From NCBI GenBank assembly GCA_028692955.1, contig JAQUWH010000002.1, forward strand, positions 1-64,000: a DNA stretch of 64,000 nucleotides. Direction: 5' to 3'. The stretch is from Clostridia bacterium. Lineage in GTDB: Bacteria > Bacillota > Clostridia > TANB77 > CAG-465. The notes beneath the pieces are model-generated. The model had not been told where the DNA came from and searched no databases. It saw only the letters and a list, made by a program, of their open reading frames with translations. Position numbers and translations under genes: made by a program. Shown here piece after piece: positions 1 through 64,000 of the stretch (its first letter is position 1; the number at the start of each line of letters is the position of its first letter).

Positions 1-2339
1 AAACTAGCTGTTATTTTATTTCCTGCTGCGTCTGTTGCTTCTGCATATACGGTTGCATTTTTATCCACTGTAAGTTCTGTTGCATTCGCCGTTGTAAGTC
101 CATTAATTCCTGCCATTTTGTTATAGTTTAAGTTTGTACCATATTTTATTGTAACTTTAACCGATTGGTTTGTCCATGAAGTAATATTTGGGGTTAACGT
201 TATTTTATTTTCAGGTAAAGAGCTATTTCCAACGATAAACTTTTGTGACTTAGTAGGATTTGGCGAAATGGCATTTCCCGCATTATCTTCTGCTTTTACA
301 TATAAATACCATGTTCCCTCTGTTGCATTTTCAAATACTATTTCTGCACCATTTGTGTATAGTTCATAGCCTGTTGTTGGTGCTGCTTCGCTTGTACTCC
401 AAACATATAACAGGCTATTGTTATTGATTCCACTTCCACCTACATCATTTACTAAAGTACGTGCCTTTAACTTGGCTTTATTTTGCCCTTCTGGAATAAC
501 ATAGTTTCCTCCATTTGGTTCTATCTTAATCGTAGGTGCTATTTTATCAATATTGGTAATATTGATACTATCTCTTTTAACATTTCCAGCTACATCTTTT
601 GCATACACATAGTATAATCCATTCTCACTGACTGAAAGGTTCACACTGGTTTCTGTTGTTGTACTAGTAATCGGAGTCCATCCAGGTGCATTAGCTCCTA
701 AGCTTGGATCTTTACTTATCATACAACCCACTAATCCACTTAAATTATCTTGCATCACTATGGTTACGATAACCATTTGATTCGTCGCTGCCGTTGGTGT
801 TTGCGATACATTCTTAATCACTGGATCTATTTTATCAATATTAGTAATACTAATACTTCTATGACTTCCTGTTTGTCCATTTTTATCTTTATATCTTACA
901 TAGATTGTCGTGTTTTCTGGAATGTTTTCTATATGGACTGCACCTTTTCCAATTTGAGTTACATCCTTCCAGTTATTTCCATCTTCACTGTATTGACCTA
1001 TTAATCCTGGTACTTCTGGATATGTTAACGTTAATTTAACATTCTGATTGGTCCAACCAGATGGTTCCAATTTTACTTGTACATCTTTTTCTGCAGTTAT
1101 TTTATCTACTACTTTTGTATCAACAAACTCTTTTTTGTTTCCAACATTATCTTCTATTTCTACTATTACTTCATACGATCTTCCTTGTATCAAGTTTAAA
1201 AATTCGAATTTTGGTTCTACATCTTTTGGGGTTTGTGTATCTTTTAATACTCCATCTAAATAGAATTTATAATGTTTAATTCCACTTAAATTATCCTTTG
1301 AATTACTTACTTCTGCTATGATGCTATTCGTTGTTGGTTCAATCGATACTGCTGCTGTTGGGGCCTCTTTATCGATTAAAATATTATGAGTCTCCACTTT
1401 TGTATTTGTACCATCTGTAGTCTTAAGTGTCAACTGTGTAATTCCTTGAATCGTTAACATTTTTTCAATTGTTTGTGGAGCAGATGTATTTGCTCCTGTT
1501 AGCTCATATGTGGTGTTCCCTGTTTTACTTTGATAGATACCAACATAAATATCATTACTTGTCCACTTATCATCTACATAGACTGGTCCTGTCTTACTCG
1601 TTTCTCTAATATCTGCTTTACCAAGTAATAACTCTTTTGTAACTAATCTTTCGACACCTGATTCCTTTTTACTTTCACCACTTGATGCTTCTACTTTTAC
1701 TTCATAGATTGTATTATCTGTCATACCTTTAATCTGGTAAGTAGTATCATAAGAGACTTCATTACTCCAGGTTGCTCCATTATCTTTACTATACTTGTAA
1801 GTATACTTAATTCCTGAAATAGCATCAATTCCTACTTCTACTCTTGCTCCATTGGTCGTTACATTACTTACAAAGATACCTTCAATATTTGGCACTGTAA
1901 TATTGCCTGGTATAATATAACCCATTTCAACGGCAAGTTTCTTCGTATGTTCATCTTCTCCTGCATAAATCATACCATCTTTACTTGCTACAAATCCTTG
2001 TGATAAATACTCATCTGGCACTAATCCCTTAAAATCTTCTTCTGATATTTTACTCTTATCACCCAGTTTATCATGCATTAAGTCTGATAATCTTGCTTCT
2101 TGACTATTTAACATGGCCATCATGTCGGTTTTTAAAGTGACATCATTTGCTATATTAAATGTATCTTGTCTATTCAAAATTAATATAGTAGCAGTGGCTA
2201 ATATGATCATAATGACAATCGTAATAACTAGAACCAGTAAACTAATTCCATGAGTTTTATGATATCCATTTTCTTGCTTTATATTTTTAATATGTTTTTC
2301 ACATAAATTATTTTCTTTTTCTAAGAGTTTTTTATCCAT
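1..2339 (-). CDS. Large surface protein with pseudopilin-like leader and Ig/FN3-like repeats (3' end outside window)
   Basis: The reading frame is open from an ATG at 2339 (GGAGGC Shine-Dalgarno 6-7 bases upstream) to the window edge, about 780 residues. After about 30 charged residues comes a Gly followed by a hydrophobic segment (ISLLVLVITIVIMIILA, residues 32-48). This looks like a prepilin leader but has Val where type IV pilins have Glu5. The rest is a chain of fibronectin-III/bacterial Ig-like modules, with repeated motifs such as GWTNQNVKLTL and SWTNQSVKVTI and Asp/Asn-rich DNLSG segments typical of extracellular adhesive stalks. The same leader recurs at 34849 and 60548. I infer a membrane-tethered, cell-surface adhesin-like stalk. 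Its ligand and C-terminal domain cannot be seen. Confidence 0.8.
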   Translation of the reverse strand, partial: MDKKLLEKENNLCEKHIKNIKQENGYHKTHGISLLVLVITIVIMIILATATILILNRQDTFNIANDVTLKTDMMAMLNSQEARLSDLMHDKLGDKSKISEEDFKGLVPDEYLSQGFVASKDGMIYAGEDEHTKKLAVEMGYIIPGNITVPNIEGIFVSNVTTNGARVEVGIDAISGIKYTYKYSKDNGATWSNEVSYDTTYQIKGMTDNTIYEVKVEASSGESKKESGVERLVTKELLLGKADIRETSKTGPVYVDDKWTSNDIYVGIYQSKTGNTTYELTGANTSAPQTIEKMLTIQGITQLTLKTTDGTNTKVETHNILIDKEAPTAAVSIEPTTNSIIAEVSNSKDNLSGIKHYKFYLDGVLKDTQTPKDVEPKFEFLNLIQGRSYEVIVEIEDNVGNKKEFVDTKVVDKITAEKDVQVKLEPSGWTNQNVKLTLTYPEVPGLIGQYSEDGNNWKDVTQIGKGAVHIENIPENTTIYVRYKDKNGQTGSHRSISITNIDKIDPVIKNVSQTPTAATNQMVIVTIVMQDNLSGLVGCMISKDPSLGANAPGWTPITSTTTETSVNLSVSENGLYYVYAKDVAGNVKRDSINITNIDKIAPTIKIEPNGGNYVIPEGQNKAKLKARTLVNDVGGSGINNNSLLYVWSTSEAAPTTGYELYTNGAEIVFENATEGTWYLYVKAEDNAGNAISPNPTKSQKFIVGNSSLPENKITLTPNITSWTNQSVKVTIKYGTNLNYNKMAGINGLTTANATELTVDKNATVYAEATDAAGNKITAS

Positions 2340-2430
2340 ATATTAGCCTCCAAAATCACATTCATATTCGTTTTTTATTATATCATTTTTATGCATAAAT
2401 TTTCAAGCCTTTTCATCAAAATTGACACAA

Positions 2431-2483
2431 AAAAACACATCTACAAGTAAGAATTTTTTTCTTAACTTTTTCGATGTGTTTTT
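2431..2483 (-). terminator. Terminator after the PBP1A gene
   Basis: The inverted repeat AAAAACACATC / GATGTGTTTTT (2431-2441 and 2473-2483) encloses a second AAG/CTT stem. On the minus strand it ends in a T-run just downstream of the PBP stop codon. Confidence 0.8.
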
Positions 2484-2523
2484 ATCTTTCATAATATTCA
2501 AAAATGACTAGTTACAATCCATT

Positions 2524-4956
2524 TTAATATATATCTACACCATCATCAGGCTTTGGTGGTTTCGGCTTGTTATTTTCTTCTTCCTCTTTTTTAGTCTGTT
2601 CATTGTGTACATTACAAGTAGCCGTCGGTAACATATATTTCCAATCACTAGGTTTTATAGCTGGTACACCCTCTCTTGTAATAAATGATCTATTTTCAGT
2701 GTTTGAGCAATAGTTATTAGCAATCAGTCCTGATACAGTACAGATTTTAACCACTTTATGAATATTGCAAGTTTCTGTTGGTATAGAATCTTTAGCAATG
2801 ATATCCGTACCTGTTTGATTTCCTCTTGGATCTGTTCTACAAGCATCAGTTGCCACTAAACCAGATACCTTGCATAAAGGTGCGGTTGTAATAGAACCAG
2901 GCTTGTTAAATCCTTTGACTTCTTTACCTTGGCTTATTGCATTTGCCACTGTATTAAATAAGTTAACCGATGTATATGGATAAGAACCTATTTTTCTATA
3001 TCCGATAGCAGGAGCTCCATCTTTGTAATCATAGCCATTCCAACATGCAATTGTATAATATGGAGTAAAGCCACAGAACCATTGGTCCCTATCATTATCT
3101 GTATTACCAGTTTTACCAGCAACAGCCATTCCATTTTTCATTTTCACATATCCAGCAGCAGTACCAGTTTTAACAACCTCTTCTAATGAATTTGTTAACA
3201 TATATGCTGTTGAATCTTTCATAACAACTTTTGCCGTTGAACTATTGTTATTTAATACTTCTTTACCATTATTATCCACTACTTTAGTATAAAGTTTTGG
3301 TTCTATATGAACTCCTTGATTTGCAATAGTTGCATAGGCATTTGCCATTTCAAGTACTGTTGCTCCTTTTGTCAATCCGCCTAATGCAAAAGAATAACTT
3401 TCGTCATTTTTTCCAGCATTTTCTTTAGCTGTTACTAGATGCTTTAATCCCATATTTTTTGCAAAAGTAATCGCATAAGATGGATCTACTTTCATATGTG
3501 CTCTAATGGCAGGTAAATTCATAGATTTTGCAATAGCACTTCTTACAGTAACGTAGCCATTAAAATAGCCATAATAGTTTCCTGGTCCATTTTGTACATT
3601 AACTAGTGGAGAGTCATCAATACCAGAACCAGGTGATAATTTTCCTAGTTCAAAAGCAGGTCCATAGGCACCAATTGGTTTCATACAAGAACCTGGCTGT
3701 CTTGGTTCACTAACTGCTCTATTTAATACTAAATCTCCCTTTTTCTCATCAGCACCGCCGATAAGTCCAACAACATTACCAGTGGATTGTTCCATGACAA
3801 CCATAGCCGATTGCATGAATTTACCATTCTTATCTGTATAGAATAATTTATTATTTTTATATGCTTCGTCAATAGCCTTTTGAACATCTTGATCCATTGG
3901 TGTATATATTTTTAGTCCACCACCATATAATTTTTGTTTAGCAAGACCAGCATCATAACCTTTTTCTTCTATTAAATCATTTAGTACTGCGTTATATACG
4001 GCATCGACATAGTAGCTTTGCACTGTTTTTGATTCGACAGAACTCTTATGAAAAGCTAGTTCAACTTTCATAGCATCATCATATTCCACTTGAGTGATTT
4101 TGCCAAGATCTAACATCTTTTTTAGAACTACTTTTTGTCTAGCTAGCAACTTTTGTTTTGCCTCATCGCCTGCATATGGATTAGTAGCTTCCGGTGATTG
4201 TATTGCCGCCGCCATAACTGCTGATTCAGCTAAATTAAGATCATTAACAGGCTTACCAAAATAAGTTTCAGAAGCAACGGAAATACCATAAGAGCCCTCA
4301 CCTAGATAAATCGTATTAAGGTATGACACCATAATTTGATCTTTATCTAACAACTTCTCTAAGGAAAACGCTCTGTACCATTCTCTAATTTTTCTTGTCC
4401 AAGAGCTATCTTTATCGTCAGTGACATTTTTAACTAATTGTTGTGTAATAGTACTACCACCAAAGTTAGATTTACCACCATTTAAAACATACGTTACAAT
4501 AGCCCCAAGTGTTCTCTTTATATCAACACCTTTATGAGATGTAAATCTCTCGTCTTCGATTGAAATCACAGCATCGATTAAATGTTTTGGCAAATCTTTA
4601 TATTCGATTAAAACTCTATTTTCCAAACCAGAAAAGGCACCGATTTGCTGTTCATTTTTATCATAGACAAATGAAGTAAGTGCATAGTCATTAATATCCT
4701 CTAAATCAATACTATCTGTTTTATCAATAATACCAGTAATGACGCCTAAAATTATTCCAGCAGCAACGATACATAAAGCAAGAAATACAAATAGGCATAT
4801 TCTAAATATTTTCCAACCTTTTTTATGTTTCTTCTTTTTCTTCATGTTAGGATCATCATTATTCATTAAATCCTTATCCACTTTTCTTACCTTTCTGACT
4901 TTTGAAATATTTGCTTTTTTTGATTTATTCATTGAGTTATTTTTTCTTTTATCCAT
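2524..4956 (-). CDS. Penicillin-binding protein 1A, bifunctional transglycosylase/transpeptidase
   Basis: Class A PBP that polymerises lipid II and cross-links peptidoglycan at the outer face of the membrane. A Lys-rich cytoplasmic tail (about residues 1-45) precedes one membrane helix (about 50-75). The GT51 domain follows, with the EDERF and GGSTITQQ motifs. The transpeptidase has the SxxK box SCMK, SMN, and KTG (AGKTGNTD). The C-terminus carries two Cys-containing repeats (CKVSGLVATDAC, CTVSGLIANNYC) and a short Glu/Lys/Pro-rich tail. The start is taken at 4956 because AGAGGTGA lies 5 bases upstream. A longer frame from 4989 has no ribosome site. It lies 33 bases downstream of the MazF-like gene, probably cotranscribed. 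Confidence 0.95.
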   Translation of the reverse strand: MDKRKNNSMNKSKKANISKVRKVRKVDKDLMNNDDPNMKKKKKHKKGWKIFRICLFVFLALCIVAAGIILGVITGIIDKTDSIDLEDINDYALTSFVYDKNEQQIGAFSGLENRVLIEYKDLPKHLIDAVISIEDERFTSHKGVDIKRTLGAIVTYVLNGGKSNFGGSTITQQLVKNVTDDKDSSWTRKIREWYRAFSLEKLLDKDQIMVSYLNTIYLGEGSYGISVASETYFGKPVNDLNLAESAVMAAAIQSPEATNPYAGDEAKQKLLARQKVVLKKMLDLGKITQVEYDDAMKVELAFHKSSVESKTVQSYYVDAVYNAVLNDLIEEKGYDAGLAKQKLYGGGLKIYTPMDQDVQKAIDEAYKNNKLFYTDKNGKFMQSAMVVMEQSTGNVVGLIGGADEKKGDLVLNRAVSEPRQPGSCMKPIGAYGPAFELGKLSPGSGIDDSPLVNVQNGPGNYYGYFNGYVTVRSAIAKSMNLPAIRAHMKVDPSYAITFAKNMGLKHLVTAKENAGKNDESYSFALGGLTKGATVLEMANAYATIANQGVHIEPKLYTKVVDNNGKEVLNNNSSTAKVVMKDSTAYMLTNSLEEVVKTGTAAGYVKMKNGMAVAGKTGNTDNDRDQWFCGFTPYYTIACWNGYDYKDGAPAIGYRKIGSYPYTSVNLFNTVANAISQGKEVKGFNKPGSITTAPLCKVSGLVATDACRTDPRGNQTGTDIIAKDSIPTETCNIHKVVKICTVSGLIANNYCSNTENRSFITREGVPAIKPSDWKYMLPTATCNVHNEQTKKEEEENNKPKPPKPDDGVDIY

Positions 4957-4989
4957 TTTTTCACCTCTGATATACCTAAAGAATATCAT

Positions 4990-5361
4990 TTACCAATCTT
5001 GGAATATATCTTGAAATTCAGCTCTAATATTAAGACTAATCTTTAAAGCTCCTTTCACTTTATTCATTATTTCCATATCAAACTCACCTATTTTATTCTT
5101 TAACCTTGATTTATCTAAAGTCCTCACTTGTTCCGTCAGTATGACAGAGTTTTTAGGCAAGCCAAATTTATCTTTTAAGACTGGTATATGGGTAGGAAGC
5201 ATTGGTTTTTTCTGGGTCGTAATGGCCACCACTATTACAGTCGGGCTATATTTATTTCCTAAATTGTTTTGTACAATTAATACTGGTCGTATTCCGTCTT
5301 GTTCACTACCAACAACAGGATTCAAATCAGCATAGAAAATATCCCCTCTTTTTATTTCCAA
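4990..5361 (-). CDS. MazF/EndoA-family (PemK-like) endoribonuclease
   Basis: 123 residues, the length of Firmicute EndoA/MazF. The family signature is present: KRGDIFYADLNPVVGSEQ at the N-terminus, RPVLIVQN, then TVIVVAITT and ILTEQVRTLDK. MazF enzymes cleave mRNA at short sequence motifs and are normally held by an antitoxin encoded just upstream. Here the upstream gene (5400-6140) is a membrane-anchored protein, not a ribbon-helix-helix antitoxin, so any antitoxin is elsewhere or absent. The start codon is TTG, supported by AGGGGA about 6 bases upstream. Position before PBP1A is unusual for a toxin and may reflect readthrough only. Confidence 0.93.
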   Translation of the reverse strand: MEIKRGDIFYADLNPVVGSEQDGIRPVLIVQNNLGNKYSPTVIVVAITTQKKPMLPTHIPVLKDKFGLPKNSVILTEQVRTLDKSRLKNKIGEFDMEIMNKVKGALKISLNIRAEFQDIFQDW

Positions 5362-5399
5362 AATAATCCCCTACTTCCATATATTATACACTATATTTA

Positions 5400-6140
5400 T
5401 CAAAAAGCAAATATTTTTTCGTCAAATTCTGCATTTAAGTTAAATTTTGTGAAGATAATATCAGCCCATGTTTTGCCATCAATTGTATAGACAATATATT
5501 CTAGTGGCATTAAACTATCTTTATCTAAAACGAGTTGAAATGACAATATTTTCATCCCTGAATACATAAGATTTTTGTATTCATTACAAATGTCACAATT
5601 TTTATCAGAATTACCATTTAAAGTGATGCTGTAACAAAGTTTATTATCAACTTCCTCAATTTTCAACTTACAACATTCATTGTTTAATTTGGAGTTTTCT
5701 TTGTTATGAATTTTGTTTAATATGGCAAGAAATGTTGATACGCTAGCTACATTCTTCCTATCTAATAGATAATCATTCATTTTCATATAATTTAACTGAT
5801 TATCTGACTGAATAGATAACGAATTATTTGCTAAAATATATGTAAAATTACTTCCATCATTATTTGTTTCCAATCTAAATTTGCCATCGCTTTCGTTATT
5901 TTGCTGATACCATTCCTTAATATAATACTTGTTTTGATTTTTATTACTATACACATTGAGCTCGTATTCAGTATAATACGATTGTAATGTTAAAAAATCG
6001 TTTTTATTTATTTTTACAATATTATTTGATATAGTAAATACTGATGTAAAAGTGATTATGATTAATGACATAGCAATTAATATGGCAACTGAAATAATAA
6101 CCCATAATCTTTTATTTTTATATAAATTTAATACAAACAT
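5400..6140 (-). CDS. Membrane-anchored extracytoplasmic protein, possibly LolA-like fold
   Basis: 246 residues with one N-terminal membrane helix (about 12-36) and no lipobox. The remainder is predicted outside the membrane. The C-terminal half has alternating strands and the phrase LDKDSLMPLEYIVYTIDGK, resembling the LolA/MucB-type lipid-binding beta fold seen in Firmicute membrane regulators. This is a pattern impression, not a family assignment. Two Cys pairs (CC at about 153 and CDIC at about 182) could form disulfides. It lies just upstream of the MazF-like gene on the same strand. Confidence 0.7.
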   Translation of the reverse strand: MFVLNLYKNKRLWVIISVAILIAMSLIIITFTSVFTISNNIVKINKNDFLTLQSYYTEYELNVYSNKNQNKYYIKEWYQQNNESDGKFRLETNNDGSNFTYILANNSLSIQSDNQLNYMKMNDYLLDRKNVASVSTFLAILNKIHNKENSKLNNECCKLKIEEVDNKLCYSITLNGNSDKNCDICNEYKNLMYSGMKILSFQLVLDKDSLMPLEYIVYTIDGKTWADIIFTKFNLNAEFDEKIFAF

Positions 6141-6310
6141 AGCAAACTCCTCTATAAATATATTAATATATATGTAAAAAGATATTTACATATGAAAAAA
6201 GTGGCACAATACGACAGTATAAACTATTTTTAACAAATAGTTAAGAGTGTTTTAATGTCATATTTATCTTTTGATGTCAATATAATTTAATAAAGAAATT
6301 GGTGATAAAA

Positions 6311-7099
6311 ATGTATATGATCCTTACAAAAAGAAATATTGTTATAATAATTTTATCTTTGTTATTAATTATTGGATTTACTTTTGCCTGCAAATATTTT
6401 ATTGCAGCTGCTTCAAAAGATACTAACTGGGGGCTTGGTTTTGGCAAATCTGGTACTAGACCTACCGGTAATGTAACATCGGAACAGTTAAAAGAATTCA
6501 ACTCCTATTATATTGCACCAGAAGGTAACAAAAAGTTATATATTACTTTCGATGCTGGCTATGAGGCTGGTTATACTCCCAAAATATTAGAAGCATTAAA
6601 AAAACATAATGTAAAAGCTACTTTTTTCATGGTTGGAACACTTTTAAAATCTAATCCGGATTTAATCAAACAAATTGACACAGATGGACATATTATAGCA
6701 AATCATTCTATGCATCATCCTAATATGTCAAAAATGTCTACTATGGAAGATTTTAAGAAAGAGATTGAACCTGTTGAAATATTATATAAAGAAATAACAG
6801 GAAAAGATATGAAAAAATTCTATAGACCACCACAAGGAATCTTTAGCAAGACAAATTTAAAAATGGCAAATGAACTTGGTTACAAAACAATATTTTGGAG
6901 TTTAGCATATGTAGATTGGTATAAAAATAAACAACCCTCTCATGAAGAAGCCTTTGATAAAATCATGTCAAGAGTACATGATGGAGCTATTATCTTGTTA
7001 CATAGTACTTCTAAAACAAATTCTGAAATATTAGATGAATTGCTCACAAAATTAGAAAAACAGGGCTATACCTTTGGAACATTGGAAGAATTACAATAA
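6311..7099 (+). CDS. pdaA: PdaA-type polysaccharide deacetylase (muramic delta-lactam pathway)
   Basis: About 262 residues: an N-terminal signal-anchor helix (about 9-32) and a NodB deacetylase domain from about residue 70. Motifs follow B. subtilis PdaA closely: TFDAGYEAGYTP where PdaA has TFDNGYENGYTP, the metal-site HSMHHP, RPPQGIFS, FWSLAYVDW and LLHS. PdaA removes N-acetyl from muramic acid so that the delta-lactam of spore cortex can form, which lytic enzymes recognise at germination. The start at 6311 follows GGTGA with 5 bases spacing. An in-frame TTG at 6299 is less likely. It is divergent from its minus-strand upstream neighbour. Confidence 0.93.
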   Translation: MYMILTKRNIVIIILSLLLIIGFTFACKYFIAAASKDTNWGLGFGKSGTRPTGNVTSEQLKEFNSYYIAPEGNKKLYITFDAGYEAGYTPKILEALKKHNVKATFFMVGTLLKSNPDLIKQIDTDGHIIANHSMHHPNMSKMSTMEDFKKEIEPVEILYKEITGKDMKKFYRPPQGIFSKTNLKMANELGYKTIFWSLAYVDWYKNKQPSHEEAFDKIMSRVHDGAIILLHSTSKTNSEILDELLTKLEKQGYTFGTLEELQ

Positions 7100-7132
7100 A
7101 AAGAAATTTATAAAATTCCTCTCATATATCTG

Positions 7133-7166
7133 ATACCCCCATTAATATTAAAATTAATGGGGGTAT
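7133..7166. terminator. Bidirectional hairpin between pdaA and prkC
   Basis: Perfect 14-bp inverted repeat (ATACCCCCATTAAT and its complement, 6-base loop) between two convergent genes. There is no strong T-run on either side, so termination is inferred from position and stem strength. Confidence 0.65.
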
Positions 7167-7304
7167 ATGATTATTTAATCTTACTATTTTTATTCACATA
7201 ACGTCTGTTAGTTTTCTCATTATAAAACACACTATAAATGTTTTTATTTTCATATTATATTTCTGAAAATATATAATTATATCCTTGCGTTATTTATCAC
7301 ATTT

Positions 7305-9338
7305 TTAGAATGTTATATTTTGATCTTTTACTAATTTATCATTAATATAGATATGTAACACTGCAGTTTTGTAACCGTTAATTTCAAAATTAGCCGATTT
7401 TGTTTCAGGAGTATAAGTGCCAGTATGAACTGTATTGGTAGCTCCACCATCAATACTTGCCGTAACTTTGACATTCAATTTTTCAACCTCTAATGGTTTT
7501 CCACCTTGTAATTCTAACAAATCTAATGTAACTTTTTTAGTAATTAATAGCTTATTCACTGTTATCTCAACAAGAGTTCCTTCTTTTAGCATTTGATTTT
7601 GTGGATAACTTTGAATAATAACGACGCCATTACTCTTTGTGTTATCTTCTCCCGTTTTAATACTAACAGTTAATTTTAGGTCTTCCAATATCTTTTTAGC
7701 TTCTGCTTCCGTTTTTCCAAGAACAGTCGGCATGAGAACACTTTCTTTGCCATCACCTTTGCTTACTTTCAATTTTATCGTGCTTCCATATGGCTTTTTC
7801 TCACCTGATTTAACATCTTGAGATATAACAATTCCTGCTGCAACTTTTTCATTGATCACTTCTTCAATATCTAAAACAAAGCCTAATGTGTCTTGCAATT
7901 CATATTTTGCGATCTTAACATCTTTTCCTTCAACATCTGTAACATCTACCATTTTAGCACCTTTGCTCACAACAACATAAATTTTCTTATCCTTTGTTTT
8001 AGTTCCTTTTTCTGGAGATTGTGAAATAATGAATCCTTCAGGGATTTCAGAATCATAATCCAATTTATCTTGCAAAATCTCAATATTTTTATCTTTATAC
8101 ATCTCTACCATTTCATTAAAACTTTTATTTACTAAATCTGGCACTTCTATTTCTACATTGTTCTTATTCTCTCTATTCTTATTTCGTATATTGATACCAA
8201 TTACAACACCAATAATAGCAATCACAACTACAGCGGCAATCACAGATAGGATGATAATTTTTTTCTTTTTCTTCTTTTTTTGTTCTGGCGTTAATTTTTT
8301 CTCTTCGTCATTATCTTCTTTAAAAGAATCATCCTCTTCTTTTGATATTTTATCCTTTGATGAAGTGACACTAGCTGCTCTTGCCTGTCTAGTTCTTAAA
8401 TTAGGTACTTTATTTTCCATTTGGTTTGCGTCTGTTATAATAGGAATAACTTGTGTAGCACCAGCTTCAACAAAACTGTCTGGCCTTTCAATTAAAGCAT
8501 TTGGCTTTATTAAAGCTTGTGAGATATCTTGCAATAATTCTGTAGCAGATTGATATCTTGTTACCGTGCTTTTTTGCATCGCTTTTAGTATAATTTGATT
8601 TAAAGCAAGAGAAACATTAGAATTAGCAATAATTGGTTCTATTGGTTCTTCTTGTATTTGCTTTAATGCAACCGAAACAGGAGAATCACCATCAAAAGGT
8701 AATTTACCGGTTGCCATTTCATACATCACAACGCCAAGAGAATATAGATCAGATTTTTCATCAATATATCCACCCTTTGCATGTTCAGGTGAAAAATAAT
8801 GAACAGAACCTACTGTACTACCAAAACTAGTGATAGTCTCACTTGTTGTTGTCGTTATTTTAGCAATACCAAAATCAGTAACCTTTGCTACCATATTTTG
8901 ATTTAATACAATATTTTGTGGCTTGATATCTCTATGAACAATATGCGCTTTATGTGCTGCTTCTAAAGCCGACGCAATCTGTGCACCAATTTTTAAAGTA
9001 AGCTCATTAGAAAGTGCCCCATGCTCTTCAATATAGTCTTTTAGCGTTTTAGTTTCTAAAAGTTCCATTACAATATAGTTAATATTGCCCTCATCTTCAT
9101 GCCCTACATCATAAACGGACACAATATTTGGATGCGTTAACGCTGCAGCAGATTGTGCTTCTGTTTTAAATCTATCTACAAAAGTATCATCTTTTGCATA
9201 TTCAGGTTTTAATACTTTAATTGCTACAAAACGATTCAGTAATTTACACTTTGCTTTGTAGACATAGGCCATACCACCTTCACCAATTTTTTCTAATATT
9301 TCATATCTTGAAGATAATACTCTACCAATTAAATCCAT
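7305..9338 (-). CDS. prkC: PASTA-domain serine/threonine protein kinase PrkC
   Basis: Transmembrane Hanks-type kinase that senses muropeptides and controls wall metabolism and spore germination. The kinase domain spans about residues 1-270: GEGGMAYV glycine loop, VAIKVLK lysine, HRDIKPQN catalytic loop, DFG, and a Thr/Ser-rich activation loop. A charged juxtamembrane linker with a Lys-rich stretch leads to one membrane helix (about 360-385). Three PASTA repeats follow (each ending like VVVSKG, LKVSKG, ITVNK), then a C-terminal beta domain of about 80 residues. I prefer the ATG at 9338 (GGAG 9 bases upstream). The ATG at 9344 and a TTG at 9365 are in frame. It directly follows prpC with about 16 bases spacing. 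Confidence 0.95.
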   Translation of the reverse strand: MDLIGRVLSSRYEILEKIGEGGMAYVYKAKCKLLNRFVAIKVLKPEYAKDDTFVDRFKTEAQSAAALTHPNIVSVYDVGHEDEGNINYIVMELLETKTLKDYIEEHGALSNELTLKIGAQIASALEAAHKAHIVHRDIKPQNIVLNQNMVAKVTDFGIAKITTTTSETITSFGSTVGSVHYFSPEHAKGGYIDEKSDLYSLGVVMYEMATGKLPFDGDSPVSVALKQIQEEPIEPIIANSNVSLALNQIILKAMQKSTVTRYQSATELLQDISQALIKPNALIERPDSFVEAGATQVIPIITDANQMENKVPNLRTRQARAASVTSSKDKISKEEDDSFKEDNDEEKKLTPEQKKKKKKKIIILSVIAAVVVIAIIGVVIGINIRNKNRENKNNVEIEVPDLVNKSFNEMVEMYKDKNIEILQDKLDYDSEIPEGFIISQSPEKGTKTKDKKIYVVVSKGAKMVDVTDVEGKDVKIAKYELQDTLGFVLDIEEVINEKVAAGIVISQDVKSGEKKPYGSTIKLKVSKGDGKESVLMPTVLGKTEAEAKKILEDLKLTVSIKTGEDNTKSNGVVIIQSYPQNQMLKEGTLVEITVNKLLITKKVTLDLLELQGGKPLEVEKLNVKVTASIDGGATNTVHTGTYTPETKSANFEINGYKTAVLHIYINDKLVKDQNITF

Positions 9339-9354
9339 ACTCATTTTCTCCTTT

Positions 9355-10092
9355 TTATAGTTCAACTACTATTGCAGTAATATTATCAATACCACCTTTT
9401 TCGTTGGCAGTATCAATGATTTTATCAGCCAAATTATCTAAACTATTTTTATGAAACAAGTTTAGCAATTCGTCTGTTGATAACATATTAGTAACACCAT
9501 CAGAACATAACAATAAAAATCCATTTACCTTATCTAATAAATTAATACTAGCAGATATATTTTTCATAATTCCTACCGCTTTTGTTAATACATGTTTTTG
9601 TGGATGAATTTTTGCTTCTTCTTCTGTGATGACATTTGTTCTAATTAATTCATTCACATAGGTGTCATCTATCGTAATTTGTTCAATTTGTGCGTTCTTT
9701 GGCAAAATATAATAGATTCTACTATCACCAACCGATAAATAAAATAACTTATTTTTTACTTGTAAAACAGCAACAATAGTAGTACCCATACCTTTGTATT
9801 TTTCATCTGTCTTTTCTAATTTATAAATTTCATCATTAGATAATAATAATGCAACATTTAATATATTTTTTATTTTTTGTTCATTTGCATTTAGTAATAT
9901 CGTTTTACTCTCTTCAATATAGCCAGAGAATTTTTTGACTAGTATATTACTTGCAATTTCTCCACCTTCATAACCACCAAGTCCGTCTGCTACTATAAAT
10001 AAAGCTAAATCTTTATCAAATATTTTTGCAAAGAAGCTATCTTCATTGTTCTTTCTTCTCTTGCCAACATCCGTTTTAGCTACAAATCTCAT
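9355..10092 (-). CDS. prpC: PP2C-family protein phosphatase PrpC (Stp)
   Basis: 245 residues, the full length of PrpC. It removes phosphate from PrkC and its substrates using two Mn/Mg ions. Metal-binding and catalytic motifs are visible: TDVGKRRKNNEDS near the N-terminus, VADGLGG with its metal-binding Asp, GDSRIYY, LCSDGVTN and GGIDNITAIVVEL at the end. GAGGTGA lies 5 bases before the ATG. It is the gene before prkC, the usual phosphatase-kinase pair. A TATAAT at about 10120 with a poorly spaced TTGAAA may provide an internal promoter. Confidence 0.96.
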   Translation of the reverse strand: MRFVAKTDVGKRRKNNEDSFFAKIFDKDLALFIVADGLGGYEGGEIASNILVKKFSGYIEESKTILLNANEQKIKNILNVALLLSNDEIYKLEKTDEKYKGMGTTIVAVLQVKNKLFYLSVGDSRIYYILPKNAQIEQITIDDTYVNELIRTNVITEEEAKIHPQKHVLTKAVGIMKNISASINLLDKVNGFLLLCSDGVTNMLSTDELLNLFHKNSLDNLADKIIDTANEKGGIDNITAIVVEL

Positions 10093-10150
10093 TTATTCAC
10101 CTCAATTTTTTCAATACTATATTATATCAAAAATTTAAAAATTTCAATAG

Positions 10151-11197
10151 TTAATCTAAATTCTTATCAATATATTTTTTTCTCAATTGTCCACAAGCAG
10201 CATCTATATCAGATCCCAGTTCACGTCTTACTGTTGTAACAATACCACAGGAATTCAGTGTATTCATAAAGCTTTCTACTGATTTTTCAGTCGCTTTTTT
10301 GTATTCTTTTTCCTTTATTTCATTAATAGGAATTAAATTAACATGAGCAATCATACCTCGGAGTAATTTTACAAGTCGCATGGCATCCTCATAACTATCA
10401 TTTTTACCATAGATAAGAGCATATTCAAAGCTAATTCTCCTACCAGTTACTTTGATATAATACTTACAGGCATCTAGTATTTCTTTTATACTGTATCTAT
10501 TAGCAATTGGCATAATCTCTTTTCTTTTTTCATCTAACGTAGCATGTAAAGAAATAGAAAGAGTACATTGTGTGTTTTCATCGGCCAATTGATAGATATT
10601 AGGAACAAGTCCACAAGTAGATAGACTCAAATGTCTAGCACCAATGTTTAAGCCAAGTGGATGATTAATTAATTTGATAGATTTTATCACGTTGTCATAG
10701 TTATCTAAAGGCTCTCCAATTCCCATATATACGACATTTGAAATTCTCTCATTCGTATATCTTTGTATTGTTTGAATTTGACCTTCAATCTCACTTCCTG
10801 ATAAATTTCTCTCATAGCCTTCCTTAGTAGAAGCACAAAATTTACAACCCATTTTACAACCAACTTGTGTAGATACACAGATTGTATTACCATAGTTGTA
10901 TTTCATCAATACAGACTCAATGGCAGCGTTATCATTCAACCTAATCAAGAACTTCATTGTGCCATCTTTTTTTGAAATTTGTACTTCAATGACTTCCATA
11001 TTTAATATATATGCACGTTCTTTCAATTTTTCTCTTAAAGATTTAGATATATCTGTCATTTCATCAAAATGAGTGACACCAATCTTGTGAATCCATTTAT
11101 ATATTTGTTTAGAATGAAATTTTTTTTCGCCCAGTTCTTCAATATATGCCTCTAATTCTTCCATTGTTAAATTACTGATATCCATCTTGTTTTCCAT
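10151..11197 (-). CDS. rlmN: 23S rRNA/tRNA adenine-C2 methyltransferase RlmN (radical SAM)
   Basis: Methylates C2 of A2503 in 23S rRNA and A37 in some tRNAs by radical SAM chemistry. The [4Fe-4S] motif CxxxCxxC appears as CKMGCKFC. The second catalytic Cys is in DAACGQLRKK at the C-terminus. The GIGEP segment (YMGIGEPLDNY) is typical. The start is set at 11197 (MENKMDISN), where AGGTGAG sits upstream. The longer frame to 11266 would run back through the promoter and terminator. A good sigma-A promoter at 11217-11245 lies just upstream, so rlmN starts a unit continuing into prpC-prkC. Confidence 0.95.
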   Translation of the reverse strand: MENKMDISNLTMEELEAYIEELGEKKFHSKQIYKWIHKIGVTHFDEMTDISKSLREKLKERAYILNMEVIEVQISKKDGTMKFLIRLNDNAAIESVLMKYNYGNTICVSTQVGCKMGCKFCASTKEGYERNLSGSEIEGQIQTIQRYTNERISNVVYMGIGEPLDNYDNVIKSIKLINHPLGLNIGARHLSLSTCGLVPNIYQLADENTQCTLSISLHATLDEKRKEIMPIANRYSIKEILDACKYYIKVTGRRISFEYALIYGKNDSYEDAMRLVKLLRGMIAHVNLIPINEIKEKEYKKATEKSVESFMNTLNSCGIVTTVRRELGSDIDAACGQLRKKYIDKNLD

Positions 11198-11216
11198 CTT
11201 CTCACCTAATATATTA

Positions 11217-11245
11217 ATAATACTACATAATATACATTTTTTCAA
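11217..11245 (-). promoter_or_regulatory. Sigma-A-type promoter for rlmN
   Basis: TTGAAA (11240-11245), 17-base spacer, TATTAT (11217-11222), 20 bases before the rlmN start and downstream of the terminator at 11266-11308. Confidence 0.75.
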
Positions 11246-11265
11246 GTGAATGGGGCAAAATATCA

Positions 11266-11594
11266 AGAAAAACGACTAAACAGAGATAATTTTGTTATCT
11301 CTGTTTAGCCACATCTAGAAATTGTAGTTTTCTATACTCTCAAATACTAGTTGAGAGCATAGATGGTGGAAATATCAGCTATAATACTGATGTGTACTTT
11401 CAATAATATATATTAAAAATATATATTAACATCAATGTACACCTCCATTGGAGATTTCCATATATATATAATATATCAACTCTAATCCTTATGATTAAAG
11501 TGATATTTCCAAAAGACAATATATCAATACTAACGAAAAATTTCGCCTATAACAAAATAACAAATTAGTCATCTTATCGTTTTATAAACTACAT
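11266..11594 (-). ncRNA. Unassigned structured RNA, about 330 nt, with its own promoter and terminator
   Basis: A consensus promoter (11600-11628) and a rho-independent terminator (perfect 14-bp stem 11276-11289/11295-11308 followed by T5) bracket a gene-free stretch rich in inverted repeats. Helices found by eye: an 11-bp long-range pairing of 11501-11511 with 11367-11377; a 12-bp hairpin 11332-11343/11351-11362; 9 bp at 11404-11412/11420-11428; 6 bp 11392-11397/11437-11442; and local hairpins at about 11473-11506 and 11374-11391 that compete with the long-range helix. I see no tmRNA, RNase P, SRP, T-box or typical 6S core motifs. It occupies the place where rsmB sits in B. subtilis (between fmt and rlmN). 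Function unknown. It could be a trans-acting RNA or a leader that ends before rlmN. Confidence 0.72.
11400..11432 (-). CDS. Possible 10-residue leader-type ORF inside the structured RNA
   Basis: ATG at 11432 preceded by GGAGG with 9 bases spacing, reading MLIYIFNIYY then TGA. The coding part overlaps an AU-rich hairpin (11404-11428). Such a short hydrophobic/aromatic ORF could be a leader peptide or chance. The good ribosome site is the only support. Confidence 0.3.
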   Translation of the reverse strand: MLIYIFNIYY

Positions 11595-11599
11595 CCAAT

Positions 11600-11628
11600 A
11601 TTTTATATCACAATTCATATTTTGTCAA
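11600..11628 (-). promoter_or_regulatory. Consensus promoter of the structured RNA
   Basis: TTGACA (11623-11628), 17-base spacer, TAAAAT (11600-11605). Start of transcription is expected near 11594. No ribosome site or long ORF follows. Confidence 0.8.
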
Positions 11629-11662
11629 GCATTTGTGTTGTTTTTCTTGTAAATTTAATTTC

Positions 11663-11697
11663 AAAAATAGTAGGAGAATATGTAACCATATCCTCCC
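11663..11697 (-). terminator. Terminator after the 124-aa gene
   Basis: The stem GGAGGATATG/CATATTCTCC (minus-strand reading) with a GTTA loop is followed by TATTTTTG. It separates the 124-aa gene from the structured RNA. Confidence 0.8.
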
Positions 11698-11753
11698 ATA
11701 ATTCGTTTCTTATCAATTTTAGGAATTTACCCAAACTATTGACAAAGATTCTT

Positions 11754-12128
11754 TTAAATACTATTCCACACCTTATTTAGTGCTTTTAACGTTTCAATTC
11801 CAATTGCACCATCCTTGCAATCTTCCTTACTGTAACCAACAAGCTTATGATACAATTCTCCTTTTTTGGTTGTAATTACTTCATCTTCGATATAGAACTT
11901 AAGAAAAGCATCTAACGTTTTTTTGTTTTCATCTATATGATGCCCTAAAACTTCTCCTGCTAATGATATCAAATGAATACCAGAAAATCTGCTCTCTACC
12001 ATCTCGTGTGATGAAACTAAATAGCCATTCCATATAATCTTTGGTAATTCAACAAGTTCTCCCTCTTTAGAACCCAAAATGACCTTATTAGTCGGTGTGA
12101 TAAACGCACAAGTAATACAAGCCCTCAT
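11754..12128 (-). CDS. Conserved-looking 124-aa protein of unknown function
   Basis: Not recognised. 124 residues with no signal peptide or membrane helix. The N-terminus MRACITCAFITP has two Cys separated by two residues, and the rest is mixed alpha/beta with charged surfaces. A strong ribosome site (AGGAGG, 8 bases before ATG) and a dedicated downstream terminator support a real gene. A TGATATAAT extended -10 at about 12180 may drive it. It sits between fmt and the structured RNA, in the place rsmB occupies in B. subtilis, but shows no methyltransferase motifs. Confidence 0.7.
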   Translation of the reverse strand: MRACITCAFITPTNKVILGSKEGELVELPKIIWNGYLVSSHEMVESRFSGIHLISLAGEVLGHHIDENKKTLDAFLKFYIEDEVITTKKGELYHKLVGYSKEDCKDGAIGIETLKALNKVWNSI

Positions 12129-12248
12129 ATGCTAGCCCTCCTGTATAATAATTATTAAGGATACCAAGATATTTTTCTCTTACATTATATCACAGATAGT
12201 ATATAATTACCACTAATTGATTTGATTAATCAGTAATTAATGCGTAAT

Positions 12249-13217
12249 TTAGTTGAAAACTTCACCAATTTTCACTTTATTACCGGCCATAAAAGATTGT
12301 ATATTCATTCTTTTTGAGTTTTGGGGTTGTATCTGAAACACACTAATATACCCCTCTTTACATTTAATATATAGTTTATCTTTTGATGTATAAACTACTT
12401 CTCCATTTTTGTAACTATTTTCTTTTAAGTCAATATTCAGATTTTCTTCTGGTATACATTGCACATCATATATCTTAAATACTCTACCATCTTTTAAAGT
12501 AGTATATGTACCAGGAAATGGAGAAAGCCCTCTCACAAGATTAAAAATTTCTTTTCCAGTATTATTAAAGTCAATTTTTGTTGTTTCTTTATTTAGCATA
12601 GGAGCTACTGAAAATTCATTTGATTGTTTTATTCTTTCTATAGTATCATCAAGAATTCCATCTAACGTTTTTATTAGTAAATTAGCGCCTATTACCATTA
12701 ATTTATCATGTACACTTCCTAAATTATCTGACGCTACTATCGGAATTTTTTCTTTTAGTAGCATATCACCTGTGTCCATACCAACATCCATATACATCGT
12801 TGTAATACCCGTTTCTTCTTCCCCATTTATAATTGCCCACTGTATAGGTGCTGCCCCCCTATATTTGGGAAGTAATGATCCATGTACATTAATACATCCA
12901 TATTTTGGTATTTCTAATATTTCTTTTGGTAATATTTTTCCATAAGCAACTACGACGATAAAATCAGGTTCATACGATTTTAATAACTCTTCTATTTCTA
13001 TGTTGTTTCTTACTTTCGTAGGTTGGTAAATTGGAATGCTATGTTCCATTGCATATTCTTTTACCGCCGATGGTTTTAATTTCATTCCCCTACCTGCTGG
13101 CTTATCCGGATTCGTAAGGCACGCAACTACGTTATATCCACTTTCCACTAAAGTCTTTAAAGATTCCCTTGCAAATTCTGGGGTTCCCATAAATACTACT
13201 TTTGTATTTTCTCTCAC
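12249..13217 (-). CDS. fmt: Methionyl-tRNA formyltransferase Fmt
   Basis: Transfers formyl from 10-formyl-THF to initiator Met-tRNA. About 322 residues, as usual. The N-terminal Rossmann domain starts VVFMGTPEFA. The catalytic Asn/His/Asp region includes VHGSLLPKYRGAAPIQWA. The C-terminal OB-like domain begins near LVRGLSPFPGTYT. The start is taken as the GTG at 13217 because AAAGGG lies 8 bases upstream. Another GTG at 13226 overlaps that ribosome site. def lies upstream on the same strand, separated by one extra gene. Confidence 0.95.
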   Translation of the reverse strand: MRENTKVVFMGTPEFARESLKTLVESGYNVVACLTNPDKPAGRGMKLKPSAVKEYAMEHSIPIYQPTKVRNNIEIEELLKSYEPDFIVVVAYGKILPKEILEIPKYGCINVHGSLLPKYRGAAPIQWAIINGEEETGITTMYMDVGMDTGDMLLKEKIPIVASDNLGSVHDKLMVIGANLLIKTLDGILDDTIERIKQSNEFSVAPMLNKETTKIDFNNTGKEIFNLVRGLSPFPGTYTTLKDGRVFKIYDVQCIPEENLNIDLKENSYKNGEVVYTSKDKLYIKCKEGYISVFQIQPQNSKRMNIQSFMAGNKVKIGEVFN

Positions 13218-13282
13218 ATCATTCACCCTTTCTATTCTATGATAATAAATATATCATTATTTTTTTGTCATATTTTGTAGGA

Positions 13283-13319
13283 AAAGAAGCATTTAATAGC
13301 TTGTATTAAATGCCTCTTT
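13283..13319 (-). terminator. Terminator between the 287-aa gene and fmt
   Basis: 15-bp inverted repeat (AAAGAGGCATTTAAT, minus reading, 7-base loop) followed by a T-rich TTCTTTTCC. It implies that fmt is at least partly transcribed separately. Confidence 0.75.
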
Positions 13320-13320
13320 A

Positions 13321-14184
13321 TTATTTTTCTACCGTAACATCAGAAAAAACTAGTTTGTCACCTTCAAATTTAAATACAGTTTTTACAACTCCAGCATTTT
13401 TCTGCAATATATTATTGTTACAATACAGAATATATTGTTTTGCAACTAAAGCATATTCATTTGTATTTTCATCTACTTTATTTAATTCAAAATCACAAAA
13501 ATTATTTGCCATATACGTCATTCTATAGTTATCTTTATTGATAATCGTATCGGTAAAATCTAGTTTGTATTCTTCTGTTTTTTCTTTCAAATAATTTCTT
13601 CCATAGTTGTCTAATTTTACCTTTAAAAGAGAAGCATTTTCTTTATCAAACTCTGCATTAATAGTATATCCATTAAACTCATTACCGAAACTTTCAGAAA
13701 TAATATTATATAAATTGTCATCTTTTACTATAGTTAATGCAATATTACCAGTTGTTTTATCACTGGCTATGATATATTTATTTTCTTTTATTTCCATATT
13801 AATGTCAGTTCCAAATGACTTTTTAGTATCATATCTTTTTGGCTCTTTCGTATCGCCACTAATATACTCAATGGAAACATTATTATACATTTCTAGATTA
13901 GAACCAATTTTTTTAAGAGTACTACTAGAGGAATCAGAATCATCATATTTTTCTTCGCCAAGCAGTGCAATATAATCCGGATTTGTATCAGCATTTATAT
14001 CTTGTTTTATAATCTTGATAACTGACTTATTTCCTTTTAAATCAAGAATTTCACCAAGTTCTTTTTGATAAATCGCTGTTTTTCCGTCATCTGTTTTGTT
14101 ATAACTTTTATACCAGTAAACACCAACACCAATTAGTGAAAGAACGATTACAAGTAATATGGTAAATCCTATTTTTTTCTTCAT
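13321..14184 (-). CDS. Membrane-anchored protein with a calcium-loop-like motif
   Basis: Not assigned to a named family. 287 residues: an N-terminal Lys cluster, one membrane helix (about 5-25) and a predicted extracytoplasmic domain. Around residues 63-73 is DINADTNPDY, an Asp/Asn pattern like the calcium loops of VCBS/dockerin-type repeats. The remainder is beta-rich. AAGGTG lies 7 bases before the ATG. It is inserted between def and fmt, which are adjacent in most Firmicutes, and has its own downstream terminator. Confidence 0.75.
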   Translation of the reverse strand: MKKKIGFTILLVIVLSLIGVGVYWYKSYNKTDDGKTAIYQKELGEILDLKGNKSVIKIIKQDINADTNPDYIALLGEEKYDDSDSSSSTLKKIGSNLEMYNNVSIEYISGDTKEPKRYDTKKSFGTDINMEIKENKYIIASDKTTGNIALTIVKDDNLYNIISESFGNEFNGYTINAEFDKENASLLKVKLDNYGRNYLKEKTEEYKLDFTDTIINKDNYRMTYMANNFCDFELNKVDENTNEYALVAKQYILYCNNNILQKNAGVVKTVFKFEGDKLVFSDVTVEK

Positions 14185-14201
14185 TTTTTTACACCTTCTT
14201 A

Positions 14202-14669
14202 TTACTTCTCTTTTCTATCTAAAAATACAATTCCGTCTAAATGATCTGTTTCATGTTGTATGACAACCGATTCCATGCCCTTAACAGTTTTTACTTGTTT
14301 TTTTCCATTTAAGTCTGTATATTCTACTGTTATCTTTTCGTGCCTTTTTACATTTTCAAAAATTTTCGGAAAACTTAAACATCCTTCTTCCACAAGTACC
14401 ATACTTTTTGATCTAGAGGTAATCTTTGGATTAATCATGACGATAGGTTCTTTTCTTGGGTGCTTTTCATCTACATACATCACATCATAGGTAATCATAG
14501 ATTTTAACATACCTACCTGACAAGCAGCAAGCCCAACACCATCATTGGCATACATCGTATCTAACATGTCTTCTGCCAAAATCTTTATTTTTTCATCAAT
14601 TTCATCGACATATCTTGCCTTTTTTGTTAATATTTCGTCTCCTTTAAATCGTAACTCTCTAATTGCCAC
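14202..14669 (-). CDS. def: Peptide deformylase
   Basis: Removes the formyl group from nascent N-termini using Fe/Zn. 155 residues with all three family motifs: GVGLAACQVG, EGCLSFP (Cys metal ligand) and the HExxH helix as QHETDHLDG. The C-terminus stops soon after the helix, as in compact type I forms. It lies about 18 bases downstream of ftsK and upstream of the 287-aa gene and fmt, consistent with coupled formylation and deformylation genes. Confidence 0.96.
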   Translation of the reverse strand: MAIRELRFKGDEILTKKARYVDEIDEKIKILAEDMLDTMYANDGVGLAACQVGMLKSMITYDVMYVDEKHPRKEPIVMINPKITSRSKSMVLVEEGCLSFPKIFENVKRHEKITVEYTDLNGKKQVKTVKGMESVVIQHETDHLDGIVFLDRKEK

Positions 14670-14686
14670 TTATGTTCCACCTTTCC

Positions 14687-17131
14687 TTATAACTCTATAT
14701 TATATTTTGATTTTAACTCTGAAGTACTATCTAGCCCATCATCACTATCTGACATACTATCATCTGTATTTCCATTTGCTACATTCGTTGCTCCTAGTTT
14801 TATTTCTTGCCATTCTCCTTTTGATACAAGGACTTGTCTTGGCTTACTGCCCTCATAGCCTGAAATAAGGCCACGTGCTTCCATTTGGTCGACAATTCTT
14901 CCTGCTCTTGAATAGCCAATTTTAAATCTTCTTTGTAACATAGAAGCAGAGGCACTTCCCATATCCACCACTAAATCTATTGCATCATTTAAAATAGGAT
15001 CAGCATCATCACCCTCATCACTATCTGAATTGCCAGCTTTTCCAGTTTTATCATTTGCCTTTTCTATACTTTCTATAATGTCTTCGTGATATGTCACATC
15101 ACAATTTTCCTTGATATTATTTACAATTTTCTCTATCTCATTTTCTGAAATAAACGCTCCTTGTACCCTAACAGGTTTTATTTCACCAACTGGAAAATAA
15201 AGCATGTCTCCTTTACCAAGAAGTTTTTCAGCACCTGCAGAATCAAGTATCGTTCTTGAATCTACTTGTGAAGAAACTGTAAATGCAATACGTGATGGGA
15301 TATTTGCTTTAATGATACCAGTAATAACATCAACAGATGGTCTTTGTGTTGCAATAACAAGATGCATACCTGCTGCTCTTGCCATCTGAGCTAAACGACA
15401 TATTGCATCTTCTACATCATTTGGCGCTACCATCATAAGGTCAGCAAGTTCATCAATAATAATCATAATTTGAGGTAATTTTGCTCCCTCTTCTTTTTCA
15501 ATAATTTTGTTATATCCTTTAATATCTTTTACACCCTTTGATGCAAATAGGCTATAACGATTCACCATTTCTTGCACTGCCCAATTAAGAGCACCAGCAG
15601 CTTTTTTAGGATCAGTTACAACAGGTATTAATAGATGTGGTATTCCATTATACCCTGAAAGTTCAACCATTTTAGGATCGATTAATATCATTTTTACTTC
15701 GCTAGGTTTTGACTTGTATAAAACAGATACGATTAGTGAATTAATACATACACTCTTACCAGAACCAGTAGCACCAGCCACCAAAACGTGAGGCATTTTT
15801 GCAATATCGCCTACCACAATATCCCCAGCTGCATCTTTGCCAAGTCCAAAAGCAAGTTTTGAACTATGATCTTTAAAAGCATCTGTTTCTATTACTTGTC
15901 GTAACATAACAGATTCAGAAACTTCATTTGGCACTTCGATTCCAACTGCTGCTTTACCTGGTATTGGCGCTTCAATTCTAATGCTTTTAGCAGCAAGATT
16001 TAAGGCAATATCATCAGACAAGTTAACAATTTTACTTACTTTAACTCCCGTATTAGGAGTCAGTTCATATCTAGTAACGGTTGGTCCCTTTGTAATATTG
16101 GTTACTTTTGCTTCCACGCCAAAACTAGCAAGAGTCTTTTGCAACTTAACTGCAGTAGCATGAATGGCTTTTTTATCAAACACTTCTCCCTCTTTTTGTT
16201 TACCAAGTAACGTAAGAGGAGGAAATTGATAGTTATCTATTTCAATATGTTTGGTATGATCAAGAGTTAATACTTCTTTAACATCTTTATCTTCTTTTTG
16301 CTCTTTTTGTTTTTTAAAGAATTCATCTCTTTGTTGCTTTGCCTGTACATCTTGTTCAGATGGCTTTCCACCCAACTTATTAAAATCAAATTCTACCTGC
16401 TCTGTATTATTAGCTTTAATATTCTCTTGCACATTAGGGCTACCTTTTTCAATCATTTTTTCTGATTGTTTCATGGCAAGTCTTCTTTCTTTCCTGCTCA
16501 CTTTAGGTTCTTCTTCATAGGCGTTTTCCTCTTCTTCATCTTTTCTAAATAAAATAGAACAAATATAAGCAATCTTTTCCCCTATAAAAATAGTACCAGT
16601 ATAGATAGCTTTAAAAAATTGACTAAAAGATAAATTAAATACACAAAGAGTGGTGATAAAAGTAATCGCAATCAAAACAATTCTTGTAGCGAGTACCCCC
16701 ATTAGCTTCACTAATAGTCCAGCAATAATAGCACCTTCTGCACCAGCAATTCCTAAATTATAAGATTCTACACAATATTTCACAAAATTACTAAATAAAT
16801 TAAAATTGGTAGCAGTAAAAGAGTAGATAATAGGAGATACCAAAGACATCACTAGAACACCTTTTAATAGCTGTCTACTGATTTTAATCTTTTTATCACT
16901 AGCAATCGCATAGCAACCCACAACAATTAATGTAATAGGAAATAGATATATGGCATTTCCAAATAAACCATATGATATATTCTTTACAAACTCTGCAATT
17001 CCACCCATATTATGAAATGTCAAAAAAACAAAGTATATAAGACCAAAAACAACTAGAAATCCACCTAACATATCATTTCCAATTGTTTTTACTTGTTTTT
17101 TTGATTTCCCTTTGCTCTTTTTTCTTCCCAT
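14687..17131 (-). CDS. ftsK: FtsK/SpoIIIE DNA translocase
   Basis: Hexameric motor that pumps DNA through the division or sporulation septum. About 814 residues. Four or five membrane helices lie within residues 20-190, then a charged, low-complexity linker. The motor domain carries Walker A GATGSGKS and Walker [12 protein letters not shown]. The C-terminal winged-helix gamma domain ([21 protein letters not shown]) reads orientation sequences. The ATG at 17131 is chosen (AGAGG 9 bases upstream) over an in-frame TTG at 17140. Whether it plays the FtsK/SftA or the SpoIIIE role cannot be decided, but in a sporulating organism the SpoIIIE role is plausible. Confidence 0.95.
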
Positions 17132-17153
17132 GAAAATCAACCTCTATTTTTAT

Positions 17154-17591
17154 TTATTTTAATTCACTTCTGTTATTATGCACAACGTCTAATGTTTCTC
17201 TTAATACTTCTTCTACTTTACCTAAAATAGCATCAGCATAGTCACGTGTTCCAGTGCTGATTTCTTTTGATACTCTATTTGCATTTTCAATTATTTCTTC
17301 TTTTTGTGATAAAGCTTGCTTTGTAATCACATTATCATCAACCATATTGACAATTTTATTTTGAGCATCTTTAATCATATCTTCTGCTTCTTTTTCTGCA
17401 TCAGATATAATTCTTTGTCTTTCTTCTTTCACCCATTTTGCTTGTTTTAACTCATCTGGTAATTTAAGACGTATATCTTCCAAAATTTCTCTTAATTCTT
17501 CGATATCAACCATCACTTTGCTAGAAAAAGGTACTTTTGCACCTGATTCTAATAATTCCTCTAAATTTTCTAATAATGTAAATATTTCCAT
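17154..17591 (-). CDS. Coiled-coil protein resembling V-ATPase subunit H/DivIVA-type
   Basis: About 145 residues, almost entirely charged alpha helix with heptad character (KEERQRIISDAEKEAEDMIKDA and similar). Proteins of this type are found beside rsmD and coaD in many Clostridia and are loosely annotated as ATPase or DivIVA-like. The role is not established. The start at 17591 follows GGAGGT with 7 bases spacing. The GTG at 17606 is inside the ribosome site. Its start overlaps or abuts the end of rsmD, so the two are co-translated. Confidence 0.8.
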   Translation of the reverse strand: MEIFTLLENLEELLESGAKVPFSSKVMVDIEELREILEDIRLKLPDELKQAKWVKEERQRIISDAEKEAEDMIKDAQNKIVNMVDDNVITKQALSQKEEIIENANRVSKEISTGTRDYADAILGKVEEVLRETLDVVHNNRSELK

Positions 17592-17596
17592 TTCAT

Positions 17597-18181
17597 TTAC
17601 CTCCACTGATATATTTTAAGTATCACATTGCTATAAGTTCTAGTATCAACACATTCTAGATTTTCAAAATTTTCTAGACTATCTTGATTTTTTTTTGCAA
17701 TCTTTTGTACAAAATTTTTATCTGTTTCATATATAATAATCCCATCATTACTAAGTACTTTTCCCTTATTATCTGATATAAATTTCAAGGAATTGATACC
17801 ATACTTTGTATCATAAGGTGGATCTAAAAATATAACATCAAATAAAACATTTTGGGTTACAATTTGGTTTAAACATTTACTGTAATCCTTTTTTGTTATT
17901 TTAACACAATTTTCAGATTTAGTCAACTCAGTATTGGATATTATTGTCGAAATAGCCATATTTTTATCATCATTTAATAACGCAAATTTTGCACCTCTAC
18001 TAATGGCTTCTAAACCAAGATTTCCAGTACCAGCAAACAAATCTAATACATTGGCATCTTCAATGTAACTTCCTATGATACTAAATAAAGCCTCTTTAAC
18101 TCTATCCAATGTTGGTCTTGTTTGTTCTGTCTTTGGACTATTTAATCTCTTTGCTTTATATTTTCCTGCTATAATTCTCAT
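17597..18181 (-). CDS. rsmD: 16S rRNA (guanine966-N2)-methyltransferase RsmD
   Basis: 194 residues, normal length. Signature N-terminus MRIIAGKYKAKRL, then TRPTLDRVKEALFSI. The SAM loop is DLFAGTGNLGLEA, and the catalytic motif DPPY is in FLDPPYDTKYG. It acts on 16S rRNA during 30S assembly. It sits 4 bases after the GNAT gene and overlaps the ribosome site of the coiled-coil gene. Confidence 0.95.
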   Translation of the reverse strand: MRIIAGKYKAKRLNSPKTEQTRPTLDRVKEALFSIIGSYIEDANVLDLFAGTGNLGLEAISRGAKFALLNDDKNMAISTIISNTELTKSENCVKITKKDYSKCLNQIVTQNVLFDVIFLDPPYDTKYGINSLKFISDNKGKVLSNDGIIIYETDKNFVQKIAKKNQDSLENFENLECVDTRTYSNVILKIYQWR

Positions 18182-18185
18182 TAAT

Positions 18186-18779
18186 TTAGTTATCTCCTTT
18201 TAAGGCTACTATATTTTTACTAGCCATTTTTTTCCCTAATAATTCACTGTAAAATTCATTTTCTTTTTCATAGACAATTTGACTCACTGTCTTTCTATCC
18301 AACTTATTTTCATCATAGAAAGCTAAAAATTCATAAGAAACTCCAAAATTTTCAAATAATACATCTATTAATTGAAACCCATTTCTAGTATAAAAATCAA
18401 CTCTTCTTTCTCTAATCTTGTTTTCCTTATAGTCTTTACCATGATTTCTTTTATCAACTTCTAAAAAGATAATATCATAGTCTCCCTTGAAAACTTTTTC
18501 TTTTAATAGTTGCATTACTTTTGAACCATATCCATCATTTCTAAACTCTTCATAAACTGCAAAATAATAGATTAACATACACTTCTCTTTTTCTTTTGAA
18601 AAAACAATGTAAGCCACTTCTTTTTCCTCATCTATTATTTTGTATGTTTCCATGATTCCATTTTTAGCATGTTTTTTCCATATAAACAGGGGCATTCTCT
18701 CCACACTTGGAAAATCTTTTTGATACCTTTTTCCAATATCGCGTTTTATTTCTGCAAATTCTATTTTCTTTAAATACAT
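18186..18779 (-). CDS. GNAT-family N-acetyltransferase
   Basis: 197 residues. The acetyl-CoA binding motif A is visible as AVYEEFRNDGYGSKVM (R/Q-x-x-G-x-G/A), and motif B follows with FYTRNGFQLID. The substrate is unknown. It begins 8 bases after the YbaK-like gene and ends 4 bases before rsmD, so it is part of one translational cluster. The C-terminal 40 residues are basic and outside the core fold. Confidence 0.85.
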   Translation of the reverse strand: MYLKKIEFAEIKRDIGKRYQKDFPSVERMPLFIWKKHAKNGIMETYKIIDEEKEVAYIVFSKEKEKCMLIYYFAVYEEFRNDGYGSKVMQLLKEKVFKGDYDIIFLEVDKRNHGKDYKENKIRERRVDFYTRNGFQLIDVLFENFGVSYEFLAFYDENKLDRKTVSQIVYEKENEFYSELLGKKMASKNIVALKGDN

Positions 18780-18787
18780 AAAACTCC

Positions 18788-19273
18788 TTATACTTCTAAA
18801 AATACATAATTAGCATTATATTTTTTTAATATCTTTTCTATATATAACGGTGAAAACTTTATTGATGCCGTATTCACATTTGGATGAAAACACACGCTAT
18901 CTAGCTGCAATAAATCATTATCAATCACAAATTTGACACCAGTATCCTGCTTTTCAATAATATTTAACACAGAGGCATTTCCACTTTTAATCCCTAAATT
19001 TTCTACTAATTCTTCTTTTGAGGCAAACTCTAGTCTACTGGTTCCAAGTTCCTCTTGTAGTATTTTTAGATTGGCTTTTTTATCGATAGGAAGAGAAATT
19101 AAAAATAACTGATTGTCTTTTTTATCTTTTAATAATAAATTTTTACAACAAGTAGCACCTTTAAAATCAATTTCTACATTTACTCTATCACTTGACTTAA
19201 AAAGAGCAGGATGATCAATTACTTCAAAAGGAATCTTTAATTTATGAAAAACAGCATACACTTTTTCTTCCAT
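18788..19273 (-). CDS. YbaK/ProX-type aminoacyl-tRNA deacylase
   Basis: 161 residues. The sequence follows the PrdX/ProX branch of trans-editing enzymes that hydrolyse mischarged Ala- or Cys-tRNA(Pro): HPALFKSSDRV near the start, CKNLLLKDKKDNQLFLISLP with the conserved Lys, GTSRLEFAS, and GNASVLNI with the catalytic-pocket region. It is free-standing here, not fused to ProRS. It is tightly packed between pdp and the GNAT gene. Confidence 0.85.
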   Translation of the reverse strand: MEEKVYAVFHKLKIPFEVIDHPALFKSSDRVNVEIDFKGATCCKNLLLKDKKDNQLFLISLPIDKKANLKILQEELGTSRLEFASKEELVENLGIKSGNASVLNIIEKQDTGVKFVIDNDLLQLDSVCFHPNVNTASIKFSPLYIEKILKKYNANYVFLEV

Positions 19274-19277
19274 CTGC

Positions 19278-20657
19278 TTACTCCACGATGTCTAAAATAT
19301 GTGATTGATGTTTCATTTCATCCGCTACTTCTGGTAATCTATTTTCAATGACAATTGCATCTTCTATATAACCAAAAGCCTCTTCAAATTTATCTTTATC
19401 GTTATAGATAGCTTTTAGTATTGTTTCTCCTGCTTGCACCACATCTCCTGTTTTCTTGACAAAATCAAAGCCTACTGCATAATCAATCTCATCATCTTTT
19501 TTGATTCTTCCACCACCAATACAGACTAATGCTTCCCCTATTTTTTTACTGTCAATTGCTACAATGACACCTGTATTTTGTGCATGAATTTCCTTCAAAT
19601 AATTAGCAGTATCTTTAATCACTGGCATTGGTAATTCTTTACCAACCCAATCCATATATACATCATATACCTGTCCATTTTGTGCCATGACAAGTTCAAT
19701 AAATTTTTTGTATGCTTGTCCTGATACAATACATCTAAAAATATCTTTTTTATTTTGTTCCATATCATCGCCAAGCCCAGACATTTTAATCATATAAGCT
19801 GCAATTTCAAAGACAACTTCTTTTAAGTCCTTTGATTTATTAGAATATAGCGTTTCTTCATTTGATAACAAGAATTCTATTACCTCTTTTATTTCTACCG
19901 CATTTCCTACTGTTCTACCAAGAGGTTCTGACATAGAAGTGATAATCGCTTTTGTTTCCACCCCAGCTAGATTACCAATGTCTACCATCGTCCTTGCTAG
20001 TTTTCTTGCATCCTCTAGATTTTTCATAAATGCTCCACTACCCACTGTAACATCGAGTAATATTTTATCAACACCTGAGGCCAGTTTTTTACTCATAATA
20101 GAAGAAGCTATCAAATCTATTGATTCTACTGTTGCAGTTGTATCCCTTAATGCATATATTTTTTTATCAGCAATAGCAATATCGCTACTTTGCGAGATAA
20201 GACAAACACCTATCTTTTTTACTTGTTCTATTGCATCTTCTAATGGAATATTTATATCATATCCTTCAATTGCTTCTAATTTATCTGCGGTACCACCCGT
20301 ATAGCCAAGTCCTCTACCTGACATCTTACAAACATCTACCCCTAAAGCAGCCACAATTGGTAATACAATCAAAGTCACCTTATCACCAACGCCACCTGTA
20401 GAGTGTTTATCTACAATGTATTTACCAGGTACTTTTAATTCAGATAAGTCTAACCTACCTGATGAATTTGACATTGCAAACGTCAAATGTACTAGTTCTT
20501 CTCTTGTAAGTCCATTGATACAAATTGCCATAAGTAACGCAGAGGCTTGATAGTCCGGTATCTCACCATTACTATATCCTTTGACAAAAAATTCAATTTC
20601 TTCTTTTGTTAATTCTCTATTATATCTTTTCTTTTCAATAACATCATACATTCTCAT
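19278..20657 (-). CDS. pdp: Pyrimidine-nucleoside phosphorylase
   Basis: Phosphorolysis of uridine/thymidine to base and (deoxy)ribose-1-phosphate. 459 residues, slightly longer than the usual 430-440. The family signature SGRGLGYTGGTADKLEA is intact, as is the phosphate-site DKHSTGGVGDK. The C-terminal domain carries GGGRIKKDDEID-type sequence. The ribosome site GGAGG is 8 bases before ATG. A promoter at 20686-20714 starts this long minus-strand unit that runs toward def. Confidence 0.95.
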   Translation of the reverse strand: MRMYDVIEKKRYNRELTKEEIEFFVKGYSNGEIPDYQASALLMAICINGLTREELVHLTFAMSNSSGRLDLSELKVPGKYIVDKHSTGGVGDKVTLIVLPIVAALGVDVCKMSGRGLGYTGGTADKLEAIEGYDINIPLEDAIEQVKKIGVCLISQSSDIAIADKKIYALRDTTATVESIDLIASSIMSKKLASGVDKILLDVTVGSGAFMKNLEDARKLARTMVDIGNLAGVETKAIITSMSEPLGRTVGNAVEIKEVIEFLLSNEETLYSNKSKDLKEVVFEIAAYMIKMSGLGDDMEQNKKDIFRCIVSGQAYKKFIELVMAQNGQVYDVYMDWVGKELPMPVIKDTANYLKEIHAQNTGVIVAIDSKKIGEALVCIGGGRIKKDDEIDYAVGFDFVKKTGDVVQAGETILKAIYNDKDKFEEAFGYIEDAIVIENRLPEVADEMKHQSHILDIVE

Positions 20658-20685
20658 TAATAAATCCTCCGATTATATAATATTA

Positions 20686-20714
20686 ATTGTACTACATGCC
20701 CACCTTCTTTGCAA
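20686..20714 (-). promoter_or_regulatory. Promoter of the pdp-led unit
   Basis: TTGCAA (20709-20714), 17-base spacer ending in GTAG, TACAAT (20686-20691). The -10 context nearly matches the promoter at 22113. Confidence 0.65.
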
Positions 20715-20862
20715 GTATTTTTCACATATTCACTAGAACAAATCATATCCATGCACTTGAAGTTTCACAGAAAAAAATGATGTACTTTTTGAACTACGAT
20801 GCAATCAATAAAGCACAAAAATAGAATTCTTGCACAATTATGTTGATTTTTTAGCCCACGCC

Positions 20863-20898
20863 AATGACCGTATTATACAAATAAATAATACGGTCATT
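20863..20898 (-). terminator. Terminator after the subtilase-like gene
   Basis: 13-bp inverted repeat (AATGACCGTATTA with its complement, 10-base loop) just beyond the stop at 20922. T-runs are weak on the minus strand. Confidence 0.65.
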
Positions 20899-20921
20899 TT
20901 CCATCTCAATTAAATAGCTAA

Positions 20922-22073
20922 CTATCTTACTTCTACTTCTGTATTTTTTTCTTCTTTTTGTGGCTCAATCCCAAATTCACTCTCCAAGTCTGTATGAACT
21001 TGTTCATTTAGTTCCTTTGTAAATTCACTGGTTGCAACTTTATCTTTATCTGTTAATACTTTTTCCAATAGCCTTTCTTCATTGACAACTTTATTTTCAA
21101 TTCCATCCTTTGGAATTATATCAGATGTCTCTTTCACAGCCAATACGAAATTTTCATAACTTAAATTAGGATCTTTTTCTCTTGCTAGTGCAAACAATCC
21201 AGCAACTTGTGGAATAGAAAAACTAGCACAACAATAGCCACAATATTTATAATTATTATCACTTTGAGCAAAAACTTTTCCGCCACATTGCACTTGTGCA
21301 TTTCCTTTTCTTTTATCTTCTATATCTTCCAAAATAGAGTCTTCTTTTTGTTTTCTTCTCTTGTTCTCGCCTATCCATGTTTTTCCTTTTTTCTCTTCAA
21401 ATTCACAATAGCCATTATGAAAAGAATCATTTCCTTTTTCATCAACTGTGGAAATATAATAACTAAAATCTTTGTAAAATGCTTTAGAATCTATTAATGT
21501 AATTTGATTTTCTTTTAACATATCCTGAACTTCTTTTTCTATATCTTTATTTTTAAACGAAGCAGACATTGATATAATTTTAATATCGCCTCTTTTTACA
21601 ACATCCCTCATATACTTACAGAAATTTTTTTCCTTATCTTTATTATATTTATTGTTTGCATAATAAGTAACATCTGCTTTAGGTGCTACTTGAAAGAAAG
21701 ATGATAATACAGTTATGCCATGTTCTTCTTCGGTTCCTGAAGTTTCTTGATACACGTATTCCAATTTTTTATCTTGAAAACTAACATGGTTAGCATCCAT
21801 TGCTGAATCGATGATTGCAACTTTTACACCTTCACCACCGTTTTGTTTCATTTTACCTTTTGATATTAATTTTTCTATCTGAAATTTTTCTTTTTGCTCA
21901 TCACTAAATTTAGTTTTTGTATTAAAAGACAAAAATTGAAACATTTCAAATGAGAGTTTAGACATATCTATTTTACTTACATCTACTCCACACATACCTT
22001 GTCTTAATAACGAATTTTCCTTTTTACCAGATATCATATCTTGTACATCTTGGTCTGTTAATTTCATATCCAT
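20922..22073 (-). CDS. Cytoplasmic subtilase-like (S8 fold) protein with divergent motifs
   Basis: 383 residues, no signal peptide. The subtilisin triad can be traced: Asp in VAIIDSAMD (usually DSG), His in EEHGITVLS, Ser in CCASFSIPQVAG (usually GTSMAAP). Catalytic residues are kept but flanking Gly are lost. A charged insertion (about 225-265) and a Cys-rich YCGYCC precede the Ser motif. The C-terminal 60 residues are acidic and helical. It could process a peptide or protein in the cell, or be an inactive relative. Its own promoter (22113-22141) and terminator make it monocistronic. Confidence 0.75.
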   Translation of the reverse strand: MDMKLTDQDVQDMISGKKENSLLRQGMCGVDVSKIDMSKLSFEMFQFLSFNTKTKFSDEQKEKFQIEKLISKGKMKQNGGEGVKVAIIDSAMDANHVSFQDKKLEYVYQETSGTEEEHGITVLSSFFQVAPKADVTYYANNKYNKDKEKNFCKYMRDVVKRGDIKIISMSASFKNKDIEKEVQDMLKENQITLIDSKAFYKDFSYYISTVDEKGNDSFHNGYCEFEEKKGKTWIGENKRRKQKEDSILEDIEDKRKGNAQVQCGGKVFAQSDNNYKYCGYCCASFSIPQVAGLFALAREKDPNLSYENFVLAVKETSDIIPKDGIENKVVNEERLLEKVLTDKDKVATSEFTKELNEQVHTDLESEFGIEPQKEEKNTEVEVR

Positions 22074-22112
22074 GTCTCCTTTTTCCTACTTATTTTTTAT
22101 TATTTAATCTTA

Positions 22113-22141
22113 ATTGTACTACGTTATTTATTTTATTTCAA
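22113..22141 (-). promoter_or_regulatory. Promoter of the subtilase-like gene
   Basis: TTGAAA (22136-22141), 17-base spacer ending in GTAG, TACAAT (22113-22118), 40 bases before the start codon. Confidence 0.65.
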
Positions 22142-22232
22142 TAGATGTTATAATTAAGAATACTTAATTATCCAAAGTTTACTCACATAAGAAGAAATAT
22201 TTTGTCATATACTATATTACGAGGTGATTAAT

Positions 22233-24044
22233 TTGTCGAATTTTTGTGGTTATAGTAATAAAGAAGAAAAAATCTATAACGAAAAAAATATAACAGACAT
22301 GAACGAAAAGATAAATTTTAGTAAATCAACCTTAAAAACACTTTATATGGAAGATACTTTTGCACTTGCAAGTGACGTTCAACCAATGAGCAAAATAGTA
22401 AATGATAAAGAGTATATCATCACATTCAATGGAACTATTTATAACGCTGATGAATTGAAAAAAGAGTTAATAACGCTAGGATATCATTTTGATACAAAAT
22501 CAGAGGAAGAAATATTTCTATACTGTTATATTGAATATGGGGAAAAATGTTTACATTTTTTTAACGGAGTATATTCTTTTTGTATCTACAATAAGACAGA
22601 AAATTTAGTTTTTTTAGGAAGAGATCGACTTGGTGTAAAGCCTCTTTTTTATTACTTTGACGATTCTATCTTTCTATTTGCCACAAGAATTAAAGCAATT
22701 CTTGCTCATCCAAGTATTTGTCCCGTTCTTGATAAAGAAGGTCTAATGGAATTAATTGGCCTAGGCCCAGCACATACTCCTGGCAAAACCTATTTTAAAA
22801 ATATACTTGAATTAAAAGCAGGACATTATGCCACACTTTCTAATTTTAAGTTAAAACTAACAAAGTATTGGGATTTAACTACTAAAGAATTTGAAGATAC
22901 ACCAGAAGAAACCATAGAACAAATCCATAATCTAGTAGTAAGTGCAACTAAAACTGAAATGACAGATACTACTTGCTCTATGCTATCGGGTGGTCTTGAT
23001 TCTAGTATACTTTCTAAAATTGCCACAGACAACAAACCTAATTTAACCACTTTTTCTATTGACTATATTGGAAATGACACTAATTTTGTATCCAATGATT
23101 ATCAATTAACAAAAGATAGCGACTATGTTAAAATCATGAAAGATTACTTGAAAACAAATCATAAAACTATCCTAATTGATAATTCCTCTTTATATGATCT
23201 ATTACAAAAATCGATGATAGCAAGAGATATGCCTGGTATGGCCGATATTGATACTGCTATGCTTGCTTTTTGTAACAGTATTAAAGAACATGGATATAAC
23301 ACATGCTTATCTGGTGAATGTTCAGATGAAATTTTTGGCGGTTATCCTTGGTATTACAAAGACCATTTAGTCTCACATGATGGTTTTCCTTGGGCGCTAT
23401 CTGAAAAATTACGTTCCAATATAATCAATCCGGATATTATCTCAAAAGATAGTTTAAATGAATACGTAACTAAAGCAAGAATTGATACATTAAAAGATGT
23501 CGTCCATTTAGATTATAACGATGATTATGAAAAAAGATTTCGTAATATCAATTATCTTACCCTTAAATGGTTTATGAATACATTAATCGAACGAACAGAA
23601 CGTATGTCAGGATGTGCTAATTTAGAAGTTAGAATACCATTTGCCGATTATCGAATCTTTGAATATGTATATAATATACCTGCTAGAATGAAACTTGGCC
23701 TAAATAAAAACACTGCACCAATTGAAAAATATTTATTAAGAAAAGCATTTGAAAATGAATTGCCAGAAGATATTGTTTATCGCAAAAAATCTCCATTTCC
23801 AAAGACATATGATCCAAAATATTTAAAATTAGTAGAAGATAAAATGGGTGAAATTTTAGAAAATACAACGCTCAAAATCCATAGAATTATTAATGTTGGC
23901 TTTGTCAAAGAAATGTTACATACACATGGTGAAAATTTAACCGAAAACTGGTTTGGTCAATTAATGACATATCCACAAACGCTAGCCTATTTAATACAAA
24001 TATCGGATTGGCTAGAAATCTACCATATTCATTTTGATTTTTAA
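22233..24044 (+). CDS. Asparagine synthetase-like protein with degenerate glutaminase domain
   Basis: About 603 residues. The C-terminal ATP-PPi synthetase domain is intact: LSGGLDSSILS (PPi loop), CLSGECSDEIFGGYPWY, and FPKTYDP near the end. The N-terminal Ntn domain keeps FNGTIYN and GRDRLGVKPLFYY. However, the essential Cys is not residue 2 (the start reads LSNFCGYSN), and the HRGPD and RRLS motifs are missing. It may use free ammonia, need processing, or act on a substrate other than aspartate. The start is TTG at 22233 (GAGGTG 6 bases upstream). A GTG at 22224 lies in the ribosome site. It is divergent from the subtilase-like gene. Confidence 0.85.
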   Translation: MSNFCGYSNKEEKIYNEKNITDMNEKINFSKSTLKTLYMEDTFALASDVQPMSKIVNDKEYIITFNGTIYNADELKKELITLGYHFDTKSEEEIFLYCYIEYGEKCLHFFNGVYSFCIYNKTENLVFLGRDRLGVKPLFYYFDDSIFLFATRIKAILAHPSICPVLDKEGLMELIGLGPAHTPGKTYFKNILELKAGHYATLSNFKLKLTKYWDLTTKEFEDTPEETIEQIHNLVVSATKTEMTDTTCSMLSGGLDSSILSKIATDNKPNLTTFSIDYIGNDTNFVSNDYQLTKDSDYVKIMKDYLKTNHKTILIDNSSLYDLLQKSMIARDMPGMADIDTAMLAFCNSIKEHGYNTCLSGECSDEIFGGYPWYYKDHLVSHDGFPWALSEKLRSNIINPDIISKDSLNEYVTKARIDTLKDVVHLDYNDDYEKRFRNINYLTLKWFMNTLIERTERMSGCANLEVRIPFADYRIFEYVYNIPARMKLGLNKNTAPIEKYLLRKAFENELPEDIVYRKKSPFPKTYDPKYLKLVEDKMGEILENTTLKIHRIINVGFVKEMLHTHGENLTENWFGQLMTYPQTLAYLIQISDWLEIYHIHFDF

Positions 24045-24049
24045 TTTTA

Positions 24050-24084
24050 AAATCTTTTAAGCTTAAAAACTTAAAAGATTTTTT
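24050..24084 (+). terminator. Terminator after the asparagine synthetase-like gene
   Basis: 12-bp inverted repeat AAATCTTTTAAG with its complement, 8-base loop, followed by T6, 6 bases after the stop. Confidence 0.85.
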
Positions 24085-24144
24085 GCATATATTATTTTTT
24101 TTGACACAAAATATTGATATATGTAATAAGAGGAGAAATTAATT

Positions 24145-24873
24145 ATGAAAAAAGGATTTGATGGTGAAAAAATAGCCATTATCATTGTTGTGATTATTGT
24201 TTTAGCATTACTTGCCTATATCTTATTTGGTATATTTTCATCCAATAAAGATTTAGGAAGTAATGTAAGTAAAGAAATAAATGAAAACAAAAATAAAGAA
24301 AATAATGAGATTAGTCAAGAAGAAAAAGATAAAATGAATGTAGACCAAAATAAAATACCGAATATTCCATCTGAAGAACCACCAAAAAAAGAAGAATATG
24401 AACAAATTGCTACTTATACAACAACAATATATGATAGAGACCAAAACAGAGTGGATAATATAGCACTTGCTAATACCAAATTAAATGACTTTGTTGTAAA
24501 AAAAGGAGAAGAATTTTCATATAACAATACCATAGGTCCTATGAATGAAACACAAGGTTTTAAAAAAGCTTTAGGCTTTGATACAAAGGGAAATAAGATA
24601 AAAATATCTGGTGGTGGACTTTGTCAAATTAGTAGTACTTTATATAACGCAGTATTACTAGCTGGTTTAGAAGTAACAGAAAGGCATCCACATAGCAAAC
24701 GTGTTTATTACGTACCAAAAGATAAAGATGCAACTATTGTGTATGGATCATTAGATTTTAAATTTAAAAATAACACAGATAATGATATTATTATAAGTGC
24801 AACCAATGATAATGTGAATGTAACCATAACATTAAAGAAAATTATTACAACAGCTAACAATACTACGCTATGA
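24145..24873 (+). CDS. VanW-family membrane-anchored protein
   Basis: 242 residues: a membrane helix at about 10-34, a Lys/Glu/Asn-rich linker to about 90, then the VanW domain. Signature segments are FSYNNTIGP, ISGGGLCQISSTLYNA, ERHPHSKRV, YVPKDKDATIVYGSLD. VanW domains occur beside vancomycin-resistance genes and in many spore formers, and their biochemical role is not settled. Ribosome site AGGAGA. The stop codon overlaps the ATG of a 27-aa ORF. Confidence 0.88.
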   Translation: MKKGFDGEKIAIIIVVIIVLALLAYILFGIFSSNKDLGSNVSKEINENKNKENNEISQEEKDKMNVDQNKIPNIPSEEPPKKEEYEQIATYTTTIYDRDQNRVDNIALANTKLNDFVVKKGEEFSYNNTIGPMNETQGFKKALGFDTKGNKIKISGGGLCQISSTLYNAVLLAGLEVTERHPHSKRVYYVPKDKDATIVYGSLDFKFKNNTDNDIIISATNDNVNVTITLKKIITTANNTTL

Positions 24874-24953
24874 AAGATTTAAAAGTAATTCTTATACCTC
24901 TTACCCTGCTCATAGTTTTAATCTGCATTATGGTCTATTCTTTTCAACAATAA
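24870..24953 (+). CDS. 27-residue single-pass membrane peptide coupled to the VanW gene
   Basis: ATG at 24870 overlaps the VanW stop in an ATGA arrangement, the classic sign of translational coupling. The peptide begins MKDLKVILIPLTLL and is a single hydrophobic helix with a short polar end (SFQQ). No family is recognised. The overlap, the helix character and a hairpin directly after the stop support a real small gene, but no ribosome site of its own is visible. Confidence 0.55.
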   Translation: MKDLKVILIPLTLLIVLICIMVYSFQQ

Positions 24954-24981
24954 AAATACCCCATAGATTAATTCTATGGGG
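24952..24981 (-). terminator. Terminator after the divIC-like gene
   Basis: 9-bp stem CCCCATAGA/TCTATGGGG (24959-24967, 24973-24981). In minus orientation it is followed by TATTTTTATTG. It may also stop plus-strand transcripts. Confidence 0.8.
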
Positions 24982-25006
24982 TTCAAACAATTAGCGTGAG
25001 CAGTTG

Positions 25007-25312
25007 CTATCTGTTTGCATCTATAAATACTTTCTCATAAGGTTTAACATATCCTAGCGATTCTCTTGCTATCTTTTCTATATATTCATCAGAGCTCATG
25101 CTTACCTTTTGACCAGCATAATACTCTTTCAATTCTTTTTTTGTTTTTATATCTGTATTGTACATTTCAATTTGTGAATCATACTTATTCATTTGCACCT
25201 GTTGATCATAAAGTGTATATGAAAAATATACCACAAATACAAATAAAATAACATGAATCAATTTTAGTTTTTTCTTACTCTTTTTTCTGCCATTTTCAGA
25301 CATTTTTCTCAT
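25007..25312 (-). CDS. DivIC/FtsB-type septum formation initiator
   Basis: 101 residues: a Lys-rich cytoplasmic head, a membrane helix (about 20-38), a heptad-like coiled coil (about 40-70) and a short C-terminal domain containing EYIEKIARESLGYVKPYEKVF, the characteristic end of the DivIC family (EE..ARe.lg.v.p.E). It forms the FtsL-DivIB-DivIC divisome complex. It lies directly after yabQ, the order yabP-yabQ-divIC known from Bacillus. Confidence 0.9.
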   Translation of the reverse strand: MRKMSENGRKKSKKKLKLIHVILFVFVVYFSYTLYDQQVQMNKYDSQIEMYNTDIKTKKELKEYYAGQKVSMSSDEYIEKIARESLGYVKPYEKVFIDANR

Positions 25313-25313
25313 A

Positions 25314-25823
25314 TCAACTTACCTTCTTTTGTTTTGTTTTTAATTTAATCTTTGGCACTTTTACTTTCTTTACTTTTTTATATATAAAGGATATCATATT
25401 AAAAATTCTTTTGCAACATTTTTTTATATATTTTTCAAAAAAATGGTATATTTTACTTATAATTTGTAGAATCAATCTAATTGGTATGACAAAAATCTCT
25501 ATTATTCCAAATAAAATCTTAAAAAACAAGTCGTATATTTTCAGTATAAATTTACTAAGGAGTGAAATATATAACATAATACCGATAATGATGGCAATAA
25601 AAATATATAGTCGCAAATTCGAATCAAGTAAATTTACGATGCTTACTACTACAATGATAGTAACAATAACGAAATACACGATATCTTGAATGACCACAGT
25701 TAAGTTTTTAACCTTTTTTCTACTTCTATAGGCTCTAAAAAAATCAAAGATTAACGCAATAATTACACCAATTGTAATAAACTGCAAAAAATTTATTATT
25801 TGTCTTGCAACAATATCATCCAT
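25314..25823 (-). CDS. yabQ: Spore cortex protein YabQ
   Basis: 169 residues with about five hydrophobic segments, matching the YabQ family: a starting helix with FFRAYRSRKK after the first segments and VIQDIVYFVIVT following. The C-terminus is Lys-rich and cytoplasmic. YabQ is made in the mother cell and is needed for cortex formation. It is 10 bases downstream of yabP, and its stop is next to the divIC start. Confidence 0.88.
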   Translation of the reverse strand: MDDIVARQIINFLQFITIGVIIALIFDFFRAYRSRKKVKNLTVVIQDIVYFVIVTIIVVVSIVNLLDSNLRLYIFIAIIIGIMLYISLLSKFILKIYDLFFKILFGIIEIFVIPIRLILQIISKIYHFFEKYIKKCCKRIFNMISFIYKKVKKVKVPKIKLKTKQKKVS

Positions 25824-25833
25824 AGGAAATTAC

Positions 25834-26121
25834 CTATTTAAATAATTTATTCATAAATCCTGATTTTTTAGCTTGGTTGATATCACTGTACGCTACTGCC
25901 ATAATTTTTCCTTCAACAATTAACTCATTATTGTCTAAATTAAGTTTATTCATTTTTAAATCGTCACCTTTTATAGTTAATATCCCAAGGTCAGTTTGTG
26001 CAAGGACCAACTCATCGTCAAAACTATGAATATCAATTACCCCAGTAACAGACACTTTCTCCCTATTTTCCATAATGATATTTTGATTTGTAGCAATTTT
26101 ATTTACTTTTTTATCTTCCAT
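25834..26121 (-). CDS. yabP: Sporulation protein YabP
   Basis: 95 residues, the family length. Recognisable segments: MENREKVSVTGVIDIHSFDD, LGILTIKGDDLKM and LIVEGKIMAVAYS, the beta-rich YabP/YqfC fold. It is a sigma-E regulon protein acting at the forespore membrane, function not fully defined. The ribosome site is GGGGG before TATAAT and ATG. It heads the yabP-yabQ-divIC unit. Confidence 0.9.
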   Translation of the reverse strand: MEDKKVNKIATNQNIIMENREKVSVTGVIDIHSFDDELVLAQTDLGILTIKGDDLKMNKLNLDNNELIVEGKIMAVAYSDINQAKKSGFMNKLFK

Positions 26122-26201
26122 ATTATACCCCCAACAAAAATTATATATATTAATATATATTCTAGGTATTTTTTTTTATTCCTACTTTGTCCAATAAAAC
26201 A

Positions 26202-26241
26202 AATAAAGCACCAATTTCTAATGTATTCTTGATGCTTTATT
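26202..26241 (-). terminator. Terminator after the GH25 lysozyme gene
   Basis: Stem AATAAAGCA with TGCTTTATT (26202-26210/26233-26241), T-rich tail on the minus strand, 13 bases beyond the stop. Confidence 0.65.
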
Positions 26242-26253
26242 GATAATCCAATA

Positions 26254-27474
26254 TTAATTAATTCTTAACATTTGATTTACATATATTAAATTTGGATTCT
26301 TTATTCCATTTATTCTTACTAAATTTGATACTGTTGTTCCATATCTATACGCTATACCACTTAATGTGTCTCCATATACCACCCTATAGGTTATCGTTCC
26401 CTGCGTTCCATTTCCAGTTGAATAATTAGAATTTATTTTTAGTATTTGATTTACATATATCAAATTTGGATTTTTTATTCCATTTATTCTTGCAACTTCT
26501 GATACTGTTGTTCCATATCTATACGCTATACCACTTAATGTATCTCCATATCTTACTTTGTAAGTTATGGTTGATTGATTGATTTTATCTTCACTACAAC
26601 GAATGATAATTCTTTGTCCTACATAAATCAAGTTTGGATTTTTTATTCCATTTATCCTTACAAGTTCTGATACTGTTGTTCCATATCTATACGCTATACC
26701 ACTTAATGTATCTCCATATCTTACTGTATAAACTATATTATGCAGTCCATCACAGGTTGGTTTTGGTTCAACATTTGGTATTTTGGTATTTTCTGATAAA
26801 AATATACCATTTGTAAAATAATTCTTATCCACATTACCAACTATTCCATTTACTCTACCTATATCTGTATACTGAAATCCTACCCATGTATTCCATTTAC
26901 CATTTGGGCTTGGACTTGATACATAATAGTTAGCAACCCATAATGGATATTTTGTAAGTTCACTTCCAAATACCGCCTTTGCGTTATATGCATTAGAGTA
27001 TATCACGACCTCTTTTCCAGAAAGCCTCTTTACCTCTTCTAAAAAAGTTAATGAAATTTGTGTCACTTGACTTGAAGTTAAATTTCCAAATGATTCAAAA
27101 TCCATTGCTAATCTACAATCAGGATTTGTATTTCCAATTGTAGATACGAAAAATCTTGCTTCATCTATTGCTTGTTGCGTAGTTCTAGCGGCAACATAAT
27201 GATAGAAGCCCACCTTTATTCCATTTGCTTTTGCATTATTGTAATTTTGTTTGAAATAGGGATCAGTATAATATGTTCCTTCACTTGATTTTATATATAC
27301 TACCTCTACTCCAGCGTTTTTAACTTTACTAAAATCAATATTTCCTTGCCAAGAACTGACATCAATACCATTATATAACTTGCTATCAGATGGTGAAAAG
27401 GCATATATAGAACTAGTAAAAAAAACAATTAACATACAAATAATACTTATTATTTTTATATATCTTTTTTTCAT
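26254..27474 (-). CDS. Secreted GH25 lysozyme with three LysM domains
   Basis: 406 residues. A signal peptide (about 1-26, basic start then a hydrophobic core) leads to a GH25 muramidase domain with [19 protein letters not shown] and catalytic MDFESFG. Three C-terminal LysM peptidoglycan-binding repeats follow, each with the core [17 protein letters not shown]. It cleaves the MurNAc-GlcNAc bond, so it could act in wall turnover, spore release or competition. The start at 27474 follows GGAGGG; an ATG at 27486 lies upstream of that ribosome site. The LysM repeats are nearly identical in DNA, pointing to recent duplication. Confidence 0.95.
26257..26740 (-). repeat. Three near-identical LysM-coding tandem repeats
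   Basis: Units at about 26257-26398, 26425-26570 and 26590-26740 share long identical stretches (for example the DNA for [16 protein letters not shown] and [11 protein letters not shown]), separated by short divergent linkers. Confidence 0.85.
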
Positions 27475-27553
27475 TTTTCCCTCCATATTATAAGGTATAA
27501 AACCCTATAATATCATATGAAAAAATGTGGACAAAGGTGAAAGAACAACGAAC

Positions 27554-27589
27554 AAAAATAGACAACAAAAAATTTTGTTGTCTATTTTT
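27554..27589. terminator. 17-bp perfect hairpin terminator
   Basis: AAAAATAGACAACAAAA and its exact complement with a 2-base centre, with A/T runs on both sides. Placed 19 bases after the stop of the 58-codon ORF at 27608, so it probably ends that minus-strand transcript. Confidence 0.8.
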
Positions 27590-27607
27590 CTAAAAGAAAA
27601 TGTACTT

Positions 27608-27824
27608 TTAAGCTATATAAGTGTCTTTTATTTGAATTGAACCTGTTTGTTTTAAGATAAAGATTAAATCACTAAATGTTTCAACGTTATACCGATCAGG
27701 GTCTAGTAAAGAGCTAGTATCCGCAATAAATTTAAAACCGATATTCACTATGGCCAAACTTTCGATGAATTTGATCCCTTTCATCCTTTGATACTAAAAC
27801 TGCTTTTCTTGCTAATAAAAACAT
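27608..27824 (-). pseudogene. Small gene remnant in two frames (30-aa and 58-aa ORFs), possibly frameshifted
   Basis: An ORF of 30 codons starts at 27824 with GAGGAA upstream (MFLLARKAVLVSKDE...) and ends at 27732. A second ORF in another frame, 27784 to 27608, encodes 58 residues (starts MKGIKFIESLAIV and includes FIADTSSLLDP) and overlaps it. A good terminator follows. The layout fits one short gene split by a frameshift, or two overlapping small genes. I recognise no family. FIADTSSLLD recalls a PIN-domain first strand, but that is only a resemblance. Between 27841 and 28004 I see nothing. Confidence 0.4.
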
Positions 27825-28004
27825 AACTTATTCCTCATAATTTTTTTATTTAAAGATAATTATCACATTTCTTCTTAGATAATCATCCAAGTTTCCTCAA
27901 TTTAATATATTTCTACTGCATCATTTTACGATAATTATGCTAAATATACTTATCATTTTGTAATCAACAAAGGTCGCTCATTAAAGACAATCAATGTTTT
28001 TTAT

Positions 28005-29159
28005 TTAGGAAGTTGCTTGCTTTAATGTCATCACTTTATCTTTTATTGCCTTTACTATTGTGCCAAGTAAAGTAATAATCATTGGTACAAAAATACCGAC
28101 TAATACGATAGGAATTATATAATTTTCTATTAATTGGTAGCCCAACATACTCCCTTTAAACATAACATTTAATACAATAAATATCACTAATGCCAATATA
28201 TATGGAAGTATTTTTTCCTTTTTTTCTCCCTTTATCTTCTTTTTTAAAAATGTAACAATAAAATATAATGCAAATATGCAAAACATAATAACATCAAAAA
28301 GATATTGAATTGCAAGAGTATTTTCCATACGCTCAATAATTTCAAACAGTGAAGCCATTTTTAACATGACATATTCTGGAAATCTATAGATACTAAGTAC
28401 TTCTTCGCCTAGAATTAAGATGGCTACTAATATTCTTGAGCATAATACAAAACTAGCATATATAAATACTAAGATTACCTTCCACTTAGAATGTTTGCTT
28501 TTTATTATTTTGGTATTTGGTATTATTGTGAGTAATAATATTGGAAAACTATACAATACAAAATAGATAATCGCACTACTAAGTGGTGGCATAGCCCCAT
28601 CCTTTAATATAGGATATAAGTTATTTATTTGTATTTCTGGTAGTAATCCAATAAGACTTGCAATTAACATCGCAAGATTACAAAAGAATACTAACTGACT
28701 AATTCTACTTATGATACCTATACTTTTGCCTGCAGCATACGTTATCGGTATTAAAAACAACAAACGTATATAGTTTACCTGTGTATCTGGCATATATTGT
28801 ATTTTTACAAATTGGGATATATTTTGCAATACCAGTATTACTAAAAATAACAAAGTAACACATAAAATAATATTTAAAATAGTACCGATCACTTTTCCAA
28901 ACAAACTTTTATTCAAGTCAATGATATCTTTATTCTGACTATGTGTTTTTATAAAATAAAGTATTGCTATGGTAATGATACTAGCAATAGCTCCCATGAT
29001 AGCAGCCATATAGGTATCTACTCTAGAAATTTTAAACATCATATATGTTCCAATACCTAAAAAGAATCCCTTTGTTATGGTTATAAAGAATGATGCATAA
29101 CCAAAACTTGTAATGTTGTCTGCTTCCTGACTTTGATTGTTTATTTCTTCTTTTACCAT
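28005..29159 (-). CDS. Germinant receptor permease subunit (GerAB/GerKB type)
   Basis: 384 residues with about ten membrane helices, an APC-superfamily transporter fold of the spore germination family (segments GTYMMFKISRVDTY and LLTIIPNTKIIK). The B subunit binds the germinant in the spore inner membrane. Its start overlaps the end of the C-subunit gene by 7 bases, giving order A-C-B as in gerK. It likely works with the 30347 and 29153 products. Confidence 0.92.
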   Translation of the reverse strand: MVKEEINNQSQEADNITSFGYASFFITITKGFFLGIGTYMMFKISRVDTYMAAIMGAIASIITIAILYFIKTHSQNKDIIDLNKSLFGKVIGTILNIILCVTLLFLVILVLQNISQFVKIQYMPDTQVNYIRLLFLIPITYAAGKSIGIISRISQLVFFCNLAMLIASLIGLLPEIQINNLYPILKDGAMPPLSSAIIYFVLYSFPILLLTIIPNTKIIKSKHSKWKVILVFIYASFVLCSRILVAILILGEEVLSIYRFPEYVMLKMASLFEIIERMENTLAIQYLFDVIMFCIFALYFIVTFLKKKIKGEKKEKILPYILALVIFIVLNVMFKGSMLGYQLIENYIIPIVLVGIFVPMIITLLGTIVKAIKDKVMTLKQATS

Positions 29160-30340
29160 ACACTCATCACACTACCTTCATTTACTAAACTAACCTCAAC
29201 ATTACAATTTACATTGATATGTTTTAAATAATCATTACCATACTTTGATTGCATTTTTTCATATTCTTTGTTCATATTTTTATAATATAAATTTCCAAAC
29301 CCAATAAGATCACTATTATATTTATTCTTGCAATTATCTACAAAACTAATAAATTCACTTTTGATTTTTTCTTCAATTTGTTTTTGCATTGTATTTATTT
29401 CTTCAAGATTTTCTACATGCTTATCTTTTGATATTTCTGTAATTGCACATTTAACTTTAAAATCAAAGTCTATTATATATTCTTCATTTTCCACTTTTGT
29501 TGCAGAATTGCACTTAGCTTCTATTATTTCTGCCACAAACCCGTCCTCTTTTGTGCCTAAATTAAGCATAGCACTTTCTAAATCATTTCTAGCTAAATTA
29601 TAATATATTCCCTCTTCTTCATTTAAATATCCTTGCAATGTTCTATTGTCAAAATACGCAAGTTCTTTTACGGTTATTTTCGTCTTGCTATTACTATTTT
29701 TTATATTTTCTTCACTTTGTCCCTCTTTTGGGTTGCCTTCTAGTCCAATACTAACAGATACCATATTAATTCCTGGTTTTAACATGATACTGATATTCTG
29801 ACTTAATATATTGTGTATTGTTGTTCCTTTATTTTTATATGTTACTTCAATACTATCTTTTATACTTTGCGTTGGATTTGTCTCAAGGGGAGTTAATACT
29901 TCCAGTATATCTTTAGGACTAGTGTCTTTTGTAATAGCAAGTATAAAGTCATTACTATTTTCATTATCACGTATAAAAAAGTCTAATGTTTCAAACATGT
30001 TGCTCTTAGCTACTTTTTCTGATACCAAGAGTAATTCCATATGGGCAATATATAATTTTTTAGGAGATTGATCAACCATATCCCTTAGCGCACCATGGAC
30101 AGAACTACTACTAGAGTTAAAAACAGTAATAAGGCTAGGCTGTCCCCCACTAGAAGAGCTACCTCCAGATGAATTTTGTTTTTTTGTATTTAATACTTGT
30201 GCCGTTAATACATATTGACCTTTTTCATCAACATCGACACCAATTGCAGATACAATTGCTAAATCATTTAATTCTCTTGCATTATTTAGTCCATTAAATA
30301 GAAACATTGCAACTATTAAAAAAAATATCTTAATTTTCAT
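29153..30340 (-). CDS. Germinant receptor C subunit (GerAC/GerKC type), lacking the lipobox Cys
   Basis: 395 residues. The N-terminus has a hydrophobic signal and then RELNDLAIVSAIGVDVDEKG, the conserved start of mature GerAC. C subunits normally have a lipobox Cys just before this (GCWDxRE). Here the bases encode FNGLNNARE with no Cys, so lipid attachment is not possible and the hydrophobic segment may instead stay as an anchor. A Ser/Gly-rich loop follows. The C-terminal domain (EYEKMQSKYGNDYLKHINVNC) is typical. Encoded between A and B subunits. Confidence 0.9.
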   Translation of the reverse strand: MKIKIFFLIVAMFLFNGLNNARELNDLAIVSAIGVDVDEKGQYVLTAQVLNTKKQNSSGGSSSSGGQPSLITVFNSSSSSVHGALRDMVDQSPKKLYIAHMELLLVSEKVAKSNMFETLDFFIRDNENSNDFILAITKDTSPKDILEVLTPLETNPTQSIKDSIEVTYKNKGTTIHNILSQNISIMLKPGINMVSVSIGLEGNPKEGQSEENIKNSNSKTKITVKELAYFDNRTLQGYLNEEEGIYYNLARNDLESAMLNLGTKEDGFVAEIIEAKCNSATKVENEEYIIDFDFKVKCAITEISKDKHVENLEEINTMQKQIEEKIKSEFISFVDNCKNKYNSDLIGFGNLYYKNMNKEYEKMQSKYGNDYLKHINVNCNVEVSLVNEGSVMSVW

Positions 30341-30346
30341 TGTTAT

Positions 30347-31960
30347 CTACTCCTTAAGTTTCCTATATTTGGTTAAGTTATCAGTAAGAATTTTTCTCCT
30401 TTTTGTATCTTTAGAAAAATCTATTCTTTCCAATATTGTTTTTTTTATATTAGTAAAATTAATTGGTGATATAGGATAAGAAAATGGTTTTGAATAACTT
30501 GTCGTACTAGCAAGTTTAATAATAAATAACATGCCTGCCATGGCAACACCCATTATTCCTGCAAGTCCTGCAAATACAAGAAATATTAGTCTCCATAATC
30601 TTAATGCATTGCTCATATTGATATCTGAAAACATAAGTCCAGATATTGTTGTTATGGCTATTACTATTATCATAATAGGGGATACAATTCCAGCATTAAC
30701 AGCTGCATCTCCAAGGATAAGTGCACCAACAATTGAAAGAGTACTTCCTGCTGCATTTGGCACCCTATAGTCACCTTCTCTTAATATTTCAAATGCTATT
30801 ATCATTAAAAAAGCTTCTACTAAAGCAGGAAAAGGCACACCTTCCCTTTGAGTAGCAAATGAAACCAATAACTGCGTTGGTATCGCTTCCTGATCAAACG
30901 TTATTAACGCAACATAAAAAGCTGGAGTAACAATAGTTACAATAAATGCTATATATCTTATTATTTTTGTCAAAATTGTTCCATTGCTTTTTTGTAATGT
31001 ATCTTCGACATTATTGACAAAATCCATGATAAAAGCTGGTATTACTAAAACAAATGGGCTATTTTCTACTACTAGTGCAATTCTTCCTTGCAAAATATAA
31101 TAACTTACCAGATCTGGTCTTTCTGTACTTATAATGGTAGGAAAGTCAGCTTTTTTACTTTTTTCTAATATTTCCATTATATAATTGCTATCTAAAATGG
31201 CATCGATATCTATCTTTTTTAATTTTTCTTTTACATTATCAACAAGTTCCATTCTAACAATATCAGATACATACATAATACCTACTTTAGTCTTACTTCT
31301 TCTACCAACCTTTTGTTCTTCTAATACAAGTTTTTCTGTTTTTAGTCTTTTTCTTATTAATCCAACATTTTTTGAATAATTTTCTATAAAAGAATCTTTT
31401 GGACCTTTTATTGTATTTTCAGTACTTGGTTCTGCAATACTTCTATCTAAACTTGCCTTACTTTCTACTGCAAATATGTCTGTTTTATATATAATACAAG
31501 TAAATCCAGAAAATAGATAATAGAAAATATCCTCTGTTTTGATATCTATTTTTTTTATCTTACTTGCACCAAGATTCTTATCAAGATTTTTTAAATTATT
31601 AGAAAGACTATTCTCTTGCTTTTTTTCTGTAAATTGTTTTTTTTCATCTAATTTCTCTTGCAAATTCCCTTTCCTTTTTTTATTAGATGTATCTTCCTCT
31701 TTATTAGTATTTTCTTTACCAACCTCTTTATCTGTTGATTCATTTATTTTTTCATCAAAAAGATTTTTTAAACTTCTACTAATAAAATCTGCTATAAAGT
31801 CTCCATTAGTTGTTGATTCATTAAACACAATGTTAACAATTTCATCACCCAACATGAATTCTTTGTATACCATGTCTTCAGAATGAGAAGTTGAATTTTT
31901 AATATAATCTACAATATCTTTTGCACTATTAAAATTATTAACATTTTTTTCTTCCATCAT
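30347..31960 (-). CDS. Germinant receptor A subunit (GerAA/GerKA/SpoVAF type)
   Basis: 537 residues. An N-terminal Lys/Glu/Asn-rich linker (about 75-130) is inserted in the cytoplasmic domain. The core has SLDRSIAEPSTENTIKGPKDSF and IRKRLKTEKL, the family signature, followed by five or so membrane helices (REGVPFPALVEAFLMIIAFEILREG). A subunits form the receptor scaffold and channel. It is the first gene of the gerA-C-B operon. GGAG lies 6 bases before the first ATG. Confidence 0.94.
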   Translation of the reverse strand: MMEEKNVNNFNSAKDIVDYIKNSTSHSEDMVYKEFMLGDEIVNIVFNESTTNGDFIADFISRSLKNLFDEKINESTDKEVGKENTNKEEDTSNKKRKGNLQEKLDEKKQFTEKKQENSLSNNLKNLDKNLGASKIKKIDIKTEDIFYYLFSGFTCIIYKTDIFAVESKASLDRSIAEPSTENTIKGPKDSFIENYSKNVGLIRKRLKTEKLVLEEQKVGRRSKTKVGIMYVSDIVRMELVDNVKEKLKKIDIDAILDSNYIMEILEKSKKADFPTIISTERPDLVSYYILQGRIALVVENSPFVLVIPAFIMDFVNNVEDTLQKSNGTILTKIIRYIAFIVTIVTPAFYVALITFDQEAIPTQLLVSFATQREGVPFPALVEAFLMIIAFEILREGDYRVPNAAGSTLSIVGALILGDAAVNAGIVSPIMIIVIAITTISGLMFSDINMSNALRLWRLIFLVFAGLAGIMGVAMAGMLFIIKLASTTSYSKPFSYPISPINFTNIKKTILERIDFSKDTKRRKILTDNLTKYRKLKE

Positions 31961-32120
31961 AAAATTCTCCTTATTATTTATTATGCATAATATTTTAAAT
32001 TTTTATTCAATTTTAACTCTCCATTTTCTCAACTATTCAAAATAAATTTTTATTTAAAATATTTCATTGGTAACATGGAAATATTATTTCTCATAATATA
32101 TGGTAGGATGGTGAAATCAC

Positions 32121-33146
32121 ATGAATATTATTGTTCAAAAATATGGTGGAACTTCTGTAGAAAGTAAAGAAAAGCTTGAAAAAGTTTGTGATAATATCAT
32201 TAATTATAAAATAAATAAGAAAAAAGATATCGTCATCGTTGTATCTGCACAAGGAGATACAACTGATTTGTTATTACAAAAAGCAAAAGTCTATTCTAAT
32301 ATGCCAAATAAAAGAGAACTGGATTTATTACTATCAACAGGAGAAATACAAACAGCAGCACTTCTTTCCATGATGTTAAATGATAAAGGCTATGATACTG
32401 TTGGATTAACCGGTGAACAAGCGGGAATTCTATCTGATACTACATATGGTAATGCAACCATTAAGTGCATTTATCCAAATAATATATTAAATCATTTAAA
32501 AAACAACAAAATTGTTATTGTCGCTGGCTTTCAAGCAGTTGACAAACTAGGTAACATTACTACTCTTGGTCGTGGTGGAAGTGATCTTAGTGCAGTTGCT
32601 ATTGCTTGTGCACTAAAAGCTAAAAAATGTGAAATATATAGTGATATAGATGGAATATATTCTGCTGACCCAAGAATAATAACCAAAGCAAAATTACTAA
32701 AAAACATCTCCTATAGTGAGATGTTAGAAGCAGCAAGTGCTGGTGCAAAGGTGTTACATAATAGATCCGTAAATGTTGGGAAGAAAAATAAAATGCAAAT
32801 TGTTGTAAAAAACTCTCAACAAAAATCACAAGGTAGTACTATACAAGAAGATAAAAAAGATTTAATTGATAAGATAAAGTCAAACGAAGACTTTGAAGAC
32901 TATAGTATCAAATTCATAACAAAGAAAGATGATATATCAAAAATATGTATTGTCGGGGACATGGTAATGTCAAATAAAGAGGCAATTATTAAGATATTTA
33001 ATATTGCTTATGAAGAAAATATCACTATATTTATGATTTCATTTAGTGAACTTGCAATAAACTTAATTGTAGAAAAAGAAAAGTCTGTTAATTTCATGAA
33101 AAAACTACATGATGAATTGATACTAAAAGAAGCTAGTACTACATAA
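32121..33146 (+). CDS. Aspartate kinase with a shortened regulatory region
   Basis: Phosphorylates aspartate at the start of the Lys/Thr/Met/DAP pathway. The catalytic domain is complete: VQKYGGTSVES, LSTGEIQTAALLS, TLGRGGSDLSAVAIA, YSDIDGIYSADPR. At 341 residues it is about 60 shorter than usual. After residue 235 only one ACT domain is evident (ICIVGDMVMSNKEAIIKIF onward) instead of two, so feedback control by Lys or Thr may differ. DAP is also needed for dipicolinate in spores. GGTGAA lies upstream of the ATG. Confidence 0.92.
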   Translation: MNIIVQKYGGTSVESKEKLEKVCDNIINYKINKKKDIVIVVSAQGDTTDLLLQKAKVYSNMPNKRELDLLLSTGEIQTAALLSMMLNDKGYDTVGLTGEQAGILSDTTYGNATIKCIYPNNILNHLKNNKIVIVAGFQAVDKLGNITTLGRGGSDLSAVAIACALKAKKCEIYSDIDGIYSADPRIITKAKLLKNISYSEMLEAASAGAKVLHNRSVNVGKKNKMQIVVKNSQQKSQGSTIQEDKKDLIDKIKSNEDFEDYSIKFITKKDDISKICIVGDMVMSNKEAIIKIFNIAYEENITIFMISFSELAINLIVEKEKSVNFMKKLHDELILKEASTT

Positions 33147-33220
33147 TATCAATAAGAGTGCATATAACAGACTCTATAGGATAGTAACGAATTACAATTA
33201 CTAATGTTGTATCATAAAAT

Positions 33221-33271
33221 ACCCCCTAACGTTAAACATTTATTTTTGTCTAACATTAGGGGTTCACTTCA
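33221..33271. mobile_element. 51-bp inverted-repeat element resembling paired IS3-type ends; also acts as a hairpin terminator
   Basis: Read on the minus strand it starts TGAAGTGAACCCC then AATGTTAGACAAAAA, which matches the start at 55164 in 25 of 29 positions by my count. The other side (ACCCCCTAACGTTAAACA) is the inverted partner. The 12-bp stem 33223-33234/33251-33262 lies between two convergent genes and could terminate both. Confidence 0.45.
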
Positions 33272-33391
33272 ATGTTACACAAAATACTTAACATTTGGAG
33301 GTATATTTGTATTTTTTAACTAAATCGTATTATATTTTCTAAAAATAGAATAAACATAACTCAAGATTTTAAATCTTACCTTAAGCGTATT

Positions 33392-33420
33392 GTAAGATAC
33401 TTCGTTCTTTTCTATCTTAC
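33392..33420. repeat. 8-bp inverted repeat downstream of the FGE-like gene
   Basis: GTAAGATA (33392-33399) and TATCTTAC (33413-33420), 13-base loop, 29 bases past the stop at 33449. There is no T-run, so it is not an obvious terminator. Confidence 0.5.
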
Positions 33421-33448
33421 TGCATAGTTGGATAAGCAGTGTACAGTA

Positions 33449-34849
33449 TTATAAATAAAGCCCTAAGCGTGAACCATAAACATCACTATCGGAAACGAAC
33501 GGAACGCCATTAAGGTATCGGTAGCCAGCGAAACGGCTATCTGGACTATAAGGATAGTAGCTACCACGTAATATACGACTCCAAATATTAAACGCTTCTG
33601 CTGTCCAATCATACACATTTCCTGACATATCGTATACATTATTTACCGCTTTTGTGCTTCCAGTTGCTTTCTTATCTTGAGTAAAATTTGCATATTCATT
33701 ATCTGCATTTACTGGATATTTTTTTACATTTATATCACTACTTGTTGTAAACCATTTTAATGTTACATCAAATTCAAATCCATATATCATATTTGATCTT
33801 ATACTTGTTCCTACTAATGTACTTGCATATTTCTTTTGTTTTGCATATAACTTATACCACGTATTACCATTCCCACCTAAGTCATTTTGATCTTTCTTAC
33901 TTATTACAATTGCATTATCATCGTTGATTATATTCCCGGTTTCATACCTTCCTATATAAAATCCTTTATTTAACTCTATGCTCTTGTATATTTCTTCCCA
34001 TTCTTTTTTCATGTATACTTCAAATCCTTGGTTTTCTTCTGTAAAGTTGGTTCCCAATATTGTATTCATTTGGTCTAAATACGTTTGATTATTATCACAA
34101 TCTGTTATGATATCTGGCTCTCTATAATCTGTTGTTGAATATGTTATCCTTGTTCCATTTAATTGTTCCTGTGTTGGTGTTCCCTCTACTTTTGACCAGT
34201 TCCATAAGATTGATCTGTTATTTGCTTTATCTATGCATACTGTTATATCCGGTACTGGTACCCATACAAATTCACTTTCATCTGGTGCTATTATTACTAG
34301 CCCTGTATCTATCTCCTGCTCACTTACTACTGTTGATACTTTAAATCCTTTTGGAATAATAGCCGTTTTATTATTTTTGTCCGTATAATTTGTATTTTTG
34401 TCTACTGCCTCTCCAGGTACTACTGGAGCTTCTGGAGTAGATGGTGTGTTTCCACCCTGACCTACTATTTGATCAAACCATTTTTTTTCTGTTTCATCTG
34501 TTCCTGTATATACTAACTTTCCATCTTGTACTTCTATTTTACCTTTTAGCTTACTATTTTCTACCGACTTTAGCTCATCTGTTATTTTTGGTACTGTTAT
34601 TTCACTTAAATTTAATGTTGACATATCAAATATCCCATTTGATTTTGCATATTTATCCGCTAAATACAAGTTCAAATCATCTTTTACAGTAGATATATCT
34701 GATTTAAATGTTGCTTCTTTAGCATTTTCTATTGGATTACTATTGTTTAATGTAAGTATGACTGCAGCTGCCAATACAATAACTACGATGATTGTTATTA
34801 CTAATGTTATGAGACTGATACCTTTTCTTAAATTTTCTTTTTCTTTCAT
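33449..34849 (-). CDS. Pseudopilin-leader protein with C-terminal FGE/C-type-lectin-like domain
   Basis: 466 residues. The leader RKGISLITLVITIIVVIVLA (Gly then a hydrophobic helix, Thr instead of pilin Glu5) is followed by NPIENAKEATFKSD, shared with the 60548 gene. The C-terminal half is of the formylglycine-generating-enzyme type: FVWVPVPDITV, GFYIGRYETG, NNVYDMSGNVYDWTAEA, RILRGSYYP. The last 40 residues (33452-33570) are noticeably richer in G+C and in Ser/Tyr/Asp/Asn, as in variable regions of retroelement-diversified proteins. Formylglycine synthesis is unlikely, since these domains on a surface stalk usually bind ligands. A hairpin lies downstream. Confidence 0.85.
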   Translation of the reverse strand: MKEKENLRKGISLITLVITIIVVIVLAAAVILTLNNSNPIENAKEATFKSDISTVKDDLNLYLADKYAKSNGIFDMSTLNLSEITVPKITDELKSVENSKLKGKIEVQDGKLVYTGTDETEKKWFDQIVGQGGNTPSTPEAPVVPGEAVDKNTNYTDKNNKTAIIPKGFKVSTVVSEQEIDTGLVIIAPDESEFVWVPVPDITVCIDKANNRSILWNWSKVEGTPTQEQLNGTRITYSTTDYREPDIITDCDNNQTYLDQMNTILGTNFTEENQGFEVYMKKEWEEIYKSIELNKGFYIGRYETGNIINDDNAIVISKKDQNDLGGNGNTWYKLYAKQKKYASTLVGTSIRSNMIYGFEFDVTLKWFTTSSDINVKKYPVNADNEYANFTQDKKATGSTKAVNNVYDMSGNVYDWTAEAFNIWSRILRGSYYPYSPDSRFAGYRYLNGVPFVSDSDVYGSRLGLYL

Positions 34850-35001
34850 TTTTTATTCCACTCCTATATTCTATTTATCATTTATCGATAACTTTTTTTA
34901 TTTTACTTTTAAACAAATAACCTAATATGCCTACTAAACATCCATGACCTATGATAGTTACCACTTATCTTGACACTAGTTACTTACTCTGTTATTTATG
35001 A

Positions 35002-35634
35002 TTAGTAAAATCTTCTCTTTCTCTTCTTGATAAAGTTATATATAAATGGTGTTGCTAGTATAACTACACCAACTCCTATTGCTACTATTATTTCGGTCTT
35101 TAGACTATATGACTCCTTATCATAATGGTCAAATCCGCCTTCAATGCCATATTTGTAATATATAATACCTTGTATTTCGTAAACAATATTTTTTACAGCA
35201 GTATTAAAGTCATTCTTTTTTAAATATTCCATTGCAACATCTTCTACAATTTTATTTACTTTACCTGAATGAAGTATTCCAGATAGTCCATAACCTACTT
35301 CTACCTTTATCTTCCTTTGAGCTTTTGATATTAAAATTAATACACCATTATTATCTCTACTATCCCCTATTCTCCATTGACTATATAACCTATACGCATA
35401 CTTACCAATATCTTCACCTTCTAGATCAGGTACAGTAACGACAACAACTTGAGCTGTAGTTTTCTTTTCAATAGCTGAACATCTGGCAGATACTGTCTTT
35501 TCAACACTAGAAGTTATAATATCAGCAAAATCGTTAATGTAGAATTCTTTTGTTGGTTTATATAAATCACTTTCAGCAAAAACATTTGAAATGAATATAT
35601 TCAATATCAAAGCAAAAAAAACAATTTTCTTCAT
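35002..35634 (-). CDS. TPM-domain (YgcG/Psb32-like) exported membrane protein
   Basis: 210 residues: a cleavable signal (about 1-20, ending VFAES), a TPM domain (about 27-155) with FYINDFADII, TTAQVVVVTVPDL, NNGVLILISKAQRKIKVEVGYGL, then a C-terminal membrane helix (about 180-203) and a basic tail. The domain faces outside and is anchored from its C-terminus. TPM proteins are widespread and their role in Firmicutes is unclear. It is monocistronic. Confidence 0.88.
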   Translation of the reverse strand: MKKIVFFALILNIFISNVFAESDLYKPTKEFYINDFADIITSSVEKTVSARCSAIEKKTTAQVVVVTVPDLEGEDIGKYAYRLYSQWRIGDSRDNNGVLILISKAQRKIKVEVGYGLSGILHSGKVNKIVEDVAMEYLKKNDFNTAVKNIVYEIQGIIYYKYGIEGGFDHYDKESYSLKTEIIVAIGVGVVILATPFIYNFIKKRKRRFY

Positions 35635-35803
35635 TTGTATATTATCTCCTATTTTTCTATCATTATATAATAAAGTTAAATTTTAGTCAATATCCATAAA
35701 CATCTTCAATTTTATACTTTGTCTACAAAAGTTAGGAAAGTTTTGCATAAAAACAAAATACCATAATATATTTGTATTAAGTAATAATAGTTGGAGGTAA
35801 AAG

Positions 35804-37285
35804 ATGAAGAATTTAGATATTTATAAAGATATATCAACAAGAACAAATGGTGATATATATATCGGAGTTGTAGGCCCAGTAAGAACAGGTAAATCTACAT
35901 TTATAAAGAATTTTATGGAGGACTTTGTTATACCAAATATTGATAACGAATATAAAAAAGATCGTGCACAAGATGAATTACCTCAAAGTGCAGCAGGGAA
36001 AACAATTATGACAACAGAACCAAAATTTATTCCAAACGAATCTGTAGAAATAACAATAGATAATAATGTCAAAATGAAAACAAGGCTTGTGGACTGTGTA
36101 GGTTATTTGGTAGATTCAGCAGTTGGTCATATGGAAAATGATTTACCCAGAATGGTAAGAACTCCTTGGTCTGAAGAAGAAATGCCTTTTTCAAAAGCAG
36201 CCGAAATTGGAACTCATAAAGTAATACAAGATCATTCTACAATAGGCTTAGTAATTACAACAGATGGCAGTATCACAGATATAGATAGATCAGATTATAT
36301 TCCTGCAGAATCAAGAGTTATCAATGAATTAAAAGAGATTAATAAACCTTTCGTTGTGATACTAAATTCAACGCACCCAGATAGTGAAGAAACAAGAACC
36401 TTAGCAAATGAACTATCTAAAAAATATAACGCAAGTGTTATTCCAATGGATGTTGCTACCATGGATCAAAATGATGTGACAACTGTATTCGAACGAGTTT
36501 TAGATGAATTCCCAGTAACAGAAATTGGTTTTAAACTACCAGAATGGTTTAGTATATTAGAGATAGATCATTGGTTAAAACAAAATATCATTAATATTGT
36601 AAAAGACAGTTTTGCAAGAGATTACTCTTTAAGAGAAATCAATGAATTAATAGAAAAAATTAGAGAGGAAAATACAATATTTGATACGATTGCAGTAGAT
36701 AAGGCAATGCTTGAAAATGGTAGCATTAAAATTAGAATGAATATTAACCCGGCTATGTTCTACAAAGTATTAAGTGAAATGTCAAACTTTGATATTAATT
36801 CAGATGGAGATATATTTGCACTATTAAAAGACTTTGCAAAGACAAAGCAAGAATATGATAAAATAGCTATGGCATTAGAAGAAGTAAGAATTAAAGGCTA
36901 TGGTATTGTTACTCCACAAATTGATGAACTAACTCTAGAAGAACCTGAAATCGTAAAGCAAGGAAACAAATATGGAGTGAAACTAAAAGCTTCTGCTCCA
37001 AGTATTCACATGATTAGAGCAGATATTGAAACAGAAGTTTCCCCAATTGTTGGAAGTGAAAAGCAATCTGAAGATCTTGTGAAATACTTACTTTCAGAAT
37101 TTGAAAATGACCCTAAAGCAATTTGGGAATCAAATATATTTGGAAAATCACTACATGAACTTGTTAATGAGGGTCTACACAACAAATTATACAGAATGCC
37201 AGATGAGGCTCAAATGAAATTGCAAGAAACATTACAAAAAATTATCAATGAAGGAAGTGGCGGTTTAATTTGTATAATATTATAA
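35804..37285 (+). CDS. spoIVA: Stage IV sporulation protein A, coat morphogenetic ATPase
   Basis: 493 residues, full length. Walker A GPVRTGKS (about 24-31), RLVDCVGYLVDSAVG as the Walker B/switch region, and the conserved C-terminus GGLICIIL that contacts SpoVM. SpoIVA hydrolyses ATP to polymerise into the basement layer of the spore coat on the mother-cell side of the forespore. A small ORF at 40818-40886 looks like its membrane anchor SpoVM. The ribosome site is GGAGG 7 bases before ATG. Confidence 0.97.
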   Translation: MKNLDIYKDISTRTNGDIYIGVVGPVRTGKSTFIKNFMEDFVIPNIDNEYKKDRAQDELPQSAAGKTIMTTEPKFIPNESVEITIDNNVKMKTRLVDCVGYLVDSAVGHMENDLPRMVRTPWSEEEMPFSKAAEIGTHKVIQDHSTIGLVITTDGSITDIDRSDYIPAESRVINELKEINKPFVVILNSTHPDSEETRTLANELSKKYNASVIPMDVATMDQNDVTTVFERVLDEFPVTEIGFKLPEWFSILEIDHWLKQNIINIVKDSFARDYSLREINELIEKIREENTIFDTIAVDKAMLENGSIKIRMNINPAMFYKVLSEMSNFDINSDGDIFALLKDFAKTKQEYDKIAMALEEVRIKGYGIVTPQIDELTLEEPEIVKQGNKYGVKLKASAPSIHMIRADIETEVSPIVGSEKQSEDLVKYLLSEFENDPKAIWESNIFGKSLHELVNEGLHNKLYRMPDEAQMKLQETLQKIINEGSGGLICIIL

Positions 37286-37316
37286 CTAACACACATGCTA
37301 GGAGATTATTTATAAA

Positions 37317-37343
37317 GACTGGTTACTTAAAATGTAACCAGTC
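37317..37343. terminator. Bidirectional terminator between spoIVA and the DnaJ-domain gene
   Basis: 10-bp perfect stem GACTGGTTAC/GTAACCAGTC with a 7-base loop between convergent genes. The T-rich TATTTATTTT lies on the plus side. Confidence 0.75.
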
Positions 37344-37352
37344 GTATTTATT

Positions 37353-37940
37353 TTATCTAAAGAAACTATTGTAAAATAATTTAAATATATTAATATTGGT
37401 AAATACTGAAAGAACAGCAACACCTACCACAATTAGTATAGTTGCTAAAGCGATTTTTGTAGCTAATTCTTTTATTCTTTTTTTATCAAAAAATCCAGTA
37501 TTAATCGGTTCTTGCTTTATATCTTCGTAATCTACATGATTTGAAAATTTATTTGTCAGCTCACTTTCTTCTTGTGGGAAAAAATAATTTTTGTTTACAT
37601 TTATATTTTTACATATATTATCTATCACTTTTTCTTTTTCATAGACTTGCTCTCTTAAATATTCATTTTCTTTTAATAATCGATCTATATTAACCAAATT
37701 ATCGTTTTTTTCTTTTTGAGTATTCTCTTCTATCTCCATATCATATTGTTTTCTTTTTTCAGGATTTGACAATACAGCATATGCTTCATTGAATGCTTGT
37801 GTTCTTTCTTTTGCAAGCTCTATCTCGCTCCCTTTATATAAATCCGGATGGTTCTTTTTGATGTGATAATTAAAAATTTTTTTGATAACTTCACTGTTAG
37901 CATTTTTATCTACTTGCAAGATTTGATAATAATTTTTCAT
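37353..37940 (-). CDS. Membrane-anchored J-domain protein
   Basis: About 195 residues from the ATG at 37940 (AGGTGA upstream). The frame extends to 38006 but without a ribosome site. The N-terminal J domain (about 1-68) begins NYYQILQVDKNA and has the HPD motif in KKNHPDLY. A charged coiled-coil linker follows, and one C-terminal membrane helix (about 165-187) leaves the J domain in the cytoplasm. It would recruit DnaK to the membrane. The partner is unknown. Confidence 0.9.
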   Translation of the reverse strand: MKNYYQILQVDKNANSEVIKKIFNYHIKKNHPDLYKGSEIELAKERTQAFNEAYAVLSNPEKRKQYDMEIEENTQKEKNDNLVNIDRLLKENEYLREQVYEKEKVIDNICKNINVNKNYFFPQEESELTNKFSNHVDYEDIKQEPINTGFFDKKRIKELATKIALATILIVVGVAVLSVFTNINIFKLFYNSFFR

Positions 37941-38090
37941 GAGTTCACCTATACTTATTGTATAATATATCAAAAATAATGTCAATATAATTGATACATA
38001 TTTCATTTTCTTGACAAAGGTTACATAAAGTTATATAATGTACCTAATATTATACCATATATTAATATTTAATTAAATAGGAGGGTTACC

Positions 38091-38648
38091 ATGTTCAGTA
38101 AAGAAACAGCATGCGAAACATTGTCATTAAAGTGTAACGCCTTGGAAAAGATCGCAAACCTTTTATCAAGACGGAAAAGAGAAACTCAAGGGCAACTTAA
38201 CCAATCACTAAACAAGTTACAAAAAATAAATAAGCAAGAGCTTATGAAACTTGAAGGTGGTAAACTTGATGAACTTCTTATCTTCTTAAGAACAACTATC
38301 TATGTTGAGGAAGGCAGGAGAAATTTAATCATTACCTTAGGAGATAAGGAAATCACTCGCAAATTTATATCAGGGTTTCTTGATATTTTAGCCGGTTGCC
38401 CTATATTCTATGAGGTATATTTACCTCTTGTTTCGGCAAAGACTGCCTCTTCAAAGTATTCAGCAGCTAAATCAAAATTAAAAGAAATTGTTGAGACTCT
38501 GAAAGATGATGAGAATTATAAGGAGTTTTATGATATTTTATCAGATATTTATATGATAGCTGAAAGGCCTATGAATATCTATGATGAAAGTCAGAATTTA
38601 AGGCTTTGTGAACTGATAGCAAATCTCAAACAAGCCTGTGACATTTAA
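38091..38648 (+). CDS. 185-aa helical protein of unknown function
   Basis: Not recognised. 185 residues, mostly alpha-helical by composition, no signal peptide. It starts MFSKETACETLSLKCNALEK with two Cys, has a basic segment SRRKRETQGQL and a middle part LDILAGCPIFYEVYLPLVSAK that is moderately hydrophobic. A strong ribosome site (GGAGG, 7 bases) and its own terminator support it as a monocistronic gene. Codon use (more C/G-ending codons, for example gcc and cgg) differs slightly from neighbours, hinting at transfer, but the gene is short. Confidence 0.7.
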   Translation: MFSKETACETLSLKCNALEKIANLLSRRKRETQGQLNQSLNKLQKINKQELMKLEGGKLDELLIFLRTTIYVEEGRRNLIITLGDKEITRKFISGFLDILAGCPIFYEVYLPLVSAKTASSKYSAAKSKLKEIVETLKDDENYKEFYDILSDIYMIAERPMNIYDESQNLRLCELIANLKQACDI

Positions 38649-38660
38649 CAATTTAAAAAG

Positions 38661-38690
38661 GCCACTAATATGTAAAAATATTAGTGGCTT
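38661..38690 (+). terminator. Terminator after the 185-aa gene
   Basis: 11-bp stem GCCACTAATAT/ATATTAGTGGC, 6-base loop, followed by TTCTGCTT. Confidence 0.75.
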
Positions 38691-38807
38691 CTGCTTGCCT
38701 ATCTGTAACTATAAGTTGTTTTTTTCATAAATTATATTAACAACTACTTGTAAAATGTGATTTTATTATACTGATTGACACTTTTTTACAAAAATTGCCT
38801 AATTTTA

Positions 38808-38836
38808 TTGACTTTTTTTTGATTTAAATGTATACT
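38808..38836 (+). promoter_or_regulatory. Promoter of pyk
   Basis: TTGACT (38808-38813), 17-base spacer, TATACT (38831-38836). The leader of about 70 bases contains a small AU hairpin (ACATATATAA/TTATATATGT). Confidence 0.75.
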
Positions 38837-38914
38837 AATAAATGCATTGAGCAAAAAATACATATATAATCGTTTGTTATATATGTAGTATTTTATTTTA
38901 AGGAGTGAATTTTT

Positions 38915-40384
38915 ATGAAAAAAACAAAAATTGTATGTACAATAGGTCCTGCTAGTGAAACATCAGAAGTTTTAGAGCAACTTATTCAATCTGGTATGAA
39001 TGTGATGAGACTTAACTTTTCACATGGTGACCATGCTGAACATTTAGCAAAAGTACAAACTTTAAGAGCATTAAATGAAAAATTAGGTACTAACGTAGCA
39101 TTTATGTTAGATACAAAAGGACCAGAAATCAGAACAACTGATTTTGAAGATGGACAAAAACATGATTTTAAAAAAGGAGAAAAACTAACATTAACAACAA
39201 AAGAGAACTTTTTAGGTAATGATTCTATTTTAGGTATCACATACCAAGGTCTTGCAAATGACGTTAAAGTTGGTGGACATATATTAATTGATGACGGTTT
39301 AGTAGATCTTGTCATTGATAAAATTGATGGTACTGAAATCGAATGTACCTTACAAAACTCCGCTACTTTAAAAGGTAGACGTGGCGTTAACGTACCAGGA
39401 GCAAAATTACATCTTGCTGCTATGACAGAAAAAGATAAAGCAGATTTAAAATTTGCTGTTGAAAATGATTTTGATTTTATCGCTGCTTCATTTATTAGAA
39501 AAGCACAAGACGTTATTGATATGAAAGATTATTTAAAATCATTAGGTAATACTGATATTAAAATAATATCTAAAATCGAAAATGAAGAAGGTTTAGAAAA
39601 TTTTGGTGAAATCTTAAAAGTTACTGATGGTGTTATGGTTGCACGTGGTGACTTAGGTGTAGAAATACCTGAAGAAGATGTACCTGCTGCTCAAAAAATG
39701 ATGATTAGAAGAACTGTAGAAGCTGGTAAAACAGTTATTACTGCTACACAAATGTTAGAATCTATGCAAAAAAATCCTAGACCAACAAGAGCAGAAGTAT
39801 CTGACGTTGCTAATGCTGTTTATGATGGTTCTAGTTGTGTTATGCTATCTGGTGAGTCAGCACAAGGTGACTACCCAATTAATGCAGTTCAATCTATGAA
39901 TAGAATTGTAATAGCTGCTGAAAATGATATTTCTTACTGGAAGAGATTTAAGAAAAGAAACATTGAAAAACTAACTACATATCATAAAGAAGATTTATCT
40001 AGTGATGTAGCATTTAAAAAACAATCAAACTTTGCTGTATGTTGTTCTGCAATGTTTGCAAACGCTGATGCTATCATAGCAGTTTCAGAACATGGTGAAA
40101 CTCCTGCTCTACTTTCAAGCTTTAAACCAGCTTGTCCTATTTATGTTATTACTGCAAATGCAAAAACATATAGACAAATGGCAATACAAGCAAATGTAAC
40201 TTCAATTTTAATTCCAAATGAATACAACTTTGATAAAATATTAACAAAAGGAATCAATGAATTAAAAGATAGAGGTTTATTGAAAGCAAATGATACAGTT
40301 GTTTTAAGTGGTGGTTTATCTTCTCCAGATTTAAAGGATCATGTACTTGCTACACAAGCAACTGGTGCTATATTAAAGATTTAA
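38915..40384 (+). CDS. pyk: Pyruvate kinase
   Basis: Converts PEP and ADP to pyruvate and ATP in glycolysis. 489 residues. TIM barrel with KIVCTIGPAS, MRLNFSHGDH, MLDTKGPEIRT, catalytic KIENEEGLENF and MVARGDLGVEIP. The B domain lies at about 70-165 and the allosteric C domain from about 355. The extra PEP-utiliser domain of Bacillus Pyk is absent. Codon use is highly adapted, as expected for an abundant enzyme. It has its own promoter and AAGGAG ribosome site. Confidence 0.97.
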   Translation: MKKTKIVCTIGPASETSEVLEQLIQSGMNVMRLNFSHGDHAEHLAKVQTLRALNEKLGTNVAFMLDTKGPEIRTTDFEDGQKHDFKKGEKLTLTTKENFLGNDSILGITYQGLANDVKVGGHILIDDGLVDLVIDKIDGTEIECTLQNSATLKGRRGVNVPGAKLHLAAMTEKDKADLKFAVENDFDFIAASFIRKAQDVIDMKDYLKSLGNTDIKIISKIENEEGLENFGEILKVTDGVMVARGDLGVEIPEEDVPAAQKMMIRRTVEAGKTVITATQMLESMQKNPRPTRAEVSDVANAVYDGSSCVMLSGESAQGDYPINAVQSMNRIVIAAENDISYWKRFKKRNIEKLTTYHKEDLSSDVAFKKQSNFAVCCSAMFANADAIIAVSEHGETPALLSSFKPACPIYVITANAKTYRQMAIQANVTSILIPNEYNFDKILTKGINELKDRGLLKANDTVVLSGGLSSPDLKDHVLATQATGAILKI

Positions 40385-40396
40385 TATTAGATTTTT

Positions 40397-40432
40397 GGGA
40401 GTGGTTTAATTCATTTTATTCCATTCCTTTCT
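40397..40432 (+). terminator. Possible terminator after pyk
   Basis: GGAGTGG (40398-40404) pairs with CCATTCC (40421-40427) allowing one G-U, followed by a T-rich TTTCTT. The stem is short and the loop is 16 bases. Confidence 0.4.
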
Positions 40433-40462
40433 TAACAATTTAACAAAAAACTATGTTATGTC

Positions 40463-40491
40463 TTGATTATTTCATGAAACTATGTTAAAAT
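40463..40491 (+). promoter_or_regulatory. Promoter of rpmB
   Basis: TTGATT (40463-40468), 17-base spacer, TAAAAT (40486-40491), 45 bases before the L28 start. Confidence 0.65.
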
Positions 40492-40536
40492 GTATTAGTA
40501 ATTAACTTATTCTTAAGTAAAAAGGGGGCTTTTAAA

Positions 40537-40725
40537 ATGGCAAAATGTGAAATATGTGATAAAGAAGTTAAATTTTCTATGCAAGTAAGTCACTCTCATA
40601 GAAGAACATCTAGAACTTGTAAACCAAATGTACAATCAGTAAAAGCTGTAGTTGACGGTACACCAAAAAAATTAAATGTATGTACTAGATGCTTAAAAAG
40701 TGGTAAAGTTCAAAGAGCAATATAA
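40537..40725 (+). CDS. rpmB: Ribosomal protein L28, zinc-ribbon form
   Basis: 62 residues, starting MAKCEICDKEVKF with a conserved internal SHSHRRTSRTCKPNVQ. Two Cys pairs (CEIC and CTRC) can bind zinc, so this is the C+ form. A G-rich ribosome site (AGGGGG) precedes it. In B. subtilis rpmB lies next to spoVM, and here the spoVM-like ORF is just beyond, on the other strand. Confidence 0.97.
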   Translation: MAKCEICDKEVKFSMQVSHSHRRTSRTCKPNVQSVKAVVDGTPKKLNVCTRCLKSGKVQRAI

Positions 40726-40749
40726 TAAAATTTAAATATGAATTTTTTT

Positions 40750-40776
40750 AGATATGGATATCCATATCTTTTTTTG
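40750..40776 (+). terminator. Terminator after rpmB
   Basis: Perfect 20-base palindrome AGATATGGATATCCATATCT flanked by A and T runs; T7-8 follows on the plus strand. Confidence 0.85.
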
Positions 40777-40781
40777 TAGAA

Positions 40782-40808
40782 GAAAATGACGCCATTCCTG
40801 ACGTCATT
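40782..40808 (-). terminator. Terminator after the spoVM-like ORF
   Basis: Stem AATGACG/CGTCATT (40785-40791/40802-40808) plus two inner pairs, then TTTTCTTC on the minus strand, 9 bases past the stop at 40818. Confidence 0.75.
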
Positions 40809-40817
40809 CTATGTAAA

Positions 40818-40886
40818 CTATATTTTGAATATTGTTTTAAGTATCATTTTCATAAATCTTCCTGGTTGATATACAACTATTTTCAT
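40818..40886 (-). CDS. spoVM: SpoVM-like amphipathic peptide (22 aa)
   Basis: Reads MKIVVYQPGRFMK then MILKTIFKI, stop. An ungapped match to the 26-residue B. subtilis SpoVM keeps Met1-Lys2, basic residue 10, Phe11, Ile15 and basic residue 17. A Pro occurs at position 8, where SpoVM has the important Pro9. A perfect ribosome site (AAAGGAGG) sits before it and a terminator after. SpoVM recognises the curved forespore membrane and anchors SpoIVA, which is encoded 3.5 kb away. Synteny with rpmB is as in B. subtilis. The sequence is too short for certainty. Confidence 0.75.
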   Translation of the reverse strand: MKIVVYQPGRFMKMILKTIFKI

Positions 40887-40900
40887 ATTTTATACCTCCT

Positions 40901-41053
40901 TTAGCAAAAAAGCCATGATATTCCAAGTATTACTATAGCTATGGCAACTATTGCTATCCATCCCCAAAGTGGCAAAATGATACTAAGTCCAACTCCAAGG
41001 CCTAATGCTAAAAAAAATAATCCTATTGTTTTCCTAAATCCTCCTGTGAACAT
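40901..41053 (-). CDS. 50-aa small membrane protein upstream of spoVM
   Basis: ATG at 41053 with AGGGGGAAG upstream. It begins MFTGGFRKTIGLFF and contains two hydrophobic stretches (about 9-28 and 32-49) joined by PLWGW, ending in Cys. Small two-helix proteins of this shape are common in Clostridia without known function. Its stop codon overlaps the ribosome site of the spoVM-like ORF, so the two form an operon and it is probably a spore protein too. Confidence 0.65.
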   Translation of the reverse strand: MFTGGFRKTIGLFFLALGLGVGLSIILPLWGWIAIVAIAIVILGISWLFC

Positions 41054-41138
41054 ATCTCTTCCCCCTTTGACAAATGAACATAAATATTGTAAAATATTTA
41101 CTATATAGTATGAAATATATTGATAGATGGTGATTAAA

Positions 41139-41804
41139 TTGGAGAAAGTAAAACAAGCTAATAAAAAATATGTTAAAAGAAATAATAAACAAGCGGAAGA
41201 AATTCTACTTATTTTAAGTAAAGAATATCCTGATGCGATATGTGGTTTGGAATTTAAAAGTCCAATAGAATTAGTGTGTGCTCTTATTCTTGCAGCTCAA
41301 TGTACAGATGCCAGAGTTAATCAAATAATACCGATACTTTTTCAGAAATTCCCTGATGTATATGCACTAGCAAAAGCAGAGGTGCAAGATATACAAGAGA
41401 TTGTAAAACCGTGTGGATTTTACATTAATAAATCTAACGCTATTTCAAATACAGCAAAGATCATAGTTGAAAGATTTGATGGAAAAGTACCAGATACAAT
41501 GGAGGATCTAACTACCCTATCTGGAATTGGAAGAAAATCTGCTAATATCATCTTACAAGAATGTTTTGGGAAAATTGAAGGGATAGCCGTTGATACTCAT
41601 GTAACTAGATTATCAAGAAAAATGGGTATTTCTAATGAATCTATACAGGAAAAAATAGAAAATGAATTAATGAATAAATTTGATAAAAAATATTGGGGTG
41701 TTCTAAATCATGTTATGGTATTACATGGAAGAAAATTTTGTATAGCTAGACGTCCACAATGTGATATATGTCCCATAAAAGAATTATGTCCAAAAAATGA
41801 CTGA
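41139..41804 (+). CDS. nth: Endonuclease III (DNA glycosylase/AP lyase)
   Basis: Removes oxidised pyrimidines and nicks at abasic sites. 221-225 residues. Helix-hairpin-helix LTTLSGIGRKSANII with the catalytic Lys, the catalytic Asp in AVDTHVTRLSRKMG, and a C-terminal [4Fe-4S] site spaced C-x6-C-x2-C-x5-C (CIARRPQCDICPIKELC). GGTGAT lies 4 bases before a TTG at 41139; the ATG at 41127 has no ribosome site, so I prefer the TTG. Convergent with the histidine kinase gene. Confidence 0.95.
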   Translation: MEKVKQANKKYVKRNNKQAEEILLILSKEYPDAICGLEFKSPIELVCALILAAQCTDARVNQIIPILFQKFPDVYALAKAEVQDIQEIVKPCGFYINKSNAISNTAKIIVERFDGKVPDTMEDLTTLSGIGRKSANIILQECFGKIEGIAVDTHVTRLSRKMGISNESIQEKIENELMNKFDKKYWGVLNHVMVLHGRKFCIARRPQCDICPIKELCPKND

Positions 41805-41835
41805 TTTTTTAATTAAATTAGTATTCATATATAAA

Positions 41836-41872
41836 AATACACATCCAAATGTTTAACATTTGGATGTGTATT
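41836..41872. terminator. Bidirectional terminator between nth and the histidine kinase
   Basis: Perfect 16-bp stem (AATACACATCCAAATG and its complement, TTTAA loop) between convergent genes. Confidence 0.85.
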
Positions 41873-41914
41873 TCATAATTGGATAACTATTTTTTGTTAT
41901 TCCTTTTAATACTC

Positions 41915-43678
41915 TTAAGCTTTAGGTATTGTAATATAAAATGTGGTACCTACTCCCTTTTCAGTATCAAAAGTTATATCACCATTAAATTCACCTTTAA
42001 TCACAGAATAAGCTAAATATAATCCTAAACCAGTACCATGTGTTCCTTTTGTTGTTAATATATTTTTAAAGATATACGGTGCTATACTATCATCTATTCC
42101 ACCCGCATAGTCAGTTACACTAATCATTGCCATATTGTTTGGAGCCTTATTCACCTTCACCCCTATTTTACCACCTTTATCAGTACCATATGATTGAGCC
42201 GCATTAACTATAAGATTAGTTAATACCTGACCAAGTTTGGTTGGATCTCCTTGTATTTCTAAATCGTCTTGCATATCGATAACAACTTCAGAATTATTTT
42301 TCTTTACTTCGTGATATGTTATTATTTTAATATCATTTACTACATTACTTATCTTAAATTTAACATTAGTATTACCACCAAGATTTCTAATCTGATTTCT
42401 CATACTGTTTACAATGTTAATTATTTTCGTTGCACAATTATCCATTCTAAAAAGTATTTCTTTTTCTTCCTCTGTCCTCTCGCCTTCCATTGTATTCATC
42501 ATCAAAATACCTGTTTTAATAGCAGAAATTGGTGTATTAATATCATGTGCAACACCCCCAGCAAGTTCACCAATAGACACTAGCTGGCCTTGCTTTACAA
42601 TGATATCTTGTTTCTTTCTTAGTTCCTCCATATCAAGTTTATGTTGTGTTATATCTTTAAATAATAATAAAGTTCCAACATATTCTTTCCCATTTTTTTC
42701 TTTTATAGGATGTATATCTAATTGAAAATACTTCTCAAATTTTTTATATGCTATATGGTATTCATCGCTTACTATATCCCCATACTTCCTACACTTATCT
42801 ATGCCTGCCTGCAGTTTAACTAAATCCAACATTTTTTTATCTTTTAATATATAAAATAAATTGTCATCATTATTAAATTCAAATACCTTTTTAAAAATAT
42901 TTTTAAATGTATTATTACTGTCCACAACTGTTCCATCGTTAGAAATCACAACATATGCATCCGACATTGTATTAATAACCGTTTTAAAAGCTATTGGAGT
43001 AATATTCAAGGCCTTATACCTAAATATAGCAATTGAAAAACAAATTGATGTTACTATAAACAATATAGGGGTAATGTATATAGTAATAGATATTATATTT
43101 AATGTACCAAGTATATTAACTGTAATAGGTATTAAACCTCCTATTACAATCAGTGCCGTTTGTATTGAGAAAAAACCTGATTTTTTTATAGATGATACAA
43201 TCAATGTGACAATAGCTGTAAATATTAATCCATATGAATACAAAGTATAAATATAAAAATACGCTCCAACTATCGTATGCTCCATATCAACAGAATACTG
43301 TTGATAGAACAAATGATGAAAGTCATTTGTCCATAATACTAATAATGATATTATTGGTATTATATATAAATATACAGTTTTTTTAATATCTAGATTAGGC
43401 TTTGAATATATAAGTGCTATTACCATAAATATTACTGGAGTGAACACACCTCCTGTATATGTGATATATTCAAAATAAACTAGTGGTATATTTCCATTTC
43501 CAAATAATATTTGTAACAATAATCCCGATACATGAATTGTTAAAGTAACACCTAATAATCTAAAGTATTTATATAGGTTATTTTGATTTCCCTTTTTAAA
43601 AATTCTATAGAAAACTAGCAATAATGTTACTAAGGAAACTACTAAAACAGTTAAGTTAATTATTTTATCATTTGTCAT
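41915..43678 (-). CDS. Sensor histidine kinase with 7TM sensor and PAS domain
   Basis: 587 residues: seven to eight membrane helices (about 1-225, the His-kinase 7TM type), a PAS domain (about 235-345), an H-box with GGVAHDINTPISAI, an N-box NLIVNAAQS, and a G-box GTGLGLYLAYS. It autophosphorylates on His and would pass the phosphate to a response regulator, not found in the window. Its ATG overlaps the last 11 bases of the NRPS gene, with AGAGGT inside the NRPS codons, so it is translationally coupled to it. This suggests it senses or controls the peptide product, or is simply part of its operon. Confidence 0.93.
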   Translation of the reverse strand: MTNDKIINLTVLVVSLVTLLLVFYRIFKKGNQNNLYKYFRLLGVTLTIHVSGLLLQILFGNGNIPLVYFEYITYTGGVFTPVIFMVIALIYSKPNLDIKKTVYLYIIPIISLLVLWTNDFHHLFYQQYSVDMEHTIVGAYFYIYTLYSYGLIFTAIVTLIVSSIKKSGFFSIQTALIVIGGLIPITVNILGTLNIISITIYITPILFIVTSICFSIAIFRYKALNITPIAFKTVINTMSDAYVVISNDGTVVDSNNTFKNIFKKVFEFNNDDNLFYILKDKKMLDLVKLQAGIDKCRKYGDIVSDEYHIAYKKFEKYFQLDIHPIKEKNGKEYVGTLLLFKDITQHKLDMEELRKKQDIIVKQGQLVSIGELAGGVAHDINTPISAIKTGILMMNTMEGERTEEEKEILFRMDNCATKIINIVNSMRNQIRNLGGNTNVKFKISNVVNDIKIITYHEVKKNNSEVVIDMQDDLEIQGDPTKLGQVLTNLIVNAAQSYGTDKGGKIGVKVNKAPNNMAMISVTDYAGGIDDSIAPYIFKNILTTKGTHGTGLGLYLAYSVIKGEFNGDITFDTEKGVGTTFYITIPKA

Positions 43679-46600
43679 TTTTTATACCTCTTTTTTTCAA
43701 AAACTCTATATCAAATAAGTATTGAATATATCTAATAATATATTCATCAGTTATCGTAGGCCATTCAAATTTTAATTTTTTAAGTACATTAGTTGTAAAA
43801 TCTGATTTTACAACTATATTAGACTCATAATCTAACTCTTTATGTTGATTGATGTCTAATACAATTCCCTGAATTTTTTTGAAACCATTTTTTTGCTTCA
43901 TCAATTTATCAAGAATTTTCGTCATCTCATTTTTTGAAATATGTTTAGTTAATATTCCCATATTATTTAAGACTTGATCAACAAATTTCATTTCTGCATG
44001 TTTATGATTAAATAAATGGAAAGTATTGTATTGTTTTGAGGTTTTTGCAAGTTTTAACACTGCTTCAGCCGCATAATCAATAGGGGTAAACTCCAAATAA
44101 AAAGACAATATATTATCAGGTATGATTTCTAATTCAATCATTGTTTTTAGCCTATTGGCAAATGCATTTTCTTCAACATTTGGTTGAAATTTACCATCAT
44201 TCCATCTTCCAGTTAAATTTCCCATTCTCATAATTTTTGCATCTAAACCTTTATATATTATGGAATCATATACTATTTTTTCTGCTGCAAATTTTGTATA
44301 AGCATATACATTATCTAAATTTTGTCCAATATAAAAATTAGTCTCATCAAATAAAGTATTTGGCTTTATATTTTTTTGCTCAATTTGACCAGCTTCTAAC
44401 AAATTTCCTGATATACTTAATGTAGAAATGTGAATCAAGCGTTTATTGTTTTTCAAACAGAAATTAACAACATTTTGTACCCCTAAAACATTGATGTCCT
44501 GAAATATTTTCATTCTCCCAAAATGTTTAACATTAGCCGCAGAATTAATAACAGTATCTACATTATTTAATATTATATCATAATCTTTGTCATTTGTAAC
44601 TATCTTTTTATTAGTTATATCTCCTTCTATAACAAAAATTCTTTTATCAAATTCATCGTCATATCGATTTCCAAAGAAAAATTGAATTTTTTCTTTTATT
44701 CTTGTAATATAATCTTTGCCATCTTTTTTTCTAACAATACAATATATTTTTCCTTTTTCTCTTTGCATATAAGCATTTAATATATGTGCACCTAAAAATC
44801 CTGTAACACCTGTTAATAAAATATTACCAATATTATTTTCATGTTCTAAATAACTATTTATCACATTATTAGATAATAATTCATTTATCTTTGTATAGTC
44901 ATATGTTTGTATAACACTTGATATTGAATCTTTACAACTTGTTTTATCTAACATCTGACCTAATTCTCGAATAGTAGGGTTCTTGAATATATCAGGATAA
45001 GTAATTGGAAGATTCTTTGCCATAGCTCTAGTTACAAGTTTTATAGCAAGTAATGAATCACCACCTATATCAAAAAAATTATCATCATAGTTTATTTCTG
45101 TTTTCTTTAATACCTCACAAAATAATTCATATATTGATAAATATATTCCAGTATAATTCAATTTGACTTTTTTTGTTTCTGCCTCTATAATTTTTCTGCC
45201 TTCAGTATATAATTTTAACTTATCTGTTTTTCCATTACTATTTAAAGGGATTTTACTTACCCTTACAAAATAATTTGGAATCATATAAAGAGGTAACGAT
45301 CTTTTCAAGTATGTGATTAACTCTATTCTGTCAATTTCCACATCACTAGTATAATAAGCGACTAATATTTTTTCCTCGTCTTTTTCTTCTACTAATACAA
45401 TTGATTCTGAAACATCTTTATATTCTAATAATTTTTGATTAATTTCATCTGGTTCTATTCTAAATCCTCTTATTTTAACTTGAGTGTCGATTCTACCAAT
45501 AAATTCAATATTTTCCTCTTTATTTAAAAGACATAAATCTCCGGTTTTGTACATTTTCCCATTTCCGCTATATATATCATCAATAAACTTTTCTTTATTT
45601 ATCTCTTCTTTATTTAGATATCCTTTTGCTACACCATCGCCACCAACTATCAATTCTCCCGGTACTCCTTTTGGAAGTAAATTATTACATTTATCTACAA
45701 TATAGCATGTACAGTTTGATATAGGTTTACCAATTGGAAGTGCTCTTTTGATTTTCTTAGTGATTGGATAGTAAGTAGAAAATGTAGTATTTTCTGTAGG
45801 CCCATAAACATTATTTAAATTCAATAACGGGCATTTCTCTCTTACTAAATTAATATGCTTTATTGACAAAGCTTCTCCACCAGTCAAAAGTATTCTAAGA
45901 TTTGAAAATACAGTAGCTCTATATTCAACAATTCTATTAAACAATTGCGTAGTTAAAAACATGATCGTTATTTTATTATTTTTAATATATTTTTCAAAAT
46001 TCACTAAATCTAATAGTTCTTCCTTTTTTAATAAATATAATGGCAATGAATTTAACAATGCACCCCAATATTCAAAGGTTGTTGCATCAAATGCAGTTGA
46101 ACCCGTTTGAATAATTCTATCATTTTTCTTAAAATGTATATAATTAGTATTGCATAGTAAACTAATTATATTAATATTATTAACCAATACCCCTTTAGGT
46201 TTGCCTGTAGTGCCGGATGTATACATTATATATGCCATATCATTTACATTATATTTTAAATTTATATTTTCCATTTTATTATTATACAATGTAGAATTAT
46301 TGAGAGAGATATCTAATTTTTTAATATTTGGAAGCATGTCCCATTTACTAGAAATAAGAATCATTTTAGATTCTGAATCCTCTACCATATATTTAATCCT
46401 ATTGATAGGATAATCAATCTCAATAGGTACATATACAGCTCTATTCTTTAATATAGCAATAATTCCTATCATTAATTCAATTGATTTATCAATTAATAGT
46501 GATATTTTATCTCCAACCTTTATACCCATTTCATTCAATTTCCATGCCAATTGGTTAGATTTTTCATTTAATTCTTTGTATGTGATTTTTTTATCATCAC

Positions 46601-49600
46601 ACACAATAGCAATATTATTAGGATTCTTATTGACTTGTTTTTCAAATATTTCTATAAGGCTTTGGGCTTTATTATAATAAGATTTTGTATTATTAAAATT
46701 ATGGATAATACTATCTTTTTCTCTTTTATTTATTATAGTTATATCGGATAACTTTATATTTTCATTATCTAGTATATCTATTAATGCATTTTCATAATTT
46801 CTTGCAAAACTTTCAACGGTGGATTTATTAAATAAATCTTTTGAATATTCAATATTTATATCAAACCTGTCATTATTTGGTAACACCTCACATGTAAGAT
46901 CAAACTTTGATGTTACAGTATTAAAAGGCTTTATCATAATTTTTTTATTATCAATCTGAAAATCTGGTATTCCATCATTTTGATATACATACATAATATC
47001 AAACAAAGGATTTCTGGAAGCATATCTTTTAATATTTAAATCTTTAACTAATGATTCATATGAATATGCATCATTTTCTAATGTAGTCATTACGTTATCT
47101 TGTACCTGTTTCATATAATCTAAAATATTATTATTGTAATTAATATATGTTCTAAAAGGTAAAGTTTTTACAAACATTCCAATCATGGATAATTGCCTAG
47201 CAGTTTTTCTTCCTAATGATGCTATTCCTATAATAACATCTTCGTTAAACATATACTTTGATAATATAAAGTTAAACATAGCCAAAAAAATATTATTAAT
47301 CGTAATTCCATGCTCTGCAGAAAACTTTCTTATTTTTTGAGCAACGTCTACGTCTAAAGCTACTGTTATTTTATCACCTCTATAAGTCCTTATTTTCCTT
47401 GGTCTATCCGTAGGTAAAGAATTTATTGGTAATTCTCCTTCAAATTTCTCCATAAAAAACTTTTTTGCTTTACTATATTCTACACTATTTCTTTGCTTTT
47501 CTTCTAGAAATGCAATTTTACCAAAATAGATCTGTTCAATTTTGTTAGACAATTTCTCATAATTATTTTTAATATTATATAATAAATTTGACATAGAATA
47601 TCCATCGAATATAATATGATGAAAGTCAAAAAGAACATATATTTTTTTTGTAGTATTATATACTTTTACTCTATATAAAGGTCCCTTCATTAAATCAAAT
47701 GGTCTTACAAAATGTTTTTTTTCTACTAGATAATCTTCTTCACTAATAGCTATGTTGTTGAGAATTAATTTATTATCATTGTTTATAGATTGATACAACT
47801 CACCATCATATACTTCTATTACATCAAAAAATGTTTCATTGCTATTTATTGTATCCTCAACCGATTTCATAAGCAAATCCAAATTTATGTCAATTGGAAA
47901 TTCTAATTCAAATGGAGTATTATACATAACATTATCAGGATCTAAAGAATAAGAACTAAATATTCCCTTTTGTGCCATAGTTAGTGGAAATCTTTGTTGA
48001 TCACATATGATATTTTCATCTTTTTTTATAGATATTTTATCCATAGATTTTTCAAGTAATTCTACCGTAGAGTTATCAAAAATCTCCTTTGGTGTAATAT
48101 TAGTATTAAATTTATCATTAATATATAGTGATAATTTAATTGCAAATAAAGAATCTCCACCAACTTCAAATAAATCATTAGTAATTCCAAATCTCACAAG
48201 ATTCAATTCTTTTTTTATAAAATCTACTAATAATTTTTGTCTACTATTGACTGGCTCTATATATTCATTAATCAAAACATTAATATTGGGTAATTTGCTC
48301 TTATCTATTTTTCCTAAAGTATTTATAGACATTTCTTTCACCTGCATATAAAATTGTGGAATCATATATTTTGGAAGAAAACTCTTTAAATATTTCTTTA
48401 AATCCTTAATTACAATGTTTTTACTAGAACAGTAATATGCCAATAATTGCGATCTATCATTAACTATAACTGCTGCTTGTAGTATTCCATCATATCTTCT
48501 AATAATAGTTTCAATTTCTTCGATTTCTATCCTTAATCCATGTAATTTTATTTGTGAATCTTTTCTTCCAACATAAACAAGATCACCAGAAAAATTGTAA
48601 TATGCTAAATCACCGGTTTTATATACAGTCTCTCCATCAAAGTCTACAAAACTTTTTTTAGTAGCTTCTATATTATTAAAATAACCAGTGGATACTCCCT
48701 TTCCACCAATACAAAGTTCTCCAACCACATTAATAGGTAATAATTCATTATTACTATCCAAAATAAATGATTTCATATTTGGCAAAGCTTTTCCTATATT
48801 AATATCAGATTCTTCATTTATTAATTTTGCTGAAGACCAAACCGTAATTTCTGTTGGACCATATCCATCATAAATTTTAGCTTTAGTCATAGTTTTAAGC
48901 TTTCTAAAAAAAATATTTGGAAATACTTCTCCACCAAGCATAATTCTTTTTAAACTTTTTAAAAAATTATTTTTATCATCATAATCTAATAAAAGTTTCA
49001 TTCTTGTTGGAGTCATATTAATAACATCAATTTGATTATTTTGTATTAATTTACCCATTTTATCAGGCATTTTTTGTTCTGCTTCATTTGCTAACACTAT
49101 TACTTTACCATGAACTAATGGAACAAATATTTCAAGAACAGATATATCAAATGAATATGTAGAGAAAGCGCCCCAAGCTTTGCATTCTGATAATTCTTCA
49201 TAATTATATGCAGCGAATAATAAATTAGTTACATTAGTATTTTTTACAATAACCCCTTTTGGTTTTCCTGTTGTTCCAGAGGTGTAAATTATATACATTA
49301 TATCAGACATATTATGTTTATTAGACAAATTTTTATTACTATAATTCGATAATTTTTCTCTAATATCAATATATTCTATATTAAACTCATTATCCAAATC
49401 TTTATTTGTTATTAATAGTCTAGATGAAGTATCATTTAACATGTATTTAATTCTTTCAATAGGAAATTCAACATCAATTGGCAGATATGCCGCACCCGTT
49501 TTAGAAATAGCAAGCATAGATATTATAATTTCAGGAGTTCTATCTAATAACAATGAAATTATATCCCCTTGTTGTACATTCTTTTTTTCAGTCAAATAAT

Positions 49601-51077
49601 GTGCTAATTTATTAGCTCTCTCATTTAATTCTCTATATGTAATCTTACAATCTTCGAAGATTATAGCAATATTATCAGGTGTCTTCTTCACTTGTTCCTC
49701 GAATAATTCTATAACAGTTTTATCTTTAGGGTAGTCAGCATCTGTATCATTAAACTCATATAATATTTTGTTTTCTTCTTCTTTAGTCATTATTCTAATA
49801 TCTTCTACATTAACTTCTACGTTATTAATAGCATCCTCAATAATTGCCATCATTCTGGTATGTAAATATTCTATTTCAACATCTTCAAATAAATCTGTTT
49901 TATAGTCATAATTAATATTAAGCACACCAGTATTGTCCATATCCATGATATGAATTTGCAATTCATCATTTAAATGTTTTACAAAAGGCCAGGTTGTACT
50001 ATATTTTTCTTGGTCAATTAGACTTGTCCTAGCATTTTGGTAAGATAAAACAATATTATATAAATTATCTTTAATTACCGTTTCTTTATGAATATATTCT
50101 AATGTCTTTGAATAGGGATATCTTTGATGTCTAAATAATGTTAACGTATTTGTTCCAATACTCTTTGCAAGGTCTAAAAATCTTTGATTTTCTTCTATTT
50201 TTACTCTAATTGGTAATGTTGAAACAAACATTCCAAGCATATTTTTTTCTTTAAAATTTGAACGATTCAATACCGGGGTTCCAAGAACAATATCGTTATT
50301 GTCCTTAATTCTATATATGTATGTTGAAAGTGCTGCTAGAAATAGCACATATGGTGATATTTTATTCTCTTTGCAATATTCATTTATTTTTTCATTTAAG
50401 TGTTTATCTAATGTTACACTATACCTATTAGCATCCGTTTTGCTACTAGAGCCCTTCATTGCTACTGATTCGCCAATACCTTTTAAATATTCTTTCCAAA
50501 AATCTTCGTCTTTTTGATATTTTTCAGAATTTTCATATTCTTTTTCTGATTCGATAAATTCAAGGTAACTAGGTTTTAATTCATCAGTAGAATTTTCTTG
50601 ATTTGATTCTGATTCCATAAACTCTATCAATTGTGTACCGATTCTACTGCATGACCATGCATCAGATATGATATGATGTACCTTCATCAAGATAGCACCT
50701 TTGTTATTTCCATAGTTTAGTATCTTAAAATCATATAATCCAGAATTTTCCAAAAAAAGAGGGCGCAAAACATAGTCATTTATATTTCTCTGTTTTTCAT
50801 CTTCAGAGAATAATGACATGTCTACGACCTCATAGTTATTATAGTTAAATTGAGTCAAATACTGACCCACATCAGATTCATTTTTTGAGACATATAATCT
50901 CATAGCATCATTATTTTTAATAACACTATTGATAGCTTCATTACACTTTTTTTCATCAAAATCCTTATTTATTTCCACAGTTCCAACAATAGAATTAATT
51001 GGCAAATTGTTATGAAATTTTTCCATAAGCCAAATATTTTTTTGTGGATATGTTAAATTATACATTTTTTTTTCCAT
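43668..51077 (-). CDS. Two-module NRPS with terminal reductase (C-A-T-C-A-T-R)
   Basis: 2469 residues. Order: C1 (HHIISDA at 134-140), A1 (YTSGTTGKPKGV, GYGPTE), T1 (VGGDSLFAI), C2 (HHIIFDG), A2 (TSGTTGKPKGV, VYGPTE), T2 (IGGDSLLAI), reductase (GVTGFLGAH near 2105, YAYTK Tyr/Lys). An initial C domain suggests N-acylation of the first residue. The reductase releases the chain as an aldehyde (or alcohol). By alignment with PheA I read binding-pocket codes DILNMGGVWK (A1, near small residues such as Gly) and DAFFLGVTFK (A2, near Ile/Val). The family of gut clostridial C-A-T-C-A-T-R enzymes makes peptide aldehydes or pyrazinones. No PPTase is in the window. Promoter at 51133. Confidence 0.95.
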   Translation of the reverse strand: MEKKMYNLTYPQKNIWLMEKFHNNLPINSIVGTVEINKDFDEKKCNEAINSVIKNNDAMRLYVSKNESDVGQYLTQFNYNNYEVVDMSLFSEDEKQRNINDYVLRPLFLENSGLYDFKILNYGNNKGAILMKVHHIISDAWSCSRIGTQLIEFMESESNQENSTDELKPSYLEFIESEKEYENSEKYQKDEDFWKEYLKGIGESVAMKGSSSKTDANRYSVTLDKHLNEKINEYCKENKISPYVLFLAALSTYIYRIKDNNDIVLGTPVLNRSNFKEKNMLGMFVSTLPIRVKIEENQRFLDLAKSIGTNTLTLFRHQRYPYSKTLEYIHKETVIKDNLYNIVLSYQNARTSLIDQEKYSTTWPFVKHLNDELQIHIMDMDNTGVLNINYDYKTDLFEDVEIEYLHTRMMAIIEDAINNVEVNVEDIRIMTKEEENKILYEFNDTDADYPKDKTVIELFEEQVKKTPDNIAIIFEDCKITYRELNERANKLAHYLTEKKNVQQGDIISLLLDRTPEIIISMLAISKTGAAYLPIDVEFPIERIKYMLNDTSSRLLITNKDLDNEFNIEYIDIREKLSNYSNKNLSNKHNMSDIMYIIYTSGTTGKPKGVIVKNTNVTNLLFAAYNYEELSECKAWGAFSTYSFDISVLEIFVPLVHGKVIVLANEAEQKMPDKMGKLIQNNQIDVINMTPTRMKLLLDYDDKNNFLKSLKRIMLGGEVFPNIFFRKLKTMTKAKIYDGYGPTEITVWSSAKLINEESDINIGKALPNMKSFILDSNNELLPINVVGELCIGGKGVSTGYFNNIEATKKSFVDFDGETVYKTGDLAYYNFSGDLVYVGRKDSQIKLHGLRIEIEEIETIIRRYDGILQAAVIVNDRSQLLAYYCSSKNIVIKDLKKYLKSFLPKYMIPQFYMQVKEMSINTLGKIDKSKLPNINVLINEYIEPVNSRQKLLVDFIKKELNLVRFGITNDLFEVGGDSLFAIKLSLYINDKFNTNITPKEIFDNSTVELLEKSMDKISIKKDENIICDQQRFPLTMAQKGIFSSYSLDPDNVMYNTPFELEFPIDINLDLLMKSVEDTINSNETFFDVIEVYDGELYQSINNDNKLILNNIAISEEDYLVEKKHFVRPFDLMKGPLYRVKVYNTTKKIYVLFDFHHIIFDGYSMSNLLYNIKNNYEKLSNKIEQIYFGKIAFLEEKQRNSVEYSKAKKFFMEKFEGELPINSLPTDRPRKIRTYRGDKITVALDVDVAQKIRKFSAEHGITINNIFLAMFNFILSKYMFNEDVIIGIASLGRKTARQLSMIGMFVKTLPFRTYINYNNNILDYMKQVQDNVMTTLENDAYSYESLVKDLNIKRYASRNPLFDIMYVYQNDGIPDFQIDNKKIMIKPFNTVTSKFDLTCEVLPNNDRFDINIEYSKDLFNKSTVESFARNYENALIDILDNENIKLSDITIINKREKDSIIHNFNNTKSYYNKAQSLIEIFEKQVNKNPNNIAIVCDDKKITYKELNEKSNQLAWKLNEMGIKVGDKISLLIDKSIELMIGIIAILKNRAVYVPIEIDYPINRIKYMVEDSESKMILISSKWDMLPNIKKLDISLNNSTLYNNKMENINLKYNVNDMAYIMYTSGTTGKPKGVLVNNINIISLLCNTNYIHFKKNDRIIQTGSTAFDATTFEYWGALLNSLPLYLLKKEELLDLVNFEKYIKNNKITIMFLTTQLFNRIVEYRATVFSNLRILLTGGEALSIKHINLVREKCPLLNLNNVYGPTENTTFSTYYPITKKIKRALPIGKPISNCTCYIVDKCNNLLPKGVPGELIVGGDGVAKGYLNKEEINKEKFIDDIYSGNGKMYKTGDLCLLNKEENIEFIGRIDTQVKIRGFRIEPDEINQKLLEYKDVSESIVLVEEKDEEKILVAYYTSDVEIDRIELITYLKRSLPLYMIPNYFVRVSKIPLNSNGKTDKLKLYTEGRKIIEAETKKVKLNYTGIYLSIYELFCEVLKKTEINYDDNFFDIGGDSLLAIKLVTRAMAKNLPITYPDIFKNPTIRELGQMLDKTSCKDSISSVIQTYDYTKINELLSNNVINSYLEHENNIGNILLTGVTGFLGAHILNAYMQREKGKIYCIVRKKDGKDYITRIKEKIQFFFGNRYDDEFDKRIFVIEGDITNKKIVTNDKDYDIILNNVDTVINSAANVKHFGRMKIFQDINVLGVQNVVNFCLKNNKRLIHISTLSISGNLLEAGQIEQKNIKPNTLFDETNFYIGQNLDNVYAYTKFAAEKIVYDSIIYKGLDAKIMRMGNLTGRWNDGKFQPNVEENAFANRLKTMIELEIIPDNILSFYLEFTPIDYAAEAVLKLAKTSKQYNTFHLFNHKHAEMKFVDQVLNNMGILTKHISKNEMTKILDKLMKQKNGFKKIQGIVLDINQHKELDYESNIVVKSDFTTNVLKKLKFEWPTITDEYIIRYIQYLFDIEFLKKRGIKNDK

Positions 51078-51132
51078 TTTATACGCCTTCCCTATTACAA
51101 TAAAACTATATTAAATTTTTCAATATAATTAT

Positions 51133-51161
51133 AGTATAGCAGATGCATGTGTTAAAATCAA
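51133..51161 (-). promoter_or_regulatory. Promoter of the NRPS-histidine kinase unit
   Basis: TTGATT (51156-51161), 17-base spacer, TATACT (51133-51138), about 55 bases before the NRPS start. Confidence 0.7.
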
Positions 51162-51162
51162 T

Positions 51163-51204
51163 ACAAATTACGACAAAATCTTTGAAAGTTTTATCGTAAT
51201 TTGT
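51163..51204 (-). terminator. Hairpin between the M14 peptidase gene and the NRPS promoter
   Basis: 16-bp stem (ACAAATTACGAYAAAA and its complement with one G-U), 10-base loop, ending 13 bases after the M14 stop. Only a weak T-run follows, and it abuts the -35 box, so it could also be an operator. Confidence 0.6.
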
Positions 51205-51216
51205 CGAATATGTCAA

Positions 51217-52362
51217 CTAATTACCACTAATGAAATCAATAGTATCAATTATTGCTTTTTTATTATTCAAAATTTCTCGATTAAGTCCCTCTATATTAGC
51301 AAATGGTCCAATTGGATTGGCATTTGCCTTGGAAAGTTCAATTGTAAGGCAAAGTACATCTGTAAGCTTATCTCTATAATAATCCATTACTCCATATCTT
51401 GTTTCTGGATCAATTATCGTATATCCAACATTTTCTTTATACTTCTCCATTCCCATCTTATATAACTTTTCTTTTTTCTCATCCATACCATTTTTATTAG
51501 GAAATGAATATATTTCTCCACCTGTTGAGTGATAAGAAAAAATGGCAATTAATTTATTTTCGTTTAATGAATTAGTATTCATTGTATAAAGACCTGTTAC
51601 ATATTGATATAACGAATGATTTTCTGGACAATTACAAAATGTTCCCACACCAGGATATGACATAGGACTTGGTATTGTAACAGGTATATCATTATATCTT
51701 AAATAAGCACATTTTTGTTTTCTTCTTAATTCAACTATTTCCTTAAAACAATGAATTGAATTAGAATTCGGATCAACACCCACACCATTTGCTGTCCATA
51801 CTGGCAATACGGATGCATTTAGTCTACAATTTTTTAAAATATTACCAACACTTCTTGCCATTTTATGGTTTGGTATATTATATATATTACTTTTTAAAAC
51901 GTTATAGAAAGCTTTTGGACACTTTTTTCCTGTCATAGCAACTTCATCATCTTGATTATATACTCTCAAGTATTCAGCTGCAATTTTTTCTAATGAAACT
52001 GAAGAAACATTGGCTAATACATTCGAACTTGAAATAATATATCCTTCTGGATTTAAAATAGGAATGATATGAAAAGTATACTCCTGTAAAATTCTATCTT
52101 CACTGCTTAATTGTAGTAAACTGATTAATACCTCTAAAACAAAATACGTTGTTACTAACTCACTACCATGTGTTGTTCCATATAATAACACATGTTTTTT
52201 ACCATTTCCTATTTTGTAACAGTCTATTGGATAATTAAAAGTGGTAACGCCTATTTTTCTTTTTTCTAGTCTTTTTCTATTATTACAAAATAGTACATAT
52301 AATGTGTTCATAATTTTATCATAAGACATGATATAGTTTTTCAAAAAATTTTTTTCTTCCAT
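51217..52362 (-). CDS. M14-family zinc carboxypeptidase, cytoplasmic
   Basis: 381 residues, no signal peptide. Zinc ligands fit the M14 pattern: HxxE in GTTHGSELVTT, a later His in FSYHSTGGEIYSFPN, and the catalytic Glu in LCLTIELSKANANP. Related enzymes split gamma-D-Glu-diaminoacid bonds of muropeptides or trim peptide C-termini. Lying directly upstream of the NRPS on the same strand, it could process or detoxify its product, but a hairpin and promoter separate the two, so this link is speculative. Alternatively it recycles wall peptides. Confidence 0.88.
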   Translation of the reverse strand: MEEKNFLKNYIMSYDKIMNTLYVLFCNNRKRLEKRKIGVTTFNYPIDCYKIGNGKKHVLLYGTTHGSELVTTYFVLEVLISLLQLSSEDRILQEYTFHIIPILNPEGYIISSSNVLANVSSVSLEKIAAEYLRVYNQDDEVAMTGKKCPKAFYNVLKSNIYNIPNHKMARSVGNILKNCRLNASVLPVWTANGVGVDPNSNSIHCFKEIVELRRKQKCAYLRYNDIPVTIPSPMSYPGVGTFCNCPENHSLYQYVTGLYTMNTNSLNENKLIAIFSYHSTGGEIYSFPNKNGMDEKKEKLYKMGMEKYKENVGYTIIDPETRYGVMDYYRDKLTDVLCLTIELSKANANPIGPFANIEGLNREILNNKKAIIDTIDFISGN

Positions 52363-52426
52363 TTCATCACCTATTTAAGTCTATTAAACAAGCTATGAAA
52401 AAATTACAGAAAATGCTTTTTATCCA

Positions 52427-52455
52427 TTGACATTTTACGCCTCATATGTTATTAT
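52427..52455 (+). promoter_or_regulatory. Promoter of tRNA-Leu
   Basis: TTGACA (52427-52432), 17-base spacer, TATTAT (52450-52455), 30 bases before the tRNA. Confidence 0.8.
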
Positions 52456-52485
52456 ATTATTTGAATAAAATAGTTGATTCCGTTT

Positions 52486-52570
52486 GCGGGTATGGCGGAA
52501 TTGGCAGACGCGCCGGACTTAGAATCCGGTGTTGCAAGACGTGAAGGTTCAAGTCCTTTTACCCGCACCA
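52486..52570 (+). tRNA. tRNA-Leu (anticodon UAG)
   Basis: 85 nt including encoded CCA. Acceptor GCGGGTA pairs with TACCCGC. The anticodon stem CCGGA/TCCGG encloses CTTAGAA, giving UAG. A long class-II variable arm (GTTGCAAGAC) and GGTTCAAGTCC T-loop are present. Confidence 0.98.
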
Positions 52571-52583
52571 CTATTTTATTCGA

Positions 52584-52617
52584 AATACTGCTTGTCCAAG
52601 GATAAGTGGTATTTTTT
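52584..52617 (+). terminator. Terminator after tRNA-Leu
   Basis: AATACTGCTTGTCC pairs with GGATAAGTGGTATT through several G-U pairs, followed by T6. Confidence 0.75.
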
Positions 52618-52638
52618 ATGCCCTAAAATAGCAACAGA

Positions 52639-52683
52639 AAACACACCTGATTTTTATCATTTTCACTACGAATCAGGTGTGTT
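52639..52683 (-). terminator. Terminator after the epimerase-like gene
   Basis: AACACACCTGATT with its exact complement (52671-52683), T-rich TTTTCTGTT on the minus strand. Confidence 0.8.
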
Positions 52684-52703
52684 GTTATATTCTTTTATTG
52701 TCA

Positions 52704-53687
52704 TTAAGATTTTATTTTCCCTCTATCTTTGAACCACTGGATAGTATCAAATAACGTATCTTTTATATCTCTTGGTAAATAGCCAAGTTCTTTTTTTGCC
52801 TTTTCGATTGAAAAATTGCTATTTGTTCCTAATGTATAAACAGCATATGAAGTAAATAATGGTTTTTGTTTTACTAATTTATAATAGATTTCAGATAAAA
52901 ATCCTGTAGCATAGGCAAACCATCTTGCAATTTTAAAAGTAGGTGCTTTTACCTTTGTAATATCTTGAATATATTCCATTAGTTCTTTAACACTAACTAC
53001 CTTGTTTGCTAAAATATAGCATTCACCAGATTTGCCTTTTTCTGCTGCAGCAATAATGCCATCCGCAACATCTCTTACATCCACAAAATTATAACCGCCA
53101 TTTAAATACGCTCCTATTTTTTTATTAGCACAATCAATGATAAGTTGTCCTAAATTAGATGGTATATACTCATATGGTCCAATGACACCAGACGGATGTG
53201 TTATAATGACTTCAAACTCTTCTGTTTTCGAGTCAAGAATATATTTGGTAGCTTCTGCTTTCGTTTTTGCATATTGTCCTCTTACATAGTCAGGATTAAA
53301 ATCATAAGATTCTGCAATTACACCTTCATGTTCCCTGATAGCATGAACAGAGCTAGTATACACTATTTTTTTGACACCGACATTCTTACACGCATTGACA
53401 ACATTTTTACTGCCATCCACATTAACTTCATGTATTAATTTCTTTTTCCCATTTCCTATTTCTATAATTCCAGCTAAATGGAATACGACTTCACTTCCTT
53501 CAAAGGCATCTTCTAGGCTTTTCATGTCTCTCACATCGCCATATTTAAATTGGATATCTAAGTCTTTTAAAAAATCAATGTCTTCGCCTTTAAAGACAAA
53601 CGCCGTAACTTCATATCCCCTTTGTACTAGCTTCCTTACTAACACATTACCTATATAGCCAGTTGCACCAGTTACTACACATTTCAT
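52704..53687 (-). CDS. NAD(P)-dependent epimerase/dihydroflavonol-reductase-like SDR
   Basis: 327 residues, extended short-chain dehydrogenase. The nucleotide-binding loop is VVTGATGYIGNVLVRKL, the catalytic Tyr-x3-Lys is in QYAKTKAEATKY, and the Ser region in YTSSVHAI. The closest general type is the DFR/3beta-HSD-like group found in many Clostridia; the substrate (sugar, sterol-like or ketone) cannot be set from sequence. It has its own terminator and is divergent from rmuC. Confidence 0.85.
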   Translation of the reverse strand: MKCVVTGATGYIGNVLVRKLVQRGYEVTAFVFKGEDIDFLKDLDIQFKYGDVRDMKSLEDAFEGSEVVFHLAGIIEIGNGKKKLIHEVNVDGSKNVVNACKNVGVKKIVYTSSVHAIREHEGVIAESYDFNPDYVRGQYAKTKAEATKYILDSKTEEFEVIITHPSGVIGPYEYIPSNLGQLIIDCANKKIGAYLNGGYNFVDVRDVADGIIAAAEKGKSGECYILANKVVSVKELMEYIQDITKVKAPTFKIARWFAYATGFLSEIYYKLVKQKPLFTSYAVYTLGTNSNFSIEKAKKELGYLPRDIKDTLFDTIQWFKDRGKIKS

Positions 53688-53800
53688 AGAATCACCTCTT
53701 TCTTTATTTTATCACTTCTTACTACCTTTTTCAACTATATCATTTTCATTATTATATTTATATTTTCCTTCAAAAGGATACAAAATTTTATACAATTCAA

Positions 53801-53829
53801 TTGACAAACTTTTGTTTGTTTGATATAAT
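53801..53829 (+). promoter_or_regulatory. Perfect-consensus promoter of rmuC
   Basis: TTGACA (53801-53806), 17-base spacer, TATAAT (53824-53829), about 28 bases before the start codon. Confidence 0.85.
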
Positions 53830-53857
53830 CTATTTATGAAGAAAAGAGGTTATACAA

Positions 53858-55141
53858 ATGAATCTAACGATCCTATTACTTATTCTTACAATTACTCTAC
53901 TTGTGATATTAATCATACTTACACTACTTGCAAAGAATAAAAATAATTCAAAAGAATTTATTCATGAATTTAATCAAGTGCGTCAAGAACTTTCTACCAT
54001 GTTTATGCAAACACGTGAAGAAATTTCAAAAAATATGGCAAATCAAATTACAGAAAGTAGTAAAATACAGCAACTACAACTTTCAAATATTACGAATATT
54101 AATGAAACAAAACTTGAAAATACAAGAAAAAATATGGAAGAAAAACTAGATGCAATGAGAAAAACTGTAGAAGATAAATTAGTTACACTTCAAAAAGATA
54201 ATAGTGAAAAATTAGAACAAATGAGAGTTACTGTTGATGAAAAACTACATAATACTTTAGAAAAAAGGCTTGGAGAATCTTTTAAGTTAGTAAATGATAG
54301 ATTAGAGTCTGTTTATAAAGGGTTAGGCGAAATGCAAACATTAGCACAAGGTGTTGGAGATTTAAAAAAGGTATTTACAAACGTAAAATCGAGAGGTTTC
54401 TGGGGTGAAATCCAGTTAAGTAACATTCTAGACCAATTTCTTACGAATGAACAATATGAAACAAACGTCAAAACAAGAAAAAATTCTAATGATTTGGTGG
54501 AGTTTGCTATTAAACTCCCTGGTAGAAATGATAATGAAACTGTTTGGTTACCAGTCGATTCAAAATTTCCTATTGAAGACTATTCTAGATTAGTTGACGC
54601 AGAAGAAGTTGCAGATGCTGCTTTAGTCATAGAATACAAGAAAAAACTTGAAAATTCTGTTAAATCTTTTGCTAAGGATATCCATGACAAATATATTGAA
54701 CCTCCTTACACAACTGATTTTGCTATTATGTTCTTGCCTACTGAAAGTTTGTATTGTGAAGTATTAAAAAACACCGGTTTATGTGAAACAATATCACAAA
54801 AATACAGGATTGTCGTATCAGGGCCAACCACATTTGTTGCTTTATTAAATAGTTTACAAATGGGCTTTAAAACGTTAGCAATTGAAAAACGTACAAGTGA
54901 AGTATGGCAATTACTTGGTATGGTGAAATCAGAGTTTAGTAAATTTGGTGATCTATTAGACAAAACAAATAAAAAATTACTAGAAATTTCATCTACAATG
55001 GAACAAGCTTCCAGAAAGACCAGAACAATAGAAAGAAAGTTAAAAAAAGTTGAAGCATTACCTGTTGCAAATGAATCTGATTTTTACGAATTAGATTCAG
55101 TGAATGCTTATCTTCCTGACTCTACAGATGTATCCGAATAA
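53858..55141 (+). CDS. rmuC: DNA recombination protein RmuC
   Basis: 427 residues. One N-terminal membrane helix (about 2-26), a long charged coiled coil (about 30-150), then the RmuC domain with GFWGEIQLSNILDQFL, VWLPVDSKFPIEDY, IMFLPTESLY and VVSGPTTFVALLNSLQMGF, typical of the restriction-endonuclease-like fold that limits inversion at short repeats. Consensus promoter, ribosome site AGAGG. Monocistronic. Confidence 0.95.
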   Translation: MNLTILLLILTITLLVILIILTLLAKNKNNSKEFIHEFNQVRQELSTMFMQTREEISKNMANQITESSKIQQLQLSNITNINETKLENTRKNMEEKLDAMRKTVEDKLVTLQKDNSEKLEQMRVTVDEKLHNTLEKRLGESFKLVNDRLESVYKGLGEMQTLAQGVGDLKKVFTNVKSRGFWGEIQLSNILDQFLTNEQYETNVKTRKNSNDLVEFAIKLPGRNDNETVWLPVDSKFPIEDYSRLVDAEEVADAALVIEYKKKLENSVKSFAKDIHDKYIEPPYTTDFAIMFLPTESLYCEVLKNTGLCETISQKYRIVVSGPTTFVALLNSLQMGFKTLAIEKRTSEVWQLLGMVKSEFSKFGDLLDKTNKKLLEISSTMEQASRKTRTIERKLKKVEALPVANESDFYELDSVNAYLPDSTDVSE

Positions 55142-55163
55142 ATATTATAAAAGACTTATAAAA

Positions 55164-55241
55164 TGAAGTGAACCCAAATTATTAGACAAAAAAGTTTAAT
55201 AAGGAGGGTTCATTTTTATGGCACAATTTTCAAATATATAA
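55164..55241 (+). mobile_element. Remnant of an IS3/IS150-type left end with a truncated first codons of orfA
   Basis: Starts TGAAGTGAACCC, then TTAGACAAAAA, AAGGAGGG and ATG (55218) followed by only seven codons (MAQFSNI) and a stop. This is the layout of an IS3-family end running into orfA. No transposase ORF follows. The rest of the gap to 55569 shows no other gene I can support; a 75-codon ORF at 55287 has no ribosome site and odd composition. The end sequence matches the element at 33221-33271. Confidence 0.45.
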
Positions 55242-55569
55242 AATTGCCAGAAAAATTGATACAACATATTATTTTTAAGCATTGATATGTTATGTTTATT
55301 CTATATAGTGTTGATTTTTCAATGGTTTAACTTTAACAATCGTTGTATGAAAATGCAGGTGTTGTTTTGCTTTATTCATTCATATATCAGTATTTGTATC
55401 TTATTTGTTAAATATGGATACTTACATTTTTCTACTTTATTCTTTACTTTAGTACTATTATGTGCTAAAATAATAACTGTCAACAATTGCTATTATTTAC
55501 ATACTATATATTAATTATATAGAGTTGTTTAGTGATTGTTCCAAATATGAAAATAAGGAGATGTTTTTT

Positions 55570-56934
55570 ATGTCAAAAATAAAAGCTGTAATTCTTGCTG
55601 GTGGTAAAGGTACAAGAATGAAATCTGAACTACCAAAAGTATTACACAAAGTATACGATAAAAGTATTATTGATTATGTATGTGATGCCTGTGAAGATGC
55701 AGGTATTGAAGATCAATACGTTATTGTAGGTCATAAAGCAGAATTAGTCATTGACCATCTAAAAACAAGAAAAGCTACTTGTTGCATACAAAAAGAGCAA
55801 CTAGGAACAGGTCATGCTGTTATGCAAGCCGATCAATACATCAATGATGATGATTTAATATTAATCGTTAATGGCGATATGCCACTTATTTCACCTTATA
55901 CAATAAAAGCTTTTATTTCTTTTTTAGAATTAGGTAATTATGACGGTGCTTTAGTGTCTGCCGTATTTGATAAGACTCCAGCTTACGGAAGAGTTATTCG
56001 TGATGCTTATGGCAATCTTGCTAAAATAGTTGAACAAAAAGACTGTAATGAAGAAGAATTAGCTATTGAAGAAGTAAATATTGGATTATATTGCTTCAAA
56101 GGAAAATACTTAAAAGAATCTTTTGCAAAATTAGATAATAAAAATGCTCAAAAAGAATATTATATCACTGATATTCCTTACCACATTATCAATGTTGGCG
56201 GTAGAGTTGGTGTTTATATGATACAAGATCCAGATGAAACACAAGGTATCAATTCTAGATCTGATTTGTCAATTGTTACTCGTACTTTACTTGGTAATAC
56301 ACGTGAGAAAGCCATGGATAATGGTGTTACTTTAATAGATCCATCAAGTACTTATATTTCACTAAATGCTGAAATTGGAAAAGATACGATTATTTATCCA
56401 GGAACAAACATACAAGGAGAAACTGTAATAGGTGAAAATTGTATTATTGGACCAAACTGCCATATTATTTCTTCTACGATAGGAGATAATTGTATCGTTG
56501 AAACTAGTAAAGTAGATTCCAGTATGATAGCTAATAACTGTAAAATCGGACCGTTTGCACATTTACGTCCAAATACAAATGTATCTTCTGATTGTAAAGT
56601 AGGAGCATTTGTAGAAACTAAAAACTCCAATATTGGCGAAGGCAGCAAAGTACCTCACTTAACTTATGTTGGTGATAGCGATGTTGGTAAAAAAGTAGAG
56701 ATAGCTTGTGGTGTTATTACTGCTAATATGAATATAAAATGGGAAAAGAATAGAACTACCATAAAAGATGGTGCATTTATAGGGTGTAACTCTACTCTAC
56801 TTGCTCCTGTTACAATAGAAAATAATGCAATAGTAGCAGCAGGTTCTGTTATTGATGAGAGTGTACCAGCTGATTCACTTGCTATATCTAGAGTAAAACA
56901 AACTACTAAAGTTGATTATTTAAAAAACAAATAA
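55570..56934 (+). CDS. glmU: Bifunctional UDP-GlcNAc pyrophosphorylase / GlcN-1-P acetyltransferase GlmU
   Basis: Makes UDP-GlcNAc for peptidoglycan and other glycans. About 454 residues. N-terminal uridyltransferase: VILAGGKGTRMKSELPKVLH, NGDMPL, EQKDC. C-terminal left-handed beta-helix with hexapeptide repeats (IGENCIIGPNCHI) and acetyltransferase residues in LRPNTNVSSDCKVGAFVETKN. The start at 55570 follows AAGGAG with 9 bases spacing; upstream in-frame codons to 55525 lack a ribosome site. Confidence 0.97.
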   Translation: MSKIKAVILAGGKGTRMKSELPKVLHKVYDKSIIDYVCDACEDAGIEDQYVIVGHKAELVIDHLKTRKATCCIQKEQLGTGHAVMQADQYINDDDLILIVNGDMPLISPYTIKAFISFLELGNYDGALVSAVFDKTPAYGRVIRDAYGNLAKIVEQKDCNEEELAIEEVNIGLYCFKGKYLKESFAKLDNKNAQKEYYITDIPYHIINVGGRVGVYMIQDPDETQGINSRSDLSIVTRTLLGNTREKAMDNGVTLIDPSSTYISLNAEIGKDTIIYPGTNIQGETVIGENCIIGPNCHIISSTIGDNCIVETSKVDSSMIANNCKIGPFAHLRPNTNVSSDCKVGAFVETKNSNIGEGSKVPHLTYVGDSDVGKKVEIACGVITANMNIKWEKNRTTIKDGAFIGCNSTLLAPVTIENNAIVAAGSVIDESVPADSLAISRVKQTTKVDYLKNK

Positions 56935-56950
56935 TATGATACAATTTTCT

Positions 56951-56984
56951 AAGAAGAATTATATTAAATATAATTCTTCTTTTT
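56951..56984 (+). terminator. Terminator after glmU
   Basis: 15-bp inverted repeat AAGAAGAATTATATT with its complement, T5 following. Confidence 0.85.
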
Positions 56985-56995
56985 GCATTTATGTC

Positions 56996-57024
56996 TTGTA
57001 TATTTTTCTTTTTTAGTATAAAAT
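56996..57024 (+). promoter_or_regulatory. Promoter of the 573-aa gene
   Basis: TTGTAT (56996-57001), 17-base spacer, TAAAAT (57019-57024), 34 bases before the start. Confidence 0.55.
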
Positions 57025-57058
57025 ATATAGAAACAGTTATATTTAAAAGGAGGTTGAA

Positions 57059-58780
57059 ATGGTAAATTATATAGACAAGTTAAAGCAAAAGTGCAAAGTA
57101 AATGAAACATTTTATGATATAGTTTCGGATTTATTTAATAAACTAATTAATTTTGGTTATATTACCCGTCATGGACAAAAAAAGCTTGAAAGAAAATTAT
57201 ACGAAAATATTGATACTATATTAATAGGAAATGATTTAACTATAGATTACAAAACAGGATACTATGATCCAATTAGAAAAGAATTATATATAAAAGACTT
57301 AAAGAACATAGAGTCTGTATACTTAAGAGTATTATACATTCTAACTACAAGTGAAATAATAAATAGTAGTTATACTGTTGGTTATTCGACTGTTTCACTT
57401 TCTAAAGCAAATTATAAAATAGAACATAAAAACTTTGGACTAAATAGAGCCGTTATATCTAATTTAGTTTGTAGATTGCTTTATACTCAGCCAATCACGC
57501 TTAGTATCATGCCTACTTATAAAACATATCAAAATGATTTCTTAGGTAATAAGATAACTAGTGATAATGATATATATTTTTTAGAGGGGAAACTATTAAA
57601 ACAAATTTGTTATATATTTAATTTACATGAAGAAAATTTATATATAAACCTCTTCTCTACTCCTAAAAAATACATTGATAAATTTTTTAATAAGATGTCA
57701 TTAGAAACTCAAAATAGATTATTAAGCTACTTAGATATACTGAGTAGAAATTATTCTCATCACAGTAAACTTGCCTTTCTAAATCAAAAATTAGATTTAA
57801 ATTATATAGAAATAAAGAAAGCAATGTTAAAGTCTAATACCACTAAATTAGTAAAGGAAAAAGCAACAATAAAGCTTGCTATTAGAAACGCACTTATTCC
57901 TTTAATATATCAAGATAATGATGATGTGATAGGTTCTGAGCTAGATAATAATATAGATTCTTGTTTATCAGAACAAATAAATAGACTAGAAGAAGAAATT
58001 GTAGATAATATTTCTTCTATACAAAATATATTAGTAGAATATTTAATCTCTTCTGAATCAAGATATTCTAGTATCATGTATGCTATAAGATTAAAGGAAC
58101 TTGAAAAGTTATTAATTGTAAAAAATGAGTTACTTGAAGAAAGTCTATTTAACACCATATCAATGAAACTAATGAATAGTTTTGAATATACCGCTTCTAA
58201 TTTAACAGAGAAAATTAAGTTTAGTATTATAAATGAAATTTTATCAAATAATAAATTTATTAAAATATATAAAAATATTAAATTTAATAAATTAACTAGT
58301 ATTGAACTTTCTGATAATACTGCTTTAATTGTACTTTGCGTAGATGATTCATTCTTGCAATTTGTTAAAGTAGATTCATTAGATTTACCAATGAAAGATT
58401 TAAAAGATAATGCTAAATTTATCAATGTAGAAAACATGAGTTATCTCTTAAATAATCCTGCCATTACTAAGGACATACAAAAATACGAAAAAATATTTAC
58501 CTTAGTTCATAGAAAATCCCCTAAATTTTCTAATATTAGGATTGAAAATATGTTTTTGATCAATGTACTAGATAATACTTTTGTAATGGTCTTACATGAT
58601 GATACATTTAGCATGTTAAAGATCCATTTCGTGAACAATAGATATACCCTAAAAGAAGTTGAATTAAGTGAAAGTTATAACGTATTTAGCTTAAATAACT
58701 TAACGAATTTACCAGCATTGTATAAAAACAATGAAACCTTTTTACAAAAAGCAATGAGTTTCTTTAGCTTCTTTTCATAA
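57059..58780 (+). CDS. Orphan 573-aa cytoplasmic protein
   Basis: Not recognised. 573 residues rich in Asn, Ile, Leu and Lys, mostly helical, no signal peptide or membrane helix. The first half has FGYITRHGQKKLERKLYEN and IRKELYIKDLKNIESVYLRVLYILT; the second half is beta-like with SIELSDNTALIVLCVDD and IENMFLINVLDNTFVMVLHDD, a repeated pattern suggesting two related modules. A good ribosome site (AAGGAGG) and a dedicated promoter and terminator support it. Base composition is like the neighbours. Probably lineage-specific. Confidence 0.7.
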   Translation: MVNYIDKLKQKCKVNETFYDIVSDLFNKLINFGYITRHGQKKLERKLYENIDTILIGNDLTIDYKTGYYDPIRKELYIKDLKNIESVYLRVLYILTTSEIINSSYTVGYSTVSLSKANYKIEHKNFGLNRAVISNLVCRLLYTQPITLSIMPTYKTYQNDFLGNKITSDNDIYFLEGKLLKQICYIFNLHEENLYINLFSTPKKYIDKFFNKMSLETQNRLLSYLDILSRNYSHHSKLAFLNQKLDLNYIEIKKAMLKSNTTKLVKEKATIKLAIRNALIPLIYQDNDDVIGSELDNNIDSCLSEQINRLEEEIVDNISSIQNILVEYLISSESRYSSIMYAIRLKELEKLLIVKNELLEESLFNTISMKLMNSFEYTASNLTEKIKFSIINEILSNNKFIKIYKNIKFNKLTSIELSDNTALIVLCVDDSFLQFVKVDSLDLPMKDLKDNAKFINVENMSYLLNNPAITKDIQKYEKIFTLVHRKSPKFSNIRIENMFLINVLDNTFVMVLHDDTFSMLKIHFVNNRYTLKEVELSESYNVFSLNNLTNLPALYKNNETFLQKAMSFFSFFS

Positions 58781-58785
58781 AACTT

Positions 58786-58826
58786 CCCCAATGTTAAATA
58801 AATTTAACATTGGGGATTATATTTTT
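58786..58826 (+). terminator. Terminator after the 573-aa gene
   Basis: CCCCAATGTTAAAT and its complement (58802-58815) with a 2-base centre, then ATTATATTTTTC. The stem CCCCAATGTTA resembles the IS-like hairpin at 33223. Confidence 0.8.
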
Positions 58827-58880
58827 CTAATTAATACATTCAAACTATAACGCTTTCTTATTTAATATAAATTAAATATA

Positions 58881-60548
58881 TTACTTGTCAGCTAAATACT
58901 TAACACTTATTTTACTGATATTAACACCATTATTTCCAGTATTTACTGTTATATTTGTTTTTTCGTCAAAAGTAGGAATGTTAGGCAAAGTAATTGGTTC
59001 ATATTCTGGCGTTTCTAGTTGGTAATAAATTATTAAAGGATTTCCATTTGCTTCTAATGTTTTCAACCAATTACCTGTTTTTTCTCGTAATACATCAATA
59101 TTATCTGTACTTGTTGCCCCTATAATATCTCTAGACAATCTTAACCACACCAAAGAATACTGAGCTTCTTGCGTTATCAAGCCATTTTCCATTTTATAAC
59201 AATTTGAATCTGGTTGGAAATAGTTACATTTTACATTATCATTTGAATAACGTTTTATGTTATTTTCTCCTACTCCTACTCTTACAACAAAAATATTATT
59301 TTTAAAAAATTCTTCTCTAGTATCAATTGAAAATCCAATTGGCATTTTTATAGTAGCTATGTTCCTTACGATTCTACTATTTTCGTAATCAATATAATCA
59401 GACATTTCCCCTATTTTTCTAAGTGGTTCATGTCCTGATAGATCAATCTTTGTATGTATTTCATTTCTGACATTATATTGAGTAAGATTATCTCCTCTTT
59501 CTAATTGAAAGTCCTTAAAATACATTTTAATACCAAATCCACCTATTGAAAATATATATCGATAAGAATCTGTAATATCATCCTTTACTTGGAAGGTAAA
59601 AGAAACTCTCTCCCACTTATCAGTTTTAACCAAATTGGTAATATCAACAATGTTAGTTGAGTTCCAAAATCCACTTGCATTAGTATAAAAATCCTTCATA
59701 GTAACTTTCATACCTTCCGTATAATTTCCCTTTACATAGCAACTGACGGTATAAATCTCACCTGGAATAAATTTTATATTTTGAAACCAGATTCCAATAC
59801 CGTTATTAACATTTCCTGAACCAATTGGAGTTTCGACATATACATGCTCTTTAGTTTTATCTAGCTTATTCGTAATATTTTGAGCACTAATATGAAAATT
59901 ACTATTATCAGAAGATAGATCATCTGTGTTGAGCAACATATTGCTTGTTGAAGAAACGATATCAAGCTTGCCATCTTTACCAACACTCTCAACTGCAACT
60001 GGACTTTCTGGTGTAGGGGTTCCATTTTGTAGACTATTTCCATATATTTTAATATCTTTTAAAGTACTCTTTTTTGTATTATTTAAGGTTATACTATTAG
60101 ATTCTTGTGATAATTCTTGTACTGTTACATTTTGTATTCCCTCTATTACATTAGCAGTCCATATTTGTTTTTTTTCATCTTTACCAACATAATTTAATTT
60201 GCCTGATATAATGCTAATCTCATTTATATATTCATTAGTTATACTTGAAATAATATCTTTGATTGTTTTTCCTTCTTCTTTTATTCCATTGTATATCAAC
60301 TCATTTGCATTGGCATTTAAAAGTTCCGAGTGATACTGTCCTTGTTCCATAGAATATCTTGTTGCATCATATAAATTAAGTTCTGTTTGCATTGTTTTCA
60401 AATCACTTTTAAAAGTTGCCTCTTTAGCACTTTCTATTGGATTATTATTATTTAGCGTCAGTATTACAGCAGATGCTAATATTATGATTACAATAACAGT
60501 GATAACTAACACAATAAGAGAAATACCTCTTCTATTCTCTTCCTTCAT
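58881..60548 (-). CDS. Pseudopilin-leader protein with phage-tail-like and carbohydrate-binding-like modules
   Basis: 555 residues. The leader RRGISLIVLVITVIVIIILA is followed by NPIESAKEATFKSD. Near residues 150-195 is IYGNSLQNGTPTPESPV, a phrase common in tail-fibre or receptor-binding proteins of clostridial phages, then a beta-sandwich stretch (WFQNIKFIPGEIYTVSCYVKGN, FKDFQLERGDNLTQY) of the kind that binds carbohydrate. The C-terminus returns to the tail-like YYQLETPEYEPITLP. I infer a surface protein made by joining the pilin-like anchor to a phage-derived binding module. Ribosome site AGGAGG. Confidence 0.85.
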   Translation of the reverse strand: MKEENRRGISLIVLVITVIVIIILASAVILTLNNNNPIESAKEATFKSDLKTMQTELNLYDATRYSMEQGQYHSELLNANANELIYNGIKEEGKTIKDIISSITNEYINEISIISGKLNYVGKDEKKQIWTANVIEGIQNVTVQELSQESNSITLNNTKKSTLKDIKIYGNSLQNGTPTPESPVAVESVGKDGKLDIVSSTSNMLLNTDDLSSDNSNFHISAQNITNKLDKTKEHVYVETPIGSGNVNNGIGIWFQNIKFIPGEIYTVSCYVKGNYTEGMKVTMKDFYTNASGFWNSTNIVDITNLVKTDKWERVSFTFQVKDDITDSYRYIFSIGGFGIKMYFKDFQLERGDNLTQYNVRNEIHTKIDLSGHEPLRKIGEMSDYIDYENSRIVRNIATIKMPIGFSIDTREEFFKNNIFVVRVGVGENNIKRYSNDNVKCNYFQPDSNCYKMENGLITQEAQYSLVWLRLSRDIIGATSTDNIDVLREKTGNWLKTLEANGNPLIIYYQLETPEYEPITLPNIPTFDEKTNITVNTGNNGVNISKISVKYLADK

Positions 60549-60700
60549 TTATCCATTCCTCCTACTTTACAGCATTTTTACTTTTTATTAATTAACATTA
60601 ACATGTTATCATATAGTTAAATCTTTTTCAATAGCTTACCATACCATTTTTCATAAAATATTCTCTTATAATTAGTTGTTTTTGCCATAAATAAAAAGCA

Positions 60701-60737
60701 AAAAAGCCAAAGCAACTATCTTCTACTTTGACTTTTT
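60701..60737 (-). terminator. Terminator after the DUF2752 gene
   Basis: AAAAAGTCAAAG pairs with CTTTGGCTTTTT (minus reading), followed by TTTTTTGC. Confidence 0.75.
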
Positions 60738-60808
60738 ATATGACATTTTTTAATATTCATGATATCTATTAATAGTTCTATACATGTTTTATTCCTATTA
60801 ATCTAATA

Positions 60809-61180
60809 TTAAATCACTCGTATATTATTGATAATCATAATGATCAATAATATAATGAATATAACAATCCAATATTTCTTCAATAATTTGTTCATCAATG
60901 TAATATAATTTTTAGTATTATTGATAACATCAATGAAAACATATATAAATGTAACGATCACAAATATAATTAAAGGTATGGTAAGTATATTATAACGTAA
61001 TGAATTCATTATATTACCAGATAATAGCTCTTGAACTGATCTTGTAAAACCACAAGTAGGACAAGAAATACCTAGCCAAGTTTTAAATAAGCATGGCATA
61101 GGTATATTGATAACAAATAATAATATAAAAAACACTAAAATCCCAATTAGTATTATAATATTTTTTACTCTATTCATCAT
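60809..61180 (-). CDS. DUF2752 membrane protein
   Basis: 123 residues with three membrane helices. The DUF2752 signature is clear: CLFKTWLGISCPTCGFTRSVQELLSGN followed by SLRYN. Function is not established. The start overlaps the TM2-gene stop (TAATG), so the two are co-translated, a pairing seen often. Confidence 0.9.
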   Translation of the reverse strand: MMNRVKNIIILIGILVFFILLFVINIPMPCLFKTWLGISCPTCGFTRSVQELLSGNIMNSLRYNILTIPLIIFVIVTFIYVFIDVINNTKNYITLMNKLLKKYWIVIFIILLIIMIINNIRVI

Positions 61181-61593
61181 TAGTCGCCTAGTGGAACTCC
61201 ATTACCGTCAACATTAATACTTCCTGTTAATATTAAGATTCCTTCAATTAATCCCCATATAGATGTTGCACAAGCTCCAATTCCACAAGTTAAAACAGTT
61301 ATAAGTAATTGAGCTACTGCTTTACCAGTATAACCTAAATAAAAGTTATGAACTCCAAAGCTTCCTAATAGAATTCCTAGAACACCTGCAGCAGTTTTTG
61401 ATTTTCTTACTACATTATTATTATTATTTACATTTTGATTTGAAGAATTATTTGTATTGTTATTATCATTATTTACTTCTTTAACAACTTCAACCTTTTC
61501 TTCTACAACTTCTGTATTTTTAGCAGCTTCACAATCTGCGCATAAATCCTTTGTTTCATCTTCTAATACTTTTCCACAATTTTTACAATACAT
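61180..61593 (-). CDS. TM2-domain protein with N-terminal zinc ribbon
   Basis: 137 residues. A zinc ribbon CKNCGK...CADC at the N-terminus, an Asn/Val/Glu-rich linker, then a TM2 domain (about 70-125): KTAAGVLGILLGSFGVHNFYLGYTGK with the DRF-like turn, then two helices. Its role is unknown. It is the first gene of a two-gene operon; promoter at 61626. Confidence 0.92.
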   Translation of the reverse strand: MYCKNCGKVLEDETKDLCADCEAAKNTEVVEEKVEVVKEVNNDNNNTNNSSNQNVNNNNNVVRKSKTAAGVLGILLGSFGVHNFYLGYTGKAVAQLLITVLTCGIGACATSIWGLIEGILILTGSINVDGNGVPLGD

Positions 61594-61625
61594 AATTTTA
61601 CCCCCTTGTATTACTACATAATATG

Positions 61626-61654
61626 ATTATAACATTATTTTTATCAATTTACAA
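61626..61654 (-). promoter_or_regulatory. Promoter of the TM2-DUF2752 operon
   Basis: TTGTAA (61649-61654), 17-base spacer, TATAAT (61626-61631). Confidence 0.7.
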
Positions 61655-61696
61655 TACGTAATAATCAAAATGCAATGACAATTTTGACATTTTGAT

Positions 61697-62308
61697 CTAT
61701 TTTTTCACTACAGAAATAGCAACCCCATCCCCAACATTTAATACAATAGATTTTAATCTTTTATCTTCATTTATAATACGTATATACTCTCTAAGTCTAT
61801 TAGTAGCAGTTCTATGTCTATGCTCGTTATAACCAGATAAAACTCTTCCATGAAAGTATACATTATCTGCAATTATTACTGCATCATTTTTGGCAAGCCT
61901 AATTGCATTTTCTAAGAATATTAAATATTGTCCTTTAGCAGCATCTATAAATATAACATCAAACTGTTCACTGTCTTCATTGATTGTTTCTAGATACTTT
62001 GTTGCATCTTCGTTTATAATCTCTATTTTATTATCAAGTCCCATCTTCTGAATATTTTCTTTTGCTATATGGTACATCTTTTCATTTATTTCTATTGTCT
62101 TTATTTTACTATCTTTACCTACTAAGTATTTCGAGAAGTTTATTGCAGAATATCCAACAGCTGTTCCTATTTCTAATATTTTATTTGGTTTTTTAATAGA
62201 TAATATAACCTCTATCAATTCAAGAGAAACATCTTGTAAAATAGGCACATAATTTTTAATTGCCTCTTCTTTTATATTTTCTAAAATGGTTAACTTTTCT
62301 TCATTCAT
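61697..62308 (-). CDS. trmR: Class I SAM O-methyltransferase, TrmR type
   Basis: 203 residues. SAM loop LEIGTAVGYSAINFS, DVIFIDAAKGQY with metal-binding Asp, IIADNVYFHGRV, and RHRTATNRLREYIRI, which fits B. subtilis TrmR (YrrM), the enzyme that methylates 5-hydroxyuridine at tRNA wobble positions. A catechol-type O-methyltransferase is the other option. It starts 14 bases after gpsA. Confidence 0.88.
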   Translation of the reverse strand: MNEEKLTILENIKEEAIKNYVPILQDVSLELIEVILSIKKPNKILEIGTAVGYSAINFSKYLVGKDSKIKTIEINEKMYHIAKENIQKMGLDNKIEIINEDATKYLETINEDSEQFDVIFIDAAKGQYLIFLENAIRLAKNDAVIIADNVYFHGRVLSGYNEHRHRTATNRLREYIRIINEDKRLKSIVLNVGDGVAISVVKK

Positions 62309-62322
62309 TTACTACATCTCCA

Positions 62323-63294
62323 CTATCTTTTTATATATTTTAGTACTTTATCAACTTTTAAGTTTTCATATATTATTTTATATAACATATCTATTGAATT
62401 TATAGTTATTTCTTTTTCTTTTAATAATTGGTTTAAGGAATCAAGTGCAAATAACCCTTCTACCGTCTTTGTTTTCATTTCTTCTAATGCCTTTTGTGTT
62501 GTATAACCCATTCCTAAATATTTGCCTAAGGTAAAATTTCTACTTTTAGAACTCATACATGTTAGTAATAGGTCCCCAAGGCCCGCATAAGAAAATACAG
62601 TATGGGCTTTTCCACCAAGGATCTCTATCATAATTCTTAAATCATTAGCTAAGCATGATAAAACTGCTGCTCTAGTAGAATCACTTAGATTTTTCCCCTC
62701 TAAATATCCCATTAAAATAGCAAAAACATTTTTACTTGCGGCCGCGATTTCTACTCCAATAATATCTTTAGATATCCCAACATTTGTTTTTTCATTTTCC
62801 AAGCATACTTTTAAAGTTATTTGTGCAATACTAGACTTAGAAGCAACGATTAGTCCTGTTTCATTATTATTTACTAAATCTATTGCAAAAGATGGGCCAG
62901 AAAGCATACATATATGCTCACTTTTTGTTTCTTCATATACTACCTCAGAAGCAAGTTTATTTGTATTTTGTTCTATTCCCTTAGTAACCAAACATAAAAC
63001 TTGATCTTCAGTTAAATATTTTACTAGTTCCTTACATACTTCTCTTACTCCAGCCATAGGTAGTGCTAAAACGATTATTTTAGCCCCTTCTACACATTCT
63101 TTCATACTATCTGTAATTTCTATACCTTTTTGTATTTTAACCCCTGGAAATACATTTATATTCTCTCTTTTTAATTTTACTATATCTACTTCATCTTTAA
63201 ATTTAGACCACATTGACACTTTATTGTCATTTTCATTAAATATCGTGGCAAGTGCAATTCCATATGCTCCCAAACCTAAAATTGATATTTTCAT
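62323..63294 (-). CDS. gpsA: Glycerol-3-phosphate dehydrogenase [NAD(P)+]
   Basis: Makes sn-glycerol-3-phosphate for phospholipids. 323 residues. Nucleotide loop ILGLGAYGIAL, KGIE in VTKGIEQNT, MLSGPSFAID, catalytic Lys in EIAAASKNVFAI, GLGDLLLTCMSSKSRN. Upstream on the minus strand is the surface-protein gene at 63509. Confidence 0.96.
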   Translation of the reverse strand: MKISILGLGAYGIALATIFNENDNKVSMWSKFKDEVDIVKLKRENINVFPGVKIQKGIEITDSMKECVEGAKIIVLALPMAGVREVCKELVKYLTEDQVLCLVTKGIEQNTNKLASEVVYEETKSEHICMLSGPSFAIDLVNNNETGLIVASKSSIAQITLKVCLENEKTNVGISKDIIGVEIAAASKNVFAILMGYLEGKNLSDSTRAAVLSCLANDLRIMIEILGGKAHTVFSYAGLGDLLLTCMSSKSRNFTLGKYLGMGYTTQKALEEMKTKTVEGLFALDSLNQLLKEKEITINSIDMLYKIIYENLKVDKVLKYIKR

Positions 63295-63508
63295 ATATCT
63301 TCTCTCCTCATATATTTTATTTTATATTTTATTCTTATGATTTATTTTTGCAATTCCTTCATTTAAAATTTCCAACATCACATTTTACAGTTAGAGTCAT
63401 CACAATTGCCTACTATTATAATCTAATTGATCTATTTAGCTTAAAAATTCATCACTCTATAATTCTTTTTCATTCTCATTTTCACTATAAAATTCCAGAG
63501 TATCACTC

Positions 63509-64000
63509 TTAAAGTGTACCACCTACAACAAGCACCGGACGAAAACCGTAGCTCCCATTATTGTATCCGCGGTCCGAACTAGATGAAAACACACCGGAAG
63601 ACGAACCGAGGCTGAAACCGCCACCACGGACGAACCAAGGACGAGACGCATGACCTACTAGCATATAGTCTCCATTCCATTCTCTTGCAACTTGACCTCC
63701 ATTTGCTGAATCCCTTGCTGTATCTTGAAGCCAATCCCAATCTCCAGTTCCTGCTGTATATCTTCCATAATAACTATGCCCATTAGATGTCTCCCACAGT
63801 GCATCTCCTTTTTTACTTTCAAAATTTTGATATGTTGCTGCAGTGAGTCTTTTTCTGATGATATTTTGTGATTCTGAATTTCCTGAGTTCCAAAGAGTCA
63901 CTCCTCCTTGACCATAATATGTTCCACCTTCTTTTTCTTCTTCTCCTGGTGTATAAATATCATAATACTTTTTATATTCATCTTTTACTTTGTAATTTTG
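63509..64000 (-). CDS. 3' end of an FGE/C-type-lectin-like surface protein with a DGR-like variable C-terminus (5' part outside window)
   Basis: 163 visible residues; the frame is open to the window edge. Order: a Gly/Glu-rich linker, then an FGE/CLec-type domain (GDALWETSNGHSYYGRYTAG, GGQVAREWNGDYMLVGHA) ending RPWFVRGGGFSLGSSSGVF, SSSSDRGYNNGSYGFRPVLV. The last 45 codons are about 53% G+C (64 of 120 bases in 63541-63660 by hand count) against about 30% around. The mix of Ser, Asn, Tyr, Gly at irregular positions is what adenine-directed mutagenesis leaves in variable regions. A 5-bp hairpin (AGAGT/ACTCT) follows the stop directly. No template repeat is seen nearby. Probably surface-bound. 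Confidence 0.85.
   Translation of the reverse strand, partial: QNYKVKDEYKKYYDIYTPGEEEKEGGTYYGQGGVTLWNSGNSESQNIIRKRLTAATYQNFESKKGDALWETSNGHSYYGRYTAGTGDWDWLQDTARDSANGGQVAREWNGDYMLVGHASRPWFVRGGGFSLGSSSGVFSSSSDRGYNNGSYGFRPVLVVGGTL

Follow-up and report, generated by a model that had tools for sequence, protein, structure and literature searches.

The stretch that precedes rlmN on the minus strand of this small, A+T-rich genome raises the question of whether it is an RNA gene in its own right, a leader of rlmN or an element of some other kind. All positions refer to the window, by which we mean the whole 64,000-nucleotide stretch of DNA that was analysed. Position 1 of the candidate RNA was set at 11594, the probable start as judged from promoter spacing.

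The putative transcription unit and its neighbours

The signals that delimit the unit, together with those of the adjacent genes, are as follows.

11754..12128, minus strand: gene for a 124-aa protein of no known family, a neighbour outside the RNA unit
11698-11671, minus strand: terminator-like hairpin of the 124-aa gene, upstream of the RNA promoter
11637-11656, minus strand: A-rich tract upstream of the RNA promoter
11600..11628, minus strand: promoter TTGACA-17-TAAAAT, 11/12 consensus positions
11266..11312, minus strand: intrinsic terminator followed by a T-rich tail, 16-18 pairs, -21.7 kcal/mol
11217..11245, minus strand: rlmN's own promoter TTGAAA-17-TATTAT, past the RNA terminator and conserved in the genus

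The consensus promoter of the original prediction (TTGACA, 17 bases, TAAAAT) was found at 11628-11600 on the minus strand and is the best of the region, ranking top of 27 promoter-like sites within 4 kb. Since 26.9 +/- 6.2 such sites are expected by chance, it is the quality of the match and not its presence that carries weight. The stretch from promoter to terminator measures 329 nt, in line with the predicted length of about 330 nt, and contains no long open reading frame; the longest minus-strand frame in its body has 39 codons and a TTG start. The perfect 14-bp terminator that had been described was confirmed as the core of the hairpin (11308-11295 with 11289-11276), which extends over 11312-11272, ahead of the T-rich tail, and has 16-18 pairs altogether. 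A terminator-like hairpin with a nearly identical stem, AAACAGAGATAA...TCTCTGTTTT, also occurs elsewhere in the same genome (L022, G000:C8:16320-16354). At the level of sequence, the unit thus has the attributes by which an independent non-coding RNA gene is recognised, namely its own promoter and terminator and the lack of a long open reading frame.

On the same strand, the unit is preceded by fmt (PF00551, PF02911) and then the 124-aa gene, and is followed by rlmN and then the genes for a PP2C phosphatase and a PASTA kinase. The 124-aa protein gave no match in Pfam, PADLOC or NCBIfam and insignificant ones in PHROG and PDB, and no relative was found in phage, viral or genome-contig searches. 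In the closest congener (L060), a relative of this protein is encoded directly after fmt and is 29% identical, compared with 88% identity for rlmN, suggesting that the 124-aa gene evolves fast relative to rlmN. A different 291-aa gene comes next in that congener and rlmN lies elsewhere, not adjacent to fmt, so that the RNA occupies a site at which the gene order of the two genomes differs. In the listed congeners that do have fmt beside rlmN, the spacer mostly holds a gene of about 101 aa, identified as MazG-like by Pfam in one congener, or another small open reading frame. The proposal that the RNA replaces rsmB is not supported in this genus, given these spacers and the presence of the 124-aa gene in the window; it is a comparison with the gene order of other bacteria. 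At the edge of the window, an open frame of 779 codons (3-2339, minus strand) runs off the end; by eye, it has a hydrophobic, pilin-like N-terminus and apparent repeated surface-type domains.

Relation to rlmN

A promoter, a structured region, a terminator and then a gene 70 bases on is the usual layout of a leader, and the stretch could accordingly be read as a long regulatory leader of rlmN, similar to a riboswitch or an attenuator, in which the terminator decides on read-through. However, rlmN has its own promoter past the terminator. Across 20 aligned congeneric upstream regions, the window's own included, the TTGA of its -35 box is the same in all and most positions of the -10 region vary little or not at all, and the promoter is kept in congeners that lack the RNA. 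This makes rlmN probably independent of read-through from the RNA, and supports the original view that the RNA is a separate unit with the rlmN promoter lying after its terminator. Moreover, the best partners of the two terminator arms inside the RNA are no better than those in shuffled sequences (equally good in 57% and 54% of shuffles, respectively), so that an attenuator switch is not indicated, and no riboswitch or T-box matches the stretch. Judged by title and abstract, none of the four papers found in a literature search on small RNAs, attenuation and leader peptides at rlmN deals with a regulatory RNA at this gene. Overall, we regard the leader as very unlikely.

Predicted structure of the candidate RNA

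The 329-nt stretch, folded as RNA with its terminator, has a predicted free energy of -102 kcal/mol (z -8.5), and the body without the terminator one of -80.2 kcal/mol, for which different rounds of shuffling gave z values between -6.5 and -7.1. After regression on G+C, the body ranks first for stability among 283-nt stretches sampled from both strands of the 64-kb window, and it also tops all scanned intergenic stretches of the window. The predicted elements, in order from the 5' end of the RNA, are listed below.

11323..11593, minus strand: closing helix P1, 8 bp, UGUAGUUU (11593-11586) with AAACUACA (11330-11323), from the fold and base-pair probabilities
11551..11578, minus strand: hairpin A, 11 bp, predicted fold, z -5.1
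11532..11547, minus strand: hairpin B, 6 bp, predicted fold
11473..11506, minus strand: hairpin D, 14 bp with one bulge, predicted fold, z -5.0
11367..11460, minus strand: cloverleaf, closing stem and three arms, -27.6 kcal/mol, z -4.2
11400..11446, minus strand: possible mini-ORF of 10 codons, MLIYIFNIYY, from the spacing of Shine-Dalgarno sequence and ATG
11331..11363, minus strand: hairpin E, 13 bp (one G-U) with a 7-nt loop, z -6.2

In this fold, P1 encloses hairpins A, B and D, the cloverleaf and hairpin E, and the terminator comes after it. Among shuffled sequences, 0.4% can join the first 12 bases of the body to its last 25 by a helix of at least 8 pairs. The stability of the cloverleaf was matched by 0/200 shuffles. 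Its closing stem is GGAAAU/AUUUCC, its first arm CUCC-aau-GGAG and its other arms GUGUAC...GUACAC, which has an AU-rich top, and AUCAG...CUGAU, meeting in a four-way junction with zero unpaired bases as predicted. The original prediction gave at least six helices; about ten are predicted here. Another structured intergenic stretch (z -5.2) lies at 33147-33430 on the minus strand of the window. It contains the 16-bp hairpin CCCCTAATGTTA...TAACGTTAGGGG and matched nothing in Rfam at E-values up to 1.

The AU-rich arm of the cloverleaf is occupied by the possible mini-ORF, in which the strong Shine-Dalgarno sequence GGAGGTG (11446-11440) lies 7 bases before the ATG (11432) and the stop codon ends at 11400. 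The unit could therefore be read as a dual-function or peptide-coding small RNA, from which MLIYIFNIYY, a leader-type or regulatory peptide, would be translated once the cloverleaf opens. GGAGG followed by a spaced start and at least 8 codons is present in 0.9% of shuffles, and the Shine-Dalgarno bases are predicted to be 81-99% paired in the cloverleaf, as is the case with regulated open reading frames. However, ten A+T-rich codons in an AU-rich arm come cheaply by chance, GGAG is also accounted for as a strand of a stem, and no homologue was found in which codon conservation could be judged. Translation of the peptide is considered improbable.

Known families and homologues

In a search of Rfam 15 (4227 families), nothing reached the gathering cut-off over the unit, in agreement with the original statement that no core of a known RNA class was visible by eye, for which this search was the check proposed. 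Below threshold, the best matches were to RsaF, which reached 24 of 60 bits on the opposite strand, and to mir-335, which fell on the terminator. Elsewhere in the genome, RNase P RNA is found at G000:C3:87646-87975 (259.5 bits) and a 6S candidate at G000:C3:126893-127053, whose 45.5 bits are just below the cut-off of 46.4. With these present elsewhere and no family match over the unit, its identification as RNase P or 6S RNA was rejected.

With BLAST, the unit gave short, chance-like matches and no homologue in 57 relatives, in 385 genomes from the order and in 36 from the family. The RNA was not found in any other genome searched, 27 congeners among them. The short matches in relatives have E-values of 1e-2 to 2e-5. 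Eleven from the search of the 57 relatives were inspected together with the best one order-wide; all are isolated and A+T-rich and lack the neighbouring helices, and the order-wide best falls within coding sequence. Searches of phages and plasmids gave two short matches each and again no homologue, and no second copy of the unit was found in its own genome by BLAST.

With a covariance model based on a single sequence of the 149-nt 3' domain, the source sequence alone was recovered in the order (~390 genomes). In 391 genomes of the class the model gave two matches (25.1 and 23.9 bits), which span 68-77 bases of the 149-position model and are presumed to be single hairpins. Pattern scans gave eleven matches to the cloverleaf in genome contigs and five to hairpin D in viral sequences, these last being near-identical copies of a single stretch; the best of all of them scored 11.4 bits with the covariance model and they were discarded. 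The remaining viral pattern scans gave zero matches. Both a one-sequence model and fixed patterns reach fairly close relatives only, and divergent homologues of the RNA may therefore exist.

Base composition and the possibility of a DNA element

The G+C content of the body is 25%, compared with 29% for the window, and its z is near -7. In the same genome, RNase P RNA (42%), the 6S candidate (34%) and tRNA-Leu (57%) are richer in G+C, and their z values are modest, from -1.3 to -2.3. In A+T-rich genomes, structured RNAs usually stand out by their higher G+C content (PMC8632094). The low G+C content of the body is thus unlike that of the known RNAs of this genome, and is a real warning. Additionally, an imperfect inverted repeat of 20 bp (16/20) flanks exactly the RNA unit, as happens in ~0.3% of shuffles.

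These observations are consistent with a hairpin-rich, A+T-rich DNA element that has a chance promoter-like site and a terminator and is devoid of RNA function, such as the remnant of a mobile element or palindromic filler at a point of rearrangement. Such an element would fit the restriction to a single lineage, with relatives not found in searches, and the position at a site where gene order departs from that of the closest congener. However, the two halves of the inverted repeat are the A-tract before the promoter and the T-tail of the terminator, and its 13-mer recurs exactly at a third place in the genome, where it forms the tail of a terminator-like hairpin unrelated to this one. Neither a second genomic copy nor, by eye, a flanking target duplication was found, and a good promoter and terminator share one orientation. 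A mobile element of the MITE type was rejected, the inverted repeat being only imperfect, the copy single and no target duplication visible. With the low G+C content, the very low z and the inverted repeat weighed in this way, the DNA element is judged unlikely, while keeping an appreciable share of the probability.

A candidate lineage-specific RNA gene

We prefer to read the stretch as a non-coding RNA gene that is independent and lineage-specific, with a structured product that would act in trans instead of serving rlmN as a leader; from the sequence, we consider the chances of this to be about even. RNA polymerase would start at ~11594 and stop at ~11266, giving an RNA of ~325 nt, which would fold into one closed, multi-branched domain followed by the terminator hairpin. 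In trans, such a stable RNA may serve as a regulator or an RNA-protein scaffold.

An RNA gene is supported by what appears to be a clean unit, set between the terminator-like hairpin of the upstream gene and the rlmN promoter. The predicted fold, far beyond that of shuffles, the putative joining of the ends of the body by P1 and the lack of a fitting known family also argue for it. Against it stand the lack of a homologue in the searched genomes and a G+C content below that of the window. Moreover, the long, near-perfect predicted stems with few internal loops would resemble palindromic DNA equally well. The stretch is either a young RNA gene or hairpin-rich DNA that merely resembles one. A more specific proposal, that it represents a new class of multi-branched, independent RNA with a junction-perfect cloverleaf hiding a 10-codon open reading frame and a recent origin in one reduced-genome lineage, is possible but rather doubtful.

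If the unit is transcribed and functional, a large, highly structured RNA gene was born, or has diverged beyond recognition, within one genus. This would have implications for the rate at which new structured RNAs arise in bacteria, as comparative searches detect only RNAs that are common to several species and private RNAs are therefore systematically missed.

Comparison with known structured RNAs

Riboswitches, T-boxes and leader-peptide attenuators share with this locus the layout of structured leader, terminator and gene, but differ in that rlmN keeps its own conserved promoter and that no antiterminator pairing beyond chance is present. The large ornate RNAs GOLLD, ROOL and OLE are multi-branched and non-coding like the candidate RNA, although none was matched here. 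Many GOLLD members exceed 800 nt, and both GOLLD and ROOL are carried by phages and prophages, in many cases close to tRNA islands (PMC12286853). The raiA motif RNA is likewise a stand-alone structured RNA of a similar size order (205 nt). However, it is widespread, with 4,875 sequences, whereas the candidate RNA was found in one genome only and has no Rfam match even at a permissive threshold. 6S RNA is encoded by a stand-alone non-coding RNA gene and folds into a single long hairpin that is bulged at its centre. The candidate RNA would likewise stand alone, but in place of that single hairpin it is predicted to be multi-branched.
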